Part shown: in pieces, positions 1 through 64,000 of the stretch
Numbering within the stretch: position 1 is the first letter of the stretch
Layout of the letters: each line of letters opens with the position of its first letter
Translations under genes and position numbers: made by a program
Notes under the pieces: model-generated
Told to the model about the DNA's origin: nothing
What the model saw: the letters and a program-made list of their open reading frames with translations, nothing else
Database searches by the model: none
Assembly (NCBI GenBank): GCA_913061095.1
Contig: CAJXVM010000008.1
Coordinates: 62,001 to 126,000 of the forward strand
Source: an uncultured Ignavibacteria bacterium
GTDB lineage: Bacteria; Bacteroidota; Ignavibacteria; SZUA-365
Direction of reading: 5' to 3'
DNA: 64,000 nucleotides

Positions 1-628
1 GCATGCCGTCGCCGAACACGGTGACATCCTCCCCGCGGATCCCCTGCGACATGAAGGCCGGAATGGCTCGTCCGTCATTGACACGCATGCGTTCACCGTA
101 GGTATTGAAAATACGCACGATGCGCGTCTCCACCCCGTGATACCGGTGATAGGCCATTGTCATCGCTTCTGCGAAACGTTTTGCCTCGTCATACACGCCG
201 CGTGGTCCGACCGGATTCACATTCCCCCAGTACGACTCCACCTGCGGATGTATCTCGGGATCGCCGTACACTTCGGAGGTGGACGCGAGAAGGAATCGCG
301 CCTGTTTGGCCTTGGCCAGTCCGAGCGACTTGTGCGTGCCGAGCGACCCCACTTTCAATGTCTGAATCGGCAGCTTGAGGTAGTCGATCGGACTCGCCGG
401 TGAAGCGAAATGCAGAATGTAATCGAGCCCGCCTTCGACATGCACGAACTCCGTGACGTCATACTTGATGAAACGGAATCCCGGATGACCGAACAGGTGA
501 TCGACGTTGGCGAGATCGCCGGTGATGAGATTGTCCATGCAGAGAACCTCATGGCCCTCCTTGAGGAGCCGGTCGCAGAGATGGCTCCCGAGAAATCCGG
601 CTCCGCCGGTAATCAGTGTGCGCGGCAT
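1..628 (-). CDS. UDP-glucuronate decarboxylase (UXS-type NAD-dependent sugar epimerase), 3' end cut by window
   Basis: Converts UDP-glucuronate to UDP-xylose in the cytoplasm, feeding surface polysaccharide synthesis. The reverse-strand reading begins [20 protein letters not shown], a Rossmann GxxGxxG NAD-binding start typical of extended short-chain dehydrogenases. It continues with [23 protein letters not shown], the S-T-SEVYGDP segment and a YDEAKR sequence that supplies the catalytic Tyr/Lys pair. The [17 protein letters not shown] and [18 protein letters not shown] blocks are characteristic of UXS rather than GDP-mannose dehydratase. The family usually has YGPRM, but here it is YGERM. 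The start is the ATG at 626-628, just after a hairpin separating it from the upstream gene. About 209 residues are visible, roughly two thirds of the protein; the C-terminus lies outside the window. Confidence 0.88.
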
Positions 629-661
629 GGATCCTGCAAAAATTGTGTGTGTAAAATGAGA

Positions 662-689
662 CCGGGACGGAGCACATGCTCCGTCCCGG
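662..689 (-). terminator. Strong intergenic hairpin after the DUF2723 gene
   Basis: A perfect 13-bp inverted repeat (662-674 paired with 677-689) with only two unpaired bases between the arms, so the real loop is larger. Read on the minus strand it is followed by a T-rich stretch (TCTCATTTT). It lies between the stop of the DUF2723 gene and the start of the decarboxylase gene, consistent with a factor-independent terminator or attenuator. Confidence 0.7.
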
Positions 690-723
690 CTGTATGTGCT
701 GTTGAATAATCGGCCGGCGGCGC

Positions 724-3537
724 TTACTCGATGATCACCGAATCGACCATTGGTTCGTCGAGCGCCTCCGGACCTCGCTGTTGAAGCTGCTGATAATAGC
801 GGATCTGCTGCTGTACGCCAGGGTCATCGGGATACGACTCTCGCAGGCGCTCGAGCAGGTTGATCGCCTTTTCGTACTGCTGTGAGGTTTCATAATACTG
901 CAGCAGGAAGACATACGCCGAGCGCACATTCGGATCGCTTGCGGGATCCGCCGTGCCGAGCGTTGGCAGCAGCCAGGTTTCGAGGTCCTCGGCCATCTCG
1001 ATGTACCTGGCCGTGTCACCGATCATGATGTAGAAATTGGCGAGATCGGTGCGCAGCGAATTGTCGAAGCGGTGATACTCCGACGGCATGACCTCTTCCA
1101 TCTTGTCGAGGACGGCCTTTGCCTTCTCGGGATCGCCTTCCTCCTGCACGATGATCTGCGCGAGCCCCATGTACAGAGCCCGGAAACTGAAGATCATCTT
1201 CGTGCTCGCCTCGTCGAGATTGATCTCGGGATTGTCGAGCTCGCGGAACATGAATCCGAACGCGCGGTTGGAATCGGGTTCCTGGCGGAGATTCATCAGG
1301 TGATCATGCGTCGACGAAATGTTCATCGCACCGTAATACCGGCCGCCACGCTGCGGAAACTCGACCGGGGCGACACGGTACGCGAGTCCTTCGACAATCA
1401 TGTGATTGGTGAGGCCCGCGCGGTCCTGCGTTGCAGTGCTCAGCGCGAAGTAGATCGGCCGCGTGTTGAAATTGTTGTTAAGGATATCAAGAATGAGGAT
1501 ATCCTGGATGCGAATACCCTTGTTGCCCGCGGGATCTTCGTAGGATGCCGGCACGGAGAATTCAAGTGCGGTCGGAAGTGAAACCCGGTCGCGGATCTCG
1601 GGAACGTCCTTCAGCCTGCCGAAGTTGAACTGCGCCGTATCGATCGGGACGCTGATCTTCCGCGTGTCCCAGAGAATGGGCTGCAGCGATTCGAGCTCCG
1701 TGTCGGAGTACGATATCCCCACCTTTTTCGCGCCGTACGGCATCTCGTTTTTGAGCTGTTTGCTGTACCACGGCGTGTTGAGCAGACTGAGGTTCACCAC
1801 GCGCACGTCGCGGCGGATACCCGCAGCATACTGCAGATACCAGACGGGGAAGGTGTCATTGTCGCCGCCCGTGAAGAGGATGGCATCCTGGTCGCAGCTC
1901 TGCAGCAGATTGTAGGCATAGTCGAACGCGACGTAATTGTAGTGACGGTCATGCGTCTGATAATTCTGTGCGAGCATGTTCATCGGACCGATGACAAACA
2001 GCAGCACGGCGAGTGCGAGACCAACGGCCTCGTTCCGCTTGACTTTTGTCAGGATCGATTCAATCAGCCCGTACAATCCCAGTCCCGCCCAGAGCGCAAA
2101 GACATAAAACGATCCGACAAAGAAGTAGTCACGTTCACGCACCTGCGGCTCGGCCATGTTGAAGTAAATCACGAGTCCGAAGCCCATGATGAAGAACAGT
2201 GCCGCCATGGCTGTGCCGGTGCGGTAGTCTTTCCGGAAATGATAGATCATTCCGATAAGCCCGAGGATCAGGGGGATGGCAAAGTAGCGATTCGGATAGC
2301 CGGAACTTTCCGACCAGTTCCCCGCATCCCCGACAAAGGTCACCGGCGCTTCCTGAATATCACCCGCCCGGCCGACAAAATTCCAGAGGAAATAGCGGAC
2401 GTAGATGTGTCCGAGCTGATATTTCATGAAATATTCCATGTCGGAGGAATACTTCCCATAGGAGTCGCGGTGCGTGGGATCAGGACTCCAGCGGCGCGGG
2501 AAATAGACTTCCCTGTTGCGGTTGATCGACCGCGTACGGTCGTCCCAGTTCGGTCCCTTCAGCAGCGGATACGAACCGTACTGGTCGCGGTTCAGATAGC
2601 TGTAGAGCCCGTCGAGCGTTGTGGGCGCGTTCTCATTGAGCGCCGGCTGCTGGTTCGCGCGGATGGGAACGATGGCATATGTACTGTAGCCGAGCGTAAC
2701 GAGAAGGATCGCAAGGGAGATCATCCGGAACTGCGGATGCAGATCCTTCTTGGCCACGATGGCGATCAGCGCACCCACCAGCAGGATGATTACGTACCGC
2801 CCGACATCGCCACTGAGGAACTGCGGGATGTATTTCACGACACCGGGATAAACGATGGAGAAGCCGAGCGCCATGAACAACAGGGCGAGACTGAGCGACT
2901 TCATGGTGATGTCTTCCCGCCGGCGGTCGCGGAAGTAAATCAGGAAAAACACAAAGAACATCGCGAGCAGCGACAGCAGGTGAACGCCGATGCTGAGACC
3001 CAGCAGGTAAGCGATCAGCAGCAGCGACCGCTCCGAGTCGAACACACCCACATGGAAGTACCACTCCACCGCGATCCAGACGACCACGGAAACGAAAAAC
3101 ATGCCGATGCCGTAGACCTCGGCCTCGGAAGCATTGAACCAGAACGTGTCGCTGAAGGAAAGAATCAGCGCGCCCGTGGCCGCCGAGAGAATCATCGTCA
3201 GTCCTGCGACGGGCGTCTTCGGCTCACCCTTCCACTCTCGCAGCAGCCGCATCGAAACGAGGTACACGAACAGCACCGTCAGCGAGCTGGAGAAGGTGGA
3301 CATCAGGTTGACGCGGAATCCCAGATCCTCGGAGAAGGGAATCAGCGACAGCATGCGTCCGATCAGCTGATAGAACGGCGCACCGGGGGGATGCGGCACG
3401 CCCATGGTGACGGCGGAAGTGATGAATTCGCCCGCGTCCCAGAACGAGATCGTGGGTGCGACGGTCATGAGAAACACGATCGTCGAGAAAAGAAAAACGG
3501 CTGCGGCGGATACGCGATGCCAGAGATTGAAGTTCAT
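724..3537 (-). CDS. DUF2723 multi-pass membrane protein with C-terminal TPR-like tail
   Basis: A large integral membrane protein (937 aa) of the DUF2723 family, common in Bacteroidota and relatives and related to TMEM260-type O-mannosyltransferases; the substrate is unknown here. The N-terminus shows the family signature: a hydrophobic helix followed by [15 protein letters not shown] and [15 protein letters not shown]. About a dozen hydrophobic segments fill residues 10-530. A soluble part follows with a [14 protein letters not shown] motif, also typical of the family. The last 150 residues are helical repeats ([18 protein letters not shown]) resembling TPRs, and the protein ends in an acidic tail. 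The start chosen is the ATG at 3537, because the reading begins with the hydrophobic helix there and AGGACA lies upstream; an in-frame start 18 codons earlier has no family support. A strong hairpin follows the stop. Confidence 0.85.
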
Positions 3538-3637
3538 GGTGATATCTGTCCTGATGATACGTTTCAGACGTGAAAATCCGTCCGCCGTCATGGCCGGCCG
3601 TCCTGCGGCAGCCGCGGCGGGATATCGACGGATGCGA

Positions 3638-3910
3638 TTATTCGGCGGCCTGCTGCGGCTCCTTCTTCTTCCGAATGATGATTCCGATGGGAATGATCAC
3701 ACAGTAGCCGATGAAGAGGATGATCGGGGCAACGGTGACGGACAACGGACTGACCGTGCCGCCCATGCTCATGACCAGCATGCCGAGCAGAACAACGGCA
3801 ACGCCGGCGATCAGGATGAGATAGTTCAGACGCTGCGGGAGCTCCGCCTCGGGCACGGCCTGCCGCTTTTTGCGGCCTCCTCCGCGACGTCCTTTCTGCA
3901 CTTTTGCCAT
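3638..3910 (-). CDS. Small two-helix membrane protein (DUF3098-like)
   Basis: A 90-aa protein with a very basic N-terminus (KGRRGGGRKKR), two hydrophobic segments at about residues 29-48 and 56-78, and a basic tail (IIIRKKKEP). The pattern of NYxxLIxGxxxxxxG followed by an APIILFIGY helix resembles the short DUF3098 proteins of Bacteroidota, which have no known function. The start is supported by GGAG about 7 bases upstream of the ATG. It lies between lolD and the DUF2723 gene, all on the minus strand. Family membership is a judgement from pattern only. Confidence 0.7.
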   Translation of the reverse strand: MAKVQKGRRGGGRKKRQAVPEAELPQRLNYLILIAGVAVVLLGMLVMSMGGTVSPLSVTVAPIILFIGYCVIIPIGIIIRKKKEPQQAAE

Positions 3911-3983
3911 GTATTGACTCCGTTCGTGAGATTGGCAAATAGTTGATCAAACATGAAAAATACGAAACTTGCAGCGAAAATCG

Positions 3984-4679
3984 CTAGGATTCCGCGAGAA
4001 GTTTTCCGTCGTGCAGGCGCCAGGTCGCATCGGCACGCGCCGCAAGCCCGGCATCGTGCGTGACCAGCACGAAAGTCTGTCCCTGCTCCGCGGCAAGGCT
4101 CCAGAGCAGATCGTGCAGCATCGCGGCATTCTCCTCGTCGAGATTGCCCGACGGTTCGTCGGCAAGCACGATGCGGGGACGGTTCACCAGGGCACGTGCA
4201 ACGGCGACACGCTGCTGCTCCCCACCGGAAAGTTCCGAGGGACGCGCATCGGCGCGATGCGAAACACGTACGACATCCAGCAGCGCATCCGCCCGGCGTT
4301 CGGCATCCGCGAGCGGCGCACCCGCAATCATGGCAGGGATGGCCACGTTTTCGCGTGCCGTGAATTCCGGCAGCAGATGGTGAAACTGGAACACGAATCC
4401 CATGCTGCGATTGCGGAATGCCGCAAGCGCGTGATCCTCCATCGTGAACATGTCCTGTCCGTCAAGCAGCACGCTGCCCGCGTCGGGACGATCCAGCGCA
4501 CCGACGATGTGCAGCAGCGTGCTTTTGCCCGTGCCGGATGCTCCTACGATGGCGACCACCTGTCCCTCGCCGACCTCCAGCGATGTGCCGCGCAGGACGG
4601 TGAGTGTGCCGCCGGCGCCGGTGGGATAGGATTTCTCGATATCCCGAACCTGAACGACGGGATTTATGCGTGTTTCCAT
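3984..4679 (-). CDS. lolD: LolD-type ABC transporter ATP-binding protein
   Basis: Cytoplasmic ATPase of the FtsX/MacB-type exporter superfamily; with the two LolC/E-like permeases just upstream it probably forms the complex that releases lipoproteins from the inner membrane. Seen directly: Walker [10 protein letters not shown] at residues 46-54, Q-loop in [12 protein letters not shown] near 98, ABC signature [15 protein letters not shown] from 150, Walker [15 protein letters not shown] from 170 and the switch His in VLVTHD near 205. The [17 protein letters not shown] stretch is typical of LolD. At 231 aa it has normal length. No good Shine-Dalgarno sequence precedes the ATG. It is separated from the permease genes by 151 bases holding two hairpins, so it could be read from its own promoter or as a distal operon gene. 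Confidence 0.9.
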
Positions 4680-4734
4680 ATGGGAATGTACACTGATATG
4701 ATGATAATCCGGTTTGCTGTTCGATCAGTTACGA

Positions 4735-4780
4735 GGCAGGCCGGGCCTGCCGCTTCCGTGCCGTCGGGCCACCGGGCCCG
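4735..4780. repeat. Two adjacent GC-rich hairpins between lolC/E-like gene and lolD
   Basis: First hairpin: 7-bp arms GGCAGGC/GCCTGCC (4735-4741 and 4745-4751) around a 3-base loop. Second: 6-bp arms CGGGCC/GGCCCG (4765-4770 and 4775-4780) around a 4-base loop. They fill the only sizeable gap in this gene group. No T-run follows on the minus strand, so they may be mRNA-stabilising or REP-like rather than a terminator. Confidence 0.6.
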
Positions 4781-4830
4781 CCGAAATGAAATACATGATA
4801 GTTTGACGCAGCATTCGCCTGTTTGATCCA

Positions 4831-6048
4831 TCATTCCCATCGCACGGCGTCAATAATTTCCACCCTGCGGGCCCGCGCGGCCGGGAACCAGGCCGCGAGA
4901 AGGCACAAGCCGAAGGTCGCGGCAACAATGAGCAGGATATCCGCGATGCGGATTTCCACGGGAATGGCGGGAATGATGAATGCGGCATCAAGCGCGAACA
5001 ATCCGAACTGCGCCTGCAGCCAGGTGATCAGAAGTCCGATGACCAGGCCCGCCGCGACGCCGATGCTCCCGATCCACACGCCCTCGAGCAGAAAGAGACG
5101 CTGAATGCGCCGTGCGGGCATCCCCATCGTGCGGAGAATACCGATGTCGCGCCGTTTCTCCAGCACAAGCATGGTCAGCGACGCGAGAATGTTGAACACG
5201 GCCACGGTGATGATAATCGCGAGCAGAATGAACGCGCTCCACCGCTCGATCGCCATTACCGAATACAGATCCTTGTGCAGGTCGTACCAGCTGAGAACGT
5301 TCCATCCCTCGCCGGCGGCAGCCTGAAGCTCACGCTTCACCTCTTCGCTGTCATCGGCGTCATCGAGCCGCAGTTCGAAGCCGGTCAGTTCACCGCGCAT
5401 GCGGAACAGCTTGCGCGCATCCTCGAGTGAGAGAAATGCGTAGGCGTTGTCATAAACCTTGTTCTGTGACAGGTAGATACCCGTGACCGGGGCGCGCAGC
5501 ACGGTCGGCGCGACGTACTGCGTGAGCATGTTTTCCATGCCCGCCGGACTGTACAGCAGCAGCGTATCTCCGACGAGCACACGGAGTTTGTCGGCGAGCC
5601 CGCTGCCCAGCACGACGCCGTTGTCCTGCTGAAATCGAAAATCCCCCAGCACGATCTTGTCCACGACGCGCGAGACTGCCGCAATACTGTCGGGCGGCAG
5701 TCCCTTTACCCAGACGAACTGTGAATTCCCCTCCTTCATCGCCATGGCCTTGCGCTGAATGAACGGCGACATCCCCGCGACATCATCCCGCTCGCGGATC
5801 AGCGCGCGGATGTCTTCGGCAGGCTTTCCTTCACTGCGCGGAACGCGCTCCATCTTGATGTGCGGATCGAAATCCTGGAGGATGGATGTGACAAGTCCGT
5901 TGAACCCGTTGAATACCGACATCACCACGATGAGCGCGGCCACGCCGAACATGATGCCCAGCGTTGCGAGCAGCGAGATGATGTTGATGAAACTGAAGCG
6001 CTTTTTGCCGTAGAGATAGCGGCGCGCGATGTAGGATTCAACATTCAT
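4831..6048 (-). CDS. LolC/LolE-type lipoprotein-releasing permease (MacB/FtsX fold)
   Basis: Inner-membrane permease, 405 aa, the usual length. The N-terminus MNVESYIARRYLYGKKRFSF followed by a hydrophobic helix (IISLLATLGIMFGVAALIVV) is diagnostic of LolC/LolE. A periplasmic domain spans about residues 45-265. It is followed by three hydrophobic helices at about 270-400, including the EKRRDIGILRTMG segment that is conserved in FtsX-domain permeases. It follows the second permease gene by 42 bases and probably pairs with it as a heterodimer, with LolD as the ATPase. The sequence alone does not show which is LolC and which LolE. Confidence 0.88.
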   Translation of the reverse strand: MNVESYIARRYLYGKKRFSFINIISLLATLGIMFGVAALIVVMSVFNGFNGLVTSILQDFDPHIKMERVPRSEGKPAEDIRALIRERDDVAGMSPFIQRKAMAMKEGNSQFVWVKGLPPDSIAAVSRVVDKIVLGDFRFQQDNGVVLGSGLADKLRVLVGDTLLLYSPAGMENMLTQYVAPTVLRAPVTGIYLSQNKVYDNAYAFLSLEDARKLFRMRGELTGFELRLDDADDSEEVKRELQAAAGEGWNVLSWYDLHKDLYSVMAIERWSAFILLAIIITVAVFNILASLTMLVLEKRRDIGILRTMGMPARRIQRLFLLEGVWIGSIGVAAGLVIGLLITWLQAQFGLFALDAAFIIPAIPVEIRIADILLIVAATFGLCLLAAWFPAARARRVEIIDAVRWE

Positions 6049-6090
6049 GTGTCAGAACGGGATTCGTCTGTGCGATCGTGCCACGGGACC

Positions 6091-7305
6091 TCAATGAAAA
6101 CGGATGGAACGAATGGGATCGAGACGTGCCGCGAGTGCGGCCGGGACGAGCGATGAAAGCAGCGCGAGCAGGACACCGGCCATCGCCACGCCGGCGAAGA
6201 CCGCGGCGCTCATGTGTATCGGCACGGTCGTCATGAAATACACGTCCTGTGGCAGGCTGAAAAACTGCAGCTCCTGCTGGGCGAAGCTGAAGGCGAACGC
6301 GATGGCCGCACCGATCAGCGCACCCGCCGTACCTATGAACAGTCCCTGCATGAGGAAAATGCGCCGCACGTGCCTCCGCGAAGCGCCCATCGCGAGCAGG
6401 ATGCCGATGTACTGCGTCTTTTCGATGACGAACAGCAGCAGCGTGGCGATGACATTGAAGACGGAAATCACGATGAGCGATCCGACGACGATGGGGATCA
6501 GCTCCTGCTGCAGATCGATCCACACGAACAGATGGTGATAGATCGAAAACACCGACCGTGGATCGAAGGGATACCCGATCTCCGCCTGGATGCGGTCGAC
6601 GGTCTGCTCCACTTTCGAAACATCGCTGCACAGCACATCGTACCCGTTGATGCGTCCCGGCAGTCCGAAGACACGCTGTGCCGTGCCGAGCGCGGTGAAT
6701 ACGTAGACGTCGTCGAGATATTCAGCGAGCCCGGTCTCGTAAATCCCGCGAATCGTGCACTGGACCTTGGGCGCGTTGTACACGTCGGTGAAATCCGTGA
6801 CGCCGAGCAGCAGCATGCGATCGCCGACCGCAAGATTGAGCTTGTCGGCGAGCCGCTTGCCGATGACGATGGAATGCCGGCCGTCGACGGGATTGAGCAC
6901 GTAGGAACCCGCGATGATCTTGCTGCGAATGCGCGAAAGGTCCTGCGTGGAATCGAGTCCCTTCACCCGCACCCCCTCGACATTGTCGCCGGCGATGACG
7001 ATGGCCTCGCGCTCGAGAAACGGGCCGGTATCGGAGACGTTCCGCACTCCGCGCAGTTCGCGCAGCGTGGCGGGATCGTTCTCCACCACGTCGTTGCGGA
7101 ACACGCCGACCTGGATATGCGCGGAGAAGCCGATCAAATTCGAGCGCAGTTCACGCTCGAAGCCGTCGAGAATCGTAAAGGCGATGATCAGCGCGGCCGT
7201 ACCGACGGCGACACTGCCCACCGCGACTGCCGTCATGAAGGAAAGGAAGCGGGAGAGATTCCGCTTCCGCAGGTAGCGCGACGCTATGAATGAAGCAAAA
7301 GACAT
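6091..7305 (-). CDS. LolC/LolE-type lipoprotein-releasing permease, second copy
   Basis: A 404-aa paralogue of the following gene with the same layout. It begins MSFASFIASRYLRKRNLSRF, then a first helix (MTAVAVGSVAVGTAALIIA), a periplasmic domain of about 220 residues and three C-terminal helices containing EKTQYIGILLAMGAS, the FtsX-domain motif. The two copies are divergent in the periplasmic domain, as expected for a LolC/LolE heterodimer rather than a recent duplication. The ATG lies 18 bases after the prfB stop, so it is probably co-transcribed with prfB. Its role in releasing lipoproteins to the outer membrane is inferred from family and from the nearby lolD. Confidence 0.88.
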   Translation of the reverse strand: MSFASFIASRYLRKRNLSRFLSFMTAVAVGSVAVGTAALIIAFTILDGFERELRSNLIGFSAHIQVGVFRNDVVENDPATLRELRGVRNVSDTGPFLEREAIVIAGDNVEGVRVKGLDSTQDLSRIRSKIIAGSYVLNPVDGRHSIVIGKRLADKLNLAVGDRMLLLGVTDFTDVYNAPKVQCTIRGIYETGLAEYLDDVYVFTALGTAQRVFGLPGRINGYDVLCSDVSKVEQTVDRIQAEIGYPFDPRSVFSIYHHLFVWIDLQQELIPIVVGSLIVISVFNVIATLLLFVIEKTQYIGILLAMGASRRHVRRIFLMQGLFIGTAGALIGAAIAFAFSFAQQELQFFSLPQDVYFMTTVPIHMSAAVFAGVAMAGVLLALLSSLVPAALAARLDPIRSIRFH

Positions 7306-7323
7306 GCAGTGGGATGCGCGTCC

Positions 7324-8443
7324 TCAGGTCGGCATCGAGGCCACCGCGTTGCCGAACTGCAGGAGATAGGCCTGCGCGAATTCCTCGAGATCGCCGTCCA
7401 TGACCGCCTGCACATTGCTGGTTTCCTGTCCGGTGCGGTGATCCTTGACCATGTTGTAGGGGTGAAACACGTAGGAGCGGATCTGGCTGCCCCACTCGAT
7501 TTTCTTTTTGCTGTCTTCGATCGATGCCAGCCGGTTGGCCTCCTTCTCGCGCTCCATCTGGTAGAGGCGCGACTGCAGCAGCTTCATGGCGGTGGCGCGG
7601 TTCTGATGCTGCGAGCGTTCCTGCTGACAGGCCACGACAATCCCCGTGGGTTCATGCGTGATGCGCACGGCCGTCTCGACCTTGTTGACATTCTGTCCGC
7701 CCTTGCCGCCGCTGCGGAAGGTATCGACTTTCAGATCGGCGGGATTGATGTCGATCTCGATTTCGTCGTCGATCTCGGGATACACGAACACGGAGGCAAA
7801 ACTCGTGTGGCGCCGTTTCGCCGAATCGAACGGAGAAATACGCACGAGACGGTGCACGCCGATTTCCGATTTGAGGTACCCGTACGCGAAGGGTCCCTTG
7901 GCCTCGAACGTCGCGCTCTTGATGCCGGCGCCCTCGCCCTCGAGCTCATCGACGAGCACGACCTCGTAACCACGGCGCTCACAGTAGCGGATATACATGC
8001 GGTACAGCATTTCGGCCCAGTCCTGCGACTCCGTACCGCCGGCGCCGGAATGAATCGTGACGATTGCGCTGCGGCGGTCATCCTCGCCGGAGAGCATGTT
8101 CTTGAACTCCAGTTCCCCGAGCATCTTTTCGAGGGATTTCAGCTCGGTCTCGATTTCCTCGCCGAGGGATTCGTCCTGCGACTCCTCGGCGAGTTCCACG
8201 AGCGCGTTGAAGTCAGCGGTTTTCCCGTCGACCTCATCCCACAGTTCCACCCACTCCTTTCGGAGGGTGATTTCCTGCATGACTTTCTGGGCCTCGATGT
8301 TGTCGTCCCAGAAGCCGGGCGCGTGCGTTTTCTCTTCCAGCGCGGCTATCTCTGATTTCTTGGTGTCGATGTCAAAGATACCCCCGGAGATCATCGACGC
8401 GTTTACGGATTTCCATTCCCTTGGATTTGAAGTCTTCGAACAT
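7324..8443 (-). CDS. prfB: Peptide chain release factor 2, made by +1 programmed frameshift
   Basis: Terminates translation at UGA and UAA codons. The gene is in two frames. A 23-codon leader ([20 protein letters not shown], then GYL) starts at the ATG at 8443 and stops at TGA 8372-8374; the rest continues in the +1 frame from Asp (GAC, 8373-8371). The joined product is 372 aa, close to E. coli RF2. Seen in the main frame: [15 protein letters not shown], the SPF anticodon-like tripeptide (about residues 203-205 of the joined protein) and [10 protein letters not shown] with the catalytic GGQ at about 248-250. AAGGAT lies 10 bases upstream of the ATG, inside the end of a small upstream gene, suggesting coupling. 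Annotation software may wrongly start it at an in-frame ATG at 8394 in the second frame. Confidence 0.96.
8371..8389 (-). promoter_or_regulatory. prfB: prfB +1 frameshift site
   Basis: Minus-strand reading CTC CGG GGG TAT CTT TGA C. It has the three classical parts: a G-rich internal Shine-Dalgarno-like stretch (CGGGGG), the slippery CTT, and an in-frame TGA followed by C. Slow reading of TGA when RF2 is scarce lets the ribosome slip from CTT to TTT and continue with GAC. This is the well-known RF2 autoregulation. Confidence 0.95.
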
Positions 8444-8450
8444 GCGTGTG

Positions 8451-8708
8451 TTATCCTTCCAAACGGTACAGTGATTCAATGGAAACAAAGCGTGGTGGAT
8501 CGTCCGCCTGCCGCGGATCGCGATACCGCCGTCCGCGCAGCCGGCGGCGCCGTGCGGAGATGACATACTCCACCGGCGCCCGGTCGATACGCGTGGTCTG
8601 CGTGTTGATCGCCGGATCGAATGAGAGCATCAGCACGAGGAACAGCACGACGAGCACGTTCCGCAGCCGCAGCTCTCCGCGACGGATGTCATTCGGCGCT
8701 GTCATCAT
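8451..8708 (-). CDS. Small hypothetical protein with one hydrophobic segment
   Basis: An 85-aa frame beginning [17 protein letters not shown], with a hydrophobic stretch at about residues 18-29 ([13 protein letters not shown]) and a strongly basic second half ([12 protein letters not shown]). It overlaps the 3' end of the PhoH gene by about 20 bases. Its last codons (TTG GAA GGA TAA) contain the ribosome-binding site of prfB, whose ATG is 7 bases after its stop. That tight packing on the same strand is the main argument that it is real. I do not recognise a family. It may be a single-pass membrane peptide. Confidence 0.55.
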
Positions 8709-9651
8709 GATATCGCTCGTATGCTTCGATGATGTTCATGACGAGGCGGTGCCGCACCACGTCGCTCTTGTCGAGATACACAAAACCCACCCCTTCGACG
8801 CCGGTGAGCACATCGCGGATCTCAACGAGTCCGCTCGCGGTCTTCGCGGGCAGGTCGATCTGCGTGATGTCGCCGGTGACAATGGCGCGCGAGTTGGCGC
8901 CCATGCGGGTGAGAAACATTTTCATCTGCATGGATGTGGCGTTCTGCGCTTCGTCGAGAATGATGAAGGCGTTGTTCAGCGTGCGGCCGCGCATGTATGC
9001 GAGGGGGACGATCTCGATGGTGCGCCGTTCGATGTATGCCTTGAGCTTCTCGGCGGGGATCATGTCGTCCAGCGCGTCGTAGAGCGGACGCAGATACGGA
9101 TCGATTTTCTCGCGGAAATCGCCCGGCAGGAAGCCGAGGCTTTCGCCCGCTTCCACAGCGGGACGCGCAAGGACGATTTTCAGCACCTCATGTTTCCGCA
9201 GCGCCGCCACGGCGGCTGCCACGGCGAGATAGGTTTTTCCCGTACCGGCAGGACCGATGGCAAAGACGATGTCGTTGGCCTTGATGGAGCGAATATAGCT
9301 GATCTGTCCCGGCGTGCGGGCCTTGATGTAGTCTTTTTTCGCATAGAGCACGACATTGTCGAGCTCCTCGGGAGCGATCTCCGGAGAAGCGCCGCCGGTC
9401 ATGATATCGATGACCGTGTGCACGTCGCGGTCGGAGAGCGCGTCGGTCTTGTTGACGATGAAGACCAGTTCCTTGAGCACTTTCTCGATCTGGTCGACGA
9501 CCGTATCCTCGCCGCGGATCATGATACTTTCCCCGCGGGCGACGATGACCGCGTCGAAGCGGTCTTCGAGAATGCGCAGATGGGCGTCATTGAAACCGAA
9601 CAGCACGACAGGATTGGTGCCGTCGATGCGGATGCGCTTTTCTACTTCCAA
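8689..9651 (-). CDS. phoH: PhoH family ATPase
   Basis: Cytoplasmic P-loop ATPase of the PhoH/PhoL family, often linked to RNA metabolism; the exact role is unclear. Seen: an N-terminal KH-like region (VVLFGFNDAHLRILEDRFD), Walker A GPAGTGKTYLAVAAAV, the PAVEAGESLGFLPGDFREK block, and Walker B FIILDEAQNAT, then ANSRAIVTGDITQIDLP. Length about 320 aa is normal. I chose the TTG at 9651 because GAGGAG sits 5 bases before it; the GTG two codons earlier (9657) abuts that same GAGGAG and would have no usable spacing. It is the first gene of a likely operon with the small membrane protein, prfB and the permeases. Confidence 0.92.
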   Translation of the reverse strand: MEVEKRIRIDGTNPVVLFGFNDAHLRILEDRFDAVIVARGESIMIRGEDTVVDQIEKVLKELVFIVNKTDALSDRDVHTVIDIMTGGASPEIAPEELDNVVLYAKKDYIKARTPGQISYIRSIKANDIVFAIGPAGTGKTYLAVAAAVAALRKHEVLKIVLARPAVEAGESLGFLPGDFREKIDPYLRPLYDALDDMIPAEKLKAYIERRTIEIVPLAYMRGRTLNNAFIILDEAQNATSMQMKMFLTRMGANSRAIVTGDITQIDLPAKTASGLVEIRDVLTGVEGVGFVYLDKSDVVRHRLVMNIIEAYERYHDDSAE

Positions 9652-9711
9652 GCACACTCCTCTGCCTGTGATGCATTCGTGCCGTCCACACGCCGATGCG
9701 CGGACGGATAA

Positions 9712-9750
9712 GGAAAAACCCTTACATCAGGTAAATGTAAGGGTTTTTCC
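9712..9750 (-). terminator. Rho-independent terminator of the LysM operon
   Basis: A perfect 15-bp inverted repeat (9712-9726 with 9736-9750, loop 9 bases). Its outer arms contain the A and T runs, so on the minus strand it ends in a GGGTTTTTCC stem. It lies just after the LysM gene stop and before phoH. Confidence 0.88.
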
Positions 9751-9786
9751 GCTAAAACGTTATGGGAAAAGCAGGGGATGAACGTC

Positions 9787-10575
9787 TTACTTGTTCACGT
9801 TCTCCGGTGACGTTCCCATGTCGCCGCCCATTTCCGCCTCACGCTTCTGGCGATAGTAGCGGCGTGCCGCGCTTTCCTCTTCCGGTGTCAGCGGAGCAGG
9901 GGCGGGGACCTTCAGAACCTGACCCGGGTAAATCAGGTCGGGGTTCTTGATCTGATCGCGATTCTTCTGCCAGATTTTCGGCCATTTGAACGCGTCGCCA
10001 TAAATATCAGGCTTCTTCGCGATGTTCCAGAGACAGTCGCGGTCCTTCGACCAGGTACCGACGACGTAGGTCTTCTCCGCGCGGCTGAGCGTTTCGCGCA
10101 GCGTGCGGATGTTCTCGCCCATGCGCTGCACGCGATCGTAGAACGCGGGGAGGAGGCTGATCTTGTTGCCGGCGAGGTTCTTGTACTCCTCTTCGGCGTC
10201 ATCGACCTCGCTCTTGCGTGCGAGCAGGTCCATCGGGGAAAGGCGCAGCAGTTCTGCCACCTTGTTCTCAAGCCGCTTCAGGCGCGCCTCGAAGGCGTCA
10301 ACGTCCTGGCGGGTGGCGCCGACGAGCGCGTACAGCTCATCGATACACTTCTCGTAATCGTCCTGTTTCTGTTTCAGGACCTTATTCTTCTCTTCAAGCT
10401 GCCTGTCGAGCGCATCCTGCTGACGCTTCAGCTCGGCGGAGCGCTTCTCAAGCTGCTGAATTTTTTGTGCTGCCTCCTCCTCGGTCATTTCTTCCTGCTG
10501 GGCAATAGCGGCACTGCCTGCCATCAGGAACAATCCGAGCGCGATGGTCAGCACGGAAATGCGATTCCATTTCAT
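9787..10575 (-). CDS. Secreted coiled-coil protein with C-terminal LysM domain
   Basis: A 262-aa exported protein. The N-terminus MKWNRISVLTIALGLFLMAG...AIAQ is a signal peptide. Residues about 28-90 are a highly charged heptad-like coiled coil (EKRSAELKRQQDALDRQLEE), followed by another helical stretch. The C-terminal part has DCLWNIAKKPDIYGDAFKWP and IWQKNRDQIKNPDLIYPGQV, the LysM peptidoglycan-binding fold of the longer form seen in Bacteroidota and relatives. The ATG at 10575 has GAGGAG upstream; an in-frame start 17 codons earlier would bury the signal peptide. The gene follows the coiled-coil lipoprotein on one transcript and is followed by a strong terminator. A role in tethering envelope and wall is inferred. 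Confidence 0.85.
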   Translation of the reverse strand: MKWNRISVLTIALGLFLMAGSAAIAQQEEMTEEEAAQKIQQLEKRSAELKRQQDALDRQLEEKNKVLKQKQDDYEKCIDELYALVGATRQDVDAFEARLKRLENKVAELLRLSPMDLLARKSEVDDAEEEYKNLAGNKISLLPAFYDRVQRMGENIRTLRETLSRAEKTYVVGTWSKDRDCLWNIAKKPDIYGDAFKWPKIWQKNRDQIKNPDLIYPGQVLKVPAPAPLTPEEESAARRYYRQKREAEMGGDMGTSPENVNK

Positions 10576-10625
10576 AATATTTCTCCTCGCTTGTACGATT
10601 GTTTCATGAGACGTGACAGTGGACA

Positions 10626-10907
10626 CTAGTTGCCCTTCCAGTTAGCCAGACGCTGTTTGACCAGCTCCTTGTCTTTGGCGCACTGTTCCAGCTTGGCTTC
10701 CTGGGCCGAAATCTGCCGGTCCAGCGTGCCGATCTGGGACTGCTTCGTTTGGATCGCTGACTCGAGAGCCGTGATCTCGCGCTCAAGCTCAGCGATGCGC
10801 GCGAGCTGCTCAGGCGTTGCATAGGATGTGCAGCCCGAAATCACAGCTCCGGCACCCATGATCGCCGCAGCACAAACGAGCACCACAGATTTGCGGAGTT
10901 TTTTCAT
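10626..10907 (-). CDS. Small coiled-coil lipoprotein
   Basis: A 93-aa protein. It has a lipoprotein signal (MKKLRKSVVLVCAAAIMGAG followed by the lipobox ISGC, Cys at residue 26), and the mature part is almost entirely one coiled coil (ELEREITALESAIQTKQSQI and onward). Shape and size recall Lpp-like spacer lipoproteins, though there is no visible homology to E. coli Lpp. It is the first gene of a two-gene operon with the LysM protein and has a near-consensus promoter about 70 bases upstream. The pair plausibly acts at the outer membrane-peptidoglycan interface. Confidence 0.8.
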   Translation of the reverse strand: MKKLRKSVVLVCAAAIMGAGAVISGCTSYATPEQLARIAELEREITALESAIQTKQSQIGTLDRQISAQEAKLEQCAKDKELVKQRLANWKGN

Positions 10908-10975
10908 AATAATCTCCTTTGCGGTGATGAGTTAAAGTAACAGGTTAGACTCAAGAATTAACTGCATATATGTCA

Positions 10976-11004
10976 ATAATAAGAAGATTCGTTCTAGTTG
11001 TCAA
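10976..11004 (-). promoter_or_regulatory. Near-consensus sigma-70 promoter for the lipoprotein-LysM operon
   Basis: On the minus strand: TTGACA (10999-11004), 17-base spacer, TATTAT (10976-10981), in an AT-rich island upstream of the lipoprotein gene. It is directed towards that gene, whose ATG is at 10907. Confidence 0.8.
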
Positions 11005-11091
11005 GAAAAGAACGTCTCAAGTCCTGAAATATTACGACACACGGACAAGCATCCTGTGACATTCTGATGAGAATTCTCTGTGCACAGCGTG

Positions 11092-12105
11092 TCACGCAGC
11101 CTGCATTTCGTGTTCCTGAAGGAATTCCTCGCTGTAATACAGCAGGCTGTGGAGCACGTCCTCGGCTTCGGCCAGCGTTTCCGGCTTCATCAGAATGTTG
11201 CGCATCTGCCTGCTGTTGGGCACATACTTCAGGTACGCGATGTAATGCTTGCGCATCTCCAGCACCGCGCGTCGCTCACCCTTGATCTGCACCGCGAGAC
11301 GCAGATGCCGGAGCGCCGTCTCGATGCGTTCGCGAAACTCCGGCGGCTCGGGCAGTGTGCCAGTCGCCAGCAGTTGCTTTGCTTCCCGGAAGATCCAGGG
11401 ATTCGCAATCGCACCGCGTGCGATCATCACGGCGTCACAGCCGGTTTCATCGAATGCGCTGACAACATCCTGAGGCGTCATGACGCCGCCGTTGAGGATG
11501 ACGGGGATGGAGATGGCCTCGCGGATTCTTGGAATCCATGTCCAGTCGGGATCCCCGCTGTGTCCCTGCTGCCGTGTGCGGCAGTGAACGGTCAGTGCGC
11601 GGACACCAACGTCCTCGAGCATCTTCGCCAGCTCGACGATCTGAATGGAATCGTCATCCCAACCGATGCGGGTTTTGACCGTCACCGGCAGATCCACCTG
11701 ATCAACGATGGTTTTCGCCATCCGTACCATGTAAGGAAGGTCGCGCAGTAGTCCGGCGCCTGCGCCGCGTTTGGCAACCTTCTTAACCCAGCATCCCGCG
11801 TTGATGTCGATGATGTCGGGCTGCTCGGTCTCCACGATGGTTGCGGCAGCCTGCATGGAGTCGAGATTGCCGCCGTAAATCTGAATCCCGGCCGGACGCT
11901 CTTCCTCCCGCAGAATCATTTTCATCCGCGACTTGGTGGGTTTCTTCGAACGGACGAGTCCGTCGGCATTGACGAATTCCGTGTACACGATATCCGCTCC
12001 GAATTCCTTGCAGATCTGCCGGAACGAAATATCGGTGACATCCTCCATCGGTGCCAGAAGAAGTCCCTGTTGAGCGCCGAGTTGTTCGAGAATCGATTTC
12101 ATCAT
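11092..12105 (-). CDS. dusB: tRNA-dihydrouridine synthase, DusB type
   Basis: FMN enzyme that reduces uridine to dihydrouridine in tRNA. Seen: LLLAPMEDVTDISFR near the N-terminus, the catalytic-Cys loop INAGCWVKKVAKRGAGAGLL (most relatives have NxGCP, here Trp replaces Pro), VKTRIGWDDDSI, LTVHCRTRQQGHSGDPDW, and the flavin-phosphate loop GCDAVMIARGAIANPWIF. A helical tRNA-binding tail follows. Length 337 aa is normal. The start codon ATG overlaps the TGA of the glycosyltransferase gene (ATGA), so translation is probably coupled. Confidence 0.93.
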   Translation of the reverse strand: MMKSILEQLGAQQGLLLAPMEDVTDISFRQICKEFGADIVYTEFVNADGLVRSKKPTKSRMKMILREEERPAGIQIYGGNLDSMQAAATIVETEQPDIIDINAGCWVKKVAKRGAGAGLLRDLPYMVRMAKTIVDQVDLPVTVKTRIGWDDDSIQIVELAKMLEDVGVRALTVHCRTRQQGHSGDPDWTWIPRIREAISIPVILNGGVMTPQDVVSAFDETGCDAVMIARGAIANPWIFREAKQLLATGTLPEPPEFRERIETALRHLRLAVQIKGERRAVLEMRKHYIAYLKYVPNSRQMRNILMKPETLAEAEDVLHSLLYYSEEFLQEHEMQAA

Positions 12106-13349
12106 TGAGAATTTATTGCCCGTGCATATACTCCAACAGTTTTCCCGGCAGTTTCATTCCAGGAAAACCGCCGCATCTGCATTTCTCCTTTTTTGGAGAG
12201 CTGACGTCGCAAACTAGGATTTTCCGCGACCGTTTTCAACGTACGCGCGAATGCATCCTCCTGTTCCGGATCGACATAGTGCACGGCATCACCTCCCACT
12301 TCGGGCAGTGACGCGCGGTCGGAGCTGACGACCGGCGTGCCATGCGCCATGGCATCGAGAAGCGGCAGGCCGAATCCCTCGTAGAGCGATGGAAAAACGA
12401 GTGCCATGGCATGCGCGTACAGATGTGAAAGCTCCTCTCTGCTGACATAGTCGAGGAACAGCACGCGGTTCTGCAGACCGAGATCCCGTGCCGTCTCTGC
12501 AAACGGATACCGCATATCACGCTTCCCCGCCACGGCGAGCTGAATGTCGTCGGGCAGTCCCTCACGAACCGCCTGCGCCATCGCACGCAGCAGCAGTCCG
12601 AGTCCCTTGTACGGATCATGCCGGCCGACGTAGAGCAGATACCGCCCCGGCCGCAGCTGCGCCTCGGGCAGATTCTCGGTCCCGGCAGCCGCAGCGTCCG
12701 TGCTGGCGGCCTGCGAGCGTGCGCCGGCATCCTCCCTCGACGCGTGCCCGGATGCTGCGGCATCCCCCGCACTGGCATCCTCCATACCGGTATCCCCCGG
12801 TTCCAGCGTATGCGCGGCATACACGATATCCACATTTGCCGGATCCGCGTCCAGCATCCGCACGATGTCGCTGCGGCTGCACTCCGAAATCGTGATCACA
12901 CGGGCGCTTTTCCGCACCGCCGTGCGCATGAGAAACCGGTAGACGGGAAGGAGACGCACCTTCAGTGATCTGGCCAGATACTCTGGGTGGACGAGCGGAA
13001 TCAGATCGTATATGGTGCTGACAACGGGGATCGGACAGAGAAAGGGGAACATGAAATCCGGACTGTGAAAGAGATCGTACCGCCCGCGTCGCAGAAGACG
13101 CGGCAGACGCCACTGGTGATGAAGGCGATAGATATCACCATCGCGCACATCCCGCGTATGCCGCGCGATATCCATTTCGCTTTCGACGGTCACGATGCCC
13201 GACGGGACGTACAGATGCAGATCCACCCGGTCGGCAAATTCCCGCAGCAGTGCGCGCAGCAGATGCCAGTTGAATTCCCCGATGCCCGATCGATGCGGTG
13301 TGATCACATGGGCGTCGAAAACGACACGTATGCGCCGGTCATCAGCCAT
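12102..13349 (-). CDS. GT4-type glycosyltransferase with an alanine-rich insertion
   Basis: A 415-aa retaining glycosyltransferase probably acting in surface polysaccharide assembly. The N-terminal domain has FDAHVITPHRSGIGEFNWHL and the C-terminal domain has YLLYVGRHDPYKGLGLLLRA and PSLYEGFGLPLLDAMAHGTP, the GT4 nucleotide-sugar site (here LLDAM, where LLEAM is more common). Between the two halves, at about residues 180-225, is a low-complexity Ala/Ser/Gly/Asp-rich stretch not normal for the family. The start at 13349 overlaps the stop of the 2-epimerase gene by 8 bases; longer in-frame starts inside that gene are unlikely. The donor and acceptor cannot be read from the sequence. Confidence 0.88.
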   Translation of the reverse strand: MADDRRIRVVFDAHVITPHRSGIGEFNWHLLRALLREFADRVDLHLYVPSGIVTVESEMDIARHTRDVRDGDIYRLHHQWRLPRLLRRGRYDLFHSPDFMFPFLCPIPVVSTIYDLIPLVHPEYLARSLKVRLLPVYRFLMRTAVRKSARVITISECSRSDIVRMLDADPANVDIVYAAHTLEPGDTGMEDASAGDAAASGHASREDAGARSQAASTDAAAAGTENLPEAQLRPGRYLLYVGRHDPYKGLGLLLRAMAQAVREGLPDDIQLAVAGKRDMRYPFAETARDLGLQNRVLFLDYVSREELSHLYAHAMALVFPSLYEGFGLPLLDAMAHGTPVVSSDRASLPEVGGDAVHYVDPEQEDAFARTLKTVAENPSLRRQLSKKGEMQMRRFSWNETAGKTVGVYARAINSQ

Positions 13350-14502
13350 CGAAGCGCGCGGTAAGAATGTTTGCGATCTGACGGCTTGCGGTGCCGTCAC
13401 CATAGGGATTGACGCCCGTCGCCATGGCGGCATAGGCATCAGCGTCGTCGAGCAGCGTGCTGACCGCGCCGACGATACGTTCGCGATCGGTGCCGACCAG
13501 GCGCGCCACACCGGCATCGATGCCTTCGGGACGCTCGGTGACCTCGCGCATCACGAGCACCGGCTTGCGCAGCGACGGACCCTCTTCCTGAATCCCGCCC
13601 GAGTCGGTGAGCAGCAGCACGCTGCTGTCCATCAGCAACAGCAGCTGCTCGTAGCGCACCGGTTCGATCAGATGCACGCGCGGCTTCCCCTCGAGGATGC
13701 GCTTGACCGCTTCGCGCACGTTGGGATTCGGGTGGACCGGATACACGATTTCCACATCGGGATACCGCTGCGTGATGTCGAGCATGGCATTGAGCATGCG
13801 GTCGAACGGCGCGCCGAAACTCTCACGGCGGTGCGCCGTGACGGTGATGAAGCGTCCGCCCCCGCCGAGCAGACGTTCTACAACGTCCGCTGACAGTCCC
13901 GCTTCCTCGAGCAATGCCTGCCGCTGCTGCGCCTCCCACCCGCCGAGCATCTCGCGTCCGAGCAGCAGCGCATCGACCACCGTGTTGCCGGTGACGAATA
14001 CGCTGTCATCCGGCCGTCCCTCCTGCCTGAGGTTTCCCGCCGCGCGTTCCGTCGGCGCGAAATGATAATCCGTCAGTGATGCGGTGAGCGTGCGGTTCAT
14101 TTCCTCGGGAAAGGGACTGTAGCGATCGAAGGTCCGCAGTCCGGCCTCCACATGACCCACGCGAATTTTCTGGTAGAACGCCGCCAGCGCGGAGGCAAAC
14201 ACCGTTGTGGTGTCTCCCTGCACGAGCAGAACGTCGGGCTGCAGGTCGGCGAGCACCTGCCGCATTTTCATCAGCACCGCCGCCGTGACATGCTCGAGCG
14301 TCTGGTTGTGCACCATGACGTCGAGATCCACGTCCTCGCGGATGCCGAAAAAATTCGTCACCTGCCGCAGCAGTTCGCGATGCTGCGATGTGAGACAGAC
14401 CGACACGCGAAAGCGGTCGGGAAGGGATTGCATATGCTTGATCACGGGGGCCAGCTTGATGGCTTCGGGCCGCGTCCCGAAGGAGAAAAGGACATGCGTC
14501 AT
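13342..14502 (-). CDS. wecB: UDP-N-acetylglucosamine 2-epimerase (non-hydrolysing)
   Basis: Interconverts UDP-GlcNAc and UDP-ManNAc in the cytoplasm. Starts MTHVLFSFGTRPEAIKLAPV. Further motifs are LVQGDTTTVFASALAAFY, the VGHVEAGLRTFDRYSPFPEE block, NTVVDALLLGRE, and near the C-terminus LLTDSGGIQEEGPSLRKPVL with TERPEGIDAGVARLVG, all hallmarks of WecB. Length 386 aa is typical. The start at 14502 was chosen because the first strand and GTRPEA motif begin there. It is translationally coupled to the downstream glycosyltransferase, so both likely serve one polysaccharide pathway. Confidence 0.94.
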   Translation of the reverse strand: MTHVLFSFGTRPEAIKLAPVIKHMQSLPDRFRVSVCLTSQHRELLRQVTNFFGIREDVDLDVMVHNQTLEHVTAAVLMKMRQVLADLQPDVLLVQGDTTTVFASALAAFYQKIRVGHVEAGLRTFDRYSPFPEEMNRTLTASLTDYHFAPTERAAGNLRQEGRPDDSVFVTGNTVVDALLLGREMLGGWEAQQRQALLEEAGLSADVVERLLGGGGRFITVTAHRRESFGAPFDRMLNAMLDITQRYPDVEIVYPVHPNPNVREAVKRILEGKPRVHLIEPVRYEQLLLLMDSSVLLLTDSGGIQEEGPSLRKPVLVMREVTERPEGIDAGVARLVGTDRERIVGAVSTLLDDADAYAAMATGVNPYGDGTASRQIANILTARFDG

Positions 14503-14534
14503 GAGTTTCGATCCGGATCTGTGTATCAACAATG

Positions 14535-14556
14535 AACCCGCGGCGTTCTCCGCGGG
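14535..14556 (-). terminator. Hairpin between the PrsW-type gene and wecB
   Basis: 8-bp GC-rich arms ACCCGCGG/CCGCGGGT with a 6-base loop. On the minus strand it is followed by TTCATTGTTG, a weak T-rich tail. Probably terminates the PrsW-type transcript. Confidence 0.55.
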
Positions 14557-14599
14557 TCCCGATGAGGCAACATAGCACCGGTGAGCATACCGGACAAGA

Positions 14600-15571
14600 T
14601 CAGTGCAGGATGGCGGCGTCGGATTCGCGTTCGCTGCGCAGCACATCGGCAATCTGTTCGCGCAGTCGACCGACTTCCTCGATATACGTATCGCGATCCT
14701 CCGCGCGGCAGTGGCGGCTCTGGAATTTGCGGAAGGCCAGCCGCGTACTGAGCTGAATATAAAGCTTGCGGTCAACCGCCGGAGAAATCCATCCGAGCAG
14801 CTTGCGCTTACTCGTGTAGGGAAGATACTGCATGTGCGTGGTCGGAATTACGCCCAGCTCCGCCTCCTCGGCCAGCTCGCGGACGATGAGACGGTTTTCC
14901 GCGAGCAGTGCCAGCTGCACGACGATGACGATGACCAGTAGTCCGAGCAGGATGAACACCATGCCGAGTCCCGCCGCCGCGGGATTGTTGATGCTCACCG
15001 AGTAATTCCAGAAAAAGTGGATGAATATCGCGAGCAGGAGTCCCAGTGTACGCAGCGGCCAGCGCGCGGCAGGACGACCGAATTTCGTCAGGCCGATGAA
15101 CGCACCGAAAATACCCGTCGCCATCGCATGCATGATCACCGTATAAATCGTACGGACCACGACGAGGAATACCCATTCCTCCGGTGTCGACGCTCCGAGG
15201 AAATACAGAAAATTCTCCGTCATCCCGAAACCGAGCCCGATGGCCATGCCGTAAACCACACCGTCGGTGATGTTGTCGAAGCGCCGGTCGCGCACGGTCC
15301 AGAGCAGAAACACCCCCTTCATGATCTCCTCGCTCACCGGTGCGATGAACACCACGCCGACGAGATCCGTCGCACCGAGCGATATCGAGAGCAGCAGACT
15401 GAAGAGCACACCGAAGACAATGGCGCCCACCGCCCCCCAGAGGAAGTTGGCGAGCAGAAGTCCGACCGGTTCACGATCGTAACGGTCCATCAGCCAGATG
15501 CTCCAGAGATACAGCAGCACCGGGACGATAGCGAATACCAGGGATGCGATGGCCTGCATGGGCGACTCCAT
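14600..15571 (-). CDS. PrsW-type intramembrane protease
   Basis: A multi-pass membrane protein (323 aa) of the PrsW family of glutamic-type intramembrane proteases, which in Bacillus cleave an anti-sigma factor. About eight hydrophobic segments fill residues 8-220. The expected membrane motifs are present: APVSEEIMKG (Glu pair at 81-82), GFGMTENFLYFL (Glu-Asn at 119-120) and VIMHAMATGIFGAF (His148). A charged tail of about 100 residues follows. The start MESPMQ could alternatively be the Met four codons later. The substrate is unknown; no sigma/anti-sigma pair is in the window. Confidence 0.82.
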   Translation of the reverse strand: MESPMQAIASLVFAIVPVLLYLWSIWLMDRYDREPVGLLLANFLWGAVGAIVFGVLFSLLLSISLGATDLVGVVFIAPVSEEIMKGVFLLWTVRDRRFDNITDGVVYGMAIGLGFGMTENFLYFLGASTPEEWVFLVVVRTIYTVIMHAMATGIFGAFIGLTKFGRPAARWPLRTLGLLLAIFIHFFWNYSVSINNPAAAGLGMVFILLGLLVIVIVVQLALLAENRLIVRELAEEAELGVIPTTHMQYLPYTSKRKLLGWISPAVDRKLYIQLSTRLAFRKFQSRHCRAEDRDTYIEEVGRLREQIADVLRSERESDAAILH

Positions 15572-15631
15572 GTCGGACCGGACACACCGGCCGGGATGAA
15601 ACAGGTTATCGTTCAGAAGGGAAGATACGGA

Positions 15632-16975
15632 TCAGGCACCATTTTTACGATCGGATTCACCGTCTTCGCGTCCGACGTGCTCCCGCGTCATGCGCACACG
15701 TGTGACGCGGCGCTCTTCGGCATCGATGACCTCCACGCGCATCTGCTCGTACAGCATGCTGTCCCCCGTCTCAGGAATCCGCCCGAAAATGGTGGTCACG
15801 AAACCACCGACCGTGTCGTAGTCGTCACTTTCGGGGATGGTCAGTTCGGAGAAGGAATTGAAATCCGAAATATTCACCATCGCCTCCACCTCGATGCCGC
15901 CGTTCGGCAGCAGTTCATACGGGATGTCCTCCTCATCATACTCGTCGCGGATTTCGCCGACGATCTCCTCGAGGATGTCCTCCATCGTAATCAGTCCCTC
16001 CGTTCCCCCGAATTCATCGACGACAATGGCCATGTGCAGGCGCTTGAGCTGGAATTCACGCAGCAGCTCGGAAATGGGTTTTGTCTCGGGAACCACGTAG
16101 GTGGGACGAATGATGTCCTGCAGCACGATCAGGTTCGGATGTTGAATCAGGCTGATGACATCCTTCGCGTAGATCACGCCGACGATGTCGTCCATGGATT
16201 CACGGAACACCGGCATGCGCGTAAAGCCCTCCTCGAGAAACATTTCGAGGATCTGCGAGGGATGCATGCCCAGTTCCACCCCGACCATGTCTGTGCGCGG
16301 GATCATCACTTCCCTTGCGGAGGTCTCAGTGAACTGGAAAATGCTCTCGATCAGCTCATGCTCGGTGCGGTCGAGCAGACCGGTTTTCGCGCCGTCCTCG
16401 AGGATATCCATGAGATTCTCTTCCGTCGTGACGGCCTCGCGAAAGCGTGCTTCCCCGTTGAGTGGCTTCAGCAGCACATTTGCGATAAAGGTGAGCAATC
16501 TACGCGGAATGCGCAGCACACGAAGCAGCCGATGAATGCTGCGGGCGGAGCGCAGAACCAGACTGTCTGCAAAGGTCGCCCCGATCGACCGCGCCATCAG
16601 GTGCACGAGCACGAGTGCCGCACCCGCAACGAGAATGGCGACGACCATGACGCCCCCGATCTGTATCAGCGGCTGCATCCAAGACTCTGTCACACCCGGC
16701 AGCCGCTCATGCAGCCATTCCGATACATACGGCAGCACAAGCAGTGCCGCAAACACAATAAAGAAGAGAACCGCGATCTGCGTCGCGCCCTGCAGGTCTT
16801 CATCCATATCCTTGACATGCAGCGCATGTTGCGCATCGGCGTCGTCACGCTCGGCCAGCTGCTCCAGCCGGCTGCGGGAAGAGGATGTGAGGGCGGATTC
16901 CGCGATCGTCACCAGGACGGCGGCGACGAGGGAGGCGAGAAAAAGAACGAGGTCAAGCACCGGCGTGCCCGTCAT
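15632..16975 (-). CDS. CNNM/CBS/CorC-domain membrane protein (TlyC/HlyC family)
   Basis: A 447-aa protein with the three-part layout of the CorB/CorC (magnesium/cobalt efflux-like) family, formerly called hemolysins. A DUF21/CNNM transmembrane domain with four hydrophobic segments covers about residues 5-190. A CBS pair follows at about 210-345 (REVMIPRTDMVGVELGM, FTRMPVFRESMDDIVGVIYA, VVDEFGGTEGLITMEDILEE). The C-terminal CorC domain is at about 360-440 (DYDTVGGFVTTIFGRIPETG). The transported ion is not proven. It stands alone between rpsT and the PrsW-type gene. Confidence 0.88.
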   Translation of the reverse strand: MTGTPVLDLVLFLASLVAAVLVTIAESALTSSSRSRLEQLAERDDADAQHALHVKDMDEDLQGATQIAVLFFIVFAALLVLPYVSEWLHERLPGVTESWMQPLIQIGGVMVVAILVAGAALVLVHLMARSIGATFADSLVLRSARSIHRLLRVLRIPRRLLTFIANVLLKPLNGEARFREAVTTEENLMDILEDGAKTGLLDRTEHELIESIFQFTETSAREVMIPRTDMVGVELGMHPSQILEMFLEEGFTRMPVFRESMDDIVGVIYAKDVISLIQHPNLIVLQDIIRPTYVVPETKPISELLREFQLKRLHMAIVVDEFGGTEGLITMEDILEEIVGEIRDEYDEEDIPYELLPNGGIEVEAMVNISDFNSFSELTIPESDDYDTVGGFVTTIFGRIPETGDSMLYEQMRVEVIDAEERRVTRVRMTREHVGREDGESDRKNGA

Positions 16976-17126
16976 GACGGCTCATCTCCATCATGCCGGT
17001 CGACGTCTGCCTGACTGCTGCTACTCGGAGGTTCCATATCGATGTGGTACAGGACGAATACAGGCATGGATCCCATGCCTGCCGTGCCGCTGCGTCACGA
17101 GGGCGCGCGGCATGAACCGTGCGCTG

Positions 17127-17381
17127 TTATCCCAGGCTCTGAACGAACTTCGCCAGCTTGGACTTCTTGTGCGCCGCGTTGTTCATGTGGATGATACCCT
17201 TGCCCGCCAGCCGGTCCAGAATCTGCGTCACCCTGCGGTACTTTTCTTCCGCGACGGTCTTGTCCTGCGTATTGCGCAGTTCCTTGATGGCGGTTTTCAT
17301 GCGGGATTTGTTTGCCCGGTTGTATGCGCGCCTGCGTTCCGAGGTGCGCATCCGTTTCTTTGCTGACTTATGCTGAGGCAT
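17127..17381 (-). CDS. rpsT: 30S ribosomal protein S20
   Basis: An 84-aa highly basic protein starting MPQHKSAKKRMRTSERRR, with ANKSRMKTAIKEL and the conserved C-terminal GIIHMNNAAHKKSKLAKFV. It binds 16S rRNA in the small subunit. The start at 17381 has AGGAG just upstream; a longer reading into the 5' region is not supported. A promoter lies 30-58 bases upstream. Confidence 0.97.
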   Translation of the reverse strand: MPQHKSAKKRMRTSERRRAYNRANKSRMKTAIKELRNTQDKTVAEEKYRRVTQILDRLAGKGIIHMNNAAHKKSKLAKFVQSLG

Positions 17382-17410
17382 GATGCTCCTTGTATAAAAA
17401 TACGAACTCA

Positions 17411-17439
17411 AATATACGCAGGATGGAAAATCAATGCAA
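17411..17439 (-). promoter_or_regulatory. rpsT: rpsT promoter
   Basis: Minus strand: TTGCAT (17434-17439), 17-base spacer, TATATT (17411-17416), immediately followed by TG. The -10 region also fits the Bacteroidota TAnnTTTG pattern (TATATTTG). It ends about 30 bases before the rpsT ATG. Confidence 0.75.
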
Positions 17440-17451
17440 GATCTCCGGGGA

Positions 17452-20400
17452 TCAGCGAATGACACTCATGCGGCGAATCTGGGCGACGTCCCCGCTGCGC
17501 AGGACGAAGAAGTAGGTTCCGGGCGATAGCGCCCCTGCGTCAAATTCATGCTCGTAACGTCCGGCTGAACGCATTCCGTCGACCAGAATCGCAATTTCCC
17601 TTCCGCGCGCATCGTGCACGCTCAGCCGCACCGCACGGTCTTCCGTGAGTGTGAAGGAGATCGATGTGCGATCGCGCACGGGATTGGGGATATTCGCCCC
17701 CAGCGCCATGCCCGCAGCGGTGCGTATCAGCCGGCGGCCGTCCGCAAGACAGTAGCCTTCCAGCGCGAAACTGCCGCCCTGGAGACTGCGCATCCATATC
17801 GCCGGATGGCTGAAGCGGAAATCTGCCGGCCGGAGGGCGGAAAGCGTGTCGTCCCCGACCAGCACAAGCAGGCGCACGCGCAGAAGCGCCGCCGCCGCGG
17901 TGAGCTGTCCGCTGTCGACATGCATGCTGACCGCTCCGCGCTCCGGGTCATACGTCCAGCGCACGCGCATGTCTTCGGAAGCACTGCCCGTGATATCCAC
18001 CCCCACCGGATAGAGCATTGAGGGATTGAATCCAAGCGTTCCAGCCCAGCTGTCGACACCGAGACCGGAGATGTCGCGTGACAGCAGCAGCGGGACGCTC
18101 ACCGTGTCATCCACCTCGCCACGGATATCCGGCACGGAAAGGCTGACGGCAAACAGGTCTCCCTCGCCGCTGAATGCCATCCGCACGGGGATGGTCGCGG
18201 TACAGGGAGACGACACGTCGAAGAGCAGGCTGTCAGTGATGCGTCCCTGGCGGTCGGGCGTGAATGTGACTCGCACACGCAGGCTGTCTCCCGGTGGAAT
18301 GACGGCTGGAAGGGGCGGAACGGTTTCGACGACACGCAGACGCATACTCTGCGGACGCAATGCATCGGCCGTGACCGCATATTCCGCCATGTTGCGTCCC
18401 ACAATCTCGACAACGGCGCTTTCGGTCCCGAGCGGTGCCGCTCCCAGGAACATATCCGGCGGGAATGACAGCCCGCCGTCACGAACGAAGGCCCGCAGCG
18501 ATGAACGGAACGTGAAGAGCTGACCGTCGATACGTACATCCGATTCCAGTTCCGCTTCGAATAGACCACGGTCACCCGGAGCGGGAGTAAATAGTACCTG
18601 CAGCTGGATGGATTCACGCTCGAGCAGCGTGAAGGGCAGCGTCGGGACGCGATCGAGCTGGAAGCGATCGGCCAGTGTGCCGGTGACGGCAATCCGTTCC
18701 ACGAGCGCCGAGGGGGCGACATTCGCCGTCAGCGAAACGAAACCGCTGCGCGTTTCACAGAACGGCAGCGCACCGAGATCAAGGTCAGTCTGCACGAAAT
18801 GCCGCAGCGCGCTGCCGCGGACGATGATGCGCATGCTGTCGGCACAGGGCGAAACCCGCAGCACGAGCGTGTCAGCGATACCCCCTTCCTGCGCCGGCGT
18901 GTAGCGAAGCTGCAGCTCGGTCGAACGCCCTGCGGCGGTTGTCTTCGGCAGCATCGGCTGCAGAAGCGCATATCCGTCGGGGAACCACAGGGAACCCAGT
19001 GTCAGCTGCGCCGTCCCGGGATTCGTGATGGTAACCGAAAAATCGAAAGGACTGCCGACAAGAACCGGACCGAGATCGACAATTTGATCCGGCGGAGTAA
19101 CCTGTCTCACCCGCATGCCGCGCATCGGAAGCTCGAGCACCGGCTGTTTCGGCGCGTCCGTTCCGACAAAGAGAGACGCCACCACCGGACCGTCAGGAAC
19201 GGAAGCAGGCGCAAAGCGTACCCGAAAATCACGCGATTCACCGGCCGGCAATCTCTCCGGCGCAATGATGGGATTACGGATGGAATAGGCGGCCGCACCG
19301 GCTCCGCCCACGGAAGCCGACTGCAGAAGCACCTCCGTGCTGCCGGTGTTGCGCAGCACGGCGATGAGTTCCTGCTCCTCGCACTGTGCGAGCGTGTCAA
19401 AACGCAGCGCCGCGGCATCGAACACGAGATCGCCGTCAATGGCCTGCCCCTCAAGTGCGATGCATACGGTGTCGGCACAGGGTTCATCGATGATCAGACA
19501 CAGCGATCCGAAGAAACTGCCGATGGTATCGGGCAGAAAACGCACATCGATATCCAGCACGTCGCCGGTGTCGAGCGCGAGCGGAAGCGCGGGTGTGGCG
19601 GTGAACGGCGGATCATCCTGGACGCGCAGAGCAGCGATCCGCAGTCCGAGCATGTCACGGTTGCGGATACGCAGCGTGCGCGTCTGACTCGTCCCCGCCA
19701 CAACATTCGCGAACAGCAGCGTGGACGGAATCGCCTCTATATATGACTCGGCATATCGACCCGTCAGGACGACATCCGTGACGCGCTCACAATGCGCGAG
19801 GCGACTGCGCACGGACAGGGTGCCTCCGTCAACCCCCGTCGTGCCGGGACGATAGCGCATCCGCAGCATCGCCGGTGAACCCGCTGGCACGGTGAGCGGG
19901 AGTTGCGTCAGCAGGGTGAATGCGGGATGATCGATGGACGCATTCAGAATCACCTCATCCACACGCGCGCTGTTGAATATCTGCCGCACGACGACGCGCT
20001 CATCCTCGCAGGCAGGAATGTTGCCCGCATCGATCGTGTCGGGGAGCAGCAGTCCGCCGTCCTCACGCACCGCGTGAAACTGCACCGCGGTCAGAGCTCC
20101 GGCGTTTCCGCGCAGCAGCAGCTGCCCCCTCGCCTCCGCCGATGCCGGACGACGGCTGCATACGATAAACATCGCCCGTCCGCCCGGGTCCACCGGAACG
20201 GCGGTGTCCGGTGTCACGGAGAATACTGCCGGATTCAAAACGGCCGCGTCCACCATCTGCATTTCGGTCAGCGTGTTGGTGACGGTAACCGTATCGCATA
20301 TCAGCGAGTCGCAGAACAGATGCAGCTGCTCGACGGTATCGACGGTGGTCACCAGGGCGCGGTCTTCAATGCGCAGCTGCAGGGGGAAACACAGGGTGTC

Positions 20401-23400
20401 GGGACAGGGGGAGGAGAGCAGCACACAGAGCGCACCGAAATACGAGCCCGTATCCTTGAGCGCCCGCAGCTGCAGATTCACCGGCAGCACCGAATCGGGT
20501 AAAAGCGCGACCGGCAGGGACGGCTGAATTCTCACCGCGGATGAAAGATCCCGAAGCAGAACCTTCTCGACCTGCACGGTCATGGTGTCTGCGTTTGTAA
20601 CGTGCACGAAGAAACGCGACGTGTCGGCAAGGGCACGGGTACCGAAATCCAGCGGATCAGGCAGCACCGTCAGCAATGGATGATACACTCCTGCATCCAA
20701 GTGCACGAGATATTCCACGCTGCAGGGTTCCATGCGCACACGCATCACCACGGAGATGACAGTGTCGACAGGGACCGTGACCGCAAGTTCCAGCGGAAAA
20801 CTGCCCATCGGCGGCACGTCGGCAGGAATGGACGCATGTGTCAGGAAGGCGAACGGCGCTCCCTCCGCGAGGTCAATATCGGTGATGCGCAGTGCGTCGC
20901 CATGCGGATTGCGGAGTTCGAAACGCCGCCGTCCCTCACTCCCGATACAGACTGACAACGGGGACAGGGTATCCCCGGCGAGTATCAACGTGCGCACATT
21001 CCGACGCCCGATCAGCCGGACCCGCGTCTCACCAAAGGCACTGGAATCATTGTGACTGATCAGCAGTTCCGCCTGGCTATGCTGATTCGACGGCGCGTCA
21101 TACGCCAGCACGAGAAACACACTCGAATCCGGCGGCACTGTCACCGGAAGGCGGGGACGCAGCACCCGGAAATGCCCCGCCTGCATGCCGTGCAAATCGG
21201 TGCGGGAAAGACGCAGCGGCCTCTGTCCCCCGTTGCGGACTTCCACGCTGTCAATCACGGGTTCCACACAGATCTGATCATCGAAGCGCAGGGAATCCTC
21301 CACCACCGCAAACGGCAGCTCCGCGCTGCGGATCAGTACCGGCAGACGCAGCGTGTCAGGACAGGGATCCGACCAGCTCACCTGCAGCATGGTCGTCAGC
21401 GTGTCCGGAAGCGGTGCGGTGTAGGACACAACGATGTCGAGTTCCTCGGTCGGACGCAGGCCGCGTGGGAGCACAGCCGGTTCGACGACGAAAAGTCCCG
21501 GCACGGGCGGATCGAACCAGATGTCCGTGATACTGACACTGTCGAAACCGCGGTTGCGCAGCAGGACGTTGCGGCGGACTTCGATGTTCAACGGCACCGG
21601 ACCGATGGCCAGCGCAGAGTCGGGGTCAGTGCGCAGCAGCGCCCTGACGCCGCGTCCGCTGCAGACGAGTTCAAGCGTATCGGTACAGGGACCAAGCACA
21701 AGGCGGAACACCGCGCCACGGGGAAGCGAGTCTGCGGTCGTGGGTGCAAAGCGCACCGGGACCTTAAACGTCGTGTTCGGAGCGATGCGCTGCGCAGTGT
21801 CGGCAAGCACGGCGAAATCCGACTGTCCCTCGGTCTGGATGACCGTGACAACCCGCCCGTCAAGGTTCCCGACATTTTCCAGCTGCACATACTCGATGCG
21901 TTCACTGCCGACACAGACATCCTCGAATTCGATCTCCTTCGGCGAAAGCTCCATCTCGTTGCTTTCAATGAATGCCTCGTACGGCAGGGTGAGCATTTCG
22001 GGACAGTCTTCGTGACCGACCATGAGACGAACGCTCCCGGTAATCACTCCCGACCTGTCGCTCAGCAGCGCGAAGCGGAGAGAGTCATTGCGCGAAATGC
22101 TGTCACCGATGCCGTGTGAAAGCAGTGCGATGGATGCGCGTGTGCCAAGATCCTCGATACCCAGGATGCGCGGCGCACGGTTTCCATATGTCGTCACCGG
22201 AAATGGCACGAGCACCGTATCGTTCCGGCATGTCGGCGCAAACACGATGCGCTGCGACAGCGGTCGCAGGTCATTGATGATGCGCAGTCCTGTCAGCGCG
22301 ATCGTCCAGGGATTGTGCTCGGTGTCGTTCGACGTCACTTCCATCATGCTTCCCGGCGGCACCGGACCGTAGAAATCGACATCCGGTTCCCAGCGCACGG
22401 TCACCTCGCGCGATTCACCGGGCGGGATCACGATCGGCCATGAGGCGTCACGGAGCGAGAAATCCGCATTGGAGAATGAAATACCGTCTGTCGGGATGGT
22501 CAGATTTCCCGCCCCGCTGTTGACGATGGGGATCGTGAAATCCTTGAATGGACCGCAGGCCAGCGTATCCAGCGATACCGCGACATTCGTCTGTGAGATA
22601 TCGGGCGTCTGCGTTCCGGTCCACTTGAAAATCCAACCCTCCGAAACACTCGGATAACCCGACGTGCGCTGAATTCCGCCCACGGCCCATCCGACAGCCT
22701 CGTTGAGGAAAACCATCTTGTTGACCGGCTGATAGGTCTTGTTCCCGAAAATGTTCGGCTGAAAAACGCTCCAGCTGGAGCCGCCATCCGAAGTATAGGC
22801 GAACTCATTGTAGCGGCTCGCCACCCAGCCCTTCAGCGTATCGAAGAAAAAGATGCCACGGTGCGCGCCGGGCGTTGAAGCAAAGGAGGGTTGTCCGGGA
22901 CTCGGCGTCCAATCCACCCCGCCGTTTGTGGTCTTCAGCAGATGATAGCCCGTCCCCTGGTTGTATCCGTACAGAAAGCCGTGTTCGTCGTCGACGAAGC
23001 TGATCTTCATGTGTGATCCGTACGACTCAGCCGAGGCCTTGAAGGAAAGGTTCACCCATTTCTGCGTGAGGGGATTATAGCGAAACAGCGCATTATTCCC
23101 GCCCGCGACCAGCCAGCGTGACCCGGTGAATTTCACATCGGTGAGAGCCGCACTGACCGGGAGGATGTAACTTTTCCATGTCGCTCCACCGTCACGCGTC
23201 TCATGCACACGCCCCGGTCCCTCGCCGACGATCATACCATGCCGCGGGTCACTGAAAGTCAGCGCGTATCGGATGCCATAGAGAATCGGGTTCTGCGGGG
23301 ATACGCTGAACCAGTTGTACCCGTAATCGAATGTTTTATAGACGAGACTGCGATAGTCGTCGCGCCATGAAACATACGCAATGCCGGTGTTGGGGATGGC

Positions 23401-23697
23401 GAACACATCCTGCGCCCACGACGAAAGCGCGATATTCAGCGCGGGCGTGAATGCCGACGGCGGCACGGGATGCCAGGTGGGATTCCCCGCGCGCTTGACC
23501 AGCACCCCCGTCTGTCCATTCAAGACATCCACATCACCGACAGCGTACCCGTGGCCTGTGTCGGCCATGGAAATCCCCATCAGGCCGCGTACGTCCACGG
23601 CGATCGGCTGCTCCTCCCAGCGGCCGATCGACTGGGCCCGGAGCATCGAAGCCGCCAGCAGCAGCATCGCGATAATGACAACAGAAATGCGTGCCAA
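17452..23697 (-). CDS. Giant secreted anchor-D repeat protein with YCF48-like, cohesin-like and T9SS sorting domains
   Basis: A 2081-aa predicted cell-surface or secreted protein. Signal peptide: MARISVVIIAMLLLAASMLR. Residues about 25-370 are a YCF48/BNR-type propeller with GGATWKSY, TTNGGVDWTP and TSDGGSSWSVF repeats. Residues about 380-1850 are a long row of roughly 100-residue immunoglobulin-like anchor-D/ASH-type domains. Many of these end in a P-C-x-D-T motif (PCTDTLEL, PCPDTLRL, PCADTVCI). A cohesin-like domain follows (VPLLLSRDISGLGVDSWAGT, about 1870-1990). The last 75 residues (IPNPVRDRTSISFTL ... GTYFFVLRSGD) form a T9SS type A sorting domain. The start is a TTG; no in-frame ATG lies between it and an upstream stop, and the next ATG would destroy the signal peptide. 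Function unknown, probably adhesion or surface structure. Confidence 0.85.
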   Translation of the reverse strand: MARISVVIIAMLLLAASMLRAQSIGRWEEQPIAVDVRGLMGISMADTGHGYAVGDVDVLNGQTGVLVKRAGNPTWHPVPPSAFTPALNIALSSWAQDVFAIPNTGIAYVSWRDDYRSLVYKTFDYGYNWFSVSPQNPILYGIRYALTFSDPRHGMIVGEGPGRVHETRDGGATWKSYILPVSAALTDVKFTGSRWLVAGGNNALFRYNPLTQKWVNLSFKASAESYGSHMKISFVDDEHGFLYGYNQGTGYHLLKTTNGGVDWTPSPGQPSFASTPGAHRGIFFFDTLKGWVASRYNEFAYTSDGGSSWSVFQPNIFGNKTYQPVNKMVFLNEAVGWAVGGIQRTSGYPSVSEGWIFKWTGTQTPDISQTNVAVSLDTLACGPFKDFTIPIVNSGAGNLTIPTDGISFSNADFSLRDASWPIVIPPGESREVTVRWEPDVDFYGPVPPGSMMEVTSNDTEHNPWTIALTGLRIINDLRPLSQRIVFAPTCRNDTVLVPFPVTTYGNRAPRILGIEDLGTRASIALLSHGIGDSISRNDSLRFALLSDRSGVITGSVRLMVGHEDCPEMLTLPYEAFIESNEMELSPKEIEFEDVCVGSERIEYVQLENVGNLDGRVVTVIQTEGQSDFAVLADTAQRIAPNTTFKVPVRFAPTTADSLPRGAVFRLVLGPCTDTLELVCSGRGVRALLRTDPDSALAIGPVPLNIEVRRNVLLRNRGFDSVSITDIWFDPPVPGLFVVEPAVLPRGLRPTEELDIVVSYTAPLPDTLTTMLQVSWSDPCPDTLRLPVLIRSAELPFAVVEDSLRFDDQICVEPVIDSVEVRNGGQRPLRLSRTDLHGMQAGHFRVLRPRLPVTVPPDSSVFLVLAYDAPSNQHSQAELLISHNDSSAFGETRVRLIGRRNVRTLILAGDTLSPLSVCIGSEGRRRFELRNPHGDALRITDIDLAEGAPFAFLTHASIPADVPPMGSFPLELAVTVPVDTVISVVMRVRMEPCSVEYLVHLDAGVYHPLLTVLPDPLDFGTRALADTSRFFVHVTNADTMTVQVEKVLLRDLSSAVRIQPSLPVALLPDSVLPVNLQLRALKDTGSYFGALCVLLSSPCPDTLCFPLQLRIEDRALVTTVDTVEQLHLFCDSLICDTVTVTNTLTEMQMVDAAVLNPAVFSVTPDTAVPVDPGGRAMFIVCSRRPASAEARGQLLLRGNAGALTAVQFHAVREDGGLLLPDTIDAGNIPACEDERVVVRQIFNSARVDEVILNASIDHPAFTLLTQLPLTVPAGSPAMLRMRYRPGTTGVDGGTLSVRSRLAHCERVTDVVLTGRYAESYIEAIPSTLLFANVVAGTSQTRTLRIRNRDMLGLRIAALRVQDDPPFTATPALPLALDTGDVLDIDVRFLPDTIGSFFGSLCLIIDEPCADTVCIALEGQAIDGDLVFDAAALRFDTLAQCEEQELIAVLRNTGSTEVLLQSASVGGAGAAAYSIRNPIIAPERLPAGESRDFRVRFAPASVPDGPVVASLFVGTDAPKQPVLELPMRGMRVRQVTPPDQIVDLGPVLVGSPFDFSVTITNPGTAQLTLGSLWFPDGYALLQPMLPKTTAAGRSTELQLRYTPAQEGGIADTLVLRVSPCADSMRIIVRGSALRHFVQTDLDLGALPFCETRSGFVSLTANVAPSALVERIAVTGTLADRFQLDRVPTLPFTLLERESIQLQVLFTPAPGDRGLFEAELESDVRIDGQLFTFRSSLRAFVRDGGLSFPPDMFLGAAPLGTESAVVEIVGRNMAEYAVTADALRPQSMRLRVVETVPPLPAVIPPGDSLRVRVTFTPDRQGRITDSLLFDVSSPCTATIPVRMAFSGEGDLFAVSLSVPDIRGEVDDTVSVPLLLSRDISGLGVDSWAGTLGFNPSMLYPVGVDITGSASEDMRVRWTYDPERGAVSMHVDSGQLTAAAALLRVRLLVLVGDDTLSALRPADFRFSHPAIWMRSLQGGSFALEGYCLADGRRLIRTAAGMALGANIPNPVRDRTSISFTLTEDRAVRLSVHDARGREIAILVDGMRSAGRYEHEFDAGALSPGTYFFVLRSGDVAQIRRMSVIR

Positions 23698-23806
23698 GAG
23701 TCTATACGCGTGTGATGGTAAATGCTAGAAATCGGAGATCTTCTATCCGGATTGTAGGATGGAAGTAGAATGAATGATAGAGGAAAGGAAAATCAAAGAC
23801 AAGGGG

Positions 23807-25135
23807 CTATTTCCAGCGGTACATCACTTCCGCGCGTGCCCACCAGTAGCCAGCCGCCCTGATGACCGGCCCGTCGCCCGTATACCACATGCGCTCGAGA
23901 AGCAGGTGACCGGAAACGGCTTCACCGGGAAACAGTCTTACCTGAGCGATGCCCAGCGTGCCGATGTCCGGATCAAGGTTGAGCCCTCCGTTCGGCTTTG
24001 CATTCCGGATGTGCTGGAGCATCCCGCGCAGGGCGACGCCGCCCGAGGGCTGGAGGGATACGCGCAGAAACGGTGCCTGGACGTTGCTCCACTTCGCAAT
24101 GCCGCTGGCAAGGCCCGTCAGGGTGTAAATGAACGACTCGCTCCAGATGGGCCAGCGACCGAAGAGCGGATCCCAGTGCCGGGATACTGTCTCCTCCCCG
24201 CCGGTCAACCCACCCGAGTACTGATAATATCCCGCTTCCACGGCCAGGCGTTCCTTCGCGGCGAACAACGGCATCCATCGCAGGGAGGCATGCCAGGCCC
24301 ACGAGCGGATATCCCTGAAGGTGGGTATTCCCTCCGGATACGACGCGTCCCATTTCCCCCACTGAAAAGCTCCCTCCGCCGTCATGTTCAGACCGGGCGC
24401 GATCGACCCCGCCAGTCGCATCCCCGGTGTGTATCGCATGTCCGTCACGGTTCCTCCGCCCATGGGTTCTGGTATGTCGTCCTCACTGCGTGAGGCGAGG
24501 AAATATGCCTGCACATCGACGGGAAATTCCCCGCAATCGTAGTGAACGCCGGCGGCATCGATGGGCACCTCCTGCAGCGCGCGCTCCGCGTCATTGATGC
24601 GCGGCAGGAGATTGTCCCGCACCGGCTGATGCATCGCAAACACGGTGACATCGTGCCCATCCGCCGGCTGCACGTCCACCCGCAGGGCGTTGAAATAGAT
24701 CGAGCGCGAGCCGTCCAGCGGACCGCCGTCCATAACGATGAAGCCGTCGCCGAAGCGCAGGTTCTGCCGTCCGGCCGTTACTGCGAGAGGCAGACGGTCC
24801 GGCGACCACTTGACGTACAGGTTGTCGAAGAAGATCTCATCCAGCGTGAAGTCGGGCAGAACGCGGGCGCGGTACCAGGAAAAAAATTCGTTCGCCAGTA
24901 CGGCCCGAAACTGCAGTTCCGCTGTCGGTGTCCATGTCACGCCCGCCCGTGTGCGATGACGTGAAAACAATCCCTCCCAGCCGTCGTGCGGGAACAGCCC
25001 TTCATCCCAGTACACCATGCGGCTGCGATGGTCGGCATCGAAGCGCAGCACCCGCGCCTCCTCCGTGACCTGCTGTGCGGGAGCAGCGGCGGGAAGCAGC
25101 ATGATATATAGAAAAGCGGAAACGAGACGGCGCAC
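23807..25135 (-). CDS. Outer-membrane barrel of the alginate-export/porin type
   Basis: A 442-aa predicted outer-membrane beta-barrel. The N-terminus (RRLVSAFLYIMLLPAAAPAQ) is a signal peptide. The body alternates short amphipathic strands with aromatic ends (FRAVLANEFFSWYRARVLPD) and includes LYVKWSPDRLPLAVTAGRQN, LRFGDGFIVMDGGPLDGSRS and FNALRVDVQPAD, close to the pattern of alginate_exp-type barrels in Bacteroidota relatives. It ends with an aromatic strand (ARAEVMYRWK), as barrels do. The start is GTG at 25135 with GGGAAG upstream. The cargo is unknown; the family name does not imply alginate here. Confidence 0.75.
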   Translation of the reverse strand: MRRLVSAFLYIMLLPAAAPAQQVTEEARVLRFDADHRSRMVYWDEGLFPHDGWEGLFSRHRTRAGVTWTPTAELQFRAVLANEFFSWYRARVLPDFTLDEIFFDNLYVKWSPDRLPLAVTAGRQNLRFGDGFIVMDGGPLDGSRSIYFNALRVDVQPADGHDVTVFAMHQPVRDNLLPRINDAERALQEVPIDAAGVHYDCGEFPVDVQAYFLASRSEDDIPEPMGGGTVTDMRYTPGMRLAGSIAPGLNMTAEGAFQWGKWDASYPEGIPTFRDIRSWAWHASLRWMPLFAAKERLAVEAGYYQYSGGLTGGEETVSRHWDPLFGRWPIWSESFIYTLTGLASGIAKWSNVQAPFLRVSLQPSGGVALRGMLQHIRNAKPNGGLNLDPDIGTLGIAQVRLFPGEAVSGHLLLERMWYTGDGPVIRAAGYWWARAEVMYRWK

Positions 25136-25312
25136 GGTCTTCCCGGTTGTGTTCCGAAGTCCGAATATCGGACATCATGCACTGCTGAGCAAACACGTCC
25201 GTATCCGGGGACAGAGAGTTCCCGCATATCCTGCAGACAGGGGTGCACGAAGCTGGCATCCGCCGCGGGTGGAAAACGATGCGGACACCCGGCCCGGAGT
25301 CTGCCGACGACG

Positions 25313-25407
25313 GAAGCACACGCGGACACAGGATCTGCCGCCGACAGAAGCACACGCGGGCACAGGATCTGCCGCCGACAGAAGCACACGCGGACACAGG
25401 ACCAGCC
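25313..25407. repeat. 34-bp tandem repeat, about three copies
   Basis: Copies start at 25313, 25347 and 25381 (exact 34-base spacing) and differ by single bases; a degraded partial unit precedes the first. This repeat and the neighbouring terminator occupy the 328-base gap 25136-25463, where I see no gene. Contiguous units with no unique spacers rule out CRISPR. Confidence 0.85.
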
Positions 25408-25425
25408 TCGGGAGGGAAAGGAAAA

Positions 25426-25442
25426 CCCCGCTCGTGGCGGGG
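25426..25442 (-). terminator. Terminator after the LamG-protein gene
   Basis: 6-bp arms CCCCGC/GCGGGG with a 5-base loop; on the minus strand it is followed by TTTTCCTTTCC. It is located about 20 bases after the stop of the LamG gene and ends the three-gene operon that starts near 34570. Confidence 0.8.
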
Positions 25443-25463
25443 CTTTCATGAAGGAATCATCGG

Positions 25464-28298
25464 TCAGTCGGTCGGCGGTGGTGGCGGTGGTGCAGGGGGA
25501 ACGAATGCGCCCGGGAAGAGCAGCACGCGCTCGAATTCCGGGAAGGCCCCCGGGGCGAACGACTGCACAATCATCTGCAGCACCGCCTCGGTGCTGACCT
25601 TCGCAAAGTAGCCGCGACCGGGACGCAGCATCCCGCCCGCCGGCTCCACATACCCGAGATCCGGGTGGTAACCGTAGATGGCGACCAGGGCGTCCGACGG
25701 ACTGCTTTCCATCATTGACAGCGGAACGGGACCACTCGGCGGCCCGATAAGATTCCAGCCGCCGTATTCGTCCTGCAGCGTCATATCCAGCGCCGTCTGG
25801 TACGATCCACTGACGACGACGGAATCATCGCTCGGGAACTTGATCCAGTAGCCCTTGCCGATTTCCATTTCCTCGACCTCTACGTATCCCTCGTCAGGAA
25901 CGTACTCATATGCGCTGCCGACGGCGTCAGGAAAGATATCCGCAATGTTCGCGGAACTGAGCGGCAAAGGAAGTGAGACGAGATTCCATCCCTCGACGTA
26001 ACGAACCTTGATTTCACCGCGCAGTCCCTCTGCGGTGAAATCCACTCCGCTCTGATCTGCCGAGAGTCCGTTGAATGTCCGCGAAGCGGGAGTGAAATCA
26101 TAGTATGCGCTGCTGGGGGCGAGACTGTAATCGCCCGGCACAAGACCGGAAATGCTGTACACGCCGTCAGCATCGGTGAATGCCTCGCTGTTCTTCGTCC
26201 CTACGACGACCATGCGCACGCCGGGCGCGGGAGCACCGAAGGCGTCCCTGACAGTGCCGGAAATCTCGTAAGAGACCGCCGGTACGACATTACAGATGAT
26301 GTTGACCAGCACGCCGGCGTTGGCCGCATTGCCTCCGATAGTGACGTTGTCACTGTAGCTGCCGAGCGGCAGCTGCGTGTTGTTGATTTCAACGCGTATC
26401 GAATCCTCGTTCCCCGTGCCAGTCGAAGGAGTGAGGTCATACCACTGTGCCGATCCACGCGTCGCCGTCCATGACAGCGTCTTTCCGCCCGTGTTGCGCA
26501 GATGAATGTACCGCGGATCCGGGGCGGGACCGTTCTCGTACATGGTAAAAATCAACTGACGCGGATTCACTTCCATCAGCGGGACGGGATCCTCGATCAC
26601 AAAGGCCTTGCTCTGAACGGCAGGCAGTGACGCCGAAGGCGGATGAATGCGGATGACGGCGTTGTTTGTCGGCGGACCGGTTACCTGCCAGTCGAAACTG
26701 CCGCCGGAGGCCGGCACCGATGGAGCGAGCACCTCCGAGAAGGTCTGCCCGCCGTCCCGCGACAGCTCGATACGCACGTTGATCAGTCCGGACGCGGTCC
26801 AGAGATTTTTCTCTGTTTCGCCGATCTGCCAGCGCTCTCCGCCGATGGGAGACACCAGCGTCAGCGACGGGGGCGAGGGCAGTCCGGACGCATCGGCAAA
26901 ATACGCCTGAGACGAATTGCGAAAGCTGCCCGTGCCGTGGTAATTATTGCCGGACCGATCGAGATCATCACCGTGGAAACGGTATGCCGCAACGAGTCCG
27001 CTGCGGGGACCGTTGAATTCCATGCGGTGGTGATCCCCGATTTCGTGATCGCTGCGCGCGGTGTTCCAGATGCGCACCTCGTCGATGCCGCCGCTGAATC
27101 CAAACGCCGTCTGCCCCGTCGATTGAATGTCGGCAGAACCGATCAGCACATCCTCCTTGATGGCCGAGCCTGTCTGCGAGTAGCTCTTCGTGCCGGCAGG
27201 CAGGCCATTGATGAATATCGCGGCCTTGTGCGAGCTGCCGCTGCCTTCGAACCGTGCGGCAACATGTGTCCATGTATTGAGGGAAATCGTCGAACTGCTC
27301 TCCAGCGCATTCTGCCAGTCGCCGTTGGGGACGAAGCGTACACGATTGTTCTTCTTGTTCAATCCCAGCCAGTACAGCCAGCGATTGTTGTTGTATGAGC
27401 CCTTTGTGATAAAGGTCTGGTACAGCGAGCTGCCACCGTTCGGGGCGGGCCGCACCCAGCATTCCAACGTGTAGTTCTGCGTGAGATTCAGTGCCGAGCG
27501 GCTGGGGATGGTCACATGATCACCGCGGTCGGGACCGTTGGTCACGATCAGGGACATACGATCATAATGCGATGGATCCGGCGTCTGCGCGTACGACACA
27601 CTGCCGACATTGCTGCCGTTGTGGCCGTTGACGGCGCCCCGGGCATTTCCGTTCAGGCGCCATGCTTCCTGCATGAATCGACCGTGCAGTCCGCCGCCCA
27701 TCGCCCAGGGCACGCGATACAGCATGCCGACCGCAGTGGAGAAATCGACCTCCACCCGCCAGATGCGCACCTCGTCGATGCCTCCGATCCAGTAATCGGT
27801 CGGGCCGCTGTTGTCACGATCCGCCCCGATGCGCAGATCGAAATACCCGTAGCCGAGATAGCTTTGCTTCGTCTTGATCTGCCGATCGAGACGGCCATTG
27901 ATATAGAATTTCATCTCGTTTCCGCTGGCGTTGTAACTGACTCCGACATGCGTCCACGTGTTCAGCGGAATGGTGCTGTTGCTTTCATCGTAGAACGTCG
28001 GATTCGCGTAGAAACGCAGCTTGCGCTGTGCGTTGAGTCCGAACCAGTATGCCGATACGTGCCGGTCGTTTCCAACAATGCACATCAGTTGTCCTGACTG
28101 CGTCGGACGCACCCAGGCGTCAATGCTGATCGCCCCTGAGGCGACGATATCGTCATTGAAGGTGGCATTATAGGGGATGGAGATGTATGATGAACCGGTC
28201 AGCTGCAATGATGCGTTTTCTGACGCATAGTTCTGCGCCCCTGCCAGGACCGGCAGCAGCAAAAGCAACACAGGGATGAACAGTCGTGTACATTTCAT
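25464..28298 (-). CDS. Secreted protein with two LamG domains and a carboxypeptidase-regulatory-like domain; no sorting domain
   Basis: A 944-aa exported protein with signal peptide MKCTRLFIPVLLLLLPVLAG. Two LamG/concanavalin-like domains lie at about residues 30-210 and 245-435 (IDAWVRPTQSGQLMCIVGND; LECWVRPAPNGGSSLYQTF; both with GGIDEVRIW). Then come an Ig-like domain with SPIGGERWQIGE, a BACON-like region (about 580-670) and a CarboxypepD_reg-like domain (ISGTVRDAFGAPAPGVRMVV) at about 675-755. A duplicated GWNL...GKGYW module follows at about 765-925 that also occurs in the metalloprotease gene two genes upstream. Unusually, it ends in a proline run (PPAPPPPPPTD) with no T9SS sorting domain. 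It is the third gene of an operon. Ligand unknown; LamG suggests carbohydrate or protein binding. Confidence 0.8.
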   Translation of the reverse strand: MKCTRLFIPVLLLLLPVLAGAQNYASENASLQLTGSSYISIPYNATFNDDIVASGAISIDAWVRPTQSGQLMCIVGNDRHVSAYWFGLNAQRKLRFYANPTFYDESNSTIPLNTWTHVGVSYNASGNEMKFYINGRLDRQIKTKQSYLGYGYFDLRIGADRDNSGPTDYWIGGIDEVRIWRVEVDFSTAVGMLYRVPWAMGGGLHGRFMQEAWRLNGNARGAVNGHNGSNVGSVSYAQTPDPSHYDRMSLIVTNGPDRGDHVTIPSRSALNLTQNYTLECWVRPAPNGGSSLYQTFITKGSYNNNRWLYWLGLNKKNNRVRFVPNGDWQNALESSSTISLNTWTHVAARFEGSGSSHKAAIFINGLPAGTKSYSQTGSAIKEDVLIGSADIQSTGQTAFGFSGGIDEVRIWNTARSDHEIGDHHRMEFNGPRSGLVAAYRFHGDDLDRSGNNYHGTGSFRNSSQAYFADASGLPSPPSLTLVSPIGGERWQIGETEKNLWTASGLINVRIELSRDGGQTFSEVLAPSVPASGGSFDWQVTGPPTNNAVIRIHPPSASLPAVQSKAFVIEDPVPLMEVNPRQLIFTMYENGPAPDPRYIHLRNTGGKTLSWTATRGSAQWYDLTPSTGTGNEDSIRVEINNTQLPLGSYSDNVTIGGNAANAGVLVNIICNVVPAVSYEISGTVRDAFGAPAPGVRMVVVGTKNSEAFTDADGVYSISGLVPGDYSLAPSSAYYDFTPASRTFNGLSADQSGVDFTAEGLRGEIKVRYVEGWNLVSLPLPLSSANIADIFPDAVGSAYEYVPDEGYVEVEEMEIGKGYWIKFPSDDSVVVSGSYQTALDMTLQDEYGGWNLIGPPSGPVPLSMMESSPSDALVAIYGYHPDLGYVEPAGGMLRPGRGYFAKVSTEAVLQMIVQSFAPGAFPEFERVLLFPGAFVPPAPPPPPPTD

Positions 28299-28339
28299 GG
28301 TATCCTGTCTCTCTCTTTCTGCGATGGGAAGCGGACATC

Positions 28340-28360
28340 CGCGGGACAGACCGTCCCGCG
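28340..28360. repeat. GC-rich hairpin between two operon genes
   Basis: 8-bp arms CGCGGGAC/GTCCCGCG with a 5-base loop in the 92-base gap between the small T9SS cargo gene and the LamG gene. No T-run follows on the minus strand; perhaps an RNA-stabilising or partial-termination hairpin. Confidence 0.55.
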
Positions 28361-28390
28361 AATATCCACAGGTTCAGAATGAACGTGCCG

Positions 28391-29479
28391 CTATTTCAGC
28401 AGCGTCATGGAGTTGCTGAGAACCGCATTTCCGGCACGCAGCGTGTACGTGTAGATGCCGCCCGGCAGTGCGGAGGCGTCAAATCGCACGCGCTGTACCC
28501 CGCTGTTCATCTCAAGCGAGGACGAAAGATCCATCACCTCCCTGCCGAGCAGATCATGGATTTTCAACGTCGCAGGTGCGCCCCTGTACCCGCTCCCGAG
28601 ATCAAGCTCGATCACGGTGGAAGGATTAAAGGGATTCGGATAGTTCTGACTCAGCCAGACTCCGTTGGTCGCAGGGACGTCTTCCACGCCGACGACCATT
28701 TCCATCTGCACCGGAACATCGAGGCTGGCGTTGTACACCTGCGACCGCACGCGAATCGTTGCCTGATACGTACCGACAGGCAGACGCTGCGTGTTGACGG
28801 AAACGGCGACGGTCTGTTCACCCTCCCCGTAGCCGGGGATGATCGTCAGCCAGTCCGCATCCGTATCCAGTACCCACGAGGCACCGGGGTCGCCCTCCGG
28901 CGAGATCGTGAGAGCCTTCGTCGGAGGCGGGTCGTTGTTGTTGACCATGAACGTCAGCGGACTCGGCGATGCCGCATAGCGCAGCGGCGCCGGATCGTAG
29001 CCGATCTCGATCACGAACTGCCCGGTCATGAATTGCGATTCGACGCTCGACTGCCCGCTCATGTCCTCCCCGTCGATCGTCAGACCGGTGATGCGGCCGG
29101 GGAGCGGATCGGTCCAGCGCAGCGTGACACCCGAAGCGTTCACTCCCGCCTGGTAGGAAATCGTGTACCGCTCGCTGGCGGGTGATGACGGGAAAGGACG
29201 ATAGTCGGCAAGCGAACCGAGTCCCAGCTGGGAAGTCCCGGGCGTGCTGATCAGACGGGCATCGAAAATCTCGTTGGGCGGCTGGGGAGGCAGCTCGGCC
29301 TCCTCCAGTCCCTGATCGATTCCTGTTGTCGCGCCTTCACGAACGCCGGCGGCGAGACGCTGACTGCGTCCCTCACCGTTGTCGACAAAAAATTCGAGCG
29401 TGACGCCGCGGTACTCCTGCGCGGCCGCGTTCGCGGCCAGCAGCAGGATACCGATGATGAATATGCGTGTGTATTTCAT
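28391..29479 (-). CDS. Secreted BACON-like protein with T9SS sorting domain
   Basis: A 362-aa exported protein. Signal peptide MKYTRIFIIGILLLAANAAA resembles those of its two operon neighbours. The middle has an unassigned region, then a BACON-like domain at about 170-255 (WVLDTDADWLTIIPGYGEGE, followed by PVGTYQATIRV). The C-terminal 85 residues start with LSQNYPNPFNPSTVIELDL and include KIHDLLGREVMDLSS and GIYTYTLRAGN, a textbook T9SS type A sorting domain. GAGGAG precedes the ATG. It sits 13 bases after the metalloprotease gene. Role unknown; BACON domains often bind carbohydrate or mucin. Confidence 0.85.
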   Translation of the reverse strand: MKYTRIFIIGILLLAANAAAQEYRGVTLEFFVDNGEGRSQRLAAGVREGATTGIDQGLEEAELPPQPPNEIFDARLISTPGTSQLGLGSLADYRPFPSSPASERYTISYQAGVNASGVTLRWTDPLPGRITGLTIDGEDMSGQSSVESQFMTGQFVIEIGYDPAPLRYAASPSPLTFMVNNNDPPPTKALTISPEGDPGASWVLDTDADWLTIIPGYGEGEQTVAVSVNTQRLPVGTYQATIRVRSQVYNASLDVPVQMEMVVGVEDVPATNGVWLSQNYPNPFNPSTVIELDLGSGYRGAPATLKIHDLLGREVMDLSSSLEMNSGVQRVRFDASALPGGIYTYTLRAGNAVLSNSMTLLK

Positions 29480-29491
29480 TGTGAGCTCCTC

Positions 29492-32400
29492 TTACTTGAC
29501 AATCGTCAGTGTACGCGATACGACACCTTCCGCCGTCTCGAGGCGGTAGGTGTACATGCCGGGCGGCACCGCCGCACCGGCATCGTCTGTTCCGTCCCAT
29601 GTCACATAACGGCTTCCGCCGGACTGACTGCCCTGCACGAGCGTGCGGACCTGACGTCCGAGCATGTCATACACCGTCAGTCGTACCATACCATCCTGCG
29701 ACAGTGTGTACGGAATGACGGTGGATGCCGCCGTCCGGAAGGGATTCGGATAATTGCTGCCGAGCACGATGGAGGCCTCGGCAGGACGCACGCTGCTGTT
29801 CAGTTTCAGCATGCGCGTGCCACTGACATCGAGAATGAGGTGATCGCCGGCAGTGCCATCGAACGTGTGCAGCAAACGGCCGTCTTCGTCGCGCACCGTA
29901 ATGTCGATGCGGTCGGATGCGACGGGCGTCGACAGCACGTGACGTCCGCTGCCCTGAATGCGGATGGTGCTTTCACCCGGGAACACGAACGCGCTCTGCT
30001 CGGACGTACGCACGTCCAGCGCTCCGGCCGGCGGCGCCGCGGGCAGTGCGAGAACACCGCGCGTCTCGGCGGCGACTTCCGTACCTGCCAGGTAGAGCCT
30101 GCGCGACTGGCCGTCCGCATTCTCCAGTGACAGCATGCCGGCCAGGTCGAGACCTGCAACGGCCTTGCTGTATGCCGTCGCACCACCGCCGTTTGAACCG
30201 CCGGTGAAACCACTGATACTGATGCCCAGCTTGGTGTCGGGATTCACGCGCACCCAGTACCCCTTGCCGGGCTGGATCTGCGTCGGGATGATATATCCCT
30301 GCGAGGGATCCCAGCCGAAAATGGACTGCAGTCCGCCGGAGGGATCCTGCGCAATGGAGGATACATCGACGGGCTGGTACAGCGATCCGATCATATTCCA
30401 TCCGTAGCCGTAGGGCTCACCGACACCGCTGAGGTCCGTCCACTCGAAGCTCGGCTTCGAGAGTCCGATCATGACCTCTTCCATGGCGTCAGCCTTCAGC
30501 CAGTACCCGCGGCCGAGCTGCATGTCAGACACGGCATCGTACTGCCCGGCGTCGGTGTCGAACTGGTACATGATGAAATTCGGATCTCCGAGCAGCGACA
30601 CAACACTGGGGTTCTGCAGCTGCAATGGCGTGGAGACCATTTCCCAGTCGCCGGATGTCCGGAACACAAAGCGCTCGGGATCGCCGTCACCATCGGGGAT
30701 CGGCGGATCAAGCGGCACTCTCGTTGTGTCGTTGACCTGGTCTTCATCCTCATTGTCCGTCACGATGACGACCTCGCGATCACGCTCCGGATTGTCGGGA
30801 TCCATGCAGATGCGGTAGATCAGCAATGAATCGCGCTGAATGATGTTGCTCACCTGCGTCGGACGCATCGCGCCGCTGCTCTCACGCTGCATCAGCTTCA
30901 GGTTGAAGGGATTGAAGTATGGACGCAGGTCGCCCGTCCGACGATCACGGATCTTGAGCTTCAGGTCAACACAGGGCCAGTTCTCCTTGTCCATACCGTC
31001 GGGAATGACGACCACCTCGTTTTCCTTGGTGGGCTCGGGACACTCGGGTTCCGTCACTTCGACGGTAAAGATGTAGCGTCCCGCGTCGCTGAAGGTATGG
31101 CTCGTTTCCGTGCGCATGTCGATCTCACCCGGCACACCCTGGATCTTCAGCGTATAGCTCGCTGCGGGTGACGCGGACGGCGCGCCCCAGGTCATGGTCA
31201 CGGGTTCGGTCGACCCGGTCTGCACCTGTCCCTGGAAGGTATGCGTCGATTTGATCGCACGGATATCCGTCAGGCTGCCCTGCGAATTGGGGATATTAAG
31301 CCAGCGAATGTCGAATGCCGTGGGAGGCGGCACAGGCGGCAGGTCGGTCTGTCCCGGCTCGAGTCCGTCTCCGGCGCCCGCCTGCATGCCGTACTGCAGC
31401 GCGACCTCGTTCTGCCGCGCGTTGCGGAACAGGATCTCATGCTCCCAGCGGCTCATGGGTTCGGGCACACATGGTTTCGGACGATAGTATGCGATCAGCT
31501 TTTTGCTGCGCCACATGGTGACGTTGATGGGATTGGTAGTCGCAGTCGTATCACCGCCCCATCCCACGAATTCATATCCTTCCGGAGCGGTTGCCGTGGC
31601 CGTCAGGGATGAACCGATGGATGTGGACTGACGGTCATCGATCGGACCATCCGGCCCCTCGGGATGAATGACGACGAGTTCTGCGACACCATTGCTGATG
31701 GGTTCGATGATCGGAAACACCTGGTACTCCTTCGACTCGGTGTTCGGTCCGATATTGACCTGCGCGGGATTATCCTGCAGGGTGCCGAAATCACCACCGA
31801 AACCCTGGAAGGAATATCCGGGAGGCACCTGGTAGTACATATTGATGCTCTGGGCACTTGACTTGCTGATGCCCTCGCGAAACAGTTCATAGCGCGGATG
31901 CGGCCGCATGATGATCTGGCCGGGGAAGGGATGCGTGAATTTCAGCTTCACGCAGTCCGTACAGAGCTCCGGCAGCTTGAACCCGGGATTGATCCTCTCG
32001 CGAACCACTTCGATCTCATATTCCCCGAAAGAGAAGTATCCTTCGTTCGGATGCACCAGATCATTCCAGGCACCTCCTGAAACCTCCGACTCCACCTTGA
32101 CGATGTATTCGCCATCCGATGTCAGTGCCAGATGATGCACACCGCTGGAAACCCAGGCATGTGTATGTGTATTCGTACCGACGCGCTGTGCCCGGAATTT
32201 CGGTTCAAAGTCCGAACCATCCTTCACCCGGAGTTTCAGCATCAGACGCTCGCCGAATACCGTGGAACTCACATCGATCACTGTAATCCGGAAATAATCC
32301 CACTGGGGGACATTGAATGTGAACTCACCGATAAGGGGCTGCAACGCGATACCGCCTTCAACCGTGTACGGCTCCATGCCCGGACCTGAAGAACTGAGTA

Positions 32401-34570
32401 CCTTCGGATTACTGAGCGGATTCGGTTCGTTGGCATCCGCGCAGTAGACAGTGTCAATCGGCGTCGTCGGTCGCGTCGTGATACTTGCCTCGTTCGACGG
32501 ATTCCCGCGATTGTTGTTGAAATCACCGACAACGCGGAAGTTGTATGAGCGGAAAGGCTGGATGTCGGTCTTTCCGGGACCGGACGCATTGGGGACAGCA
32601 AGTATCAGCAAACCGGTCCACTGTCCGATGCCGACGCGTGACGGTCCTCCCAGATAATGATTGCCGTCGAGTTCCCGCCAGTTGCCCGGCGAGGCTTCAT
32701 ACTCGACAATCGTCCTGGCATCGTTCATGTTGAACTTGTTCCGCCACTTCAGGGCGATGGCCGGAGGCGGCGACCCGCCGCCGCTCGCGGTGGCAAAGTG
32801 CGCCGAAAGGCTGTTGTTGGCTGCGAAGATGTCGGGTGGATCGTCCGTATAGACCGCTTCGACATCGGTTACCGGATTGGACTGCGTCGATGTCAGCGCA
32901 TAGGAGGGAAGCTCGTTTGCGTAAATGTCAATGGTGGTACTCGCACCGCTCTCGCGCTCCACACGCCAGTGTGAGAAATACCAGCGCTTGCCGCTGCGGA
33001 GGAAACTTTCATCAGCGATGACACGGTGACAATACCAGTAACTCATCGGGACGCCGATCGGCGTTGTCATCGAGCGGCCTCCCCACGGGTCGCAGTTCTT
33101 GAACTCCAGCTCCGCACCCGACGGCTGGCTTGTAAACATCCGCACGGGCACTGCCTGCCCGGCATTGATCACACCGGTGTGCACGGCGGTCGCGAGGCTG
33201 CTGCCTCCGGTGTAGTTGCCTTTCATGATGCCTTCCCAGCCGCGCATGTCTCCGGACCGTCCCCACGCCGGCTGCTCGGCCTGACAGTTCACATTCGGCA
33301 TACCGCGATAGCTCCATCCGCAGTTATCGTTCGGATATTCATCCGGTGCGCCCCAGAGGTGCCCCATTTCATGCGCGATGACATTGCGCCGCGGAGCATT
33401 GAAGGGATTGTCCCCCGAATACCGCGTATCCATCTGGAACCACACGCCCAGCCTGTCGCCGTTGCCGTAGATGATCGAAAATGCGCGTGGCCAGATACTC
33501 TCATCGCCGGAGGGCTTATAGGCGATGTATCCCATGATCGACTCATCGGCGTTATAGGTGTCACGCATGGTCTCGTTGTAGAACCAGCCATACTCGTAAT
33601 CGTCGTTGAAGTTACTCCACTCCGGCGGCTTGTTCGAACCGGTGATGTTAATCACCTTGCTGACAGTCTGACGGATGAAGGCACTTGACCCGATATCGCC
33701 GGGTTCCCCGTTCACCTGGGTAACCATGTGATACGGTGAATAGAGTTTCCAGAGGGTCGTGATGCTCTTGCCGTACCGTCCCACGAACGACGACCAGAAA
33801 TTTATGCCCGCAATGTAGAGGCTGCGATAGCGGGTGTATACGGTATTGTCCCAGTTCCAGCTGCCGGTGCCGGATTTGCTTTCGAGGAAAAAACTGGTGT
33901 GCACGATATATCCGCGCACCGCAGAAGCACGGTCAAACTCATATCCGCCCTCCTGCATGAGCATCCCGTGATCCAGCGCGGGGATGCCGCTGCTGATCTG
34001 CCGGTCGGGAAGCATGTCGGTCGTCTCGACCATGACGCACTCCATCCCATGCCGATGCTTGAGTTTTTCCTCGATGTCCTGTGCGCTCTGACGAATCTGT
34101 TCGCGATCCGCTTCCGTCAGCGGACGCTTGATGAAGTCAAGATACTCCACGATGGCGCGGTCGGCGTCGTTCTCCGCAGTCATCGTTTGATTGGGATCGC
34201 GGTTGCGATCGAATTCGGCCGAGGAATACGAGACCGAGCGCACGCCGAAGGAAGCGCCAACCGCCGACTGGATTTCCGTCTCCAGCACGGCGTCTTTTGA
34301 TGCCGGTGGCACCCAGGCGAGCATGCGCCGCGGCGAGGTAATGATGGAAACAAGCGCGCCGTTGCGAACCAGCGCATCTCGCAGGTCGATGGCCTGGTTG
34401 AAATCCTCGCAGGTGGTCTCGACAACGGCGAGATGCTCGTTATACGCCTCGATTCCCGCTGCGGCGGGATCGGGGGGAACATATCCCGGCTGCGGCGCCT
34501 GTGCGAATAGGGGCCCGGCCAGGATAACACATGCCAGCAGAATCAGCTGAATGCGTATCGTGTATTTCAT
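29492..34570 (-). CDS. Giant secreted zinc metalloprotease with T9SS sorting domain
   Basis: A 1692-aa exported protein with signal peptide (MKYTIRIQLILLACVILAG, then PLFAQ). A propeptide-like region covers about 25-200. The catalytic domain has HEMGHLWGAPDE at 400-411, an HExxHxxGxxD zinc site (His400, His404, Asp410, Glu401 as base). Later parts include a divergent InlB-like repeat (EGYEFVGWGGDTTATTNPIN, about 1060-1090), and a duplicated GW-N...GRGYW/GKGYW module at about 1355-1500 shared with the LamG protein. The last 85 residues (LGSNYPNPFRTAASTVIPYT ... DMLGRQVRTL ... GMYTYRLETAEG) are a sorting domain. The start was moved to 34570 from a longer frame because the signal peptide begins there, with GGAAGGA upstream. 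It is the first gene of a three-gene operon. Peptidase family not firmly assigned; the catalytic residues are complete. Confidence 0.85.
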   Translation of the reverse strand: MKYTIRIQLILLACVILAGPLFAQAPQPGYVPPDPAAAGIEAYNEHLAVVETTCEDFNQAIDLRDALVRNGALVSIITSPRRMLAWVPPASKDAVLETEIQSAVGASFGVRSVSYSSAEFDRNRDPNQTMTAENDADRAIVEYLDFIKRPLTEADREQIRQSAQDIEEKLKHRHGMECVMVETTDMLPDRQISSGIPALDHGMLMQEGGYEFDRASAVRGYIVHTSFFLESKSGTGSWNWDNTVYTRYRSLYIAGINFWSSFVGRYGKSITTLWKLYSPYHMVTQVNGEPGDIGSSAFIRQTVSKVINITGSNKPPEWSNFNDDYEYGWFYNETMRDTYNADESIMGYIAYKPSGDESIWPRAFSIIYGNGDRLGVWFQMDTRYSGDNPFNAPRRNVIAHEMGHLWGAPDEYPNDNCGWSYRGMPNVNCQAEQPAWGRSGDMRGWEGIMKGNYTGGSSLATAVHTGVINAGQAVPVRMFTSQPSGAELEFKNCDPWGGRSMTTPIGVPMSYWYCHRVIADESFLRSGKRWYFSHWRVERESGASTTIDIYANELPSYALTSTQSNPVTDVEAVYTDDPPDIFAANNSLSAHFATASGGGSPPPAIALKWRNKFNMNDARTIVEYEASPGNWRELDGNHYLGGPSRVGIGQWTGLLILAVPNASGPGKTDIQPFRSYNFRVVGDFNNNRGNPSNEASITTRPTTPIDTVYCADANEPNPLSNPKVLSSSGPGMEPYTVEGGIALQPLIGEFTFNVPQWDYFRITVIDVSSTVFGERLMLKLRVKDGSDFEPKFRAQRVGTNTHTHAWVSSGVHHLALTSDGEYIVKVESEVSGGAWNDLVHPNEGYFSFGEYEIEVVRERINPGFKLPELCTDCVKLKFTHPFPGQIIMRPHPRYELFREGISKSSAQSINMYYQVPPGYSFQGFGGDFGTLQDNPAQVNIGPNTESKEYQVFPIIEPISNGVAELVVIHPEGPDGPIDDRQSTSIGSSLTATATAPEGYEFVGWGGDTTATTNPINVTMWRSKKLIAYYRPKPCVPEPMSRWEHEILFRNARQNEVALQYGMQAGAGDGLEPGQTDLPPVPPPTAFDIRWLNIPNSQGSLTDIRAIKSTHTFQGQVQTGSTEPVTMTWGAPSASPAASYTLKIQGVPGEIDMRTETSHTFSDAGRYIFTVEVTEPECPEPTKENEVVVIPDGMDKENWPCVDLKLKIRDRRTGDLRPYFNPFNLKLMQRESSGAMRPTQVSNIIQRDSLLIYRICMDPDNPERDREVVIVTDNEDEDQVNDTTRVPLDPPIPDGDGDPERFVFRTSGDWEMVSTPLQLQNPSVVSLLGDPNFIMYQFDTDAGQYDAVSDMQLGRGYWLKADAMEEVMIGLSKPSFEWTDLSGVGEPYGYGWNMIGSLYQPVDVSSIAQDPSGGLQSIFGWDPSQGYIIPTQIQPGKGYWVRVNPDTKLGISISGFTGGSNGGGATAYSKAVAGLDLAGMLSLENADGQSRRLYLAGTEVAAETRGVLALPAAPPAGALDVRTSEQSAFVFPGESTIRIQGSGRHVLSTPVASDRIDITVRDEDGRLLHTFDGTAGDHLILDVSGTRMLKLNSSVRPAEASIVLGSNYPNPFRTAASTVIPYTLSQDGMVRLTVYDMLGRQVRTLVQGSQSGGSRYVTWDGTDDAGAAVPPGMYTYRLETAEGVVSRTLTIVK

Positions 34571-34724
34571 GTTCAATCCTTCCTTTGTGAAAAGTGGTTT
34601 GACTCGCTCAAGAGTATCAGGCTTCCGTGCACAACAGCAGTAACCATGAAAGCTGTCGTTCACATATCGTGTACCCCTCTCCGGGGTCTTGATACATCGT
34701 CTTGTTCAGATTGTCGTGCTCTAA

Positions 34725-34753
34725 AGTATACTAATTAGGATATACTTTGTCAA
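34725..34753 (-). promoter_or_regulatory. Consensus promoter of the metalloprotease operon
   Basis: Minus strand: TTGACA (34748-34753), 17-base spacer, TATACT (34725-34730). An 8-bp inverted repeat AAAGTATA/TATACTTT (34723-34730 and 34741-34748, 10 bases apart) covers the -10 and spacer and is a candidate operator. The transcript would have a leader of about 145 bases; a small hairpin (ACCCC/GGGGT, 34673-34687) lies in it. The rest of the gap 34571-34866 shows no gene. Confidence 0.8.
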
Positions 34754-34866
34754 GATTTCGGGGAACACGGGGCGGACCAGGCTCGGAAGGAAATTGAACG
34801 CGTGGAGCTTCCCCCGGGTGGATTGAATTTTCTATCTTATCGGGGTTTCACATTGAACGGAGACGC

Positions 34867-37779
34867 ATGCATCCGATCAGCGACATCACCGCATTCTGCA
34901 GAGAGCACGTCACGGAAGAAAAAATCATCGTCGCACCGACAGGTGCCATCGGACGTCAGCTGCGCGAACGCCTCGCGCAGAGCGGTGCCGCCTGGTTCAA
35001 CCTGCGGGTCGTGACACTTCACAGACTCGCTGGAACACTGCTGCTCCGTGAAAACCAATCCGCGCCGGAGGTGATGACGGCCATGCAGGCCGAATGCCTG
35101 CTCGAATACGTGTGTCCCGATGACGACACGTTCTGGTACGCATCACTGCGCGCGAGCCGCGGCTTCCATCGTGCCGTGCTGCAGAGTTTCGAAGACTGCA
35201 CGCTCGCGGGTCTCGACCCCGCGGTGCTGCCCGACGACGTGTTCACCCAGCCGAAAAAGGGAGAAGCCTTCCGCCTGCTTGCGAAACGCTTTGCAGCCGC
35301 CTGCGGTGAACGGAAGCTGGTCACACAGGCCATGTTCCTCTCGCAGGCATCGCGCTGCCGTCCCCATGACGGCGGACCACCCTGGCTGCTGATCGACGAT
35401 ACTTTTCTGGCATCACTGCGCGATGCGGAGCGGGAACTGCTCACTGCTGCCGGCAGCATCGTGCCCTTCCGACTGTATATGCACCCCGCCGAAGCGGTCC
35501 GCTTCCGTGTAGCGGAGAACGAAGACCGGGAAATGCGCGCGGTATTCCGCGATGCACTGCAGTACGGCAGGAAATGGGATGAAATCGAAATCGTCCTCTC
35601 CCGGGAAGACCTGCTCCCCCTGGCCTTCGAACTGACACGCCTCCATGACATCCCCGCGACCTTCGATCCCGGCGTGCCGCTGCACTACAGCAAGGCGGCA
35701 CGCACCGTTGTGGCATGGCTTGAATGGATTGCCGGCGGTTTCGATACGGCGCACCTGATACGCATGATGTATGACGGCGTTCCCGCCCCGTACGAATTCG
35801 TCGTCGACGGCGTCAAAGGCGGCCGCCTGCAGATGGCGCATCTTCTGCGCGAGGCAGCAATCGGCTGGGGACGCAACCGCATCCTCCCCCAGCTCGACTG
35901 CGCGATCGAGCGGCTCCGCGAGCACAGCGGCTCCGACACCGCAAAGGATGTACTGCAGGCCCGCGCGAATACCGCGTGGATCCGGCGGCTGCTCGACATC
36001 ACCCCGCTTGAGCACAACGGTCTGCTCTCGCTTCGCGACACCGCCGCCGCTGCCCGCACCCTGATTATCGACATGTGCCGCGATAAATATCCCGGTGAGA
36101 AAGAGGCGATGCAGCGGCTGGCGGATCTGCTGGCGGATTATGCCGCCGGCCCGGAGCTTCAGCGTCCGCCGCGCACGATTGCACAACGTCTGACGGCGGA
36201 TATCCGCGCGGCGTATTTTCCCATGGTGCTGCAGCAGCCCGGCACACCGCCCGTGCCCACCACGCGGCCGCTGCCCGGACACCTGCACGTTTCCGTGCTC
36301 GAACGCGGGGGATGGAGCGGCAGATCCGCGACGTTTCTCCTCGGGACGGACGCTCGCACACTTCCCGGCATTGTGCGGCAGAACCCGGTCCTGCTCGATA
36401 GCGAACGTCAGCGCATCAACGCGCGCTTCGAAGTCACACTCCTCCGCGCCAGCGAAAGTCCGGAGCGTTCCGCGGCAGCGTTTCATGCCCTGCGGAGACG
36501 CTGCGGCGGCACCCTGACCGCGTCGTGGCCCGCGTCGCACATGCACGACGACAGTCCGCGTTTCCCGTCGCGCCTGCTTCTCGAGACGCTGCGCGAACAG
36601 CGCGGCAGTGATACCCTCTCATATGGAGACCTGTATGAGGAGGCCGGTGAGCCCGAGGGTGCGCTCCCCGGCACACAGCCGCTGTCGCTTTCCGAATATC
36701 TGCTCGGCCACTGCGACGGCGGAAGCGCCGAAGATATCACGCGTCTCCTGCATGACACCTGGCCGCTCCTGCGGGAAGGTGCCCGCGCTGAAAACGCACG
36801 ACGCTCGGCCGCATTCTCCGCGTGGGACGGCCTCGTCGCCGACGCCGTGCCACCCGTCGAACCGCACTATTCCGCCTCCTCCCTGCAGACACTCGCGAAA
36901 TGTCCCTACACATGGTTCCTCGAATATCGGCTGGGACTGCGTGAGCCCGAGCCCTGGCTGCGCGACGACCGCCGCTGGCTGGATCCAGCGCAGCACGGCA
37001 CCCTTCTCCACCGTGTCCTCTTCCACTTCATGCGTACGATGCAAACCGATGGTGCACAGCCCGATGCACAGCGGCATGCCGCCATGATCGCAGCGATCGC
37101 CGAACAGGAGATGAAGAAAATCGAGCATGAGGTTCCCGTGCCGAGTCCGGCTGCACATCTCGCCGAGAAACGCAGGCTCCTCGCGGAGTGCGCCATTTTT
37201 TTGAAGACCGAAACGGCGGAGGGCGGTCGCCCACTGCTGCTCGAAATCCCATTCGGTCTTCGGGAAGACGAAGATGCCGTACCGCTGGATACCGGCGCGC
37301 GTACGGTCACACTCCGGGGACGGATCGACCGCATTGATGACTGTGGCGACGGCGCGGTCGCTGTGTGGGATTACAAGTCGGGCGCCGTGACATCCAATCC
37401 GAAAAAACCGCTGGACAGGGGACGCGACATTCAGCATGCCGTGTATGCCCACGCCGCACGCGAAATCCTTCAGCGCCGGGGGATGCCGCCCCGTGCGGTC
37501 ACCGCCGGGTATTACGCACTGTCTGAGCGGGAGCAGGGGCGCAGACTGCAGATGCCAGACTGCAACGCTGAACTGCCGCAGGTCATCGCCCTGCTCGACG
37601 AGCTGCGCGCGACACAGGTGTTTCCGCACAGCAGCGACGTGCGCAGCTGTGATGCCTGCCGTTTTCAACCGGTCTGCGGTGCCGCGGGGGAGATCGTCGG
37701 GGACACGAAACGGAAGTTGGAGGATGAGGAAAATAATCCGATGCTGGAACCCTACCGGAGACTGCAGCATGTCCGCTGA
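34867..37779 (+). CDS. addB: AddB-type subunit of the ATP-dependent helicase/nuclease
   Basis: A 970-aa protein of the AddB family, partner of AddA in double-strand break processing. The N-terminus (IIVAPTGAIGRQLRERLAQ) is the degenerate helicase start expected of AddB, lacking a full Walker A. The C-terminal nuclease has GRIDRIDDCGDGAVAVWDYK at about 818-837, a PD-(D/E)xK site. Four Cys in the AddB iron-sulfur pattern are present: Cys679 (AKCPYTWFLEY) and Cys928, 931 and 937 (SCDACRFQPVCG). GGAG lies 4 bases before the ATG. Its stop overlaps the addA start by 11 bases. Alternative: a PD-(D/E)xK RecB-family protein of another subgroup, but the partner gene argues for AddB. Confidence 0.88.
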   Translation: MHPISDITAFCREHVTEEKIIVAPTGAIGRQLRERLAQSGAAWFNLRVVTLHRLAGTLLLRENQSAPEVMTAMQAECLLEYVCPDDDTFWYASLRASRGFHRAVLQSFEDCTLAGLDPAVLPDDVFTQPKKGEAFRLLAKRFAAACGERKLVTQAMFLSQASRCRPHDGGPPWLLIDDTFLASLRDAERELLTAAGSIVPFRLYMHPAEAVRFRVAENEDREMRAVFRDALQYGRKWDEIEIVLSREDLLPLAFELTRLHDIPATFDPGVPLHYSKAARTVVAWLEWIAGGFDTAHLIRMMYDGVPAPYEFVVDGVKGGRLQMAHLLREAAIGWGRNRILPQLDCAIERLREHSGSDTAKDVLQARANTAWIRRLLDITPLEHNGLLSLRDTAAAARTLIIDMCRDKYPGEKEAMQRLADLLADYAAGPELQRPPRTIAQRLTADIRAAYFPMVLQQPGTPPVPTTRPLPGHLHVSVLERGGWSGRSATFLLGTDARTLPGIVRQNPVLLDSERQRINARFEVTLLRASESPERSAAAFHALRRRCGGTLTASWPASHMHDDSPRFPSRLLLETLREQRGSDTLSYGDLYEEAGEPEGALPGTQPLSLSEYLLGHCDGGSAEDITRLLHDTWPLLREGARAENARRSAAFSAWDGLVADAVPPVEPHYSASSLQTLAKCPYTWFLEYRLGLREPEPWLRDDRRWLDPAQHGTLLHRVLFHFMRTMQTDGAQPDAQRHAAMIAAIAEQEMKKIEHEVPVPSPAAHLAEKRRLLAECAIFLKTETAEGGRPLLLEIPFGLREDEDAVPLDTGARTVTLRGRIDRIDDCGDGAVAVWDYKSGAVTSNPKKPLDRGRDIQHAVYAHAAREILQRRGMPPRAVTAGYYALSEREQGRRLQMPDCNAELPQVIALLDELRATQVFPHSSDVRSCDACRFQPVCGAAGEIVGDTKRKLEDEENNPMLEPYRRLQHVR

Positions 37780-40700
37780 ACACCCCCTGCGCGACGCAGA
37801 CGCGCGACGCATCATTGAAGAAGGTCTCGATCACACGCTGCTCGTCGAAGCGGCGGCGGGAACGGGAAAGACCACCGGACTGGTGCGGCGAATGGTCGCG
37901 CTTGTTGCCGGCGGGAAAGCGGATCTCGGCGCGGTCGCCGCGATGACGTTCACAACGCGTGCCGCGGGACAGCTGCGCGAACGCTTCGAAGACGAACTAC
38001 GGAAGCGCCTGCGCGACGGCGCTGCGGGTGACACTGCCGACAATCTTCACCGGGCACTCGATGACATCGACGACCTGCGCATCGGCACCATCCATTCCTT
38101 CTGCGCACAGCTTCTCGCGGAATATCCCGTCGAGGCAGGCATCGAACCTGGATTCTCCGTGCTTGAAACCGATGAGGATGTGTCCCTGCGGATGCGGGCC
38201 TGGCAGGATACCATCCGTGACCTTCCGGAAAAACGCATTCTGCGCCTCCAGGAGCTCGGGCTGGATCCCGCGCAGCTGGAGCTCGGCTTCACCATGTTCT
38301 GCGACTACCCGGACGTGCGCTTCAGCGCGACACCGGTCGCGTTCGATGCCACTGAACACGTCGCGGAACTTGCCGACACCCTGCGCGCCATCACGGAAGC
38401 GCATGCCGATCCCGTGGATGAATACCAGGAACGCCTGCGCAGTGCGATCATCCGGCTCGAAAGCGGGCAGTCGACCATCGCGGATCTCGCCGCAATCCTC
38501 GACCTGCTCGACGCCGACCTCACAAAAAAAATTCGCGTGCGGAGTTGGACCGATACGCCGCGTGCGAAAGAGATCCGCGATGAGCACTTCCCCCGCGTAC
38601 GCGCGGAGCTGATCACACCGCTGCGCCAGCGGCTCCTCGCGTTCCGCTATCCGGAAGTGCTTGAACTGCTGCATCATGCGTCAGAAACCTACGACGCACA
38701 GCGTCAGAGCGGCGCTGTCCTCAACCATAACGATCTGCTCATTCGCACCCGCGACATGCTTCGCGACAACGGCACCCTGCGCCGGGCCCTGCAGCAGCGT
38801 TTCCCCTTCCTTCTGGTCGACGAGTTTCAGGACACCGATCCGATGCAGGCGGAAATCATCGTCTTTCTTGCCGGCGTGCAGCATGACGAAACCGACTGGC
38901 GGCGCATGCTGCTGCGTCCCGGCGCGCTGTTTGCCGTCGGGGATCCCAAGCAGTCGATCTACCGCTTCCGCCGCGCCGACATCAGTGTCTACAACGCCGT
39001 GCGCGAACTCGTCACGCACAGCGGCGGACGCGTCCTGCAGCTCGGCAGCAGTTTCCGTGCGGTTCCGGCGCTGTGTACCTGGGTCAATGATACGTTCAGC
39101 GATGTCTTCCGACCGGAAGCCGACGATATCCAGGCCGCCGACGTTCCGCTGCAGCCCACACGTAAAGACGGCGGCACACTCTGTGGAGCCTACCGCATCG
39201 ACGCCGAAACCGGAGGCGCCCGTTCGCGGGAAAACATCGCTGAAGCCGAAGCCACCTCACTCGCGAAGTGGATATCCCGCGCGGTCGGAACCCTGCGTAT
39301 CGTGAACGCCGATTCGGACGATACCGAAGAGCGCACACTCCGTCACGAAGATATACTCGTGCTGTTCCGCGAACATCAGGATCTGCGCGTCGCGGCAGGC
39401 GTGTTCGAGTCCACCGGCATCCCTCATCAACTCGAAAGCGGACGCATACAGCGCGGGGCTCCCGCACTGACGGATTTCCTCAACGCCCTGCGCGCTCTCA
39501 TCGATCCCGAGGATCCCGTCCCAATCGTGGGTTTTCTGCGCGGACCGTTCTGTGGTGCCGATGACACCGCGCTGGCGCGCTACGTGGAAGCCGGAGGCGT
39601 GTTCGCATTCAACGCGCGCGCTGTCAGAGGCGCTGATGAGCGCATCCAGGCGGGACTGCAATACATCAAGGATTCAGTGCGGCTCGTGCGCTCGAATCCC
39701 CCCGCGACGGTCATCGCCGACATGATTGACCGCCTCGCCCTCCTTCCGTGGGCGGCGTCACAACCGAAAGGCTGGTCCATCGCGGCGGCATTCCAGGAGC
39801 TGCTGCACATCGCGCAGCGACGCTCCGCACGGGGCGATGCGCTCGCGGAGATCGTGTTGCATCTCCAGCAGGCCGTCGAACAGGGGTCGATACGAACATC
39901 GCAGCTGCGCACTGACACAAGTGCTGTGCGGCTGATGACGCTGCACAGCGCGAAGGGACTCGAGGCACCGGTCGTGATCCTCGCGGCAGCGGCAGGAGAA
40001 AAGCGGCATGAGGTCGCGATGGTCGTTGACCGGCGCAGTGACCCGCCAGCGGGAAGCCTCCGTCTCGAGCGCGCCCATGGCGCCTTTCAGCGAAGGGACA
40101 TCGCGCGTCCCTCAGACTGGGAGCGAAAGGAAATCCTGGAGCGTGCGCATGTCGATGCGGAGCTCGCACGGCTGCGGTACGTCGCTGCCACCCGGGCGCG
40201 CAGCGCATGTATCGTCAGCGTTCCTGATGCGACCGGGCCGCAGCGTCATCCGATGTGGGATTCCCTCGCCGAACGCGCCATCCATGCCCTGCCGCAGCCC
40301 GAGGGTGATGCCGGCACACCGTCGACAACGAAGCCGGTGCACGCGGACATGGAACGCACCCATCGCAGCATTGCATCCGGATGGGAGCAGGCGTCGGCAC
40401 CGACCTACGCGCGCGCACATCCCAGCGCGCTGCATGACGATGCGCCAGACGCCGAACGATCCGCGACGCCGCCCAGACCGCCCGCCCGGCGCGAGACAGA
40501 GACGGCCGGGGGCGCCGAATTCGGCTCGGCGATGCACGCCCTGCTCGAACACATGCTGCTGCATCCCGATGCGGATGCGACAGCCGTCGCCGCATCACTC
40601 GCCGACAAGCACGGCCTCGACGTATCCGCCGTGCCGGCGCTGCTCAAACTCCTTGACCGCACGCGGCGTCATCCGCTCTGGTCACGCATGACCGCGGCGG

Positions 40701-40981
40701 AGGAGCGCCATGCCGAAGTGCCGTTCGGTCTGCCGCACACCTCCTCCGACGGACTGCCCGGCGTCATGGAGGGAACCATCGATCTCGTCTTCCGCGATGC
40801 CGATGGCTGGACAATTGTTGACTACAAAACCGATGCAGTGCATGGAAACGTTGAAGAACTCGCCGCACACCATGCACCGCAGCTGCGCGCCTACGCCGCC
40901 GCCTGGGAGGAAATCACCGGCGAGGAAGCACACGCACTGCTGTGGTTCCTTACCGCAGAGCAGATCGTTACAGTCGAGTAA
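37769..40981 (+). CDS. addA: AddA-type helicase/nuclease subunit (UvrD superfamily)
   Basis: A 1070-aa UvrD-type helicase with C-terminal nuclease. Seen: Walker A VEAAAGTGKTTGLVRRMV at about 26-43, motif Ia FTTRAAGQLRERF, GTIHSFCAQLL, Walker B LLVDEFQDTDPMQAE at about 349-363, VGDPKQSIYRFRRADIS, LMTLHSAKGLEAPVVIL, RYVAATRARSACIVS, and the nuclease GTIDLVFRDADGWTIVDYKT at about 1001-1020. Together with AddB it resects DNA ends for RecA. The ATG at 37769 lies in the last codons of addB and has GGAG upstream; longer in-frame reading into addB is rejected because the protein family starts with the motif I strand shortly after. Confidence 0.93.
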   Translation: MSAEHPLRDADARRIIEEGLDHTLLVEAAAGTGKTTGLVRRMVALVAGGKADLGAVAAMTFTTRAAGQLRERFEDELRKRLRDGAAGDTADNLHRALDDIDDLRIGTIHSFCAQLLAEYPVEAGIEPGFSVLETDEDVSLRMRAWQDTIRDLPEKRILRLQELGLDPAQLELGFTMFCDYPDVRFSATPVAFDATEHVAELADTLRAITEAHADPVDEYQERLRSAIIRLESGQSTIADLAAILDLLDADLTKKIRVRSWTDTPRAKEIRDEHFPRVRAELITPLRQRLLAFRYPEVLELLHHASETYDAQRQSGAVLNHNDLLIRTRDMLRDNGTLRRALQQRFPFLLVDEFQDTDPMQAEIIVFLAGVQHDETDWRRMLLRPGALFAVGDPKQSIYRFRRADISVYNAVRELVTHSGGRVLQLGSSFRAVPALCTWVNDTFSDVFRPEADDIQAADVPLQPTRKDGGTLCGAYRIDAETGGARSRENIAEAEATSLAKWISRAVGTLRIVNADSDDTEERTLRHEDILVLFREHQDLRVAAGVFESTGIPHQLESGRIQRGAPALTDFLNALRALIDPEDPVPIVGFLRGPFCGADDTALARYVEAGGVFAFNARAVRGADERIQAGLQYIKDSVRLVRSNPPATVIADMIDRLALLPWAASQPKGWSIAAAFQELLHIAQRRSARGDALAEIVLHLQQAVEQGSIRTSQLRTDTSAVRLMTLHSAKGLEAPVVILAAAAGEKRHEVAMVVDRRSDPPAGSLRLERAHGAFQRRDIARPSDWERKEILERAHVDAELARLRYVAATRARSACIVSVPDATGPQRHPMWDSLAERAIHALPQPEGDAGTPSTTKPVHADMERTHRSIASGWEQASAPTYARAHPSALHDDAPDAERSATPPRPPARRETETAGGAEFGSAMHALLEHMLLHPDADATAVAASLADKHGLDVSAVPALLKLLDRTRRHPLWSRMTAAEERHAEVPFGLPHTSSDGLPGVMEGTIDLVFRDADGWTIVDYKTDAVHGNVEELAAHHAPQLRAYAAAWEEITGEEAHALLWFLTAEQIVTVE

Positions 40982-41062
40982 TGTTCGGCCGAGCTCACGA
41001 GCACGATAGATTGTCGATACGCACCTCGTCCGATAACCGGTGCTGTACGGTTGGTGCTTCCC

Positions 41063-44000
41063 TCAGCGGACAACGATGACGCGCTGACGTTGGGTATCAC
41101 CCTGCCGCACATGCAGCATGTACGTTCCGCGGCGCAGCCCCGCGCAGTCTAGCTCCAGTCCGCTGTCGCGCGACACCGCGCGCGTCCATTGCCGCTGCAC
41201 TCTTCCAAGCAGGTCGAATAACCTGATCTCCGCATCCCCGCCAGCCCCCGCCAGCCGCAGACGGAGCGTCCCGCGTACGGGATGCGGCCAGACCTGCAGC
41301 GCCGAACGCGAAGGCACTGCCGCGACCTCGCTTGTGGCATCCACATGAACGCGGAGGGGAAATGCGGCGCTCCGGCAGTCGCCCTCGACTGTCACAACGT
41401 ACAGCACGGTGTCGCTGTCCCCCACCCGCACGAATAGTTCATCACCCACCGCCAGCGGCAGTGCGTCACCGGGCCCGTGGTACCAGTGAATGTCGCCGTC
41501 ATCCGCATGCGCGCGCAGTACGATCGTCGCATGTGGTGAAGCCACGGTGTCGCGAACCACTGGGTCCGGTGCGCGCACGCGCACCCCGACGGGGATACGT
41601 GCGCTGCGGCAGCCGCCGACGTTCACATCTACCCAGAACGAACGTGAGCGACGCAGCGGCGGCGTGCTGAACAGACGCCCAGTGCCGAGCGGTGTCGCAG
41701 CATCTTCCGTATCATACCATGAGACGACGCCTTCGACATTTTCGGAGCGGAGCACCGCGCGCGCGCCGTTGCAGATTTCGATATCAAGCGGTGACAGGAC
41801 ACGAAGCTCACGGCCGAGGAGCGCATCCGACGCGGCGAAATACAGCAGCCCCCGGAACACCGTCAGATCCGACGGTGCCCCTGATGCCGCCCCAGTATCG
41901 ACATCCGCCACGAGCCACGTTCCCTGCTGCGTCCCGTCACTGCGCCACAGTTCGCGGCCGTGCATGCCGTCGCTGGCCTGGAAAAACAGCTGTCCGCCGT
42001 GGAGGACCAGATCGCGCGGGTAGGATCCGCTGAAGGGATTGATATCGCGCACCATGCGCGGCGGCTTGAGGCCGGCAGGATCGAGCCGCCAGAGCTCCGC
42101 TCCTGAGCCGTCGTTCGCGACGCAGAGCAGTGCGCCGTCGTGCAGCATGAATTCCGATGGAAACGAACCGTTGTCGGGATGGAGGTCGGCGATGCGGCGG
42201 GTGCCACCGGGTGTTCCGTCGGAGATGAACGGTTCCTGTCCCGCGGTCCCGTCGTCGGCAGAGAAATACAGTGATCCTGCAAGTACGGCAATGCCGTAGG
42301 GACGGCTGTCTTCCTCCCCAGCGTGAATGTCGGCGACGAGCATCGTGCCCTCACGGGTGCCGTCGCTCACCCAGAGCTCCCGGCCGTGCACGCTATCCGC
42401 AGCCGAAAAATACAGCAGTCCTTCCGCCGGCGTCAGCACCTGCGGATCACTGCCGCCCGTGCCGGGAGCGATGTCCGCAATCATGGACGTCCCGGCAGAA
42501 GTACCGTCGCTTTTCCAAAGCTCACTGCCGTGCAGCGAGTCCGTGGCCTGAAAATAGACGATGCCGTCCATGGCGGTGAAGCCGAAATCCTCGAAGGCAC
42601 TTGTATGCGGCAGGCGACGGATGCGTTCGGTCCCGGCAGAAGTGCCGTCGGTGCGCCAGAGCTCGGTGTGGTCCTCCCCGTCGTTGAGCATGAACAGCAC
42701 CCAGGTGCCGGCATCAGTGAGAAAGAAATTACTGAACTCCTCGCGCGCGGGAAACTGTATCACCTTTTCGGCCGGGCCATCGAAGATCGGCATCCGCCAG
42801 AGTGCGGGTCCATTGCCGCGGTCATTGATGCCGAACAGCAGCACATCACCCCATTCCATCATGCTCGTAATGCCCGCCTCCCCATCGCCGCCAGACATCT
42901 CCGTGCGGCGGCGGGTGCCTTCCGCCGTACCGTCGGTACACCACAGCTGTCCCCGTGAGACGTGGAAGAAGAGCAGCGAATCCGTTGCGAGAAGACGCGA
43001 GGGGTTCGAGGATGCCGCGGTATCGATATCCCGCACGATCCGTGCCTGATCCGTGAGTACCCCGGTGGACGGCAGGACGCGAACGAGCACGCGGGCGCGC
43101 TGGCTGCGGCAGGAATCCTCCGCCTCAACGTACCATGCCTGTGGTGCTTCAAGCGGCGGCGTGGTGAACACCGGTCCGAAACCTACAGGCTCCCCTCCTT
43201 CGGACCGGTCATACCAGGTCAGCGTTCCAATCGGCGTCGATGCGTGCAGCGTCACTGACGATCCCATGCAGACCGCCGTATCACGCACCTCCGGTTCCAT
43301 GAGACCGCAGCAGACATAGTCGGAGGCTAGCGCCACGGCACGTACCCGTTCGAGCTGCATCGGTGTCAGTGTGTCGGCACAGCGCGAGATGGTGTACGAC
43401 ATGATAGCGCGTGTCAGCGGCTGATACCGCATGCTGTTGGCATCCCGTGCGCTGCCGGTGTAGCTGCATGAACCATTGACCTTGCCGAGCAGATTCGGGT
43501 CGGCGGGCGTGTCGCAGAAGCGGTCCCCGGCGGTCGCGCAATTGCTGCCGTCGACCAGTTCGTTTGTCGTGCCGGAATTCGTGTAGCCGTGCGTATGCGG
43601 AAGTCCCATCACATGTCCCAGCTCATGCGAGAGGATATTCTCAAGTGTGCGGTTGCAGCGAATGTTGATCGACACGAAGCTGCCGGTAGCGTAGCCGCAG
43701 CCGTCCGGCGACGCATGAATGCTGACATTGACCGTGCGGCGGTTGACTTCCGACTGCGCGTCGTCACTGAAAAAACGCGTTTCGCCGCAGGTCACGAAGC
43801 GCACCCCGGCCCCGGCAAACCAGCGGTTCGTCGCCTCCATCGCCGACGCGATGCGCGCGGCGCCGACGACGGGATTCCCGCCTTCCTCTTCGACATGGAA
43901 GGTCACGGGGACGTCCACGATCCCCGTGTCGACGGCGATGCGCAGCCGGGTGGATTCCGCTGCGATCAGGCGGTCGAAACGATCCATGAACGCCTCGTCG

Positions 44001-44080
44001 GTTATGGTGCCGCAGAACTGCGCGGCAGCGAGAGGAGGCATGAACAGAACACAGGCGAGAAGAATGCCGGTCGCTTTCAT
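41063..44080 (-). CDS. Pappalysin-like metalloprotease with ELWxxDGT repeats and T9SS sorting domain
   Basis: A 1005-aa exported protein. Signal peptide MKATGILLACVLFMPPLAAA. The catalytic domain has SHELGHVMGLPHTHGYT, a complete HExxHxxGxxH zinc site (His152, Glu153, His156, His162) as in M43/pappalysin-type proteases. From about residue 345 to 740 follow repeats of the ELWxxDGT type (ELWRTDGTSAGTERI, ELWKSDGTSAGTSMI, ELWVSDGTREGTMLV), which probably form a propeller. Two Ig-like regions flank them (SVTLHASTPIGTLTWYDRSE; AVLRSENVEGVVSWYDTED). The last 80 residues (LQVWPHPVRGTLRLRL ... LFDLLGRVQRQW ... GTYMLHVRQGD) are a T9SS sorting domain. It is divergent from the E-set gene at 44248. Confidence 0.87.
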   Translation of the reverse strand: MKATGILLACVLFMPPLAAAQFCGTITDEAFMDRFDRLIAAESTRLRIAVDTGIVDVPVTFHVEEEGGNPVVGAARIASAMEATNRWFAGAGVRFVTCGETRFFSDDAQSEVNRRTVNVSIHASPDGCGYATGSFVSINIRCNRTLENILSHELGHVMGLPHTHGYTNSGTTNELVDGSNCATAGDRFCDTPADPNLLGKVNGSCSYTGSARDANSMRYQPLTRAIMSYTISRCADTLTPMQLERVRAVALASDYVCCGLMEPEVRDTAVCMGSSVTLHASTPIGTLTWYDRSEGGEPVGFGPVFTTPPLEAPQAWYVEAEDSCRSQRARVLVRVLPSTGVLTDQARIVRDIDTAASSNPSRLLATDSLLFFHVSRGQLWCTDGTAEGTRRRTEMSGGDGEAGITSMMEWGDVLLFGINDRGNGPALWRMPIFDGPAEKVIQFPAREEFSNFFLTDAGTWVLFMLNDGEDHTELWRTDGTSAGTERIRRLPHTSAFEDFGFTAMDGIVYFQATDSLHGSELWKSDGTSAGTSMIADIAPGTGGSDPQVLTPAEGLLYFSAADSVHGRELWVSDGTREGTMLVADIHAGEEDSRPYGIAVLAGSLYFSADDGTAGQEPFISDGTPGGTRRIADLHPDNGSFPSEFMLHDGALLCVANDGSGAELWRLDPAGLKPPRMVRDINPFSGSYPRDLVLHGGQLFFQASDGMHGRELWRSDGTQQGTWLVADVDTGAASGAPSDLTVFRGLLYFAASDALLGRELRVLSPLDIEICNGARAVLRSENVEGVVSWYDTEDAATPLGTGRLFSTPPLRRSRSFWVDVNVGGCRSARIPVGVRVRAPDPVVRDTVASPHATIVLRAHADDGDIHWYHGPGDALPLAVGDELFVRVGDSDTVLYVVTVEGDCRSAAFPLRVHVDATSEVAAVPSRSALQVWPHPVRGTLRLRLAGAGGDAEIRLFDLLGRVQRQWTRAVSRDSGLELDCAGLRRGTYMLHVRQGDTQRQRVIVVR

Positions 44081-44247
44081 CAGCAGACGTCCGGAACAGG
44101 TATGACATCAGACAAACGCGTGGAGGCGGCTCGGGAAATATAAGAAGATTTCAGCGGACACACAGGATTGTCCGGCAGCAATGAAACGATGTGCCGAAGC
44201 ACGCAATACAGCATGAAACCGCCGGGGAAAAATTCGTATAATGGGAT

Positions 44248-45048
44248 ATGCGGAATTTCATCAGCATGAGACCAAACGCCTTTGCCATCACAGCAGTCCT
44301 GCTGCTGTTCTCCTCGGGGATGCTCACCGCACAGCGAACTCCATCCGACCTCGTGTTTTCGGGGCTCAGCGGCTACTGGAGCGGCGAGATCGAACAGCGC
44401 ACAGACAGCGACACAACGGTGCTTCCCGTCGCGCTCGACATCCGCCGCAGTCTCGACGGCGGAATGATTGCGGTCAGTCGCAGCGTCCGCCTGCATGACC
44501 GCGTTCTCGAGCGCATGGAAACCATGGTCTTCGATGCCGACAGTCTGCTGCTGCAGAGCGCGGTCGCCGCGGACGGAAAGCTTGAAAAGCATCACTACAC
44601 GGTGCAGGGACTGCACCGGGTGCGCAATCCCAACCGCTGGGTCATCCGGCGCACGGAAAACATGTCGGATCAGTTCCACCGTGTCACCGACGTGATGCAG
44701 AACGACTCGCTGATCATGCTGATACAGACATCCGAAAACGGACTGGACTGGCAGACCGAAGAAATCATCCGCGTCGCCTCGCGCGCGCGCCCCTCCCGCG
44801 CGTCATTTTTCCTGCCCGGATTCGAACGCGCCCAGAGCGTGTACGTGGTCGGCAGCTTCAACCGCTGGGAAGCCGGACGTACGGTCATGCGGCGGGAACG
44901 CGGCGGCTGGCGCGTCGACGTGGACCTGCCGCCCGGTGAATATCAGTACAAGTTCTGGGTGGACGGCGCGCTCGTACGCGACGTCCTTTCCTCCACGATC
45001 ATCTCCGACGGCGAGGGCGGGTACAACGCCCTGCTTGTTGTTCAATGA
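44248..45048 (+). CDS. Secreted protein with C-terminal glycogen-recognition-like E-set domain
   Basis: A 266-aa exported protein. Hydrophobic signal segment at about residues 10-28 (NAFAITAVLLLFSSG). Residues 35-170 form an unassigned domain of beta strands (SGYWSGEIEQRTDSDTTVLP). The C-terminal 90 residues match the AMPK-beta/CBM48 E-set fold: FERAQSVYVVGSFNRWEAG, then GGWRVDVDLPPGEYQYKFWV and DGALVRD. These domains bind alpha-glucans, so a surface glycan-sensing role is possible but unproven. The start may be the first ATG (44248) or the one at 44266; the longer form is given. A TATAAT sits only 9 bases before the first ATG, which may favour the second start. A bidirectional terminator follows the stop. 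Confidence 0.78.
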   Translation: MRNFISMRPNAFAITAVLLLFSSGMLTAQRTPSDLVFSGLSGYWSGEIEQRTDSDTTVLPVALDIRRSLDGGMIAVSRSVRLHDRVLERMETMVFDADSLLLQSAVAADGKLEKHHYTVQGLHRVRNPNRWVIRRTENMSDQFHRVTDVMQNDSLIMLIQTSENGLDWQTEEIIRVASRARPSRASFFLPGFERAQSVYVVGSFNRWEAGRTVMRRERGGWRVDVDLPPGEYQYKFWVDGALVRDVLSSTIISDGEGGYNALLVVQ

Positions 45049-45072
45049 TCGTGAGCACTCCCCTGAAATGAA

Positions 45073-45105
45073 ACGAGCCGGACAGCGCAGGAGCGTCCGG
45101 CTCGT
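45073..45105. terminator. Bidirectional terminator between convergent genes
   Basis: 11-bp perfect arms ACGAGCCGGAC/GTCCGGCTCGT with an 11-base loop, followed by TTT on the plus strand and by a T-rich stretch on the minus strand. It separates the E-set gene (plus) from the lipoprotein gene (minus). Confidence 0.85.
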
Positions 45106-45134
45106 TTTCCATTGAATCGACACCAATACGTATA

Positions 45135-45836
45135 TCAGATGGTGGCCTTCGCGCCCGTCGTGCCGAATTCGATCAACTCCATCGTGGAGTTATCCTCCTC
45201 GCTGGTCGATTTGACCATACCGTTGAGCGGCACCGAGGGATGCCAGTATCCCACCGATGTGAAATCCCCGAATGTCGTCTCGACCTCCGCGCTCGCCTTC
45301 GTGGCGCCGTTGAAGGTACCGGCGGGTACGCGCACCGCGGCAGTGCCGCCCTGCGGCTGAATATTGATGACAAGCCCGGTCAGCGCTTTCTTGTACGTAC
45401 CCTTCATCATGCCGAGCACCATGCCGTCGATTTTCTGCACCTCGTCATCCCCCGACTTCATCTTGATCCATTTCAGATCCATCTGATCGGGATCCATGGA
45501 CTCCTGCACCTGCTCGAGTCCCGTCACGGCGACCTGCATTGTCGTCTCTCCCGTCGGGGAAAGCATCGACATCTCCACGATCCAGGCACTGTTCCTCTGA
45601 TCGACGATGGCGGTGCGATACACCGAGCGGCCATCCTCATCGGTAATGCCGTAGACCACGTACTGTCCGACAGCATAGGGCATGACCTGCTGGAAGGTGC
45701 CGCTGGCATCGTAGATTTCTGATGATGACTTGGCGAACCAGTCCCCGACGCGTTTCTGCAGCACGGGATCAATGGATGCGGCGCAGGCGCTCAGAACGAG
45801 AACGGCGACGATGGCACTGTATACACGAATGGACAT
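45135..45836 (-). CDS. Lipoprotein of unknown function
   Basis: A 233-aa protein with a lipobox (MSIRVYSAIVAVLVLSAC; Cys18), so probably membrane-anchored. The mature part is beta-rich with FQQVMPYAVGQYVVYGITDE, YRTAIVDQRNSAWIVEMSML and a C-terminal half with VRVPAGTFNGATKASAEVET followed by SVGYWHPSVPLNGMVKS. I do not recognise a family, though the last half resembles lipoproteins of the DUF3108/LolA-like type where a stored value is converted. AGGAGG precedes the ATG. It sits 156 bases after an outer-membrane barrel gene on the same strand. Confidence 0.8.
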   Translation of the reverse strand: MSIRVYSAIVAVLVLSACAASIDPVLQKRVGDWFAKSSSEIYDASGTFQQVMPYAVGQYVVYGITDEDGRSVYRTAIVDQRNSAWIVEMSMLSPTGETTMQVAVTGLEQVQESMDPDQMDLKWIKMKSGDDEVQKIDGMVLGMMKGTYKKALTGLVINIQPQGGTAAVRVPAGTFNGATKASAEVETTFGDFTSVGYWHPSVPLNGMVKSTSEEDNSTMELIEFGTTGAKATI

Positions 45837-45938
45837 AACGAACCTCCTGGTTGGTGAACATCAGGAGCGCGCGGTAAAAGCACATCACCGTGACAGCTCC
45901 CGGATACAATGATGGATATGGGCTAAACAGAAAAATCT

Positions 45939-45963
45939 TCCGGACGATTCCCTGGCATCCGGA
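45939..45963 (-). terminator. Weak hairpin after the barrel gene
   Basis: Two copies of TCCGGA (45939-45944 and 45958-45963) can pair around a 13-base loop; on the minus strand GATTTTTC follows. A possible weak terminator of the barrel transcript. Confidence 0.4.
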
Positions 45964-45992
45964 GGAAACATGTGCAATGGGCAGAAGACGGA

Positions 45993-46652
45993 TCAGAAAT
46001 CCGCGAAGCGCAGGATGAATCCGCCATAAAACGTGTTGATCGTTCCGTCCCCGAGCACCTGCTCGTCGCCGGCCTTCATGTACCAGTCCATGCCCACCCG
46101 GAATCCGATACGGCGTGCGACGTCGATCTCGGCACCGACACCGGCGAACGGTGAAAAGCCATTCGCGTGCAGCGTGTGCGATGCCACGGTGGAGTGCTCA
46201 CTCTGCGAAACATTCATGTACGCGGCGCCCGCACGCACGTACAGCTCCGAAACGCCGGTCAGCGGCAGATGACCGTACAGCGCGGCCTCGGCACTCAGAG
46301 CACGGATTTCACCGGAGCGGATCACTTTCGCATCGGTTGTGGAGACAATGCCGCGAAAACCGCTGGTGCCCATGCTGGCAAGCCCGATATCCGCACTGAC
46401 ATACCTGTGCAGACGGTAGCCGAGCTGTACGCGGAAGTGCGGCGTCTCGCCGTGCACGATGGCCGAGCGGAGATCGGTCTGCTGCATCGGCGTGTATGAA
46501 TATCCCACGGCGGCGAGGACGGTGAAATGCGGATCGTGCTCCGGACTGAGAAATGACTGTGCGTCCGCCGTGCGCGCAGCGGTGCAGAACACTGCCGCGG
46601 CAAGCAGCGCCAGGGGAATATATCGTCGGAAATCAGGTGAAATGCGATTCAT
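45993..46652 (-). CDS. Outer-membrane beta-barrel protein
   Basis: A 219-aa predicted small barrel. Signal peptide MNRISPDFRRYIPLALLAAA...DAQ. The body shows alternating strands with glycine/aromatic turns (FTVLAAVGYSYTPMQQTDL, VQLGYRLHRYVSADIGLASM, YVRAGAAYMNV, VARRIGFRVGMDWYM) and ends with YGGFILRFADF, whose terminal Phe is typical of outer-membrane barrels. GGAAGGAG precedes the ATG at 46652; a longer in-frame reading would put the signal peptide inside. A perfect palindrome at 46704-46720 lies about 52 bases upstream. Confidence 0.83.
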   Translation of the reverse strand: MNRISPDFRRYIPLALLAAAVFCTAARTADAQSFLSPEHDPHFTVLAAVGYSYTPMQQTDLRSAIVHGETPHFRVQLGYRLHRYVSADIGLASMGTSGFRGIVSTTDAKVIRSGEIRALSAEAALYGHLPLTGVSELYVRAGAAYMNVSQSEHSTVASHTLHANGFSPFAGVGAEIDVARRIGFRVGMDWYMKAGDEQVLGDGTINTFYGGFILRFADF

Positions 46653-46966
46653 GATGAGGTCTCCTTCCTTACTCCTGCATTGAAACTGTGTGACTACTTC
46701 CACCCGGTGATGATCACCGGAATCCATACAGCTGCAACGACATCAAGGGGCGCAGAAAAGGCAGGCGAAACGCCGCTGCCGTCGTCGCGTAAGCATGTGT
46801 GTGATAACAGACAATCCAAATTTCGTGCTTTTATTCTCATCATGCAAGCGAACTGTACATTAAATTTTATTCAGATCTTTTCTAAAATTGCGTGTGCGGA
46901 ACGCCACGCGCGGGACTGCGGTTGTGATGAAAGGGAGCCGTGTTTCGCAATGCAGAGGAGATTGTC
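46653..46966. other. Gene-free 314-base divergent region with a palindrome
   Basis: Lies between the barrel gene (minus) and fumC (plus); no gene is seen. It contains a perfect 8-1-8 palindrome CCGGTGAT-G-ATCACCGG (46704-46720), a candidate operator for the barrel gene, and an AT-rich stretch near 46840-46890 that may hold the fumC promoter (TAAAAT is a possible -10; no convincing -35). Confidence 0.5.
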
Positions 46967-48352
46967 ATGCAGGAAAGCAATTCCGGTCAGTTCCGTATCG
47001 CCCACGACACACTCGGTGAGATCCGCGTCCCCGCCGACGCCCTGTGGGGAGCGCAGACGCAGCGTGCCATCGGGAATTTCCCCATCAGCGGCCGCCCGAT
47101 GCCGCGCAGCGTCATCCGCACGCTGGCGATGATCAAGCTCTGTGCCGCGGAGGTGAACACCGAGCTGGGCGAACTCGACCGCGACATCGCCGAACCGATC
47201 AAGTCCGCCGCCCGAGAGGTGATGCTCGGCAAACATGACAACCAGTTTCCGGTCGATATCTACCAGACCGGTTCCGGAACGTCCACGAACATGAACATGA
47301 ACGAGGTGCTCGCCCGCCGGGCGCACCAGCTGCACGGCGACAACAACCGGGTGATTCATCCCAACGACCATGTCAATCGAGGACAGTCGAGCAACGACGT
47401 CATGCCGACCGCCATGCACCTGGCGGTGCTTGAGTCGGTCGACAGCATGCTCCTACCCGCTCTGATGACACTGCAGGAAACCCTCGAGGAGAAAGCGGCG
47501 GCCTTCAGGGATGTGCACAAGGTGGGACGCACGCATCTGATGGATGCCGTTCCGCTCACGCTCGGTGATGCGTTCGGCGGCTACGCCGCACAGGTGGGAT
47601 ATGCGATCGCGCGCATCCGGCAGGCACGCGAGGGTCTGCTTGAGCTGCCGCTGGGAGGCACGGCCGTCGGCACGGGACTGAACGCCCATCCCGATTTCGC
47701 TCGGAACACCATCGCCGCGCTCACCGCGGAAACGGATCTGCCGCTGCGCGAAGCGGACAATCATTTCGAAGCCCAGGGTGCCCGTGACGCCGCAGTGCAG
47801 TTCTCCGGAACGCTCAAAACCGCCGCCGTCAGCCTCATGAAAATCAGCAACGACCTCCGGTGGATGTCATCCGGACCCCGGACCGGCCTCTCCGAAATCC
47901 GCCTTCCCGAAGTACAGCCGGGCTCCTCGATCATGCCGGGGAAAATCAATCCTGTCATCCCCGAGGCCGTGACCATGGTTTGTGCGCGCGTCATCGGTAA
48001 CGACGCCGCGGTGACCGTCGCCGGACAGAGCGGCAATTTCGAGCTCAACGTGATGATCCCCCTGATCACCGTCGCCCTGCTCGAATCCGTCGAACTCATG
48101 GCGAATGCGGCGCAGGTACTCGCTTCGCGCTGCGTGCGCGGCATTGAAGCGAACACGGATTCCCTCGCAGAGCAGCTCGAGCGCAGCCTGATGTCAGTGA
48201 CCGCGCTTGTGCCCGAAATCGGCTACGACCGCGCATCCGCCATCGCGCAGGAGGCACATCGCAGCGGACGCAGTATCCGCGAAGTGGCGCATGAGCGCAG
48301 CGGGCTCGAGCCAGGTACCATTGACCGCCTGCTGGGCCCCAGCCCCTGCTAA
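46967..48352 (+). CDS. fumC: Class II fumarate hydratase
   Basis: Converts fumarate to malate in the citric acid cycle. The 461-aa protein starts MQESNSGQFRIAHDTLGEI. Family marks: VPADALWGAQTQRAIGNFP, FPVDIYQTGSGTSTNMNMNE, NDHVNRGQSSNDVMPTAMH, the GGTAVGTGLNAHP block and the signature GSSIMPGKINPVIPE whose Ser is the catalytic base. Normal length. AGAGGAG lies 5-6 bases upstream of the ATG at 46967; a GTG nine codons earlier has no such site. Three 20-bp palindromes follow the stop. Confidence 0.96.
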   Translation: MQESNSGQFRIAHDTLGEIRVPADALWGAQTQRAIGNFPISGRPMPRSVIRTLAMIKLCAAEVNTELGELDRDIAEPIKSAAREVMLGKHDNQFPVDIYQTGSGTSTNMNMNEVLARRAHQLHGDNNRVIHPNDHVNRGQSSNDVMPTAMHLAVLESVDSMLLPALMTLQETLEEKAAAFRDVHKVGRTHLMDAVPLTLGDAFGGYAAQVGYAIARIRQAREGLLELPLGGTAVGTGLNAHPDFARNTIAALTAETDLPLREADNHFEAQGARDAAVQFSGTLKTAAVSLMKISNDLRWMSSGPRTGLSEIRLPEVQPGSSIMPGKINPVIPEAVTMVCARVIGNDAAVTVAGQSGNFELNVMIPLITVALLESVELMANAAQVLASRCVRGIEANTDSLAEQLERSLMSVTALVPEIGYDRASAIAQEAHRSGRSIREVAHERSGLEPGTIDRLLGPSPC

Positions 48353-48369
48353 ATCCTGTAAATACAGGC

Positions 48370-48453
48370 ATGTCACCAGGTAGTGACATCTTTGAGACTC
48401 TATGTCACCGGGTGGTGACATCCTGACGGCCGCATGTCACCGGGTGGTGACAT
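48370..48453. repeat. Three 20-bp palindromes at a 32-bp period
   Basis: Copies at 48370-48389, 48402-48421 and 48434-48453. The last two read ATGTCACCGGGTGGTGACAT; the first differs at two central positions. All keep the 7-bp arms ATGTCAC/GTGACAT. The start-to-start distance is 32 bases in both cases, about three helical turns. They lie between fumC and the secreted-protein gene at 48600 and could be a cooperative operator array or a REP-like cluster. Confidence 0.85.
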
Positions 48454-48599
48454 CAGCGTGTCCGGGGCCTCCGACGAACGAAGACGTTCGCGATGACAGT
48501 GCCCGCAGATACGAACGGGCAGGCATCCGGGAGGATTTGCGTTCTTCGATTCTTCGGGACAGATTTCCTCTGTTCGCTTGAACTGACAGAGGAATTTCC

Positions 48600-49565
48600 A
48601 TGAAATCCGTTCTTTCCGTCCTGCTGCTGATCATGCCTGTCCTGTGCATGCCGCTGTCCACCGCCGACGCCCAGGACTCCCCCCTGCATTTCCATCCCAT
48701 CGACACCACCGAGGGATATGACGGATTTACGGCGCTGCGCCTGTTTCCGCTTCCGCCCGGACAATCGGGTCCCGGCGCAGCGGATGACGCGCGCGGCGTG
48801 TTCGGACTGCACGCCTACGCGGTGCCGTTTCGCGGTCCGACAGAAGATCGCGCCAACGAAGCCGTTACCTTCGGATGGAATCCCATGGGGCGCCTGCAGC
48901 CCGACCAGCCGGGGTTCTGGTGGCAGTACGAGTGGGGATACGGGAAGATGCGCGTGCCGATGTTCGAGTTGAACCTGGACGTGCGCGACAGCGCTTCGGT
49001 GGACGGTGAAGGATACAGGCGCCGCATCAGCTACAAAATGGAGCGCGGCACGGGACGCGGGGTATCAGCGGATTTCTCTTTCGACAACACCACCTTCGTC
49101 AGCGGCCGGCGCAGCGCCGGTGACAAGCTCCTCGACCGCTATGTGCAGATTGCCACCGGCTCGGATCGCTTCCGCGTCAACCTCCGCGCGGATTTTCGCA
49201 AGCTCGTGCAGCACGCCGTCATCAGCCACAGTACCGCCGACGCACGGCTCTTCCTTCCCCTCGAGCGCGGCACCATGTTCTCCGCGCGGTTGATCCCCCT
49301 GTACGGCGCCATTTCCGACAGCACGCAGATTCAGCTCAACGACATGCAGGCCGGCGTGCAGTTCGTGATAAAAATCCGCAACGAGCGCGAGTACCCCGTC
49401 CGCCTCGACTGGAAGCCCCTCACCGGCCGGCGGCTGTACTGGGACACCACGCGAGCCGCGCCCGACAGCATCGATGCCGGTGAGACCCTCGTCGTGCGCA
49501 TCATCACCGACGAAGGCACGCACGCCTTCGGCAGCGTGCACGGGCGCTTCCGGGAGGATGATTGA
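48600..49565 (+). CDS. Secreted protein of unknown function
   Basis: A 321-aa exported protein with signal peptide (MKSVLSVLLLIMPVLCMPLS, then TADAQ). No known domain recognised. Visible features are an N-terminal segment with SPLHFHPIDTTEGYDGFTAL, a long middle with WWQYEWGYGKMRVPMFELNL, and a C-terminal beta-rich part (VQFVIKIRNEREYPVRLDWK) ending DEGTHAFGSVHGRFRED. AGAGGAA precedes the ATG. Its TGA overlaps the TTG start of the radical SAM gene (TTGA), so the two are co-translated. Likely a periplasmic or surface beta-sandwich. Confidence 0.75.
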   Translation: MKSVLSVLLLIMPVLCMPLSTADAQDSPLHFHPIDTTEGYDGFTALRLFPLPPGQSGPGAADDARGVFGLHAYAVPFRGPTEDRANEAVTFGWNPMGRLQPDQPGFWWQYEWGYGKMRVPMFELNLDVRDSASVDGEGYRRRISYKMERGTGRGVSADFSFDNTTFVSGRRSAGDKLLDRYVQIATGSDRFRVNLRADFRKLVQHAVISHSTADARLFLPLERGTMFSARLIPLYGAISDSTQIQLNDMQAGVQFVIKIRNEREYPVRLDWKPLTGRRLYWDTTRAAPDSIDAGETLVVRIITDEGTHAFGSVHGRFREDD

Positions 49566-50458
49566 ACGCCGCCTACACGGAACTGACGCCTGACGAATTC
49601 GCGGAGCGTGCGCAAACGCTGCGCGTGATGAGCGAGAAGTGCCGCATCTGTCCCCGCAGCTGCGGCGCGCGCCGACATGAAGGAGAACACGGTCTCTGCC
49701 ATGCCGCCGATGGCGTCGTCGTGGCCAGCGCGGGACCGCATTTCGGCGAGGAGTCCGTTCTCGTCGGCACGATGGGATCCGGCACAATTTTTTTCACCGG
49801 TTGCAATCTCGACTGCAGTTTCTGCCAGAACTTCGACATCAGCCACCTCGGTGCGGGCGAGCCCATCGCCATCAGCGATCTCGCTTCGCTTATGCTCCAA
49901 CTGCAGGAGCGCGGATGCCACAACATCAATCTCGTCACACCCACGCATTACACCGGGGAGATCGTTGCTGCGCTCGCGGAGGCGGGCGCTCAGGGACTCG
50001 AGCTCCCCATCGTCTGGAACAGTGGCGGATATGAATCCATCGAAACCCTTCGCCTGCTCAACGGCATCGTCGACATCTACATGCCGGATCTGAAATACGG
50101 TTCGAACGAGGCAGGGCAGCGCTATTCCGGTATCGAGGATTACTGGGATGTGGCGCGCGAGGCGATCCGTGAAATGCACCGGCAGGTGGGCGACCTGCGC
50201 GTGGGTCCACGGGGCATAGCGCGGCGGGGTCTGCTGCTGCGACACCTCGTCCTGCCGGGGGATGCGGCGCGGTCGCGGAAGGTCATCGACTTCCTCGCCG
50301 ATGAGATTTCCCCCGATACGTATGTGAATGTCATGGAGCAATACTACCCGGCATTCCGCGCCGAACGCATTCCCGAACTCAGCCGCCGGCTGCGTCCGGA
50401 GGAGCATGCCGCTGCTGTCGCTCATGCGCGTTCACGCGGCCTGCGCCTGGCGGATTGA
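49562..50458 (+). CDS. PflX-type radical SAM protein
   Basis: A 298-aa cytoplasmic radical SAM enzyme related to pyruvate-formate-lyase activases (PflX group). The cluster motif is TGCNLDCSFCQNFDI: Cys81, Cys85, Cys88 (CxxxCxxC). An N-terminal Cys set (Cys27, 30, 34 and 46 in CRICPRSCG ... GLC) is typical of this group. Other marks: VGTMGSGTIFFTG, LPIVWNSGGYES, GIVDIYMPDLKYGS and VMEQYYPAFRA. The start is TTG, overlapping the previous stop, with GGGAGG 6 bases before it. The substrate protein is unknown; no glycyl-radical enzyme gene is visible in the window. Confidence 0.85.
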   Translation: MNAAYTELTPDEFAERAQTLRVMSEKCRICPRSCGARRHEGEHGLCHAADGVVVASAGPHFGEESVLVGTMGSGTIFFTGCNLDCSFCQNFDISHLGAGEPIAISDLASLMLQLQERGCHNINLVTPTHYTGEIVAALAEAGAQGLELPIVWNSGGYESIETLRLLNGIVDIYMPDLKYGSNEAGQRYSGIEDYWDVAREAIREMHRQVGDLRVGPRGIARRGLLLRHLVLPGDAARSRKVIDFLADEISPDTYVNVMEQYYPAFRAERIPELSRRLRPEEHAAAVAHARSRGLRLAD

Positions 50459-50461
50459 CTG

Positions 50462-52354
50462 CTAATCGTGCCCGTGGCGCACTTCGATGTTGACGATGAA
50501 CTTCCGCTGATAGGGATCGTTTGTCGGGCCTTCATCCTCGGCGATGTACTTGCCCTCCGCGATGAAGCGGATGCGATCCTCGCCGCGCAGGCGCCGGAAA
50601 CGCGGCGAGCGCTCACCCATCTCGCGGTCAATCATCTGCATGGTATAGTAGGCGCGGAGATGCGACAGCTTGACGTTCCCCTCCTGCCGCTGCATGACCG
50701 TTCCCGGTGTGACGGTCATGGTCTGCGTGCGCACGGTCTCTTCCTCGTCGAAGCGGCCCCAGGCCAGTCCGCGGGCATCCACGTGTCCGAGCACGGAAAT
50801 CAGCAGCGTATCCACACCGGTGTAGCAGGTGTCAAGCATGGGCACCAGCATGTTCTCGATCTGGCTGTAAAGATGTTCGAACCAGCGGTCGACACGCTGC
50901 GCGGCAAAGTCGTAGTCGTAATCGTTCATGTCGATGAAGTTCGCGTTGGGCAGAGCGTTCGCTGCCAGGCGTGAGCGCAGGCGATCGAGTTCGTCAGGCG
51001 TGTTGGGATACCAGTAGCCGGTCACGAAGAATGGGATCGTGTCGGTGAGGACCTCGAACTCGGGGAGCAGCGGACGCTCGAGGGTAATACGAAGAGGCAT
51101 CTCAGTCTGATACGATTCCGGGACGGGGGTGGTGAACTCCAGAACGGAAGCGGACTGGTAGCACTGTTTGTTCCCGGGACGCAGCTCGTAAGTGCGTCCC
51201 GCGCGCAGGCAAAGATCCGGCGCGAAGCGCCCCGCATCGGAGGTCACTCCCCGGGCGACAGTGCTGCCAGTGGCAGGATCGATGATCTCCATCGCCACCT
51301 GCGGTCCCGGTCTGCGGCGCGGCTCGCCGTCACGCACGGGCTCGACGAGTTCCACATCGGCGATGACGCGGATGCAGTAGGGCACCTCGCCGCACCAGAT
51401 GTCGTAGCCGCCCTGCCCGCCGGCCCGGTCGGAAGCAAAGAGTATCTGCAGCCGGTCAGGCGTGATGAAGGGAAAGCAGTCGTTGGCCGGACCGTTGATC
51501 GGCGCGGGAAGCCGCTCGACCGCACTCCAGCTGCCGTCGGGCTGCATCTGCGTTCGGACGATCTCGAAGCCGGCATCCTTCCAGCGCCTGGTGGCGAAGT
51601 AGAGATAACCGTCCACCGAGAAAAACGGCGACATGTCGGCCGTGCCCGAATTCACGGGCGCGGGCAGGAGTTCCGGACTGCCCCAGCTGCCGTCCGCTCC
51701 GCGCTCGCTCATCCACAGCTGCGGATCGCGGCCTCCCTTCTGCTCCACGCTGGGCTCGTCGGGGATGCGATCGGAAGCGAAGATCAGCCACCGGCCGTCC
51801 GGCGACACCGCCGGCTGTGCATCCCACCAGGAAGAATTCACGTTTTCGATCGGGTGCGGTGTGCTCATGGCGCCCTCCAGTGCCGTGACGCGGAACAGGT
51901 CCGCTCCGCCCCGTCCGCCGTCGAGATAGGTGCCGCTGCTCAGGTACATGTCGCCCTTGGCGTCCAGCGCCATCGTGCCGGTGTTGACGCGGCCGAAAAC
52001 CGACGGACGATATACCAGCGGTGCGGTCCAGGCCGAGGACAAATCGAGGTCCAGCGCGGGCGTGTCGGCGGTTTTCTCCGCGACGTACACGGCCTCGCCG
52101 TAGCCGAACTCATCCGAGAGGATTTCCGTGCGCTCATCCGCGCTGCGCGTGGAGGTGAAAAACACCAGACCGCCGTCGGGATGCATGAACGGACTGAACT
52201 CATCGGCACCGCTGTTGAGCGCCGTGCAGTTGTAGATCGGCAGATCGCCCGTCGTGCCGGCACCGGAATCCTCGCGTACCGTCGTTTCGCTGCCGCCGCA
52301 GGCGGTGAGCAGCAGGAGTGCGCATGTGAGAGCTGCTGGGATGAAGTGTTTCAT
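50462..52354 (-). CDS. PD40/OmpA-like lipoprotein resembling T9SS component PorE
   Basis: A 630-aa lipoprotein (MKHFIPAALTCALLLLTAC; Cys19). Residues about 45-330 hold PD40/WD40-like propeller repeats (MHPDGGLVFFTSTRS, VSPDGRWLIFASDR, FSVDGYLYFATRRWKDAGFE, ITPDRLQILFASDRAGGQGG). About 333-430 form a carboxypeptidase-regulatory-like domain (MEIIDPATGSTVARGVTSDA). The C-terminal region, about 440-630, has VLGHVDARGLAWGRF and NVKLSHLRAYYTMQM, an OmpA-like peptidoglycan-binding pattern with degenerate spacing. The propeller-CRD-OmpA order matches PorE of the type IX system, although the N-terminal TPR of PorE is missing. AAGGAG precedes the ATG, which lies 4 bases after the upstream lipoprotein gene. 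Assignment to T9SS is inference. Confidence 0.8.
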   Translation of the reverse strand: MKHFIPAALTCALLLLTACGGSETTVREDSGAGTTGDLPIYNCTALNSGADEFSPFMHPDGGLVFFTSTRSADERTEILSDEFGYGEAVYVAEKTADTPALDLDLSSAWTAPLVYRPSVFGRVNTGTMALDAKGDMYLSSGTYLDGGRGGADLFRVTALEGAMSTPHPIENVNSSWWDAQPAVSPDGRWLIFASDRIPDEPSVEQKGGRDPQLWMSERGADGSWGSPELLPAPVNSGTADMSPFFSVDGYLYFATRRWKDAGFEIVRTQMQPDGSWSAVERLPAPINGPANDCFPFITPDRLQILFASDRAGGQGGYDIWCGEVPYCIRVIADVELVEPVRDGEPRRRPGPQVAMEIIDPATGSTVARGVTSDAGRFAPDLCLRAGRTYELRPGNKQCYQSASVLEFTTPVPESYQTEMPLRITLERPLLPEFEVLTDTIPFFVTGYWYPNTPDELDRLRSRLAANALPNANFIDMNDYDYDFAAQRVDRWFEHLYSQIENMLVPMLDTCYTGVDTLLISVLGHVDARGLAWGRFDEEETVRTQTMTVTPGTVMQRQEGNVKLSHLRAYYTMQMIDREMGERSPRFRRLRGEDRIRFIAEGKYIAEDEGPTNDPYQRKFIVNIEVRHGHD

Positions 52355-52358
52355 ACCG

Positions 52359-54320
52359 TCAATTCTCCTTGATCATCGGATAGAGCACATCGAGGCACAT
52401 CTTGTATTTGCCGTCGGGGTCGACGCTGACCTCGCGCACACGCACACAGGCATACGAAATCACGCCGTCGCGCTCGATGCGAATGGAATAGACCGATCGG
52501 AAATCCAGCGTGGCCGCCTGCGACGTACTGAAGCCGGGCGAGGTGATGCTCTCGAATTCCGCTCGCGACCAGCCGTTCTGTCCGGTCGACATGTCGGTGT
52601 AGTTGAACTGATCCTCGCTCACGCCCGCCTTGATGAACTTCCATCCGCTGCGGATATACACGTCCGCGTCGTCGTTCGGATCGACGGCGGCGACAACGAG
52701 ATCCGACAGCTGCTGTGCGGGCGCGTTCGGATCGAAGCGATCCTCACCCTTGCCCTGCACCGGTGTGAAGTTGTAGCCGTAATTCTCGTTCTGATCCCAG
52801 CGGTAGATGCATCGGGAGAAGAGAATGGGCAGCGTGTCGACAACGACGCGCACGGTGACGTCGCGCACCGGACCGCATCCATCAATGCGCAGCGGAAGGT
52901 CATGAAGGATCTTTGCCGGCTGACCGTGTCCGTCAGGCCAGACAACCTCATCCGAGGCCTCGAAGCGCACGGTGAAGCAGCCCTGTTCCTCGCCATCCAG
53001 TTCCAGTTCGTCGCGAGTAAGGGAGAAACCGGGATAGTCGCCTTCCAATGCCGATGCGTTCAGCACGAGCGTACCGCAGCCACCCACATTCTCGAAACAG
53101 ATCATGCCGTTTCCGGATGTGTACACCCGCACCCGGCCGAGATCGAAATCAAACTGATTCGAACCGGGCGGATCACGCTCAACGAGCCGCGGGCCTTCGA
53201 GCAGCTCGCATTCGGGTCCGCATCCGGAGCCCGTGAGAATCACACGCGTGGTGCAGCGCCTCTGTTCCCCGGGCAGGAAATGTTCGACAAGAATGGTATC
53301 ACGGTAGGCGCCGATCTGATTCGGCGTGAATGTCACGGTCATGCTGCTGCGCTCCCCGGGAGCGGCCACCTCATCGACAAGCGGCGTGACACGGAAGACG
53401 TCCGCGATGGTCGGCTCCTTGATGATGTTGTCGATGCGGTCGAACAGGCAGGTGTTGCGCAGCAGATCGACGACCTGCCGGCCCTCTCCGCGCTGCGTGG
53501 GTGGCAGGGACTGTATCGTGCCGAAGTCCACGAGAATTTCGTCGTCGGGACAGTCGCAGGTGTTGCAGTTGCGCGCGTCGATCTCCACGGTGAGATTGAT
53601 CGTCACCGCAGCCTGGTTGGGACCGGAGCCGGTGAGCTGATAGCGCACGACCTGCAGCCCGCTGTCCTGCGGCGTCGCCACCGCGCGCAGCGTGAACTGT
53701 CCGCCCGCCAGAAGGACAAACGGACGGTCGGTCACCACCCCGCCCTGCGCGTTGAGCACAAACAGTGACAGCGCGGGGGAGTCGTCGGGACCGCTGATGC
53801 TGAAGGTCAGCGGCACGTCGCATCCCGAACGGAAGACCATCTGCGTTGAGTCCGTGAATGTCTGGCCGGTGTTGAGCGGCGCGCAGATGTCCTCAATGCG
53901 GATGGTACGTTCGATGATGCCGGAGCAGGGAATTTTCTCGGAGGCGAGCCGGACGATCAGCAGCGTATCACGGCAGAGCAGATTTGCATCGACCGTCGTG
54001 ATGCCGGTTTCAGCATCGCCGACCAGGAAGCGGTATGGTGCGCCGGTCGTCGGGATTTCAAAACGGAAGTAGGCGTTGCCGGTGCGGTCGGTGACCTGCC
54101 GGTCGATTGCCGTGCGCTCTGCCTCGGGGATGCGGAGATCCTGTACCTCGACCGGAACGAGCTCGACGGGGCGTCCCGCGGCGTCCTGCACGTGGACGAG
54201 AACGTCACGGGCCTCGATCGGCGCGCGCTCCATCGGTGACTGGCAGGACCACAGCAGCGGAAGGAGTAATGCCGGAAGAAAAAAACGAATCCGCATAGTG
54301 TATTTTATTGTTCGTGTCAT
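52359..54320 (-). CDS. Anchor-D repeat lipoprotein
   Basis: A 653-aa lipoprotein. Signal (MTRTIKYTMRIRFFLPALLL, then PLLWSC; Cys26). Residues about 35-130 resemble a peptide-binding or transthyretin-like domain (VLVHVQDAAGRPVELVPVEV). About 140-560 contain several anchor-D/ASH-type Ig domains (FGTIQSLPPTQRGEGRQVVD, FDLGRVRVYTSGNGMICFEN) with paired Cys. The start at 54320 is preferred over an ATG at 54296 because GGAGGT lies 6 bases before it. It is the middle gene of a tight three-gene operon with a barrel and the PorE-like protein. Function unknown, probably an envelope scaffold. Confidence 0.8.
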   Translation of the reverse strand: MTRTIKYTMRIRFFLPALLLPLLWSCQSPMERAPIEARDVLVHVQDAAGRPVELVPVEVQDLRIPEAERTAIDRQVTDRTGNAYFRFEIPTTGAPYRFLVGDAETGITTVDANLLCRDTLLIVRLASEKIPCSGIIERTIRIEDICAPLNTGQTFTDSTQMVFRSGCDVPLTFSISGPDDSPALSLFVLNAQGGVVTDRPFVLLAGGQFTLRAVATPQDSGLQVVRYQLTGSGPNQAAVTINLTVEIDARNCNTCDCPDDEILVDFGTIQSLPPTQRGEGRQVVDLLRNTCLFDRIDNIIKEPTIADVFRVTPLVDEVAAPGERSSMTVTFTPNQIGAYRDTILVEHFLPGEQRRCTTRVILTGSGCGPECELLEGPRLVERDPPGSNQFDFDLGRVRVYTSGNGMICFENVGGCGTLVLNASALEGDYPGFSLTRDELELDGEEQGCFTVRFEASDEVVWPDGHGQPAKILHDLPLRIDGCGPVRDVTVRVVVDTLPILFSRCIYRWDQNENYGYNFTPVQGKGEDRFDPNAPAQQLSDLVVAAVDPNDDADVYIRSGWKFIKAGVSEDQFNYTDMSTGQNGWSRAEFESITSPGFSTSQAATLDFRSVYSIRIERDGVISYACVRVREVSVDPDGKYKMCLDVLYPMIKEN

Positions 54321-54335
54321 TTCGGTACCTCCGTC

Positions 54336-55193
54336 TTAGAACGTCACGCCGAGGCGCAGCAGCAGTCCATGACTCTCGTTGTAGTAGATCGCCTCCGCCC
54401 GCTCGGGCCGGTCGGAGCAGTCGCAGACCACGGCCGTCGGCAGCTGCATGTAGCGGTAGCCGAGATCGACCGAGACATCCAGGATCTCCGACAGCGGGAA
54501 GTCGACACCGGCGCCGATTGAAAACAGCTTCGGCGCGGCTTCGAAGAGATTATTGAACCCGAGCGTTTCGCCGGACTGATCGTCGAACACCGTGCCCGCC
54601 TGGGCATAGAGGAACGGCGCGAAACAGTGCGCGGACAGCTGATAGCGCGCATGCAGGAAAAACGGAAAGCGGTTGATGTCGCGGGCGCTGAACCATCCGC
54701 CGCCGAGTCCGATACCGAACGCGCCGAAACGCAGTCCCGCGGCGACCTCCGGTCCGAACGTGAAACTGTCGAGCCCGATCTGTCGATCAGATTCATCCTC
54801 CCCGGCGTAATATCCCCACAGCCGCAGTTCCACGAAATAGGGGATGCGTTCCCGCTGCCTGTCGTCGCAGGGATACACGATGCCGACGGGATTGTACGAC
54901 GGCGTGTAAAACGTTCGCGCGTGCGTCTCGATCACCAGGATATCCGACGGCAGCTTGCGCACGATCTTCCCGTCGCGCGTCTTGATGACATAGCGCTCAT
55001 ACTCACCCTCCTCCTGCTCATAGGTCACCTCGACGTTCGTGATCACCGTGCCGTCCTTCAGGCGCACCACCTTGTCGTAACGGGGTTCATCGTCATCCTC
55101 CTGCTGCGCGATGGCCGCCACCGGCAGCAGCAGGACGAGCACAAGCGCAATGCCTCCCCATGAATGAATGAACGCACTGACGTATTTCGACAT
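54336..55193 (-). CDS. Outer-membrane beta-barrel protein with N-terminal SH3-like segment
   Basis: A 285-aa predicted outer-membrane protein. The signal peptide (MSKYVSAFIHSWGGIALVLV, then LLLPVAAIAQ) is followed by an acidic DDDEPRYDK and a small beta domain (VVRLKDGTVITNVEVTYEQE) like those of DUF-type Bacteroidota envelope proteins. The rest is a barrel: AAGLRFGAFGIGLGGGWFSA, FFLHARYQLSAHCFAPFLY, VDFPLSEILDVSVDLGYRYM and a final strand LLLRLGVTF ending in Phe. The start at 55193 has TGAGGT upstream; two longer in-frame starts are weaker. It leads an operon with the two lipoproteins, 15 bases before the next start. Confidence 0.83.
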   Translation of the reverse strand: MSKYVSAFIHSWGGIALVLVLLLPVAAIAQQEDDDEPRYDKVVRLKDGTVITNVEVTYEQEEGEYERYVIKTRDGKIVRKLPSDILVIETHARTFYTPSYNPVGIVYPCDDRQRERIPYFVELRLWGYYAGEDESDRQIGLDSFTFGPEVAAGLRFGAFGIGLGGGWFSARDINRFPFFLHARYQLSAHCFAPFLYAQAGTVFDDQSGETLGFNNLFEAAPKLFSIGAGVDFPLSEILDVSVDLGYRYMQLPTAVVCDCSDRPERAEAIYYNESHGLLLRLGVTF

Positions 55194-55294
55194 GGCAAAC
55201 CTCATTGACGAAGCGACGGACAGAGTCACCGGTGTAATAGGATGGAAAGGTATTGGATTCCGGGACTAATGCAAGGGGACGGGAGGAGCGATGA

Positions 55295-55332
55295 GCCCCG
55301 CAGGGACGGCATCCCGGGCGTGAGCCCGCCCG
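55295..55332. repeat. Degenerate solo copy of the transposase-linked repeat
   Basis: The stretch GGACGGCATCCCGGGCGTGA, then GCCCG, matches the reverse complement of the right-hand repeat (60096-60428) at all but one of 25 positions across the end of hairpin A and most of hairpin B. Hairpin C and the start of A are lost. It lies just after the stop of the 812-aa gene in a 142-base gap. Confidence 0.7.
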
Positions 55333-55335
55333 ATA

Positions 55336-57774
55336 TCATGGCCGCACGAAGACCATCACCGTTCGATGTTCCCCGAAGAACTCCGTGCGGATGAAATACA
55401 CACCTGGCCGTTCACCGGACAGATCAATACGGTGATAGAGCTCCTCCCCTGTCGCATTCACCGTCCGTCGGACCCGTTCACGCCCGAGCAGATCCCTGAC
55501 CGTGATATCCACTACCATGGAATGCAGCCCTGTGAGATGCAGATTGAACACTCCCTCGGAGGGATTCGGATACACGCTGCAGGTAACCGCCTCCGGAACA
55601 TGTGGTCCTGCCGCGTCGGTAACGGTCACAAAGAGGCTGTCCGACAGGTGGGTGCATCCAAATGTATTGCTGACGCGCACCTGGTAATATCCATCCTGAA
55701 GCGCCGTACACGAACGCATGAGCGCTCCCGGGATCTCCGTTCCGTCGAGATACCACTGCCACGATGCGGCGCTGTCCGCTATGAGGAGATTTCCGTTCTG
55801 TGTGATGGACGGCTTCGCCGGCCGTGAATGAACCGTCACGCGAACCGTGTCCGATCGTGACGGACATCCGTTTCCATCCGGCAGCGTCACGGTCGCGAAA
55901 TAGCTGCCGCTGTTATGCACGGTGAGAAAACGGGTTGAATCACCCGTGTTCCAGGCGTGGGAGGCCCACCCCATCCCCGCATCCAGGATCACACTGTCGC
56001 CTTCGCAGAAGGACACCGGTCCGAGAACGCTCAGCGAGAACGGCCGCGGATACGGTCCGATACGAAGCTCCGCCGAACCGTAGACGGGCGGGATGTTATC
56101 GGCATCGACGCGCAGGGTGAAGTCCACCAGTCTCCAGAATTGATCCGTATTGATGTTGCTCAGACGCACTCCCCACGTCACGCTGTACTGCTGGCCACGG
56201 AAGAGGACGGGACGCAGACGGGGATTGCTGTTGTCGGACCATGCGGGATCGAATTCGATCAGGTTGTTCCCGCTGAGGTCGTCCCAGCTCAGCTCCGCGC
56301 GCAGGTTGTTGATGTTGACATTCGACGTGTTGCGCAGTCTGGCCGTGACGGTACAATGTGTTGGTGACACGTACGGGGAATCCGCGATACAGTGCAGCGT
56401 ATCCGGTTCGACGAGCAGTTCGGCTTCCATCTTCCGTTCGACAGCGGCGACCGGAATGGTTTTCTCACAGATGATGGGATTCCCCTCGTCATCCCATGCC
56501 GTGACACGGATGGTCAGCGCGCGCGGCACCGTACGGTTCGACACATCGATGATCCACTCCCAGGTGGACTGGTCGCCGTGGTCGATGACGAGATCCAGAT
56601 CGAATCCGGGGAGGTTTGATGAAGCAGAATTCAGCGAGAATCCGTTTTGCCATGGCAGCTCAAGCTGGATGCGTGAGACCTTCCCGGCATGCAGTCCGGT
56701 ATTCCGCAATGTGAAACGGACGGTGAATGGATTTGGCACCACGCCGGTTCCCGCCGTGTCGAGAACCAGGGAGTCCGGCATCTCCAGTTCACATGCGAAT
56801 ACGGGCTGCAGTCCGCGAACCTTGAGCTCGCATTCCGTGAACATCGTATCGAGTGGCGATCCCGATGTGTCCTCTGCGGTGACGGCAAACCGGATGGGGA
56901 CACGGACATCGTAGCGATAGCGTTTTGCCCACTGCACCGTCCAGCTGACTTCAGGAATCGGGTCACCGATCTTCCACGGCGGAATCGTCGAGGGTGAGAG
57001 GGTCTGTGTCCGCGGTTGTGATGGCGGATCCAGCTCACACTCGGGCGGAATCAGAATCGTTGCCCGCACATTCCTCGCCTCGACATTCCCATTGTTCGTA
57101 CAGGTCAGCTTCGCGGTGAACGGATTCGGCGCATAGTTATCACTGACGGAGTCGTATGAGAGGGAATCGGGCACGGAACAGCGCGGTGCAAGCACGGGGC
57201 CATCCATCGCGGGAATGGTCACCGTCGCTTCACAGCGTGTCGAATCCGCATTGTCTGCCGTCACCCAGACAATGACGACATACGTGCGTTCATCATTCGT
57301 ATACGAATGCTCCAGCATCCACATTACTGCACCGGACTGACCGGCATGGAGTGTTGAGGGAAGGACCCGTTTCCGAAACGTATGCGGAGCATCCGCACCT
57401 GCCAGCTTCAGTTCCGGGGGCACGACGATGCGCGCCTTCACGGAGTCTGCCGCAGGACCGGAGAGATTCTGCACAGTGACGGTCACCGGAAAGGGCATGG
57501 GTTCGTAGCGATGATGCACCCTGTCGGCTGTGACGCGCGGCACATCGACGATGCACTGCAGGTTCGGATCTGCCGGGAAGACACTTCTCCTCCCGATGGC
57601 CGAATCAGAACCGGGTTGTGCTTCCGCGAACACTGCGACATCGAACCGGCTCACGGGGAGCCGCTCGTGATTCATCGACGGTGTCTGAGCCACGGCAGCT
57701 GAAATCATGCAGAGCAGCATCAGACTTGCCGGCAGTGCGCGCATGCACCCGCGCGCTTCCCCTGTCAACGACAT
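55336..57774 (-). CDS. Secreted Ig-like repeat protein with T9SS sorting domain
   Basis: An 812-aa exported protein. Signal peptide: MSLTGEARGCMRALPASLML...AVAQ. The body has at least three repeats of about 130 residues beginning with a Cys and a proline-rich NPFT motif (NYAPNPFTAKLTCTNNGNVE; GVVPNPFTVRFTLRNTGLHA; VSPTHCTVTARLRNTSNVN), a paired-Cys anchor-type Ig fold. A later Ig/PKD-like region has ADSAASWQWYLDGTEIPGA. The last 80 residues (CSVYPNPSEGVFNLHL ... DITVRDLLGRERVR ... GVYFIRTEFFG) are a T9SS sorting domain. GGAGG lies 4 bases before the ATG at 57774. It is divergent from the hemerythrin sensor gene. Function unknown. Confidence 0.85.
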   Translation of the reverse strand: MSLTGEARGCMRALPASLMLLCMISAAVAQTPSMNHERLPVSRFDVAVFAEAQPGSDSAIGRRSVFPADPNLQCIVDVPRVTADRVHHRYEPMPFPVTVTVQNLSGPAADSVKARIVVPPELKLAGADAPHTFRKRVLPSTLHAGQSGAVMWMLEHSYTNDERTYVVIVWVTADNADSTRCEATVTIPAMDGPVLAPRCSVPDSLSYDSVSDNYAPNPFTAKLTCTNNGNVEARNVRATILIPPECELDPPSQPRTQTLSPSTIPPWKIGDPIPEVSWTVQWAKRYRYDVRVPIRFAVTAEDTSGSPLDTMFTECELKVRGLQPVFACELEMPDSLVLDTAGTGVVPNPFTVRFTLRNTGLHAGKVSRIQLELPWQNGFSLNSASSNLPGFDLDLVIDHGDQSTWEWIIDVSNRTVPRALTIRVTAWDDEGNPIICEKTIPVAAVERKMEAELLVEPDTLHCIADSPYVSPTHCTVTARLRNTSNVNINNLRAELSWDDLSGNNLIEFDPAWSDNSNPRLRPVLFRGQQYSVTWGVRLSNINTDQFWRLVDFTLRVDADNIPPVYGSAELRIGPYPRPFSLSVLGPVSFCEGDSVILDAGMGWASHAWNTGDSTRFLTVHNSGSYFATVTLPDGNGCPSRSDTVRVTVHSRPAKPSITQNGNLLIADSAASWQWYLDGTEIPGALMRSCTALQDGYYQVRVSNTFGCTHLSDSLFVTVTDAAGPHVPEAVTCSVYPNPSEGVFNLHLTGLHSMVVDITVRDLLGRERVRRTVNATGEELYHRIDLSGERPGVYFIRTEFFGEHRTVMVFVRP

Positions 57775-57980
57775 ACATCCTCCGGGTATTGCACTCTAAT
57801 ATATGGGATAAACCCGCCGATAGGCGAGAAGTTACAACACGCGTCACATGAATCCCGCCAGGGCGACACGAAGGTACAGGGCTGTGCCGTCCAGTGGTGT
57901 CGCCAGTTCAATGGTCACGCTGTGCGTTGAAGTAAGACCAGGCAGATCACTGTCATCCGTATGCATTTCGTCGTCTCCAT

Positions 57981-58009
57981 TTGCAAATATCGACCTATTA
58001 CTCTATGTT
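57981..58009 (+). promoter_or_regulatory. Candidate promoter of the hemerythrin-PAS gene
   Basis: TTGCAA (57981-57986), 17-base spacer, TATGTT (58004-58009). It also fits the Bacteroidota TTTG/TAnnTTTG layout with one mismatch (TATGTTTA). It lies 57 bases before the ATG. Repeated ATCGAC words occur nearby (57989, 58021 and 58033 region) and may be regulator sites; this is speculative. Confidence 0.45.
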
Positions 58010-58065
58010 TATGGTATAACATCGACCACTTTATCGACATTTAAGATCGATCGGAAGGAGCAATC

Positions 58066-59304
58066 ATGAGTGAACTGATAAACAACAGCGAAAAGCGGAA
58101 GCAACAGCTCAAGGAACTCATCCTGAAGCTGCATGAAGGAGACCGGCCGGACGCTGTGCGCGAGGAGCTCGCCGAAGCGCTCGGCAACGTGCCGTACGGC
58201 GAGGTCGTGGAAGTGGAACAGCAGCTGATCCGTGAGGGACTCCCGCAGGAAGAAATCCAGGAGTTCTGTGACATCCACACCGCGGTGCTCGACGGACACA
58301 TCGACACCAGCATGGCGCAGCTCGTGCCACCGGGCCATCCCGTGGATGTATTCAAGCATGAAAACGAGGAAGTGCAGTCCGTCACCGCACGCATCACACA
58401 GCTGTGCGCAGATCTCGAGGATGCCTCAGGGGAAGAAATTGAAGAGCAGATACTTCAGCTGCGCGCGATGTTCAATCAGCTCGCCGATCTTGACAAACAC
58501 TACCGCCGGAAGGAAAATCTCCTCTTCCCGCATCTGGAGAACAAGGGAATCACCGGTCCGCCGACAGTCATGTGGGGCAAGCACGACGAGATCCGTGGTC
58601 TGCTGAAGGGAGCGCGCGAGTCACTCGAAGCTGCCGCGGGCAGCAGCGGAGATGAACTCGCGGCCGTCGCTGACATGCTGCTGCTCCCCGCCGTCCGTGC
58701 AGTGGACGACATGGTCATGAAGGAAGAGCAGATTCTCTTTCCGATGTGCATGGACCATCTCACGGAACTGGAATGGTACGAGATCCATCGCCAGACGCCG
58801 GAGATCGGGTTCTGCCTTCATGACCCGCAGGTTGACTGGAAACCGAAAGACATGCCGCGGCAGGCCGAGGCTGCGGTCGAGGGCGATGCCGTCCGCATGC
58901 CCAGCGGCGCACTGAATCCCTCCGAACTCACTGCCATTCTCAACACCATGCCTTTTGACGTGACGTTCGTGGATGCAGACGACAAGGTGAAATACTTCAG
59001 CCAGGGCGCGGAGCGTATTTTCGATCGCAACCGCGCCATTCTCGGACGCGACGTGCGTCTGTGTCACCCACCGTCGAGCGTGCATATCGTCGATACCATC
59101 ATCGACGACTTCAAGAGCGGAAAGCAGGACCGCGCGCCATTCTGGATTCAGCTCCATGGAAAGTTCATTCATATCGAGTATTTCGCGCTGCGGGATCCAG
59201 ATGGGCGCTACCTCGGCACACTCGAAGTCTCCCAGGATCTGACGGACAAACGCGCACTGGACGGCGAGCAGCGCCTGCTGTCCTATGCCAGCACGGAGGA
59301 ATGA
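58066..59304 (+). CDS. DUF438-hemerythrin-PAS protein
   Basis: A 412-aa cytoplasmic protein with the domain order of DUF438 proteins. Residues about 1-75 are the DUF438 helical domain (LKELILKLHEGDRPDAVREE). About 100-245 form a hemerythrin HHE domain with the iron-ligand His/Glu set (FKHENEEV, DKHYRRKENLLFPHLE, MWGKHDEIR, MKEEQILFPM). About 285-410 form a PAS domain (LNTMPFDVTFVDADDKVKYF, RAILGRDVRLCHPP, YFALRDPDGRYLGTLEVSQD). The family is thought to sense or handle oxygen, nitric oxide or iron. AAGGAGC lies just before the ATG. A triple-hairpin repeat array begins 26 bases after the stop. Confidence 0.88.
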   Translation: MSELINNSEKRKQQLKELILKLHEGDRPDAVREELAEALGNVPYGEVVEVEQQLIREGLPQEEIQEFCDIHTAVLDGHIDTSMAQLVPPGHPVDVFKHENEEVQSVTARITQLCADLEDASGEEIEEQILQLRAMFNQLADLDKHYRRKENLLFPHLENKGITGPPTVMWGKHDEIRGLLKGARESLEAAAGSSGDELAAVADMLLLPAVRAVDDMVMKEEQILFPMCMDHLTELEWYEIHRQTPEIGFCLHDPQVDWKPKDMPRQAEAAVEGDAVRMPSGALNPSELTAILNTMPFDVTFVDADDKVKYFSQGAERIFDRNRAILGRDVRLCHPPSSVHIVDTIIDDFKSGKQDRAPFWIQLHGKFIHIEYFALRDPDGRYLGTLEVSQDLTDKRALDGEQRLLSYASTEE

Positions 59305-59329
59305 CCGCGATGCTGCTGCAGATCCCCGC

Positions 59330-59491
59330 GTTCGCCGCAGGCGGACGCCATCCCGGACGCATGTCCGGGACATAGCCCCGACGTCAGTCGGGGACCGGGA
59401 ACGCGACGTCATCCGTGGAACAGACGAGTCCGCCGCAGGCGGACGCCATCCCGGACGCATGTCCGGGACATAGCCCCGACGTCAGTCGGGG
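59330..59491 (+). repeat. Left array: two copies of a 64-bp triple-hairpin unit
   Basis: Copies at 59330-59393 and 59428-59491, offset 98 bases. Each has hairpin A (GTCCGCC/GGCGGAC, 3-base loop; one mismatch in the first copy), hairpin B (CCCGGAC/GTCCGGG, 4-base loop) and hairpin C (CCCCGAC/GTCGGGG, 4-base loop). Short linkers GCCAT and ACATAG join them. No CDS lies in this 162-base stretch. Confidence 0.9.
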
Positions 59492-59543
59492 ACAAGGACG
59501 GGGGTGATGCGTATGCATTATCGCAATCAAGTGATGTGATCGA

Positions 59544-60002
59544 TCAATCCCGGTCATTAAAAAACACATCAATAGCAGTGTGTCCCAATCCATACCGCTC
59601 GAGCAGCTTCCGGAACTCCTCTTTTGGTGACTGATTTTTGTGATGCTCTTCCTGATGTGCAATATATCCACGCACCGCATCGATATGTGTCGGACTCACG
59701 CTGAACGCACCATATCCGGCCTGCCACTGAAATCGTATGCGAGTAACCTGGTTCTTGTTCATCAGGCGCGATGAATTTGATTTCAGTTTCTGTGTAGCCT
59801 CGGATATTGAGAGAGCCGGAGGAATGTCCAGCAGAAGGTGAATATGATCGGGGATGCCGCCGATCGCATAAAGGTGAATCCCCAGATTCTTACACACACC
59901 ACGGACATATCCCGTAAGAGCACACATCGGTTGTTTCGTTAGCAAGTCCTGCGAATGCAGTGTACGAAATACCATGTGAGTGTGAAGCTGCACGTATGAC
60001 AT
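59544..60002 (-). CDS. IS200/IS605-like Y1 transposase, REP-associated (RAYT) type
   Basis: A 152-aa single-domain HUH endonuclease of the IS200-like (tnpA) fold. The HUH motif is GGIPDHIHLLL with His53 and His55; the likely nucleophile is Tyr113 in VRGYIAHQEEHH. Other family marks: YVQLHTHMVFRT at the N-terminus, FQWQAGYGAFSVS and EEFRKLLERYGL. It lacks a partner tnpB. The start at 60002 has AGGGAGAAT upstream. The gene appears intact and lies between two inverted repeat arrays, the usual setting of RAYTs that move or maintain REP elements. Confidence 0.9.
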   Translation of the reverse strand: MSYVQLHTHMVFRTLHSQDLLTKQPMCALTGYVRGVCKNLGIHLYAIGGIPDHIHLLLDIPPALSISEATQKLKSNSSRLMNKNQVTRIRFQWQAGYGAFSVSPTHIDAVRGYIAHQEEHHKNQSPKEEFRKLLERYGLGHTAIDVFFNDRD

Positions 60003-60095
60003 GTTATTCTCCCTATGGTTGAACATGGTTGCTGCTGAATCTTCGCTTTTTGAACGATATTTTCAATACACATTTCCGTCATTGAATCAAGACGC

Positions 60096-60428
60096 CCCCC
60101 GGAATGCCGTCCGCCTGCGGCGGACTCAGCGAACCTTGGTGCCAACCCGCATCGCCACATTCCCCCGACTCACGTCGGGGCTACGTTCCGGGCTCACGCC
60201 CGGAATGCCGTCCGCCTGCGGCGGACTCAGCGAACCTTGGTGCCAACCCGCATCGCCCCATCCCCCCGACTCATGTCGGGGCTACGTTCCGGGCTCACGC
60301 CCGGAATGCCGTCCGCCTGCAGCGGACTCAGCGAACCTTGGTGCCAACCCGCATCGCCCCATCCCCCCGACTCACGTCGGGGCTACGTTCCGGGCTCACG
60401 CCCGGAATGCCATCCGCCTGCGGCGGAC
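60096..60428 (+). repeat. Right array: 101-bp tandem unit carrying the triple hairpin
   Basis: The GGAATGCC word recurs at 60101, 60202, 60303 and 60404: exactly 101 bases each time. Three complete C-B-A hairpin sets are present (C 60163-60180, 60264-60281, 60365-60382; B 60186-60205, 60287-60306, 60388-60407; A following), plus a leading partial B-A. Between sets is a 36-base spacer containing a small TTGG-TG-CCAA hairpin. It fills most of the 438-base gap 60003-60440. Confidence 0.92.
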
Positions 60429-60440
60429 TCGATTCAGGGA

Positions 60441-62324
60441 TCAGTTGACGACGACCGGCACGGTGCGGATGTCGTCGCCGGCGTGCAGCAGCACGTGGTA
60501 GCAGCCGCGCGGCAGCTCCGCGCAGTTGATGCCGATTTCATGACGACCCGCGAAATAATGAGCATCGGTGAGCACGGCAACACGGCGGCCGAGCATGTCG
60601 CGCAGTTCGGCACGTACCGATGCCGGACGCGGGAGCGTGATCGGCAGCAGGCCGCGCAGCCGCGATCCGCCCAGCGGCTGCGGATAGATCGGCTCCACCG
60701 TCATCGCGCGAGCAAGCCCGGGGATTTCCCGTACACCGGTCACCGATGCAATTTCACTGAGCAGCCAGCCATCCGGATCGAATATCCAGTCAACGACCTC
60801 CATGTCGGGCAGACTGTCCACGGTCAGCACACATTGCTCGACGGCAGGCAGCTGCCGGGTGACCCGCATGGTGTCTCCACTTTTCAGTACCAGGTCAAGC
60901 TCAACCGGCATGGCAAACAGCGGCCATCCGCGATCCTGCTGCGTCTGCCGCACGCATATCCGAAACGCGCCGTCCGGATCCTCGCAGAAACGACGCAGTT
61001 CAAAAACGGGCCAGCCGCCGTCATACACCCACTGGGAGAAAAACTGGCCGAGCTGCTGCCCGCTCGATTCCTCCATGGCGCCGCGGAACATCACGCTCGT
61101 CGCAGTCCCGCCCATGTACGACTGCACGTAATGCCGCAGACCCGCATAAAACGCCGCATCCCCCATGACATGCCGCAGCATGTTCAGCACCAGCGCTCCC
61201 TTGAAATAGATGGTGCCGGGATAATTGTTGTCGATGCAGTCACGGTATCCCTGCAGCGGCAGTGCGCCATCGTGTCCGGCGATCTGCTCACGGTAGCTCG
61301 TGACAAAACGTGATGCGAGCGCATCCATGCCGCCTTCGTCGTAGCGCTGCACACGGTACAGCCATTCGAAGTACGTGGCAAAACCTTCACTGAGCCAGTT
61401 TTCATTGACATCCGCGGGCGTGATGCCGTTGCCGAACCAGTGATGGGCCAGCTCATGCGCCTCGACAACGCCGGCGGTCAGGTCCCAGTTCTGCACGTCG
61501 AAGGTGATCATGCCCTGCCCCTCCACCGCGCCGAACGGCACCCAGCAGAAGCCGATCTTGTCGGCCGGCCAGGGACCGAGCATCATGGTGAGCATGTCAA
61601 CCATGTCCGCTATCGGAGCGAAGTACGGCGCAGCCCGGCTTTCGTCTTTCTGCAGGACGTAGTAGGCAGCAGGGATGCCGAGAATGGTATCGCGCACACA
61701 GGCGTAGTCCGCAACCGCATAGGTGACGCAGTGCGGCGCCGTCGGGATATCCTCCACCCAGCGGTACCGGCTGCGTCCCTCGGCCGTCGCACAATCCTGC
61801 AGCTTGCCGATGGATGCGGCGCAGAGTCCTTCCCGCACATTGAAGGTGAGATCCCAGCGCGCCTTGTCGGCGAAACAGTTGTTGATGGGAAGCCAGTGCG
61901 TCGTGGTGCAGAGGTAGTCGAGCAGTCCGCTCTGCGGGATGCAGTAGGACACCTCGCCGAAGACGGGCCCGCACCCGTTGCTGCACAGCGGTATGCCACC
62001 GTAGACGACATGCACCGAAATCGTGTCACCCTTACGGACGGGATCCTCGGGATAAACGAGCAACCCGCCGAAATCGTGCACCCAGGGCACGGGCGTGTTG
62101 TCAACGGCGACGGACAATACGCTCAGTCCGACCAGATCGAGCGGAATGCAGTGCATCTCCGTCTCGGAGGAATTGGTGAGCAGAATATCAGCGGTTGCTG
62201 TGAGCGCTTTCTCTTCGATTTCGAACGTCAGCTCGGCGCGGTAGCACAGCACATCGAGCTGCGGAGCATAGGCCTGCAGCGACACGGGGAGCAGCAGCAT
62301 GAGAAACAGCGGAACAACTTTCAT
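60441..62324 (-). CDS. M1-family metallopeptidase with T9SS sorting domain
   Basis: A 627-aa exported peptidase. Signal peptide MKVVPLFLMLLLPVSLQA. The M1 N-terminal beta domain spans about 25-205. The zinc site is VEAHELAHHWFGN with His290, Glu291, His294 and the third ligand Glu313 in NENWLSEGFATYF, spaced as in M1 peptidases. The usual GxMEN substrate motif reads GAVEGQG (about 265-271), with the Glu kept but Asn lost, so exopeptidase activity may differ. The last 80 residues (PIYPQPLGGSRLRGLLPI ... LRDMLGRRVAVL ... GCYHVLLHAGD) are a sorting domain. GAGGAGG precedes the ATG. The right repeat array starts 13 bases after its stop. Confidence 0.9.
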   Translation of the reverse strand: MKVVPLFLMLLLPVSLQAYAPQLDVLCYRAELTFEIEEKALTATADILLTNSSETEMHCIPLDLVGLSVLSVAVDNTPVPWVHDFGGLLVYPEDPVRKGDTISVHVVYGGIPLCSNGCGPVFGEVSYCIPQSGLLDYLCTTTHWLPINNCFADKARWDLTFNVREGLCAASIGKLQDCATAEGRSRYRWVEDIPTAPHCVTYAVADYACVRDTILGIPAAYYVLQKDESRAAPYFAPIADMVDMLTMMLGPWPADKIGFCWVPFGAVEGQGMITFDVQNWDLTAGVVEAHELAHHWFGNGITPADVNENWLSEGFATYFEWLYRVQRYDEGGMDALASRFVTSYREQIAGHDGALPLQGYRDCIDNNYPGTIYFKGALVLNMLRHVMGDAAFYAGLRHYVQSYMGGTATSVMFRGAMEESSGQQLGQFFSQWVYDGGWPVFELRRFCEDPDGAFRICVRQTQQDRGWPLFAMPVELDLVLKSGDTMRVTRQLPAVEQCVLTVDSLPDMEVVDWIFDPDGWLLSEIASVTGVREIPGLARAMTVEPIYPQPLGGSRLRGLLPITLPRPASVRAELRDMLGRRVAVLTDAHYFAGRHEIGINCAELPRGCYHVLLHAGDDIRTVPVVVN

Positions 62325-62442
62325 GGCATCCTCCTCGGGGATTTTCTATGGATGAATGGAAACCAATGATGCGTCTATCAACGCGGGCCCGGTGTGCGGC
62401 CCGGCATATGCGAAGGAGGATATCCGCCACGCAATCAACGTG

Positions 62443-62496
62443 ATGCAGGCATGTGACGAACTGCAGGCATGTGGCGGGATGCAGACATGCGGCGGA
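62443..62496. repeat. 18-bp imperfect tandem repeat, three copies
   Basis: Units start at 62443, 62461 and 62479 with shared core TGCAGGCATGTG and small changes. They lie about 120-170 bases upstream of the M1 peptidase start (minus strand). No gene is seen in 62325-62615. Confidence 0.65.
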
Positions 62497-62615
62497 TGGT
62501 CGATGTGTCTCAGATGCGTATACCGGAGTTCTACGTAGCTTTTCTTCCCGGGATTCATGGGGATGAATTATTGCCCCCTCGCGGACTGTCCCCCGTCTGA
62601 GTCCCGGAGCTCGGA

Positions 62616-62832
62616 CCCTGCGCTTTGCGCTTTGCACTCTGCGCTTTGCACTCTGCGCTTTGCACTCTGCGCTTTGCGCTTTGCGCTTTGCGCTTTGCAC
62701 TTTGCGCTTTGCACTCTGCGCTTTGCACTCTGCGCTTTGCGCTTTGCGCTTTGCACTCTGCGCTTTGCACTCTGCGCTTTGCACTCTGCGCTTTGCACTC
62801 TGCGCTTTGCACTCTGCGCTTTGCACTTTGAG
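62616..62832. repeat. 31-unit heptamer microsatellite-like array
   Basis: 217 bases made of exactly 31 consecutive 7-mers, with no slip of register. Nearly all units are CTTTGCG, CTTTGCA or CTCTGCG; CTCTGCG follows only CTTTGCA. The first unit (CCCTGCG) and last (CTTTGAG) are degenerate edges. Because 7 is not a multiple of 3, all frames stay open on both strands, creating spurious reading frames. It lies about 100 bases upstream of the TonB-type receptor gene. Confidence 0.92.
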
Positions 62833-62933
62833 ATTCCTGATGTAGATTCGCTCGCGCATACTCCGCGATGGACTAAACCAGACCGGCGATGTGCGTGTCC
62901 AAGAGATGCTGTATCCGAGTCATCGAGTCCACC

Positions 62934-64000
62934 ATGAAACACATCATTACGCTTTTCCTTTTCCTGTCCGTCTGCGCACCGGCCATCGCGCAGCAGCCAC
63001 AGGTCGTTCAGGGACGCATCGTCGGGGATGACGGCACTCCGCTGGCCGGCGCAAACGTACTTCTGCTGCGTCTGCCCGATTCCACCACCGCGGGCGGCGC
63101 CGTTACCGGACCAGACGGCAGTTTCCGCTTCAATACCGTGCGCCGCGGTCGATACACGCTGCGCGCGACCTTCATCGGGTACCGCGCCGAGCACCGCGAC
63201 CTGCGCGTGCAGAACACAGCGGTGTCTCTCGGCAGCGTCACGCTGCACGAACGGAGCATTCCCATGGAGGAAGTCGAGGTCGAAGGTACAGCCCCTATCG
63301 CAGTCCTGAAAGAGGACACCACGGAATTCATCGCCTCCGCCTTCAAGGTGAATCCGGACGCGTCTGCGGAAGACCTCGTGCGCAAGATGCCGGGCATAAC
63401 CGTGAAGGACGGCGAGGTCGAGGCACAGGGCGAAAAAGTGCAGCGCGTGCTCGTGGATAACCGCCCGTTCTTCGGCGACGACGCACGCGCGGTATTACGG
63501 AACATCCCCGCGGAAATCATCTCACGCATCCAGGTGTTCGATCAGCAGAGTGAGCAGGCGCAGTTCACCGGCTTCCGGGATGGAAACGAAGTGAAAGCAA
63601 TGAACATCATCACGCGTGACGCCATCCGGAACGCGCAATTCGGAAAAGTCTACGGCGGATACGGCGAGGATGAACACTACCGTGCCGGGACCGTCCTCAA
63701 CGCGTTCAGCGGTGATACGCGATGGTCCCTGCTCGGGATGACCAACAATGTCAACGAACAGAATTTCGCCTCTGAGGACCTGCTCGGCGTGATGCTCTCA
63801 TCCCGCTTCGGCGGCGGAGGCATGCGCGGTCGCGGACGCGGGATGCGCGGAGGACGTCCGCCGGGCGGTGGCGGCGGCATGCCGAATTTCGGCATGGGCG
63901 ATGTACGCGATTTCATGGTGAATACCACAAACGGCATCGCCACGACACATGCGGTCGGACTGAACTACGTCGATACCTGGGCGGAAACGATTGAGGTCTC
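62934..64000 (+). CDS. TonB-dependent receptor-like outer-membrane protein, 3' end cut by window
   Basis: The first 355 residues of a large outer-membrane receptor. Signal peptide: MKHIITLFLFLSVCAPAIAQ. Residues about 25-110 form a carboxypeptidase-regulatory-like domain (VVQGRIVGDDGTPLAGANVL, GPDGSFRFNTVRRGRYTLRA). A plug domain follows at about 130-230 (DASAEDLVRKMPGITVKDGE, VLVDNRPFFGDDARAVLRNI, FTGFRDGNEVKAMNIITRD). The barrel begins at about 235. A Gly/Arg/Met-rich loop (GGGGMRGRGRGMRGGRPPGG) interrupts it at about 295-320, probably an extracellular loop. The layout matches SusC-like or outer-membrane beta-barrel family 3 proteins. The ATG has no clear Shine-Dalgarno sequence; no in-frame alternative fits better. 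Substrate unknown. Confidence 0.87.
   Translation, partial: MKHIITLFLFLSVCAPAIAQQPQVVQGRIVGDDGTPLAGANVLLLRLPDSTTAGGAVTGPDGSFRFNTVRRGRYTLRATFIGYRAEHRDLRVQNTAVSLGSVTLHERSIPMEEVEVEGTAPIAVLKEDTTEFIASAFKVNPDASAEDLVRKMPGITVKDGEVEAQGEKVQRVLVDNRPFFGDDARAVLRNIPAEIISRIQVFDQQSEQAQFTGFRDGNEVKAMNIITRDAIRNAQFGKVYGGYGEDEHYRAGTVLNAFSGDTRWSLLGMTNNVNEQNFASEDLLGVMLSSRFGGGGMRGRGRGMRGGRPPGGGGGMPNFGMGDVRDFMVNTTNGIATTHAVGLNYVDTWAETIEV

Follow-up and report, generated by a model that had tools for sequence, protein, structure and literature searches.

Mirrored arrays of tagged hairpins around a TnpA_Y1 subclass 1.2 gene of an uncultured Ignavibacteria bacterium: a probable REPtron-like locus

The stretch of DNA analyzed here (64,000 nucleotides from an uncultured Ignavibacteria bacterium, contig CAJXVM010000008.1, positions 62,001 to 126,000; hereafter, the window) contains a gene for a Y1/HUH transposase that is placed between two units of three hairpins (A-B-C) on the left and three full units plus a truncated one, all inverted, on the right. 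The features are as follows, with coordinates counted within the window.

59328-59395, plus strand: left unit 1, with hairpins A (59330-59346, imperfect), B (59351-59370), and C (59376-59393), and an ATAG foot at 59372-59375
59426-59493, plus strand: left unit 2, with hairpins A (59428-59444), B (59449-59468), and C (59474-59491), and an ATAG foot at 59470-59473
59544-60002, minus strand: Y1/HUH transposase gene with the TnpA_Y1 subclass 1.2 signature (152 aa with Met9 as the start); the open reading frame (ORF) opens at 60026
59664-59666, minus strand: codon of the catalytic Tyr (Y121) of Y---Q--HH, invariant in the homologue alignment
59838-59846, minus strand: codons of the HUH motif (H61-I62-H63) from the translation, with H61 and H63 invariant in the homologue alignment
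60098-60127, minus strand: truncated fourth right unit, nearest to the gene, in which 60098-60125 comprises hairpin A (60109-60125) and a portion of one B arm
60161-60229, minus strand: right unit 1, with hairpins C (60163-60180), B (60186-60205), and A (60210-60226), and a GTAG foot (CTAC on the plus strand) at 60181-60184
60262-60330, minus strand: right unit 2, with hairpins C (60264-60281), B (60287-60306), and A (60311-60327, one mismatch), and a GTAG foot at 60282-60285
60363-60431, minus strand: right unit 3, with hairpins C (60365-60382), B (60388-60407), and A (60413-60427), and a GTAG foot at 60383-60386

The transposase ORF extends over 59544-60026 on the minus strand, and Met9 is the likely start of the protein, with AGGGAG located upstream and residues 1-9 disordered in the AlphaFold model (pLDDT 85). 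The original prediction of a Y1 gene with an HUH motif and a candidate Tyr was borne out: the ORF is intact over 59544-60002, the HUH motif reads DHIH (H61 and H63), and Y121 is invariant among 21 homologues. The protein matches Pfam Y1_Tnp (E 2.8e-23), passes the NCBIfam model transpos_IS200 (75 bits; cut-off, 55 bits), and fails the RAYT model REP_Tyr_transpos (28.2 bits; cut-off, 80 bits). The closest folds in the PDB are those of TnpA from IS608 and ISDra2, followed by 4er8 (E 3.8e-6), an E. coli RAYT with a REP hairpin. In addition to DHIH, the protein carries WQ (W101-Q102) and YIAHQEEHH (Y121-Q125-H128-H129). Subclass 1.2 of TnpA_Y1 has been described by Quentin et al. 2018 (PMC6006769) as having DH[IV]H, WQ, and Y---Q--HH in about 148 aa, as occurring at low copy number and with low identity between copies in Bacteroidota and others, and as related to IS200, with neither insertion-sequence features nor REPs; in open-licence papers, no later report of REPs for this subclass was found. 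The host genome has two such genes, the window gene and a paralogue (G000:C16), which are 51% identical. The window gene agrees with the published description in its motifs, length (~150 aa), low copy number, and low inter-copy identity, and differs from it in having flanking hairpins. Judged from its sequence, the protein is thus a TnpA_Y1 of subclass 1.2 and not a classical RAYT.

The two units of the left array are spaced by 98 bp, and the three full units of the right array, inverted relative to the left array, by 101 bp (3.3 copies over 60098-60430 in TRF; score, 631). The hairpin trios of the two arrays are ~80-85% alike, while their spacers differ. Hairpin A is GTCCGCC-3-GGCGGAC, and hairpins B and C have stems of 8 and 7 bp, respectively, each with a 4-nt loop; the 5' foot of hairpin C is GTAG in the right array (3/3) and ATAG in the left array. 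Single-strand folding gave exactly three stems per unit (z = -5.2 to -6.7), and none of 200 shuffles was as stable. Hairpin B shows two-sided compensatory changes between copies and between arrays (2 pairs, 5 cells); covariation over the whole trio is weak evidence, with six sequences and with hairpin A misregistered against the copy on C16. A search of the region against Rfam gave no match at E values up to 1. Coordinates and folding therefore confirm the two A-B-C units on the left and the three complete C-B-A units on the right that had been predicted. Two finer points of that prediction hold in part: hairpin C faces the gene in all full units, but not in the truncated right unit, which has A and part of a B arm, and stems of a fixed 7-8 bp are seen in B and C, but not in every copy of A, whose stem is imperfect or shorter in left unit 1 and right units 2 and 3. 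Elsewhere in the window, a 14-bp minisatellite with ~15 repeats of TGCGCTTTGCACTC, in which several frames are open, occupies 62626-62827.

The dispersal of the window family was examined by pattern and model searches of the host genome. Apart from the five copies in the arrays, hairpin C occurs once, in a three-hairpin unit with GTAG that lies between two divergent ORFs (G000:C16:99343-99410); the copies predicted elsewhere in the genome come down to this one, with hairpin C otherwise absent, and the many dispersed intergenic copies that characterize a REP family were not found for it. Scores of >78 bits for the window unit were confined to its own genome. A covariance model of the trio detected no convincing copies in relatives, the weak matches there (E 0.002-0.08) being other hairpin arrays with nothing in common but GC stems and GTGA-type loops. 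In relatives without the gene, hairpin A is about as common; the anticipated restriction of the repeat to gene-bearing genomes thus fails for this hairpin, which is generic in the family and was rejected as a gene-specific marker. The left-hand neighbor gene of the window locus has an orthologue in eight family genomes, and no array or repeat was found beside that orthologue. Based on the small size of the family, its single dispersed copy, and the lack of an array in these eight relatives, the window locus is young or only weakly active, even nearly silent, and the family has grown mostly in place as tandem units of 98/101 bp. Hairpins A and B could serve as accessory sites or be carried along as passengers.

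Because a single locus cannot show whether the association of gene and hairpins is real, we collected 111 subclass-1.2 loci, of which 31 (the window locus included) come from whole genomes within the same class and 80 are named loci of many phyla; two of the 111 are the same locus. Within 250 bp of the 111 genes, the density of hairpins (stem of at least 7) is 3.0 per kb on the 5' side and 3.9 per kb on the 3' side, five to six times the background on both sides (~0.6 per kb beyond 750 bp). An identical perfect hairpin is present on both flanks within 700 bp in 28 of the 64 non-redundant loci left after removal of close homologues, as compared with 3 of 433 control positions; an earlier count gave 31/89 loci against 0/52, 0/46, 0/44, and 0/43 in controls. 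TAG is found directly at the foot of 64 of 323 near hairpins and 16 of 329 far hairpins, counts that are not all independent. On the 5' side, the two orientations of the nearest tagged hairpin are split 16:2, and on the 3' side 4:14 (p = 1.3e-4); the orientation is mirrored in 10 of 13 two-sided loci, giving the same tag geometry as in the window, where the tags point outward. Orientation judged by flank similarity alone is ambiguous for palindromes and was replaced by this tag-based test. In a genome with five subclass-1.2 genes (G024), four of the genes (L205, L207, L208, and L209) differ from one another in their hairpin. At the strict criterion, over half of the loci have no shared flanking hairpin, and many Bacteroidota loci are without a TAG foot. 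By these counts, subclass-1.2 genes are often flanked by hairpins of their own, contrary to the published absence of REPs.

The paralogue in the host genome is flanked by CCACAC(C/G)C-GTNA-G(G/C)GTGTGG hairpins. Its hairpin, CCACACCC-N4-GGGTGTGG, has 163 copies in the host genome (0 with the reversed-pattern control) and 0-5 loose matches in 11 other family genomes. The consensus is GCG-N-TA(A/G) (TAR)-stem-GTNA-stem, with conservation stopping at the last stem base. While 83% of the DNA is coding according to a simple codon-usage gene prediction, 65 of 72 copies are located outside predicted genes, and copies often alternate in strand at a spacing of 41-50 nt in a BIME-like manner. Many dispersed, mostly intergenic copies, as expected of a REP family, are thus present for the paralogue hairpin. 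The hairpin flanking the gene of G005 likewise has 28 copies in its own genome and 0-1 in other family genomes, and that of the G008 gene has 35 and 0-2, respectively.

The number of hairpins per unit varies among relatives, from single tagged hairpins (L086, L207, and L208) through pairs and threes (L038) to fours (L028/L117). The three-hairpin unit is real, but is one composite form among several and does not define a class. At L028/L117 (G041, contig named Melioribacter roseus), a long array of four-hairpin units with a period of ~365 bp is located on both sides of the subclass-1.2 gene, and further copies lie several kb from it. Hairpins were also observed in other settings. In contig C1 of the host genome (L014:2117-2236; G000:C1:226116-226235), a decayed second tRNA-Met lies ~400 bp downstream of an intact copy and has GC-rich hairpins, two of them of type A (TCCGCC-3-GGCGGA), in place of the D-loop and the variable/T region; it may be the trace left by hairpins that inserted into a tRNA gene. 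In contig C5 (L003:1435-1962 and 2077-2718; G000:C5), a Y1 gene of class 2 (DHLH, YIYENP) stands beside a Y1-like ORF (HVHV, YIRRDP) and is flanked on either side by inverted repeats built around GGATT..AATCCGTC, so that the locus looks like a terminal-inverted-repeat-associated (TIRYT-like) one.

Altogether, we consider it quite probable that the window contains a REPtron-like locus of TnpA_Y1 subclass 1.2, in which the flanking TAG-tagged hairpins are the cognate substrates of the transposase. At the sequence level, the case consists of an intact catalytic protein, mirrored hairpins tagged outward, recurrence of the arrangement, with other hairpins, around many relatives from several phyla, and genome-restricted dispersed hairpin families of three other genes of this taxonomic family. 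These data suggest that an enzyme group reported to lack known DNA targets maintains short mobile hairpins of its own, and the assignment of the hairpins as REP-like elements that belong with transposases of this kind is supported by the relatives, not by the window alone. The original proposal of a new REP-like class maintained by the transposase is accordingly supported for the REP-like tie and not for the three-hairpin unit as its mark, since units in relatives have one to four hairpins.

An alternative to which we give little weight is that the hairpins are host elements, such as terminators, mRNA-protecting or -processing structures, or nucleoid sites, and that the transposase was inserted among pre-existing repeats. 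In its favor, hairpin A is generic, and arrays do exist far from such genes: at 48370-48453 of the window, just after a 470-aa ORF and with no transposase adjoining, there are three intergenic copies of the hairpin ATGTCACC-4-GGTGACAT at a spacing of 32 bp. Tandem arrays with GTGA/GTAA loops, with no subclass-1.2 gene detected nearby, are found at L166 (G004:C363) and L053 (G000:C26:22169-22249). Two genomes of the same genus (G002 and G004; 87-92% complete) yielded no subclass-1.2 gene, yet have other hairpin arrays, which may be relics, signs of missed genes, or host elements. This reading is opposed, however, by hairpins shared by the two flanks at 28/64 loci against 3/433 control positions, by enrichment on the 5' side as well, by mirrored tags, and by the gene-linked restriction to single genomes in three replicates.

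An ordinary IS200/IS605 insertion sequence, with its left- and right-end hairpins duplicated by chance, is less probable still. The transpos_IS200 score and the nearest solved folds (IS608 and ISDra2 TnpA) agree with it, whereas the genome has only one other such gene, at 51% identity, in place of multiple near-identical copies, and the protein has WQ and Y---Q--HH, not the W[TS] and Y[IV]ENQ motifs of subclass 1.1. The end hairpins of IS200/IS605 are on the same strand; those in the window form unit arrays on both sides of the gene that mirror each other. Furthermore, no tnpB adjoins the gene in the ORF list of the window, and the paralogue has 163 gene-free hairpin copies. The alternative offered originally, an IS200-like insertion that has decayed amid older intergenic repeats, is very unlikely, in spite of the local arrays and the truncated right unit beside the gene, because the ORF is complete with all invariant residues and a high-confidence fold, the hairpins mirror the gene, the arrangement recurs at distant paralogues, and the eight family genomes with the neighboring gene have no repeats beside it.

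For the REPtron-like locus, a mechanism can be proposed by analogy with RAYTs and IS608, in the latter of which the foot tetranucleotide guides the cut. TnpA would bind the tagged hairpin where the DNA is single-stranded, such as in the lagging-strand template of a replication fork; the foot tetranucleotide (GTAG or ATAG preceding hairpin C) would guide the cut; Tyr121 would cleave and rejoin the DNA; and the hairpin units would be copied or transferred to intergenic sites elsewhere, by which the hairpins would be spread or amplified. The WQ pair, which is common to several REP-associated subclasses and absent from IS200, which has W[TS] (table in PMC6006769), fits a role in foot recognition. 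On a broader scale, we regard it as somewhat better than an even chance that the subclass-1.2 clade, on the IS200 side and ranging over Bacteroidota, Planctomycetota, Verrucomicrobiota, Acidobacteriota, and others, forms REPtron-like systems of its own, with a separate and often TAG-tagged hairpin family for each gene. An IS200-type transposase would then have been domesticated a second time, in parallel, to maintain REPs, and composite units of several hairpins, such as the trio in the window, would be one outcome. As subclass 1.2 was published without insertion-sequence features and REPs, its substrates and the reason for its retention had been open, and the cognate tagged hairpins now are candidate substrates. 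The link would extend REP biology to many phyla, recognition rules and co-divergence become testable in genomes with several gene-hairpin pairs, and a comparison case is provided for IS200-type transposases turning REP-maintaining, if this happened more than once.

Among known systems, the CGTC-tagged palindromic repeats are short tagged palindromes that have been reported from Chlorobi and Bacteroidetes among others (Di Nocera 2013, PMC3733652), from which the window hairpins differ in having GTAG/ATAG as the foot, CGTC in left hairpin C spanning stem and loop. With IS200/IS605 (subclass 1.1: IS608 and ISDra2), the window locus shares the fold and, in the proposed mechanism, the HUH/Tyr chemistry and the guidance by a hairpin and its 5' foot; unlike these elements, it is not a multi-copy insertion sequence, its arrays are mirrored, and hairpins are dispersed without the gene. 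REPtrons consist of a TnpA_REP/RAYT (class 2) and GTAG-tagged REPs, as in E. coli, Stenotrophomonas, and Marinomonas (PMC8266576, PMC6006769, PMC3733652), and in E. coli, TnpA_REP recognizes GTAG and the hairpin when it binds single-stranded REP, which it cuts at CT (PMC8266576). The window protein departs from class 2 in having Y---Q--HH (YIAHQEEHH) in place of Y---NP, and the system departs from REPtrons in its looser tag (TAG/TAR) and in the tandem three-hairpin units of the window with almost no dispersed copies. With regard to the REPtron foot, GT[AG]G, the picture is mixed, with GTAG in the right array (3/3), ATAG in the left array, and an enrichment for TAG in relatives. Inverted flanking hairpins, a REPtron trait, are present in the window. 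The two systems have in common a low-copy Y1/HUH transposase of the single-strand type, a GTAG-like 5' foot, hairpins in opposite orientations, a hairpin of its own for each gene, and, in the case of the paralogue, dispersed intergenic and BIME-like copies.
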